Shown here piece after piece: positions 1 through 19,692 of a stretch of DNA of 19,692 nucleotides. Positions within the stretch are counted from its first letter, which is position 1. Every line of letters starts with the position of its first letter. Below the pieces are notes generated by a model. That model saw nothing but the letters and a program-made list of their open reading frames with translations. It was not told where the DNA came from and made no database searches. The translations under genes and the position numbers were made by a program. The stretch is from an uncultured Porphyromonadaceae bacterium (lineage in GTDB: Bacteria; Bacteroidota; Bacteroidia; Bacteroidales; Muribaculaceae), in NCBI GenBank assembly GCA_947177605.1, contig CAMWUX010000003.1:1-19692 (forward strand), in the 5' to 3' direction.

Positions 1-42
1 AATCTGCTCGTTGAGAGCGTCTTGAATCTTGGGGTTAAGCAT
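1..42 (-). CDS. Ferritin, N-terminal fragment (cut by window edge)
   Basis: Only the first 14 codons are in the window. They read MLNPKIQDALNEQI on the minus strand, starting at an ATG at 40-42. This matches the opening helix of bacterial (non-haem) ferritins of the Bacteroides FtnA type, which begin Met-(Leu/Ile)-x-x-Lys-(Leu/Ile)-Gln-x-Ala-(Leu/Ile)-Asn-Glu-Gln-Ile. Ferritins form 24-subunit cytoplasmic shells that oxidise and store iron. None of the ferroxidase residues is visible, so the call rests on the N-terminus alone. It starts 38 bp after the yidC stop on the same strand. That AT-rich gap could hold its own promoter, but I found no clear TAnnTTTG box in it. Confidence 0.7.
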   Translation of the reverse strand, partial: MLNPKIQDALNEQI

Positions 43-80
43 GATTTCTAAATGGATTATAGATAATTAGACAATTCGAA

Positions 81-2186
81 TTATTTGCGGCCGCGCTGCT
101 TCTGCTGTTCGCGCAGCATAGCCTGCTGCTTGCGCTGAGCCTCTTCGAGGCGAGCCATAAATCCGCTCTTCTTGCGGGGCTTGGCTGCATTGGCCTTCAT
201 CGTGGCGCGCACCTTCTCTTCATTGACTACCTGACGGAAGATGTAGGTCTGGATGATGGTGATGAGCAGCGACAGCAGGTAGTAGTAGCTGAGGCCGGCG
301 GCATAGTTGTTGAAGAAGCAGAGGAACATTACCGGCATCAGATACATCATCCACTTCATACCGGCCATCTGGCTGCCGCCGGGTTGATTCTGCATATTGA
401 TGCGGGTATAGATGATGTTGACCACGGTCATGAGCAGACAGAAGAGACTGAGCTTGTCACCGATGAAGGGGATGGAGAATGGCAACGAGATCACATAGTC
501 GGGCCCAGCCAGATTATGAGCCCAGAGGAAGGACTCGCCGCGAAGCTCGATCGCCGACGGGAAGAAGCGGAACATCGCGATAAGGATAGGCAGCTGCAGC
601 AACATAGGCAGACAGCCCGACATCGGATTGGCGCCGGCGCGGTTGTATAGAGCCATCGTCTCCTGCTGGCGACGCATCGCGTTCTCCTTGCCGGGGAACT
701 TGTCGTTGATAGCCTTGATCTCGGGAGCGAGCACACGCATTCTGGCCTGCGACATATAGCTCTTGTAGGTGAAGGGGAAGAGGAGTATCTTGATGAAGAT
801 AGTGAGCAGAAGGATCACTATGCCATAGCTCGAGATGAATCCGCCGAGGAAGTCGAATACGGGAATCACGATCCAGGTGTTGATCCAGCGGAAGAGCGAC
901 CATCCGAGAGGAATCAGCTTCGTGAGCTTAAGATCCTTTTCAGGAATGATCTCGGTGGAGAGGTCGCTGAGCAAAGGATAGTAGTTGGGGCCGATATAGA
1001 AGGTCATCGATGCGGGAGTTGCCAGCGTCGACGAATAGTCCATATTGGCCGTCAGCTCCATATCTTTGAGATAATTTTTGGTAGTGTCGGGAAGCACTGT
1101 CGACTGAAGCTGGGCACGGCTGAAGCCTTCGCCGGGGACGAGCAGGGTGGAGAAGAACTGATTCTTGAACGCCACCCATGCGAGAGGCTGGTCTACCTTC
1201 TCGGCATCGGTCTTCATCTCCGAGAGATTGTCGACATCGCCATTGGCCAGCATATAATAGATGGCAGAATTCTGCGACTCAAACACACGACCCTCTTCGT
1301 TGCGGGCCATACGCTGATTCCACTTAAACTGCATTCCGGATACGGTGGTGGGTATCACACCGTCGATGTTGGACTGCACAAGATCCATCTTCACGAGGTA
1401 GGATTCGCCTCGGGGCAGAGTGTAGCGGAAGCCGAGCATCGCGCCATCACCGGGAGTCACCTTCATCAACACCGTGGAGTCGCTTTCCTGCACGGCCTCG
1501 AAGTAGAGTTGGCGGGTATCGTAGGTGATATCGGCGGCAGCGATCTGGAAGCCGTACATATCATCGCCCTCTGCTATGGGACATACCTGACCGGTGGAGT
1601 CATAGCGGGTGTAGCGCGGATCGAGCAACTTGGCATTGGCTATCACACCGCCGAGATTGCTGAATTCGAGAGCAAGCACATCATTGGAGAGCGAAGCCAC
1701 GATCTCGGGAGTACCGGAGCGGAAGCGGGCGAATCCCTGATAGCGGGCCGACTCTTCGATAGTATTACGAAGCAGAGCCACAGCGGCCACAGCATCTTTC
1801 ACCGACACAGAGTCGGGATAATTAGCCGACAGGATATCGGCGACGGAGATCTCGGAGTTGCCCCCCCTGACCATGCCGGAGAGTGCGGCTGTAGAATCGG
1901 CGCTTACTGAAAGAGTGACGCCGGGAGCGGTGAGGGTGAATGTGCCGGCAGCAGCATCAAACTCGCCATTCTGACGGATGGTGCGGATGATGCCTGCGCG
2001 TTCGCCGGGCGATACGGTGTCGATAGTCAGTACCTCCTCGGGGGCGGGCTGCGAAGCCTGCTGCTCGGCGAGCTCCTTCTGGCGGCGCTGTTCGGCGAGC
2101 TGCTCTTCGGAAGGTGAATTGATAAACATGAAGAGCATGATGATAGCTCCCATGAGTAAAAGACCGGTGAGTGTATTGCGGTTCAT
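81..2186 (-). CDS. yidC: Membrane protein insertase YidC
   Basis: A 701-residue YidC/Oxa1-family insertase, which places membrane proteins in the inner membrane alone or with SecYEG. An N-terminal membrane helix (about residues 6-22) is followed by a charged Glu/Gln/Arg-rich linker (27-50) and a periplasmic beta-sandwich domain (about 160-400). The conserved C-terminal Oxa1 core (about 420-655) has five hydrophobic segments, at roughly 430-450, 452-473, 523-543, 575-595 and 612-648. Lys466 sits where the groove Arg of E. coli YidC lies, in the motif FIKILLFPFTYKSYMSQARM. The tail (655-701) is strongly basic, as expected for ribosome contact. About 100 residues between the linker and the beta-sandwich (50-155) look longer than in the Bacteroides homologues I remember. 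It lies 46 bp after pyrG and is probably co-transcribed with it. Confidence 0.96.
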   Translation of the reverse strand: MNRNTLTGLLLMGAIIMLFMFINSPSEEQLAEQRRQKELAEQQASQPAPEEVLTIDTVSPGERAGIIRTIRQNGEFDAAAGTFTLTAPGVTLSVSADSTAALSGMVRGGNSEISVADILSANYPDSVSVKDAVAAVALLRNTIEESARYQGFARFRSGTPEIVASLSNDVLALEFSNLGGVIANAKLLDPRYTRYDSTGQVCPIAEGDDMYGFQIAAADITYDTRQLYFEAVQESDSTVLMKVTPGDGAMLGFRYTLPRGESYLVKMDLVQSNIDGVIPTTVSGMQFKWNQRMARNEEGRVFESQNSAIYYMLANGDVDNLSEMKTDAEKVDQPLAWVAFKNQFFSTLLVPGEGFSRAQLQSTVLPDTTKNYLKDMELTANMDYSSTLATPASMTFYIGPNYYPLLSDLSTEIIPEKDLKLTKLIPLGWSLFRWINTWIVIPVFDFLGGFISSYGIVILLLTIFIKILLFPFTYKSYMSQARMRVLAPEIKAINDKFPGKENAMRRQQETMALYNRAGANPMSGCLPMLLQLPILIAMFRFFPSAIELRGESFLWAHNLAGPDYVISLPFSIPFIGDKLSLFCLLMTVVNIIYTRINMQNQPGGSQMAGMKWMMYLMPVMFLCFFNNYAAGLSYYYLLSLLITIIQTYIFRQVVNEEKVRATMKANAAKPRKKSGFMARLEEAQRKQQAMLREQQKQRGRK

Positions 2187-2232
2187 GCTTTGCTTAATAA
2201 AGTGTAATGTGAAACGACTGGATTTTGATTAA

Positions 2233-3915
<1,683 letters not shown>

Positions 3916-3991
3916 TCACCAACTTCCCTACTTAAATATTTCGGGCCTCGCGGAAAATATACAATAATCGGAACGGAGCGGCGCCGGCCTG

Positions 3992-4435
3992 TCACCTCGG
4001 CTGAATCACCGGGCCGGGGTTGGAGCCGTTGATGTTGATGGGGCGGCTCGGCACGATATTGTTGCCACTCCCCTGCGAAGGCTGATATGCCGGGCGCGTG
4101 GAGGGCGGATTGGGATTCGACGGAGCGGAGGGCGTGGGCGACGGAGCGGGATTGTTGACGCCGGCACTCGGGCGCGTATTGCCCGACGGACGCCAGGCTG
4201 CCGTAGGCCGCTGAGCCGGCGGGGCCGGCGGGCCGGGATAGATCTGATTGCCCCAGTAGATCGGGGGGGCAAGCGGAGCGCCGGGATAGGAGGAATACCA
4301 GTCGTTGTAGATGCCTGCGCCGTAGTAGCCGGAGTCGACGCCTACGGATGTGGAGGTCCATAGAGCGCCACACGAGCTCATCGTGAGAGCCGTGGCGCCT
4401 ATCATTATTGCGGAGAGGAATTTTGAGCGTTTCAT
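3992..4435 (-). CDS. Proline-rich lipoprotein of unknown function
   Basis: A 147-residue protein. The reading frame is open further upstream, but the start was placed at the ATG at 4435 because it gives a clean lipoprotein signal peptide: a basic N-terminus, a hydrophobic core and a lipobox ending at Cys22 (LTMSSC). The mature part begins with a Gly/Tyr/Trp-rich stretch (about 23-60). It continues as a low-complexity Pro/Ser/Asn/Arg-rich region to the end, with no catalytic motif. I do not recognise a family. The composition resembles small envelope lipoproteins that span or line the periplasm, but that is only a guess. It lies between rpiB and pyrG with 83-bp and 133-bp gaps, so it may be transcribed alone. 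Confidence 0.75.
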   Translation of the reverse strand: MKRSKFLSAIMIGATALTMSSCGALWTSTSVGVDSGYYGAGIYNDWYSSYPGAPLAPPIYWGNQIYPGPPAPPAQRPTAAWRPSGNTRPSAGVNNPAPSPTPSAPSNPNPPSTRPAYQPSQGSGNNIVPSRPININGSNPGPVIQPR

Positions 4436-4479
4436 AGTAAAGCGGATTAAATGGTTGTTGACCTCTTTACTATATATTA

Positions 4480-4498
4480 CAATCGGCAGTGCCGATTG
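4480..4498 (-). terminator. Small hairpin after rpiB (weak terminator candidate)
   Basis: An 8-bp perfect inverted repeat, CAATCGGC-3-nt loop-GCCGATTG, begins 20 bp after the rpiB stop on the minus strand. It is followed by an AT-rich run (TAATATATAG) but not by a true U-tract. It may be a weak terminator, or a structure or operator ahead of the proline-rich lipoprotein gene. Confidence 0.3.
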
Positions 4499-4518
4499 GT
4501 TCTCTCCGCTCCGCAGGC

Positions 4519-4974
4519 TTATCGCAAGGGAATCTGAGCGATGCGGCGGGCGTGGCGCTGCTCGTCGGAGAAGGGTGTGGCAAGGAAGGTATCTACAATC
4601 TCCAGAGCCTGCTCGAGAGAGATGAAGCGGGCGGGCATCACCAGTATGTTGGCGTCGTTGTGCTCGCGGGCGAGCACGGCCAGTTCGGGCTGCCAGCACA
4701 GGGCCGCGCGGACGCCCTGATGCTTGTTGAGGGTCATCGAGATACCGTTGCCGGTGCCGCAGAGGGCTATGCCGGGATAGCAGCGCCCGCTCTCCACTGC
4801 TTCGGCGCAGGGATGGGCAAACTCGGGATAGTCGCAGCTGTCGGTGCTGAACGTGCCGAAATCTTCGGTGGCGATGCCTTTGGCGTTGAGATGCTCGATG
4901 ATGGCTTTCTTATACTCGTAGCCGGCGTGGTCGCTGCAGAGGGCTACTTTCTTATCAGGATTGATGATTGACAT
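4519..4974 (-). CDS. rpiB: Ribose 5-phosphate isomerase B
   Basis: A 151-residue RpiB/LacAB-family isomerase, which interconverts ribose 5-phosphate and ribulose 5-phosphate in the non-oxidative pentose phosphate pathway (cytoplasm, usually a dimer or tetramer). Family signatures are the start KKVALCSDHAGYEYK (Asp15, His16), the catalytic-base Cys72 in GIALCGTGNGISM, and the phosphate/ring-opening region around His105 in REHNDANIL. A His/Arg-rich tail (HARRIAQIPLR) contributes phosphate contacts in this family. The length is typical. It starts 29 bp after the short-chain dehydrogenase stop and is probably the last gene of that cluster. Confidence 0.95.
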   Translation of the reverse strand: MSIINPDKKVALCSDHAGYEYKKAIIEHLNAKGIATEDFGTFSTDSCDYPEFAHPCAEAVESGRCYPGIALCGTGNGISMTLNKHQGVRAALCWQPELAVLAREHNDANILVMPARFISLEQALEIVDTFLATPFSDEQRHARRIAQIPLR

Positions 4975-5003
4975 ACCGGGGTTGGATATTTGGTGGATGG
5001 ATA

Positions 5004-5738
5004 TTAGAAATCAATTTTGAGCCGCACCCATAGCTGACGCGGGATAAGGCGCCAGAGCGCGGTGACTATGCGCCAGCGCCAGTCTATGACTATCGTAGCA
5101 CGGCGACGGTCGATAGCCCGCTCGATCTTGCGGGCCACGGCGGGCACTCTCATCAGCATCGGATAGCTGCGGGAGTCGTCGAGCAGATCAGTGCGGATGA
5201 ATCCGGGGCGGATGTCGGTGACGGCCACCCTCACCTTTTGCATCCGCGCAAGCTGGGCTATGGATTCGAGGAAGGTCTGCTCAAATCGTTTGGAGGCACT
5301 GTAGGCGGCCGACACTCCGATGCCTTTGGTGGCGGCTATCGAGGTGATGGCGGCTATCTGACCCTGCGCGTTACGGCTGCGGAAGTAGCGGTAGGCGGCG
5401 GAGATGATCCGGGCGAATCCATCGACATTGGTCTTGAGCGTGCGGTCGAGACGCGCGGCATCGAGGTCGGGATCGCGGAAGCCGGTGCCGGCGCAATAGA
5501 GCAGCAGATCCATACCGCCGACAGCTTCTATCAGGCCGGCGAGCACTGCCTCGGCATCGGGAGCGGCCACATCCATCGGGGCATAACAGATTCGGCCGGG
5601 GCGCTCGGCGGCTATGGCCTTGAGCAGCTCCTCGCGGCGGGCGCAGATGCCTACCGTCCAGCCGCGGTCGGCATAATCGAGGGCAAACTGACGGCCGAGC
5701 CCCGATGATGCGCCTACGATTATGATACGGTTGGCCAT
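5004..5738 (-). CDS. Short-chain dehydrogenase/reductase (SDR)
   Basis: A 244-residue classical SDR oxidoreductase with a Rossmann fold. The dinucleotide-binding motif GASSGLG is at residues 9-15, and CARREE (32-37) after the second strand suggests NADP(H) preference. The usual NNAG motif is YCAG (81-84), the active-site Ser is Ser133 (AITSIAA), and the catalytic YxxxK is Tyr146-Lys150 (YSASK). A PGFIRTD motif is at 178-184. The C-terminal 30 residues (WRWRIVTALWRLIPRQLW) are Trp/Arg-rich and look amphipathic, suggesting contact with membrane or a lipid-like substrate. The substrate cannot be read from sequence. It starts 4 bp after the DUF6048 gene, so it is tightly coupled to it. Confidence 0.92.
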   Translation of the reverse strand: MANRIIIVGASSGLGRQFALDYADRGWTVGICARREELLKAIAAERPGRICYAPMDVAAPDAEAVLAGLIEAVGGMDLLLYCAGTGFRDPDLDAARLDRTLKTNVDGFARIISAAYRYFRSRNAQGQIAAITSIAATKGIGVSAAYSASKRFEQTFLESIAQLARMQKVRVAVTDIRPGFIRTDLLDDSRSYPMLMRVPAVARKIERAIDRRRATIVIDWRWRIVTALWRLIPRQLWVRLKIDF

Positions 5739-5742
5739 ACGC

Positions 5743-6675
5743 TTATTCTACGGTGGAAGTGATGGAATTATCGTCGGCCGGAGCTGACTTCTGCGGCAAC
5801 CGGAATGTGTAGGAGAGGGAGAAACTGCCGCCGAACGGAGCGCCGCGCTTGCCGTAGCCGGGGATATAGAGCGGTTTGCCGTAGGTCGATTTGCCTTCGT
5901 GGAGCAGAGCGTGGTAGATCACATCCCAGCCGAGCGAGAAACCTTTGGCTAAGTCCACGCGCAGGCCGGCCACGAATTCAAAGTACCCGGCCGTAGTGCG
6001 CTGGCTCGGAATCGAGATCTGCTCAGGTTCATTCCAGTATCCCGGCGCTAATGTGGCATTGGGGACGGAGTAGGAGAAGGGAGTGAAGCCGTAGCGCACA
6101 CCCACGTGTACCTGATAGCGCGGATCGCTGTTGTAGAGGATATTGTAGTTGACGCCCAGCTTGAAGTAGGGAGCCATCGGGCTGCGGTAGGTGTAATTCT
6201 GTCCGTCGGGGGTCATCGAAGCCTGACCGAGACCGAGCACGAGGATGGGATTGTAGCGGTTGTAGAGGCTCAGCTCGCCCCACACCTCGCCGAGACCGTA
6301 GTGCTGGCCGAGCAGGCGCATCACCGGATCCCATACGTTGACACCGGCGGTGACGGTGTAGAGCTTCGGATAGATATTACCCTTGGGCTTATTGTTGATG
6401 AGCGTGTCGACCCACTCCATACCGGTCACGGTGTCGATAAACACCACATTGCCCTTGTCGTCGTGGGTCTCGCGCAGCGTCGTGGGGCGTCCGTCGGGAT
6501 CGGTCTGCTCGGTCTTTGCGGCGGACGGTTGGCCGGGCTGCACCGGAGTGATCTTGCGCTGCGACTGCGCCATCAATGCCGATACACCCAGTATCATAGC
6601 CAATACCGGGAGCAGAAGCCGAAGGCGGGCCGACGGCCTACTGTTCGGTGCGGAAGTATATCTTGATTCTTTCAA
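5743..6675 (-). CDS. DUF6048-like outer membrane beta-barrel protein (intact copy)
   Basis: A 310-residue protein with a long N-region and Sec signal peptide (hydrophobic core about 18-36, cleavage likely after ALMA). It then has a polar linker (37-100) and alternating hydrophobic/aromatic beta-strands to the end, typical of a small outer membrane barrel. I assign it to DUF6048, the usual neighbour of DUF6452 in Bacteroidales. The function is unknown. Codons 1-191 lie inside the 877-bp tandem duplication and are identical to the start of the chimeric gene upstream. Codons from about 192 on (strands including YGFTPFSYSVPN and the C-terminal GSFSLSYTFRLP) are unique to this copy, so this is the complete parent gene. 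Its start overlaps the end of the upstream frame by 38 nt, implying translational coupling. Confidence 0.8.
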   Translation of the reverse strand: MKESRYTSAPNSRPSARLRLLLPVLAMILGVSALMAQSQRKITPVQPGQPSAAKTEQTDPDGRPTTLRETHDDKGNVVFIDTVTGMEWVDTLINNKPKGNIYPKLYTVTAGVNVWDPVMRLLGQHYGLGEVWGELSLYNRYNPILVLGLGQASMTPDGQNYTYRSPMAPYFKLGVNYNILYNSDPRYQVHVGVRYGFTPFSYSVPNATLAPGYWNEPEQISIPSQRTTAGYFEFVAGLRVDLAKGFSLGWDVIYHALLHEGKSTYGKPLYIPGYGKRGAPFGGSFSLSYTFRLPQKSAPADDNSITSTVE

Positions 6676-6978
6676 TGTCGGTATTGGTTATCAGTGAGTC
6701 CACGATCTCCACGGATTGGATGAGATGCCGCGTGTGGGTCATCCCGGTAATGGTATAAGTGAGCATCGCGCCACACTCTTCCGAGGCGAAGTAAGGCTCC
6801 GATGTGTAGGCGAAGGAGATGGTGTCGTTGTATTCCGGGCTGTCGATCCCACTCTGCGTGTAGTGGAATACGTAGGAGGTCGTGTTGTACTTGCTTCGGA
6901 AGGGCAGATATACCAGATGCAGACTTGTGCCGGAGGCGTAGAGCAGCGAGTCGGTAGCCTGCCCCACGCCGCTGATAT
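6102..6978. repeat. 877-bp perfect tandem duplication, copy A
   Basis: This block is repeated immediately at 6979-7855, offset 877 bp, and I found no difference comparing the two by eye. Identity stops to the left at 6101 (C, against T at 6978). To the right it stops after 7856, with 1 bp of shared sequence at the junction. The unit carries the first 191 codons of the DUF6048 gene and the last 113 codons of the DUF6452 gene. Confidence 0.95.
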
Positions 6979-7552
6979 CCACGTGTACCTGATAGCGCGG
7001 ATCGCTGTTGTAGAGGATATTGTAGTTGACGCCCAGCTTGAAGTAGGGAGCCATCGGGCTGCGGTAGGTGTAATTCTGTCCGTCGGGGGTCATCGAAGCC
7101 TGACCGAGACCGAGCACGAGGATGGGATTGTAGCGGTTGTAGAGGCTCAGCTCGCCCCACACCTCGCCGAGACCGTAGTGCTGGCCGAGCAGGCGCATCA
7201 CCGGATCCCATACGTTGACACCGGCGGTGACGGTGTAGAGCTTCGGATAGATATTACCCTTGGGCTTATTGTTGATGAGCGTGTCGACCCACTCCATACC
7301 GGTCACGGTGTCGATAAACACCACATTGCCCTTGTCGTCGTGGGTCTCGCGCAGCGTCGTGGGGCGTCCGTCGGGATCGGTCTGCTCGGTCTTTGCGGCG
7401 GACGGTTGGCCGGGCTGCACCGGAGTGATCTTGCGCTGCGACTGCGCCATCAATGCCGATACACCCAGTATCATAGCCAATACCGGGAGCAGAAGCCGAA
7501 GGCGGGCCGACGGCCTACTGTTCGGTGCGGAAGTATATCTTGATTCTTTCAA
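6638..7552 (-). CDS. Chimeric gene: DUF6048 N-half fused to DUF6452 C-part
   Basis: A 304-residue open frame created by the tandem duplication. Residues 1-191 are identical to the start of the DUF6048 protein, including the signal peptide and the first barrel strands. Residues 192-304, from DISGVGQATD to the end IKIYFRTEQ, are identical to the C-terminal 113 residues of the DUF6452 lipoprotein. The switch falls in the codon for Asp192 at 6977-6979. The product would be exported but has only about half the barrel strands and lacks the DUF6452 lipid anchor, so it may be unstable or a novel protein. It keeps the 38-nt overlap with each neighbour. Alternatively it is an assembly artefact. No function can be inferred. 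Confidence 0.75.
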   Translation of the reverse strand: MKESRYTSAPNSRPSARLRLLLPVLAMILGVSALMAQSQRKITPVQPGQPSAAKTEQTDPDGRPTTLRETHDDKGNVVFIDTVTGMEWVDTLINNKPKGNIYPKLYTVTAGVNVWDPVMRLLGQHYGLGEVWGELSLYNRYNPILVLGLGQASMTPDGQNYTYRSPMAPYFKLGVNYNILYNSDPRYQVHVDISGVGQATDSLLYASGTSLHLVYLPFRSKYNTTSYVFHYTQSGIDSPEYNDTISFAYTSEPYFASEECGAMLTYTITGMTHTRHLIQSVEIVDSLITNTDIERIKIYFRTEQ

Positions 7553-7855
7553 TGTCGGTATTGGTTATCAGTGAGTCCACGATCTCCACGGATTGGATGA
7601 GATGCCGCGTGTGGGTCATCCCGGTAATGGTATAAGTGAGCATCGCGCCACACTCTTCCGAGGCGAAGTAAGGCTCCGATGTGTAGGCGAAGGAGATGGT
7701 GTCGTTGTATTCCGGGCTGTCGATCCCACTCTGCGTGTAGTGGAATACGTAGGAGGTCGTGTTGTACTTGCTTCGGAAGGGCAGATATACCAGATGCAGA
7801 CTTGTGCCGGAGGCGTAGAGCAGCGAGTCGGTAGCCTGCCCCACGCCGCTGATAT
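6979..7855. repeat. 877-bp perfect tandem duplication, copy B
   Basis: The second copy of the 877-bp unit directly abuts copy A. Identity can be extended 1 bp to 7856. Its right end lies in a cluster of GATATC palindromes inside the DUF6452 gene. The junction between the copies joins GATATC to CACGTG. Perfect identity implies a very recent event or an assembly error. Confidence 0.95.
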
Positions 7856-8009
7856 CGATATCCGATATCGTGATACCCTCGCCCGTAGAGGAATAAAAGC
7901 CGGCAAGCGGCAGACTGTTCTGATTGTCGGTGCAGCCCGACGTGTTGCATCCCTGGCAGAGCAGCGATGCGGCGGCGGCAGCGATTATGGCAATCAGGAT
8001 CTTATTCAT
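7515..8009 (-). CDS. DUF6452-like lipoprotein (intact copy)
   Basis: A 164-residue protein with a hydrophobic N-terminus (residues 4-18) and a Cys-rich lipobox-like region (SLLCQGC, lipidation likely at Cys21), followed by NTSGCTDNQ. The mature part is predicted all-beta, with a single further Cys (SEECGAM). The Cys pair after the signal and the length fit DUF6452, a Bacteroidales-specific envelope family of unknown function normally encoded beside DUF6048. Codons 52-164 are inside the duplicated block and also form the C-terminus of the chimeric gene. Codons 1-51 are unique, so this is the complete parent. It starts 8 bp after the glycosyltransferase stop and is clearly in the same cluster. 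Confidence 0.8.
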   Translation of the reverse strand: MNKILIAIIAAAAASLLCQGCNTSGCTDNQNSLPLAGFYSSTGEGITISDIDISGVGQATDSLLYASGTSLHLVYLPFRSKYNTTSYVFHYTQSGIDSPEYNDTISFAYTSEPYFASEECGAMLTYTITGMTHTRHLIQSVEIVDSLITNTDIERIKIYFRTEQ

Positions 8010-8017
8010 AGCAGCAC

Positions 8018-8992
8018 TTATCGGATGTCGGCCTGATCGATATTGAGTTCGCTGCGTATCTCGTAGTCGTTGCGGCGCGACGAGTTGCGGGCTATCAGTT
8101 CGCCGATAAATCCGGCGAGAAACATCTGGGTGCCAAGCAGCATCATCGTGAGGGCGATGAAGAAGTAGGGCGAATCGGTGACGAGCGTGTAGCTGTGGCC
8201 ACTGTAGAGATGGTAGAGCTTCAGACCTCCCACTACTATGGCCGAGATGAAGCCGATGATAAACATAAGGCTACCCCACAGGCCGAAGAAGTGCATCGGG
8301 CGGCCGCCGAACTTGTTGGTAAACCAGAGGGTGATCAGGTCGAGATAGCCGTGGACGAAGCGGTCGAGGCCGAATTTCGACTTGCCGTATTTGCGCGCCT
8401 GATGATGCACGACCTTCTCGGCTATGCGCGAGAAGCCCGCGTTTTTGGCCAGATACGGGATGTAGCGGTGCATATCGCCGTAGACCTCGATGTGGTGCAC
8501 CACCTCGCCGCGGTAGGCTTTCAGTCCGCAGTTGAAGTCGTGGAGATTCCTGATGCCGCTCACTTTGCGGGCGGTGGCGTTGAAGAGCTTCGTGGGTATC
8601 GTCTTCGACAGCGGATCGTAGCGCTTCTGCTTCCATCCGCTCACCACGTCGTAGCCATCCTCCTTGATCATCCGGTAGAGTTCGGGGATCTCGTCGGGGC
8701 TGTCCTGCAGGTCGGCATCCATCGTGATCACCACATCGCCCTTGGCGCGGCGGAATCCGGTGTTGAGCGCCGGCGACTTACCGTAGTTGCGACGGAAGCT
8801 CACGCCCTTCACGCAGGGGTTCTTGGCACTGAGCTCCTCGATCACGGCCCAGGAGTTGTCGGTGCTTCCGTCGTCGATGAAGAGCACTTCGTAGGTGAAG
8901 CCGTTGTCGCGCATCACGCGGGCTATCCACTCTTCGAGATGGGGTAGCGACTCGGCTTCGTTGTATAGGGGTACTACTACTGAAATATCCAT
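8018..8992 (-). CDS. GT2 family glycosyltransferase (polyprenyl-phosphate sugar type)
   Basis: A 324-residue GtrB/ArnC/DPM1-like glycosyltransferase, which typically moves a sugar from a nucleotide donor to undecaprenyl phosphate at the inner face of the cytoplasmic membrane. The GT-A domain starts MDISVVVPLYNE. It carries the nucleotide-binding DDGSTD (40-45) and the metal-binding motif in MDADLQDSP (91-99), followed by the conserved ISGxKxxRxDP-like stretch SGWKQKRYDP. Two C-terminal membrane helices (about 235-258 and 275-299) are as in GtrB. The ATG at 8992 was chosen over one 28 codons upstream because it matches the family N-terminus and follows the previous gene by 10 bp. Neighbouring DUF4199 genes are common in this order. 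The donor sugar is unknown. Confidence 0.92.
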   Translation of the reverse strand: MDISVVVPLYNEAESLPHLEEWIARVMRDNGFTYEVLFIDDGSTDNSWAVIEELSAKNPCVKGVSFRRNYGKSPALNTGFRRAKGDVVITMDADLQDSPDEIPELYRMIKEDGYDVVSGWKQKRYDPLSKTIPTKLFNATARKVSGIRNLHDFNCGLKAYRGEVVHHIEVYGDMHRYIPYLAKNAGFSRIAEKVVHHQARKYGKSKFGLDRFVHGYLDLITLWFTNKFGGRPMHFFGLWGSLMFIIGFISAIVVGGLKLYHLYSGHSYTLVTDSPYFFIALTMMLLGTQMFLAGFIGELIARNSSRRNDYEIRSELNIDQADIR

Positions 8993-9002
8993 TTCTGACA
9001 GT

Positions 9003-9569
9003 TTATAGATACGATTGATTGGTTGACGATATGCTGCCGCGACGCGGACGGCGGGAGGCCAAAGCAGCCACGGCAAAGGAGATTATGGTACCGAACATCA
9101 CTATCGTGCTCGACATCAATATACACATATCCGACCCTGTAGGCAGATGTCCGTAGTCGCGCAGTGCCGTGAGTTGGCGCAGCGCGGGATCTTCGGCCGG
9201 GATATTGGCCTCCTGATAGGCGGCTATCATCTGATTGAACATGTCGTCGACATACGTTGGCTGGAAGAAGCGGATGTAGACAAGCGCCACCACACAACTG
9301 ATCACGGCTCCGCCGAGAGTGGTGAGCACCCCTTGTGCAAACAGATCGCCGTAGCTGAGTTTATAGCCGCTACGCACTTGACTCACGCGCAACTGGCGGT
9401 AGAGCACCAACGGAAACGCGAATATGGCTATCGCGGCCATCAGGCTCAACTGCTGATACATCTGCATCAGCACCTGCAGAGCGAAGATTGCGCTGAGATA
9501 CAGCCCCATAAAGAGCCCGTAACGCGCGCCCCGCTCCAGCGGAGATGTGTATGTAGATGTTTCCGACAT
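9003..9569 (-). CDS. DUF4199 family membrane protein
   Basis: A 188-residue integral membrane protein with four hydrophobic segments, at about residues 17-35, 40-58, 76-100 and 147-167. A soluble stretch between the third and fourth carries the Tyr/Met/Gln-rich YVDDMFNQMIAAYQ. Start, topology and position just ahead of a GT2 gene match DUF4199, a Bacteroidetes family without known function. The ATG at 9569 was preferred to one 11 codons upstream. It lies 22 bp downstream of a good -7 box, and the upstream ATG would fall within that box. It is probably the first gene of the cluster that runs to rpiB. A role next to a lipid-linked sugar transferase is suggested by context only. Confidence 0.82.
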   Translation of the reverse strand: MSETSTYTSPLERGARYGLFMGLYLSAIFALQVLMQMYQQLSLMAAIAIFAFPLVLYRQLRVSQVRSGYKLSYGDLFAQGVLTTLGGAVISCVVALVYIRFFQPTYVDDMFNQMIAAYQEANIPAEDPALRQLTALRDYGHLPTGSDMCILMSSTIVMFGTIISFAVAALASRRPRRGSISSTNQSYL

Positions 9570-9591
9570 AATATTCAGCCAATATAATATG

Positions 9592-9599
9592 CAAAGATA
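9592..9599 (-). promoter_or_regulatory. Candidate Bacteroidetes -7 box ahead of DUF4199 cluster
   Basis: The minus strand reads TATCTTTG, a full match to TAnnTTTG. It lies 22 bp before the DUF4199 ATG and just downstream of the PUL terminator. The best upstream -33-like element is TTCG at a 22-bp spacing, so the -33 half is weak. Confidence 0.55.
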
Positions 9600-9685
9600 C
9601 AACTTTTAGTGCAATACCTGCCGAAAACGTCGAGATTTTCACAATACGCCATACCGGATGCGCGATTGATGAGGGGCATAAAAGC

Positions 9686-9718
9686 AAAATAGGCTGCGCG
9701 GTGGGCGCAGCCTATTTT
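9686..9718 (-). terminator. Strong intrinsic terminator of the PUL operon
   Basis: A perfect 14-bp inverted repeat (left arm 9686-9699, 5-nt loop 9700-9704, right arm 9705-9718) has a core of GGCTGCGC/GCGCAGCC flanked by AAAAT/ATTTT. On the minus strand it starts 21 bp after the stop of the last PUL gene and runs into TATTTTGCTTTT. The A/T-flanked arms make it potentially bidirectional. It insulates the PUL from the DUF4199 cluster. Confidence 0.9.
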
Positions 9719-9739
9719 TATTTAGGATTTAGATTTGGA

Positions 9740-10789
9740 TTAATTAACGTCATCTTTGTAAAGGACAACGTATGCACGGTTGATGAGCTCGTTGTCGAGA
9801 TCGACGTTCCAGAAGATGACTACGGTACGTTCAGCATTATCTTCCACAACACGGGCAGTGCCATTGTACTGGTAGAGATCGTACCAATCGATGCTGCTGT
9901 ATTGGAAGTAGAGCTTGCCTGTGACATCTTCACCAACTCTGGCCGACGCCGGGTACTCGATTTTGAGACCTCCATAATCGGAGCCCCAATAGTCCATCCA
10001 CCAGCCTATGGCCTTTGTTCCGTCATTTTCGGTGCTGAGCCAGGCGCCGTAACCCCAAGAACGCCAAGGGAAGTAGTAGGGTACAGTGTCGTCGGAAGGA
10101 TCTTTACATTTCCCGTAGACATTCGATTCGGTTTCGGCTAGGATTTCGTCGATATCAGCCTGTGTAAAGCCGTCGAATGTAGCTTCTACACTTACAGAGA
10201 ATGATGCACTGAGACCAGAGCAGTCGTGAACGGTAATTGTAGCAACATAGGGATCCTTACCGGATGTGGCTTTGAGCGAGATCTCACCAGTCTCCTCGTC
10301 AATGGAAGCTTCTACCTTTTCATTATCAGATTCGATTGTATATCCGCCATTGCCTTCAGCTACTTTTGCCTCGTAGTTGAATGAAGAGAAACCAAGGGGT
10401 GTAACGAAAGTAAGGTTCTCAACGGAGAGCGTCATATTATCAGTAGTGTATACCGAAACCACCAACTGCTTATAGTTGTTGGCGCCGTCAGATACTACGA
10501 TGCGAGCTGTACCGTTCTTGTAACCTTCGATGTAGAACTGATTGTTTTCTTCAATAACGTCAGCAATCTCAGGAGCTAATGAGAACGCGTGATAGTCGCC
10601 ATTACCGGATTCGATAGGGAGAAGAACACGGTTTTCGGATCCAATCTTAATACGCGTATCGTTAGATAGCACCAGATCGGTCTTATTATTAGCCGGTACA
10701 GGAGCATCATTGTCGTCGGAGCAAGATGTGAAGCCAACCATTGAGGTAGCGGCCAGCACCATGCTCATAAAAATATATTTCAATTTCAT
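9740..10789 (-). CDS. Surface lipoprotein with Ig-like repeats and aromatic-rich C-terminal domain
   Basis: A 349-residue lipoprotein, last gene of the PUL. The signal peptide ends in lipobox TSC23, followed by SDDND, an acidic stretch of the kind that sends Bacteroidetes lipoproteins to the cell surface. Two all-beta, Ig-like (BIG2/cadherin-like) modules follow, at about 35-117 and 118-205. The C-terminal domain (about 206-349) is unlike them and very rich in Trp/Tyr: YYFPWRSWGYGAW (238-250), GWWMDYWGSDYGG (262-274) and SIDWYDLYQY (299-308). Exposed aromatic clusters bind sugar rings in many surface glycan-binding proteins, so a glycan-binding role is inferred. I recognise no named family for this domain and no catalytic motif. 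It starts 21 bp after the GH18 gene and is followed by the terminator. Confidence 0.8.
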   Translation of the reverse strand: MKLKYIFMSMVLAATSMVGFTSCSDDNDAPVPANNKTDLVLSNDTRIKIGSENRVLLPIESGNGDYHAFSLAPEIADVIEENNQFYIEGYKNGTARIVVSDGANNYKQLVVSVYTTDNMTLSVENLTFVTPLGFSSFNYEAKVAEGNGGYTIESDNEKVEASIDEETGEISLKATSGKDPYVATITVHDCSGLSASFSVSVEATFDGFTQADIDEILAETESNVYGKCKDPSDDTVPYYFPWRSWGYGAWLSTENDGTKAIGWWMDYWGSDYGGLKIEYPASARVGEDVTGKLYFQYSSIDWYDLYQYNGTARVVEDNAERTVVIFWNVDLDNELINRAYVVLYKDDVN

Positions 10790-10810
10790 AGTCGTATAGC
10801 AATTTAAAGA

Positions 10811-12208
10811 TTAAAGCCAGTCTTTTGTATACACCTTGCCGTCGTAAACGAGCTCATCATCATAGAGGAGGCGTGCGGAGGACTCCATAGCGCTCCGGCG
10901 CACTTGATTGCCGAAGTGAACATGCAATCCGTAGCCATTATTTCTAAGAGTGGTAAGGTTGCCGGATGTACGACCCTGAGAGAATTCCCAAGAGTAGATA
11001 CCCATATTAAATTTGGGGACACCAGGGAAGCCTGCTTCGTTGATATAGCTACCACCATAGTTGGTCCAGATGAAGTCCATAAATTCACCGGGCTCAACTT
11101 CATCTACAGAAGGAAGACTCGAGAAGTCGTAGGTGTAGATAATGTTGTCGCGTTCGGGCTGCAGTTTCTTCACTTCATAGAAGAGACGTGCGGCGGCTGC
11201 GCTGGAAGGACTTACGAAACCTGCGGGCGCAGGGGAGATAGGCTTTCCATACTCGGAGTTGTAGAACACGCCGTCGAGCTTGTAAACATCACAGAAGTTT
11301 TTGATTTCCTGAGCATAGTAGCGTGCTGTTTCGTCGGCGAGGTTATTGACGTTCGCACGGTCGTGATTGCCAAGAATCGAGAGATATACCTTAATACCAC
11401 GATCCTGAAGAGGTTTGAGATAGTGGTCGCGGTTGGCAAGGAGAGCGCTGACATTTTCATTGCAGCTAACATATACGCGTCCGGTCTCTTCGTTGTAGTT
11501 GATATTTGCAGCGAAAAGCATAACGGCATCATAGTACATCTTACCGCTGTTTTTGAGGGTGTAGGATGTTGCAACGAGCGGGTTGATATCATTGACCTCC
11601 ATACAGAACATGGTGCGTACGGCAGGGACTTCATTGCCATCGGCATCCAGAACGGTTTTGGTTGCGCTGCTGGGCAGATTGGTGAAGTCGCGGATAAAGA
11701 TAAGGCGAGTACTACTATTGTTGGTAAGACTGGCCTCGTTACTGCTTATTTTTGTACGAAGCGGAATTACATAGCCCTTGTCGCTGTCGAGTGATCCATC
11801 AGAAGTGACTGTCACCATCATCGGCTCGGAAACGGTAGATCCGGCAGCGAGTTTTGTCACACCTCCGTCGGACAGAGAGATCATCGATTCGGGTACAGCT
11901 TCATATTCTGTACCGTTAGCGGCATTGTACTCAGTTACAGCGGTGGGATCGTAAACGAAAGTTACATTGCAATCGTTATTGAGTGCGCCGGTAGCCTTTA
12001 CATACAAAGGAATATCCTGCGAACCGCGAATCTCTACATGTGTGTAGATACGCTTGCCGTCTTTGTCGGTCACAAATACTGCCTTAGAGGGAACAGCGAG
12101 ACCGGAGGTATCGGCGGATCCGATTACAACATCGTCTTCGCAAGCTGTGAACGAAGCAGCCACAACTATGGAGCAAAGACCATATGTAAGAAATTTGTTG
12201 AAATTCAT
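10811..12208 (-). CDS. DUF1735-GH18 protein, endo-beta-N-acetylglucosaminidase-like with altered motif
   Basis: A 465-residue surface lipoprotein (lipobox TAC23, then EDD). DUF1735 (about 38-172) precedes a GH18 TIM barrel (about 190-465) of the Endo H/Endo F1/EndoBT-3987 type. These enzymes cut between the two core GlcNAc residues of N-glycans. Endo H-like landmarks are YLSILGNHD (275-283) and the strand-4 motif LDGVFYNSEY (311-320). The usual motif is DxxDxDxE; here it is Asp312-Gly-Val-Phe315-Tyr-Asn317-Ser-Glu319. The acid/base Glu is kept, but the Asp that holds the substrate N-acetyl group is Asn (codon AAC, minus strand 11258-11260). Activity may be lost or altered. GH85 enzymes naturally use an Asn-Glu pair, so catalysis is still possible. 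It follows the LamG gene by 35 bp. Confidence 0.88.
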   Translation of the reverse strand: MNFNKFLTYGLCSIVVAASFTACEDDVVIGSADTSGLAVPSKAVFVTDKDGKRIYTHVEIRGSQDIPLYVKATGALNNDCNVTFVYDPTAVTEYNAANGTEYEAVPESMISLSDGGVTKLAAGSTVSEPMMVTVTSDGSLDSDKGYVIPLRTKISSNEASLTNNSSTRLIFIRDFTNLPSSATKTVLDADGNEVPAVRTMFCMEVNDINPLVATSYTLKNSGKMYYDAVMLFAANINYNEETGRVYVSCNENVSALLANRDHYLKPLQDRGIKVYLSILGNHDRANVNNLADETARYYAQEIKNFCDVYKLDGVFYNSEYGKPISPAPAGFVSPSSAAAARLFYEVKKLQPERDNIIYTYDFSSLPSVDEVEPGEFMDFIWTNYGGSYINEAGFPGVPKFNMGIYSWEFSQGRTSGNLTTLRNNGYGLHVHFGNQVRRSAMESSARLLYDDELVYDGKVYTKDWL

Positions 12209-12243
12209 ATTAATGATGATTTATTAAAAGGTTTAAATTATTT

Positions 12244-13392
12244 TTAGGGTAATGAAACCGGAACCCAGGTGAGGGTGGAATTAGCGATGAGGTTGTAGCC
12301 GTTGGCGTAGTCAAGGATAGTGTTACCGGCACCTTCATTCATCTTCCAGTATGCAACCAGACCTACAGCGTCGACATCAACTTTGTAGAAATGATTTTTG
12401 GACTGAATTTCTTCCTTAGTCAGCACACGGTTCCAAACACGGAGTTCGCCCATATCACCACTGAAGTCACGGTTGTCGCTATAAGACTTACCTACATAGA
12501 ACTGAGAGCTATTCCAAGAAACGCTACCACGGTTGGTAGACGAAACGTCGCCACCCTTCTGGATACCATCAACATAGAATTGGCAAACACCTGTAGAGGA
12601 ATCGTAGGTGAAGGTGATGAATTGCCACTTCTCTTTTTCAATGGTCCACTGAGAGTTGGTCACGTTGGGCGAAGCAGCAAACTGAAGCTGCAGGGGATCC
12701 ACGCCAGAGTCGCCGAATCGGAGAAGCTTGACACCTTCGATACCGAGCAGGGTAGAGATACCGGCATCATTTCCATCGCCGAAAGCAGCCCCGGGACGTA
12801 TAAGAGCTTCTACTGTGATCTGTGACATATTTGCAAGACCGGAAGCACTGCCTGACGCAGATAGACTAAGGTTGTTTTCGTTAAGATTTGCTACCCAGTT
12901 GATGAGAGATGCACCACGAAGAACATAGTACTTGGTGCGCATACTTTCAAGCACAGGAATGGAAGAGTTGGCTACGGTGACAGGGAGACAGTAGATGAGT
13001 TCATCGTCAATCTCAGAAAGATTCGTGATCTGAAGAGTAACGCCATCAGATGTTACGCCACCAGGCTTAATTGTAGCGACGGGATCAGCGATAGTGTAGA
13101 ACTCGGAGGGAAGAATGACAGTATGGGCATTGTAGATCTTATTGTATACATCAACAAGAGAGGGATCTACTGCATAGGTTATTTTCACCTCCTGAGTTGC
13201 AGGCTGCGGTATCTGAGCCTGCAGGGTGTAAGTAGCTTCTTCTACTTCTCCGTCAAGATATAAGGTGGTCACATTTGTTGTGCCGTCGACGAATACTTTA
13301 TTGTCGAACGTCTCCCGATTTTCGTTGCATGCGCCTAAGAAAGCTCCGGCAACGACAATGGTGCAAATCGACAGATATTTTGTTTTTTTCAT
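12244..13392 (-). CDS. DUF1735 and LamG domain lipoprotein, surface glycan-binding candidate
   Basis: A 382-residue lipoprotein (lipobox LGAC22, then NEN). DUF1735, a beta-sandwich found in Bacteroidetes PUL proteins, covers about 30-160. A LamG/concanavalin A-like lectin domain covers about 165-382, with the typical strands WQFITFTYDSSTG (256-268), FYVDGIQKGGDVS and the closing FSGDMGELRVWNRVLTKEEI. No glycosidase residues are visible. Known relatives beside GH18 enzymes act as surface glycan-binding proteins that present glycan to SusC/SusD, and I infer that role here. It lies 21 bp after the GH18-like gene and 35 bp before the DUF1735-GH18 gene. Confidence 0.88.
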   Translation of the reverse strand: MKKTKYLSICTIVVAGAFLGACNENRETFDNKVFVDGTTNVTTLYLDGEVEEATYTLQAQIPQPATQEVKITYAVDPSLVDVYNKIYNAHTVILPSEFYTIADPVATIKPGGVTSDGVTLQITNLSEIDDELIYCLPVTVANSSIPVLESMRTKYYVLRGASLINWVANLNENNLSLSASGSASGLANMSQITVEALIRPGAAFGDGNDAGISTLLGIEGVKLLRFGDSGVDPLQLQFAASPNVTNSQWTIEKEKWQFITFTYDSSTGVCQFYVDGIQKGGDVSSTNRGSVSWNSSQFYVGKSYSDNRDFSGDMGELRVWNRVLTKEEIQSKNHFYKVDVDAVGLVAYWKMNEGAGNTILDYANGYNLIANSTLTWVPVSLP

Positions 13393-13413
13393 TGTGATTT
13401 AAATGCTTGAAAA

Positions 13414-14433
13414 TTACATATTGCCCGGATTGAGAAGCTGGAGCGCCCCACGGATCACAGGATAAGGATTGGGAAGGCTATAGTAATCGTGAACGATATT
13501 GGTAAAACCGGCAGCCTTAACGTCTTCACCATTTGCCCAGTCGGCAAGAGCTGTGACGGCAAGCTGGCCATCGGCCATATATCCTACCTTTTCATCAGCG
13601 GGATCTGTAAATGTGGTAATCATACCGAAGCGATCGGTAGGAACACCATCGACAGAGGCTGCTGCTTTTGCCATGGCGAAGCCATAGGTGGAATTTGCAG
13701 TTTTCGAATCGGACAGGAATATCACATGACAATCGTTGACGAGATCCTTGTTAGCTACATTCTGAGGTTTGCCACAGAAGTCGATTTGCATTTCGGGATT
13801 TCGGGAATGCCAGTCGTTAAGGATACCGATGAAAGTATTCTCATTGTTTTTGTATTCCGTCAGTTCTGCCGGGGTCAAGTGATTGGTTAGTTTACCGTTA
13901 TAACCGATCATAATGCCATCGAAGTTTTTGGCATACGACAAGGCTGTGGCTGTGGAATCGGTCAAGAAATCAAGGAAGTCGACAGAGTAGGGCTCTTCTT
14001 CGGTCGCAAGCGCCTGATTAGCAAGATAAGCAAGCTTGAGGGCATCGAAATCAATTACATATGTAAATTTGATGCCTCGTTCTTCACGTGCTTTTTCCAT
14101 CTCAGCTAATGTAGCGGATGAAATATCAGTAGGATTAGTGAGTACTACGAAATCGACAGAATCGGGCAGAGCGTCAACGCGCTGAGCACGGGTATTATAG
14201 TCAGCTGTGGCGCTGGGGTTATCGAACCATAGGTAAGCGAGCTTATGATCCGAATCGCGGTATTGACGGAGGCTTTCAAGATATTTGGCATAAGCAACGG
14301 GATCGGCCTGTTCCGGGGTGTTGTAGATGATATCAACACTTTTGGGTTCGGTCCAGTCGTCGCAAGCGGTGAAAGATGCTCCGAAAGCAGCAACCATCAA
14401 TGCCGACGCAAGATTTTTAATTTTGTTATTCAT
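13414..14433 (-). CDS. GH18-like lipoprotein without catalytic residues (glycan-binding candidate)
   Basis: A 339-residue lipoprotein (lipobox FTAC24, then DDW). The domain after about residue 60 has the strand/helix pattern of the GH18 barrel: strands at LAYLWF, VDFVVLTN, IKFTYVIDF and NFDGIMIGYNG, with helices between. The strand-4 motif reads Asp172-Gly-Ile-Met-Ile-Gly177-Tyr-Asn179, so the Asp and the catalytic Glu of DxxDxDxE are Gly and Asn. It cannot use the normal GH18 mechanism. Position right after SusD matches the GH18-like, non-enzymatic glycan-binding protein of EndoBT-3987-type loci, and I infer that it binds glycan at the surface. It starts 40 bp after SusD. Confidence 0.85.
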   Translation of the reverse strand: MNNKIKNLASALMVAAFGASFTACDDWTEPKSVDIIYNTPEQADPVAYAKYLESLRQYRDSDHKLAYLWFDNPSATADYNTRAQRVDALPDSVDFVVLTNPTDISSATLAEMEKAREERGIKFTYVIDFDALKLAYLANQALATEEEPYSVDFLDFLTDSTATALSYAKNFDGIMIGYNGKLTNHLTPAELTEYKNNENTFIGILNDWHSRNPEMQIDFCGKPQNVANKDLVNDCHVIFLSDSKTANSTYGFAMAKAAASVDGVPTDRFGMITTFTDPADEKVGYMADGQLAVTALADWANGEDVKAAGFTNIVHDYYSLPNPYPVIRGALQLLNPGNM

Positions 14434-14473
14434 AGGATTTAATTACTAAAAAATAATTGGTTTGACGATAAAG

Positions 14474-16039
14474 TTAGATACCAGGTTTGCAAGCCCACCA
14501 TACTTTGGTCGCCATATTGTCGGGTCCGCCAAGATAATTATCCACAGCGTAGTGGATGTTGACGCTGTTGTTGGTATATTCTTCCTGCGGATAAGGCATA
14601 CGCTGTGCTCCCTTATTGGAGTCAACGATACCACCTGAGGCATTCATTGCTGGTGGGATGAGTTTGGGATAGCCGGTACGGCGGTAGTCCGCCCAAGCTT
14701 CGTTGCCAAGATACATATTTGCTATCCACTTCTGAGTTATGATTCGCTCCTGCTTAACTTCCTTAGATGCGTTTTCATCCCATTTGATTGTAATGGTAGA
14801 AATGGTGCCATTGTAAGGATTGGAGTTGTCAGGGCACGAATATAGTTCGGGCTGAGAGGTGGAATCGTTGATGTAGTCAGTGGCATCACCGCATCCATAT
14901 TGATTAAACGAAAGTTGGATGCCATTATTGTAGAACTGCTCGGCGGTACCACCCATATTCCATCCAAATACGGCCACTGCTTCGGCACGAAGGAATGAAA
15001 CTTCGGCAGCAGTCATCCAAATAGAACCGTCGGTTGCTTTAATGCCGAGACCGGAATACAACCCGAACGAGGGAACGACTCTCCAGCCTCGACGAACACC
15101 AATATAGCTACCATCAGGGGCTTGAGAGAAGTATGCTGCACGACGGGGGTCGTTGTAGCCATTCATATAGCATACGATATCGGCTGCGGGACGGGAGTCG
15201 TTGTTGTAGCCAATAGTAGCACCATAAATCGGGTTGCCACCGGTCTTATAGTGGTCGTAGATAGCGTTGTCGGCATTCGATTCGATCACGCCACCGGCAA
15301 TAGCCTCTTCAGCTTTCTTCTGGGCAAGAGTGGGGTTGGCATAGGAGATACGCATAGCCAGACGCAGTTTGAGAGAGTTTGCAAACTTAATCCATTTTAC
15401 GGGATCGGTCTGATATACGTCATCGATAAGCGGGGCGCGCACGTTGTCCATACATTCGTAGAAGCCAGCGATACATTCGTCGATTTCTTCGAAGAATTTG
15501 TTGTAGACTTCTTCCTGAGAGTCGTAAGGAGTAAGAATACTGCCGTCGAAGCCTATTTTGCTATAAGGAATAGGACCATAACAGTCGGTAACGCGGTGCA
15601 TAGCAGCAACCTTAACCAGACGTGCGATGTGGGCGGGAAGCATGTTACCGGAAGTCTCGGAGTAGCCCTCGATTATGGCGAGATTGACGTAAACCGTCGG
15701 TATAATCGAATTGGGATTAGCTTCCATAAATACACGTGTCCAGCCGTTGTTGCTATTGAATGCAGCGATCTGATTGTCGCGGAAGCCCTGGTTGCCGTCG
15801 GCAAAATAGCCACCCACAGTACCGCCAAGCAGACAATCGGTAAACTGGGTCATATTGACGTCGGATGGAATTACGCGGCCAAATACGGCATACATCGACG
15901 AGGTCAATGCGTAGTTGTCGGCATCCAGACTTCCGGGCTGATACTGGTTGGCATTTATGTTTTCAAAATCGCCTGTACAAGCCGACATTGCTAACGCGGC
16001 CATCGAGCAAGCGATAAATTTATTGAATATTGCTTTCAT
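14474..16039 (-). CDS. SusD/RagB family outer membrane lipoprotein
   Basis: A 521-residue SusD-like protein, the lid of the SusC channel that captures glycan at the cell surface. The signal peptide ends at lipobox MSAC21. The mature protein begins TGDFENINANQYQPG and is largely helical (TPR-like). Stretches such as MLPAHIARLVKVAAMHRVTD and WIKFANSLKLRLAMRISYAN are characteristic of the SusD-like_2 type. The C-terminus holds EAWADYRRTGYPKLIPPAMN, the conserved WxEFRRxGYP-like box of the family. It lies 15 bp after SusC, and the two products are expected to form one complex. The substrate is inferred from the GH18 neighbours, not from this sequence. Confidence 0.95.
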   Translation of the reverse strand: MKAIFNKFIACSMAALAMSACTGDFENINANQYQPGSLDADNYALTSSMYAVFGRVIPSDVNMTQFTDCLLGGTVGGYFADGNQGFRDNQIAAFNSNNGWTRVFMEANPNSIIPTVYVNLAIIEGYSETSGNMLPAHIARLVKVAAMHRVTDCYGPIPYSKIGFDGSILTPYDSQEEVYNKFFEEIDECIAGFYECMDNVRAPLIDDVYQTDPVKWIKFANSLKLRLAMRISYANPTLAQKKAEEAIAGGVIESNADNAIYDHYKTGGNPIYGATIGYNNDSRPAADIVCYMNGYNDPRRAAYFSQAPDGSYIGVRRGWRVVPSFGLYSGLGIKATDGSIWMTAAEVSFLRAEAVAVFGWNMGGTAEQFYNNGIQLSFNQYGCGDATDYINDSTSQPELYSCPDNSNPYNGTISTITIKWDENASKEVKQERIITQKWIANMYLGNEAWADYRRTGYPKLIPPAMNASGGIVDSNKGAQRMPYPQEEYTNNSVNIHYAVDNYLGGPDNMATKVWWACKPGI

Positions 16040-16054
16040 ATCTTTGGGCGGTGA

Positions 16055-19000
16055 TTAGAAGTTGAAGTTGACATTGAAGCCATAGCTACGGAGCGAGGGC
16101 ATCATAAAGTTATCCATACCCTGATAGTAGTTGCCCGCGGATGCTACGGCTTCGGGATCAAACGGAGCCTTGTTGTAGATCATCCAGAGGTTGCGGCCTA
16201 CGAGCGATACCTTGATGTCACATACGTTGCCGAGCCATTTACGGGGAATCAGATAGCTGATAGATGCTTCCTGAAGGCGAACGTTTGTAGCAGAGTAGGT
16301 ATAGTATTGGGGAACCATATCAGAAGAAGCGATGGTGGTATACCATGTTTCGGGATTGATGCGGTCGCCATCGTTTATTGTTACATAGCCGAGATCACGA
16401 GCATTTCCGGTTGCCTCGGATACACCATAGAGGTCGAGAAGAGCCTGAGTGCGGGAGAATACAATACCGCCGAAGCGAGCAGAGAACATTACGTTTGCAG
16501 AGAGATTTTTCCAGCGGAATGTGTTGGACCATGCAAGGTTGCCCTTGGGCAGTACGCTACCGAGTTTAATATAGTCCGATGCGCTCTTGATGGCGCTCTG
16601 AGCGGTGTTGCCATCCTGATCGACATAGATGTTGCCGTTGGCATCACGGAGAACGTCTGCCGACGAATATAGGTCGCCCATAGACCCGCCTTCGCGAAGG
16701 ATGAAGTGGGTTGCACCAAGGTTATTGCCGTCGCCAACTTCAATCTGATCCATTGAGAATATTTCGCCGGTAACGGGATTCTGGACATTGCGGGCAAGCT
16801 CGCGAATCTTGTTGCGGTTAAACGAGAATGTTGCGCTCGAATTCCAAGTAAAGTCACCCCATGTATGGTTGTAGCTAAGGGCAAATTCCATACCCCAGTT
16901 GCGTACGTTACCAGCCTGAATGTAGAGGCGGGAGTATTTGCCTACGGCGAGGTTGGGGTTGAAGGTCTGGTTGTAGGTGTCGGCCAGATACCAGGTGGCA
17001 TCGAAATTGAAATCCTTGAAGAAGCGGACGTTAGTACCAACTTCCCACGACTTCGTACGCTCAGGCATAAGATTGTTCATAGGATACTGGGTGAGTACCT
17101 GCCAAGCGCCATCACGCCATTCGTAGCGAGGATTGGCGATGTGGCGGGGGAATGCAGTACCTACTGAAGCCCATGAAGCACGTATCTTCCAGAATGTAAG
17201 ATATTCGGGGTTGACGTTGACTCCGGCGTTGGCGAGCATCTCGGTCATAAGCACGGAGACACCTACAGATGGATAGAAGTAGCTCTTAACTTTGGAGTTG
17301 GGGCCGTAGAGCTGTGAAGGCCAGTCGTTACGACCGGTTACGGTGAGGTAGTATGTCTGCTTGTAGCCGAGGTCGGCGGAAGCGTAGAGCGACTGGGTCT
17401 GCTCGTGCCAGCCATCCTGAGTCTTGCTGGGCTGCGCGCCAATGTTGTTGATGAAGAAGCCGTTGGTCAAGCCAACCTTCTGTCCTGCGTAATCGCCCTC
17501 ACCGTCGGAGATGCCACCGTTGATAGAGAATGAAGTAAATCTCATATCGGAAATCGATCCACCGAAGTTGGCCTGAAGATTGAGGTCGGGGGTGAGATCC
17601 TTGCTGAACGAAGCGAGGAAGTCGGCAAATATCTGCTTTTCTTTGTATCGGTTTTCTCCATACCAGCCGCGCTTGGAACTGTTGACGAGGTTGTCGGTAG
17701 TAGAAGCGTAGCGCTTATCGGTGGTGTTGGTGTTGGAATTATCGATGCGTACACGGCCGCTAAGAGTGAGGTAGGGAAGAACCTTATATGTGAGCTGACC
17801 ACCGAGCATATAGCGATCCTTATAGCTGTCGCGGAGGTTGCGGTAGTTGACCCAGTAGGGGTTCTGAACGTAAGCGGCATAATCGCCATAGCGCCAGTTC
17901 TGTTCGCTGATATTACGCTCCGAATTCCATTTCTCATACATCCGGACATCGTTCCAATCTGATCCGCGAGGAATAAGATATGCGCCGGTAATGGGGTTCA
18001 TATACATACCCTGGTTGACCATGTTGCGGTCGGTCTGATAGATGTAGCTTGCATTCACATCGAGAGTGAGCTTATCATCCAGGAAATTGGTAGTGTTGCG
18101 GATTGAGAAGTTGTAACGATTATACTTGTCGTTGGGTACGATACCGTTGGAGTTGACTGCTGCTGCGGAAGCGTAGGTCTGGTTCTTGTCAGTACCGGTA
18201 GAGAAAGTAACAGAGTTGGTGGTTACGAAGCCGGTGCCGAGATAGTCTTTGCCGACATCATAGCCATAGTCGGTATAAGGATTAAGAGGCGCGCCCCAGC
18301 TATAGGAGGAGTTGGGGTCGTATGCTCCATACTGACCGGCGCCGTAGCGGTTCTGGAAACGGGGAAGGATCCATGCTGAATTCCACTCGTTGTTTGTGCT
18401 CACGGTGAGTTTTACTTTTCCGGCCTGACCCTTCTTGGTGGTGATGACGATAGCGCCGTTGGCAGCTTCGCTACCATAAAGAGCGGCAGCGGCAGCACCG
18501 GTGAGGACAGACATTGATTCGATATCGTCAGGGTTGAGGTCGGCGATAGGCTCGGTAGCACCACTGGAACCGAACGCGCCTGCATCACCTTCGCTGCGAG
18601 CACCACGCATCGGCATGCCGTCGACAACGTAGAGAGCGTTGGAGGACTGCATAATGGACTTCGAACCACGCATCACAACCTTCGAGATACCGCCGGTACC
18701 AGACGAAGAAGCGTTGATGTTGACACCGGCTACCTTACCTGCCAGAGAGTTGACAAAGTTGGCGTCGCGGTTGGTGGTGAGTACATCGCCGGAAAGCTGC
18801 TGTACGTTGTAAGAAAGTGATTTCTGCTCGCGCTTGATACCGAGGGCTGTAACCACTACTTCGTCGAGAGAGTGGGAGTCTTCGATCATCACTACGTCGA
18901 GGCTTGCACCGCTGACGGTGTGAGATTGGGTGGCAAAACCTAAGTATGTAAACTTAAGCACATTGCCCTGGGTAGCAGCGATGGTGTATTCACCATCGAA

Positions 19001-19162
19001 GTTGGTCTGAACACCTGCGTTAGTGTTAACGTTCACGACGGTAACTCCAATGAGGGGCTCGCCATTGCTATCTGTCACCGTACCAGAGACCTTCGACTGG
19101 GCGAATGCCAGCACCGGGAGGCACATCAGACAGAATAACAGACTTGTTACCTTTGCCTTCAT
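16055..19162 (-). CDS. SusC/RagA family TonB-dependent outer membrane transporter
   Basis: A 1035-residue TonB-dependent transporter that imports the glycan bound by SusD. The ATG at 19162 gives a clean signal peptide (MKAKVTSLLFCLMCLPVLAF, cleavage after AFA). A carboxypeptidase-regulatory-like domain (about 24-98, KVSGTVTDSNGEPLIGVTV) is followed by a SusC TonB-box-like segment LDEVVVTALGIKREQKSLSY. The plug is about 115-230 (LAGKVAGVNI, VVMRGSKS, ALYVVDGMPM), and the 22-strand barrel runs to the end, with a C-terminal Asn/Phe-rich strand SYGFNVNFNF. The frame stays open 52 codons upstream, but that stretch has no signal peptide and lies in the leader. It is the first PUL gene, 385 bp from purB, behind two candidate promoters. 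Confidence 0.96.
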   Translation of the reverse strand: MKAKVTSLLFCLMCLPVLAFAQSKVSGTVTDSNGEPLIGVTVVNVNTNAGVQTNFDGEYTIAATQGNVLKFTYLGFATQSHTVSGASLDVVMIEDSHSLDEVVVTALGIKREQKSLSYNVQQLSGDVLTTNRDANFVNSLAGKVAGVNINASSSGTGGISKVVMRGSKSIMQSSNALYVVDGMPMRGARSEGDAGAFGSSGATEPIADLNPDDIESMSVLTGAAAAALYGSEAANGAIVITTKKGQAGKVKLTVSTNNEWNSAWILPRFQNRYGAGQYGAYDPNSSYSWGAPLNPYTDYGYDVGKDYLGTGFVTTNSVTFSTGTDKNQTYASAAAVNSNGIVPNDKYNRYNFSIRNTTNFLDDKLTLDVNASYIYQTDRNMVNQGMYMNPITGAYLIPRGSDWNDVRMYEKWNSERNISEQNWRYGDYAAYVQNPYWVNYRNLRDSYKDRYMLGGQLTYKVLPYLTLSGRVRIDNSNTNTTDKRYASTTDNLVNSSKRGWYGENRYKEKQIFADFLASFSKDLTPDLNLQANFGGSISDMRFTSFSINGGISDGEGDYAGQKVGLTNGFFINNIGAQPSKTQDGWHEQTQSLYASADLGYKQTYYLTVTGRNDWPSQLYGPNSKVKSYFYPSVGVSVLMTEMLANAGVNVNPEYLTFWKIRASWASVGTAFPRHIANPRYEWRDGAWQVLTQYPMNNLMPERTKSWEVGTNVRFFKDFNFDATWYLADTYNQTFNPNLAVGKYSRLYIQAGNVRNWGMEFALSYNHTWGDFTWNSSATFSFNRNKIRELARNVQNPVTGEIFSMDQIEVGDGNNLGATHFILREGGSMGDLYSSADVLRDANGNIYVDQDGNTAQSAIKSASDYIKLGSVLPKGNLAWSNTFRWKNLSANVMFSARFGGIVFSRTQALLDLYGVSEATGNARDLGYVTINDGDRINPETWYTTIASSDMVPQYYTYSATNVRLQEASISYLIPRKWLGNVCDIKVSLVGRNLWMIYNKAPFDPEAVASAGNYYQGMDNFMMPSLRSYGFNVNFNF

Positions 19163-19282
19163 AAATTTTGGTGTTTGATTAATGAATAAATGTGATATTA
19201 GGTTAATAAATAGGTGACGGACGGGAAAGGCATAGCGAAGCCGAAATCGCGAAAGACAACTTTTACACGACTTCGACGGATG

Positions 19283-19313
19283 CAAATCTGTAATGTTGAA
19301 AAATGAATGCAAA
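19283..19313 (-). promoter_or_regulatory. Candidate proximal SusC promoter P2
   Basis: On the minus strand a perfect -33 TTTG (19310-19313) is followed after exactly 19 bp by CAGATTTG (19283-19290), which differs from TAnnTTTG only in the first base. The transcript would have a leader of about 115 nt. Confidence 0.45.
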
Positions 19314-19403
19314 TTCACTTTTTCAGTTGGTATTATTTAAAATATTGGTGTGGTGGCAGAGATTTATGACAGTTATTGAGATTCTACGCGTCGATTCCGC
19401 CAT

Positions 19404-19430
19404 GCCATACCAAGTATAGATGGTATATGG
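19404..19430 (-). other. Imperfect hairpin near the 5' end of the P1 transcript
   Basis: On the minus strand CCATATACC and GGTATGG face each other across about 10 nt. They can pair over 7 bp (CCAT/ATGG and ACC/GGT) with a 2-nt bulge. If P1 is used, this lies within the first 35 nt of the transcript. It could be a leader stem or a two-fold operator. Pairing was judged by eye. Confidence 0.3.
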
Positions 19431-19439
19431 TTAACTATA

Positions 19440-19470
19440 CAAAGTTACAACATTTACCGGTATTAGCAAA
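19440..19470 (-). promoter_or_regulatory. Candidate distal SusC promoter P1
   Basis: On the minus strand TTTG (19467-19470), 19 bp, then TAACTTTG (19440-19447): a full match to the Bacteroides consensus TTTG-N19-21-TAnnTTTG. Transcription would begin near 19433, leaving a leader of about 270 nt before the SusC ATG. Confidence 0.7.
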
Positions 19471-19494
19471 ACAACTATCGACTATCACATGTTG

Positions 19495-19521
19495 ATTTTA
19501 ACATTTATTGTATATTTTAAC
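19495..19521 (-). repeat. Direct repeat ATTTTAAC x2 upstream of P1
   Basis: Two identical 8-bp copies of ATTTTAAC (plus strand, 19495-19502 and 19514-19521) have starts 19 bp apart, close to two helical turns. They end 24 bp upstream of the P1 -33 box. The placement fits an activator site, but the region is AT-rich and chance is possible. Confidence 0.3.
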
Positions 19522-19547
19522 TTATGCCAATGTAGCTTTTTCAGACT

Positions 19548-19692
19548 TTAACGGCCGGTATAGTTCCAGGGTGTGATGGCACGGAGCTCGGCTTTGATGG
19601 CGTCGGAGACCTGAAGGGTGTCGATAAACTCGGCTATCGACTCGGCTGTGACGGCCTGATTGGTGCGGGTGAGCTGCTTGAGTGTCTCGTAG
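19548..19692 (-). CDS. purB: Adenylosuccinate lyase, C-terminal fragment (cut by window edge)
   Basis: Only the last 48 codons are present, reading YETLKQLTRT... and ending RAITPWNYTGR before a TAA at 19548-19550. This matches the C-terminus of the PurB group, in which a PYExLKxLTR stretch is followed by a helix and TPxNYxG. Adenylosuccinate lyase cleaves SAICAR and adenylosuccinate to release fumarate in purine synthesis. The catalytic residues lie outside the window, so the call rests on this terminal signature. The gene ends 77 bp before the -33 box of PUL promoter P1 and shows no obvious terminator. Confidence 0.8.
   Translation of the reverse strand, partial: YETLKQLTRTNQAVTAESIAEFIDTLQVSDAIKAELRAITPWNYTGR

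Follow-up and report, generated by a model that had tools for sequence, protein, structure and literature searches.

In a window of 19,692 nucleotides (the whole stretch of DNA analyzed here), a GH18 endoglycosidase-type lipoprotein carries Asn in place of the Asp that stabilises the oxazoline intermediate, and this Asn is fixed in a clade of 18 database proteins. Fold, register of the motif, core glycan contacts and synteny are those of a known endoglycosidase type. We read the protein as an active surface-anchored GH18 endo-beta-N-acetylglucosaminidase (ENGase) with GH85-like Asn-Glu chemistry, a reading to which we give slightly better than an even chance. The clade is of interest as a natural test of how the Asp/Asn residue sets the reaction, since evolution has fixed Asn here in an Endo F1-type site that is for the most part unaltered otherwise, and it could supply glycan-remodelling tools. 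Were its members inactive, they would be high-mannose lectins made by a near-isosteric change.

The protein, its motif and its locus

The protein and the residues discussed below are located as follows.

10811..12208, minus strand: GH18 endoglycosidase-type lipoprotein, 465 aa, ATG start
11252..11275, minus strand: catalytic motif D312-G-V-F-Y-N317-S318-E319, from codons and conservation
11258..11260, minus strand: N317 (AAC), replacing the oxazoline-stabilising Asp, from conservation and alignment
11252..11254, minus strand: E319 (GAG), by homology the general acid/base, present in 18/18 clade members
11057..11059, minus strand: Y384, equivalent of EndoBT-3987 Y380 (acetamide contact, role from an excerpt of PMC7021837), kept in 18/18 clade members

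By sequence and fold similarity across the whole barrel, the nearest solved structures are Endo F1 (2EBN) and EndoBT-3987 (3POH, 6TCV), and the protein is a GH18 high-mannose endoglycosidase of this kind. Its N-terminus looks lipoprotein-type by eye (SFTAC23EDD), a BT_3987-like beta-sandwich is matched by Pfam at residues 55-157, and the GH18 barrel occupies about residues 199-464. EndoBT-3987 shares this two-domain architecture and has N379 at the position of N383, whereas Endo F1 is devoid of the beta-sandwich domain, has a longer loop 8 and carries Asp at the N383 position. The earlier note had read the motif from D312 to E319 with an AAC codon at 11260-11258, and the open reading frame bears this out (GAC312 GGC313 GTG314 TTC315 TAC316 AAC317 TCC318 GAG319, with the D312 codon at 11275-11273 and GAG at 11254-11252). 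It had also placed N317 on the GH18 Asp located two residues before Glu. Endo F1, which reads DGVFFDDE with Asp-Asp where the clade has Asn-Ser, aligns without gaps through the motif, and N317 falls on its oxazoline-stabilising Asp. EndoBT-3987, unlike the clade, keeps the Asp (D312).

Since the D-x-E pair of GH18 ENGases (DXXDXDXE / DGxxxDxE) is replaced by N-S-E in all clade members (18/18), we file the clade as a variant beside the GH18 ENGase family and not as a canonical member. An Asn-x-Glu pair is found in GH85 ENGases, and N317-S-E319 matches their D-G-x-x-x-N-x-E, a resemblance in mechanism only. That GH85 enzymes use Asn where GH18 has Asp, as claimed previously, is stated in the excerpted text of PMC8374693 and agrees with the motifs of Endo-A (DGWFINQE) and Endo HS-alpha (DGINYNWE). 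GH85 ENGases are longer, multidomain proteins, unlike the window protein, which has no PF03644 (GH85) match at E up to 0.1 in the Pfam search. GH85 is likewise absent among the fold-search matches listed, which give no evidence of a different fold.

The gene belongs to a set of six co-oriented genes, in the order SusC, SusD, PF16141 lipoprotein, BT_3987_N plus LamG lipoprotein, N-x-E protein and a further lipoprotein. The five partners are:

16055..19318, minus strand: SusC-like TonB-dependent transporter (Plug, CarbopepD_reg_2)
14474..16039, minus strand: SusD-like lipoprotein (PF12741)
13414..14433, minus strand: PF16141 (BT1044-like GH18 fold) lipoprotein, a pseudo-GH18 without D-x-E pair (DGIMIGYN)
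12244..13392, minus strand: lipoprotein with BT_3987-like N domain and laminin-G-like domain, probable surface glycan-binding protein (Pfam, synteny)
9740..10789, minus strand: lipoprotein without Pfam match over the cut-off, probable surface glycan-binding protein (synteny)

Judged by eye, the GTG start listed for the SusC-like gene probably lies upstream of the true one, for which MKAKVTSLL at residue 53 is a likelier candidate. The six-gene order is identical in 22 of the 80 best named-genome loci, which come from Bacteroides, Dysgonomonas, Marinifilum and others, and the first five genes are present in 20 more. The fifth gene is D-x-E in all 22 six-gene loci, so that the N-x-E protein takes the endoglycosidase slot. 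On its gene content the locus is a Bacteroidales N-glycan uptake locus (PUL), with SusC-SusD, co-oriented predicted surface lipoproteins and an ENGase slot. The high-mannose PUL of EndoBT-3987 also comprises SusC/SusD and surface binding proteins; as published it adds periplasmic mannosidases (PMC7021837, excerpt), of which Pfam finds none among the main window proteins. Among the nine remaining main proteins of the window are YidC, CTP synthase, RpiB, a short-chain dehydrogenase, DUF6048, DUF6452, a family 2 glycosyltransferase and DUF4199; they are housekeeping proteins or of unknown function, and none is a glycosidase.

The PF16141 neighbour reads DGIMIGYN, which fits the earlier proposal that the N-x-E protein is the only GH18-fold protein of the window locus keeping the Glu. 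Neither a D-x-E nor an N-x-E pair was seen in the 46 rows of this neighbour family, which makes it a conserved pseudo-GH18 of the locus type; Glu is at the acid position in 6 rows. It is a regular member of such loci (window and L036-L082), with glycan binding as its probable role. Related GH18-like proteins, BT1284 and a B. faecium protein (8W01, DUF1735 plus a GH18 barrel), also lie in glycan loci with altered catalytic residues.

Some loci of the comparison have an unusual organization. In L070 (19400 bases) four LamG-type and three GH18-type genes alternate within one locus, and shorter LamG/GH18 arrays are present in L071, L075, L077 and L082. In L062, a 3.9-kb contig, two D-x-E endoglycosidase gene ends with neighbouring lipoprotein genes face each other. 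L040, titled Paenibacillus sp. MAG, carries this Bacteroidota type of locus; its match has the same contig coordinates as that of G191, a genome of the window's family, and its title looks wrong.

Fixation of Asn-Ser-Glu in one clade

Motif counts were made on the query and the 120 listed of 339 matches: 18 proteins are N-x-E, 102 are D-x-E and one is a fragment without the site (P0023, 71% identity to the query). The 18 N-x-E proteins are the query and its relatives at 72-86% identity among the matches listed. Every listed protein of at least 72% identity having the site is N-x-E, and the next relative stands at 53%. A point missed in the earlier note concerns the residue between the pair, which is Ser in 18/18 clade members, Asp in 99 of the 102 D-x-E relatives and Cys in 3. 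The question raised there, whether Asn is conserved in the clade, is answered by N-S-E in all 18 members among the matches listed. The Tyr of YNSE is ancestral (it is present in P0018 and P0020-P0022), and only N and S are derived.

A second search, using as query the barrel of the first-branching clade member (441 matches, best 120 listed), led back to this clade and added 55 new proteins, each of them D-x-E (54 recognised by pattern, P0128 read individually). D-x-E is thus found in 157/157 more distant proteins (102 + 55) among the matches listed in both searches, where the intermediate motifs D-S-E and N-D-E were not seen. The GH18 proteins of the genome loci give the same picture: with identical ones counted once, the 107 aligned comprise 105 D-x-E proteins, the query, and a piece of the query gene without the site. 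No second genome with a match above 55% identity was found among 34 genus, 397 family and 393 order genomes and the best 80 named-genome loci, a scan which may omit the window's own record; a second draw of 396 family genomes returned known matches only.

A tree of 71 rows was computed after masking both motif columns. Its 13 N-x-E rows group in a single clade (SH-aLRT 100), which requires one change of state. The stem of the clade is 0.57 and the N-x-E subtree of 13 rows totals 1.56 substitutions per site. The tree search was a quick one, the deep forks are weak, and outside the clade some branches are long; the N-x-E clade itself is not in doubt.

An error of sequencing or assembly, or a misalignment hiding another Asp in register, could in principle create such a residue, the more so as the genome is fragmentary (1.4 Mb, 247 contigs, 63.8% complete) and contains an exact tandem duplication of 877 bp some 3 kb from the gene. 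The Asn is however common to 17 other database proteins reading N-S-E, and the Endo F1 alignment has no gap through the motif; an artefact is in our view extremely improbable, refuted in practice by the homologues. The duplication extends over 6102-7856 of the window (878 bases from 6102 recur at 6979, offset 877) and is either very recent or an assembly artefact. At its junction the start of DUF6048 is fused to the end of DUF6452 (ORF 6638-7552), and intact DUF6048 (5743-6675) and DUF6452 (7515-8009) ORFs flank the fusion.

Asn occurring naturally in a GH18 protein has a precedent in print. Leishmania GH18 chitinases read DGIDFNWE, in which, as in the clade, Asn takes the place of the third Asp of the GH18 motif and the Glu is kept; activity is cited for the L. 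mexicana enzyme (PMC13231604, excerpt). One dataset paper reports, in its excerpt, that bacterial expression of Leishmania chitinases gave inactive aggregates (PMC7490738). These chitinases are protist proteins and not ENGases, and they retain an Asp at the second Asp position of DXXDXDXE, where the clade has Phe. No Asn-fixed GH18 endoglycosidase clade in print was found in a limited search of the open-licence literature, consulted as excerpts; within that search, the N-S-E clade would be a newly noticed variant of a known GH18 endoglycosidase type.

Conserved and altered positions in the barrel

Counting columns with at least 95 letters, 28 barrel columns are invariant across the 102 D-x-E rows. 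The clade leaves 27 of them untouched and alters column 317 only, which argues for a targeted change rather than decay. Identical in 18/18 clade members are E319, Y320, Y358, Y384, E408, F432, N235 and N250; E204, N206 and D207 are kept in the 17 members with letters there, and H282 in 17/18. In terms of EndoBT-3987, whose glycan-contact residues have their roles described in the excerpted PMC7021837, the clade keeps E200, N202, D203, F227, N230, N245, E314, Y315, Y380, E401 and F429, with H277 in 17/18. The exception is P0006, in which window residue 282 is Asp; this His contacts Man(-3) in EndoBT-3987.

Other contacts differ. The loop 1 Asn (N208 of EndoBT-3987), which 97/102 relatives have, is replaced by V, T or E in clade members. 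At the N403 position they carry S or T, most relatives having A, N or S there. S432 falls in a stretch deleted in the clade, where 93/102 relatives have Asp. The F198 position is Cys in the clade, as it is in 93/102 relatives. N383 replaces an Asp present in 96/102 relatives, EndoBT-3987 having Asn. Several residues are missing from loop 8 and one from loop 5. There are 16 clade-diagnostic barrel columns, of which 317, 318, 407, 430, 433 and 434 (S318, W407, V430, G433 and N434 beside N317) are in or close to the active site, the Q-to-W change at 407 adjoining E408; 198, 200, 230, 254, 258, 308, 357, 379, 397 and 437 have no known active-site role.

These changes, with the altered N208 and N403 equivalents, the D383-to-N replacement and the loop 8 deletion, would suit an active enzyme that Asn, Trp407 and the shortening of loops 5 and 8 have fitted to another N-glycan or acceptor, possibly a transglycosidase. 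ChiA-D313N and ChiB-D142N have a lower Km and more transglycosylation (PMC5505975, excerpt), and the excerpted review PMC10154615 calls GH18 ENGases hydrolytic only and GH85 ENGases able also to transfer glycans. Yet the core high-mannose contacts are unchanged and ten diagnostic columns are without known active-site role, and we regard such a shift of substrate as quite unlikely.

The same alignment bears on a second alternative, in which the D-to-N change ended turnover, the contacts were kept and the protein became a high-mannose N-glycan-binding surface protein, another enzyme (e.g. GH85) doing the cutting. The core contacts kept in the clade and the long stem with remodelled loops are consistent with this, and catalytically mutated BT3987 (PMC7021837) and BT1285 (PMC11180146) still bind glycans, according to excerpts of both papers. 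Against it, E319 is fixed in 18/18 members with Tyr384 kept, although the clade shows no variation in 177 of 271 barrel columns and the conservation of E319 is for this reason weak evidence of catalysis by itself. Furthermore N317 is fixed and not drifting, whereas the pseudo-GH18 neighbour has 27 different residue pairs at the catalytic positions in 46 rows, a rough yardstick taken over a much larger divergence than that of the clade. The locus would also then have no endoglycosidase, no other glycosidase being matched by Pfam among the 15 main window proteins. Known Bacteroidales GH18-like pseudoenzymes of the BT1284 type lost both acids and the binding residues and are catalytically impaired, and for BT1284 high-mannose binding was not measurable (excerpt of PMC11180146); the clade, in contrast, keeps E319 and the core contacts. 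A pseudoenzyme is a serious alternative, to which we nevertheless give less than an even chance.

GH85 in the same genus and the favoured reading

The window genome contains two GH92 mannosidase genes, and a GH85 gene on another contig together with one match below the cut-off. A PF00704 search of this genome gave no match, but the profile also misses the window protein itself. Of the 34 same-genus genomes 12 have GH85, as against none of 27 other genomes, and PF03644 matches occur in 16 of 344 other genomes of a phylum-wide sample, two of them strong. In the genus, GH85 and this type of locus co-occur (8/11 against 4/23 genomes, Fisher p 0.005, kinship ignored), which fits a pseudoenzyme assisted by GH85; for the active enzyme, the GH85 gene of the window genome counts as a contrary point, as it could do the cutting.

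Motif counts for same-genus GH85 cover 20 of 31 places (L118-L137). They read D-G-x-x-Y-N-S-E in 18 loci and N-S-E in 19, with N-Q-E in 1, so both derived residues of the clade, N and S, are those of the GH85s in its genus. DGWFINQE is instead the motif of L154 and L155, the two strong Bacteroidota GH85s from outside it. There is a further likeness between clade N383-Y384 and the N-Y located on the next-but-one strand of GH85, an equivalence drawn by eye at a position where EndoBT-3987 also has Asn; the Tyr of that strand is required for activity in Endo HS-alpha (PMC12961652, excerpt). The likeness in Y-N-S-E suggests convergence, given moderate weight only, as a D-to-N replacement is likely to arise and Ser is a frequent residue. 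That the GH18 clade independently reached the GH85 apparatus (Asn, the Y-N-S-E of the same-genus GH85s, and an Asn preceding the strand-6 Tyr), as a natural hydrolase/transglycosidase on a GH18 scaffold, is a tentative idea that we consider doubtful. Gene conversion from a same-genus GH85 was rejected, the codons AAC TCC shared with the genome's own GH85 gene being too short a stretch and a few substitutions sufficing. The GH85 genes of the genus at L118-L137 are divergent and multi-copy, with up to 6 matches per genome.

The earlier note had offered a pseudoenzyme or a GH18 using GH85-like chemistry. What it said of the GH18 ENGase type, the Asn site and the kept Glu stands, and of its two options the GH85-like enzyme is favoured. 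The active enzyme is preferred to a lectin because Asn-bearing GH18s are cited as active or transglycosylating and known pseudoenzymes lost both acids. Also counted in its favour are the fixation of N317 across the whole N-x-E subtree, the endoglycosidase slot, the N-S-E of same-genus GH85s and the Leishmania precedent. On the other side stand the changes at N208, N403 and S432, the long stem, W407, loop 5, and the published glycosynthases: hydrolysis by GH18 ENGases was removed by mutating exactly this Asp (PMC8374693, excerpt), in line with the earlier statement that its replacement lowers hydrolysis. An activity figure for an engineered GH18 ENGase D-to-N mutant (e.g. D130N) was not found in a limited literature search.

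As an active endoglycosidase, the clade protein would cut the chitobiose core of high-mannose N-glycans through substrate-assisted catalysis. E319 would act as acid/base, N317 would orient the C2-acetamide and stabilise the oxazoline intermediate as the Asn of GH85 does, and Y384 would hold the acetamide. The action of the GH85 Asn is itself unsettled, with different hydrogen bonds in Endo-A and Endo D (PMC12961652, excerpt). At the cell surface, where the protein is predicted to be anchored, the LamG lipoprotein, the pseudo-GH18 and the last lipoprotein would bind the released glycan, to be imported by SusCD. The balance between hydrolysis and transfer, or the pH profile, may differ from that of D-x-E enzymes.
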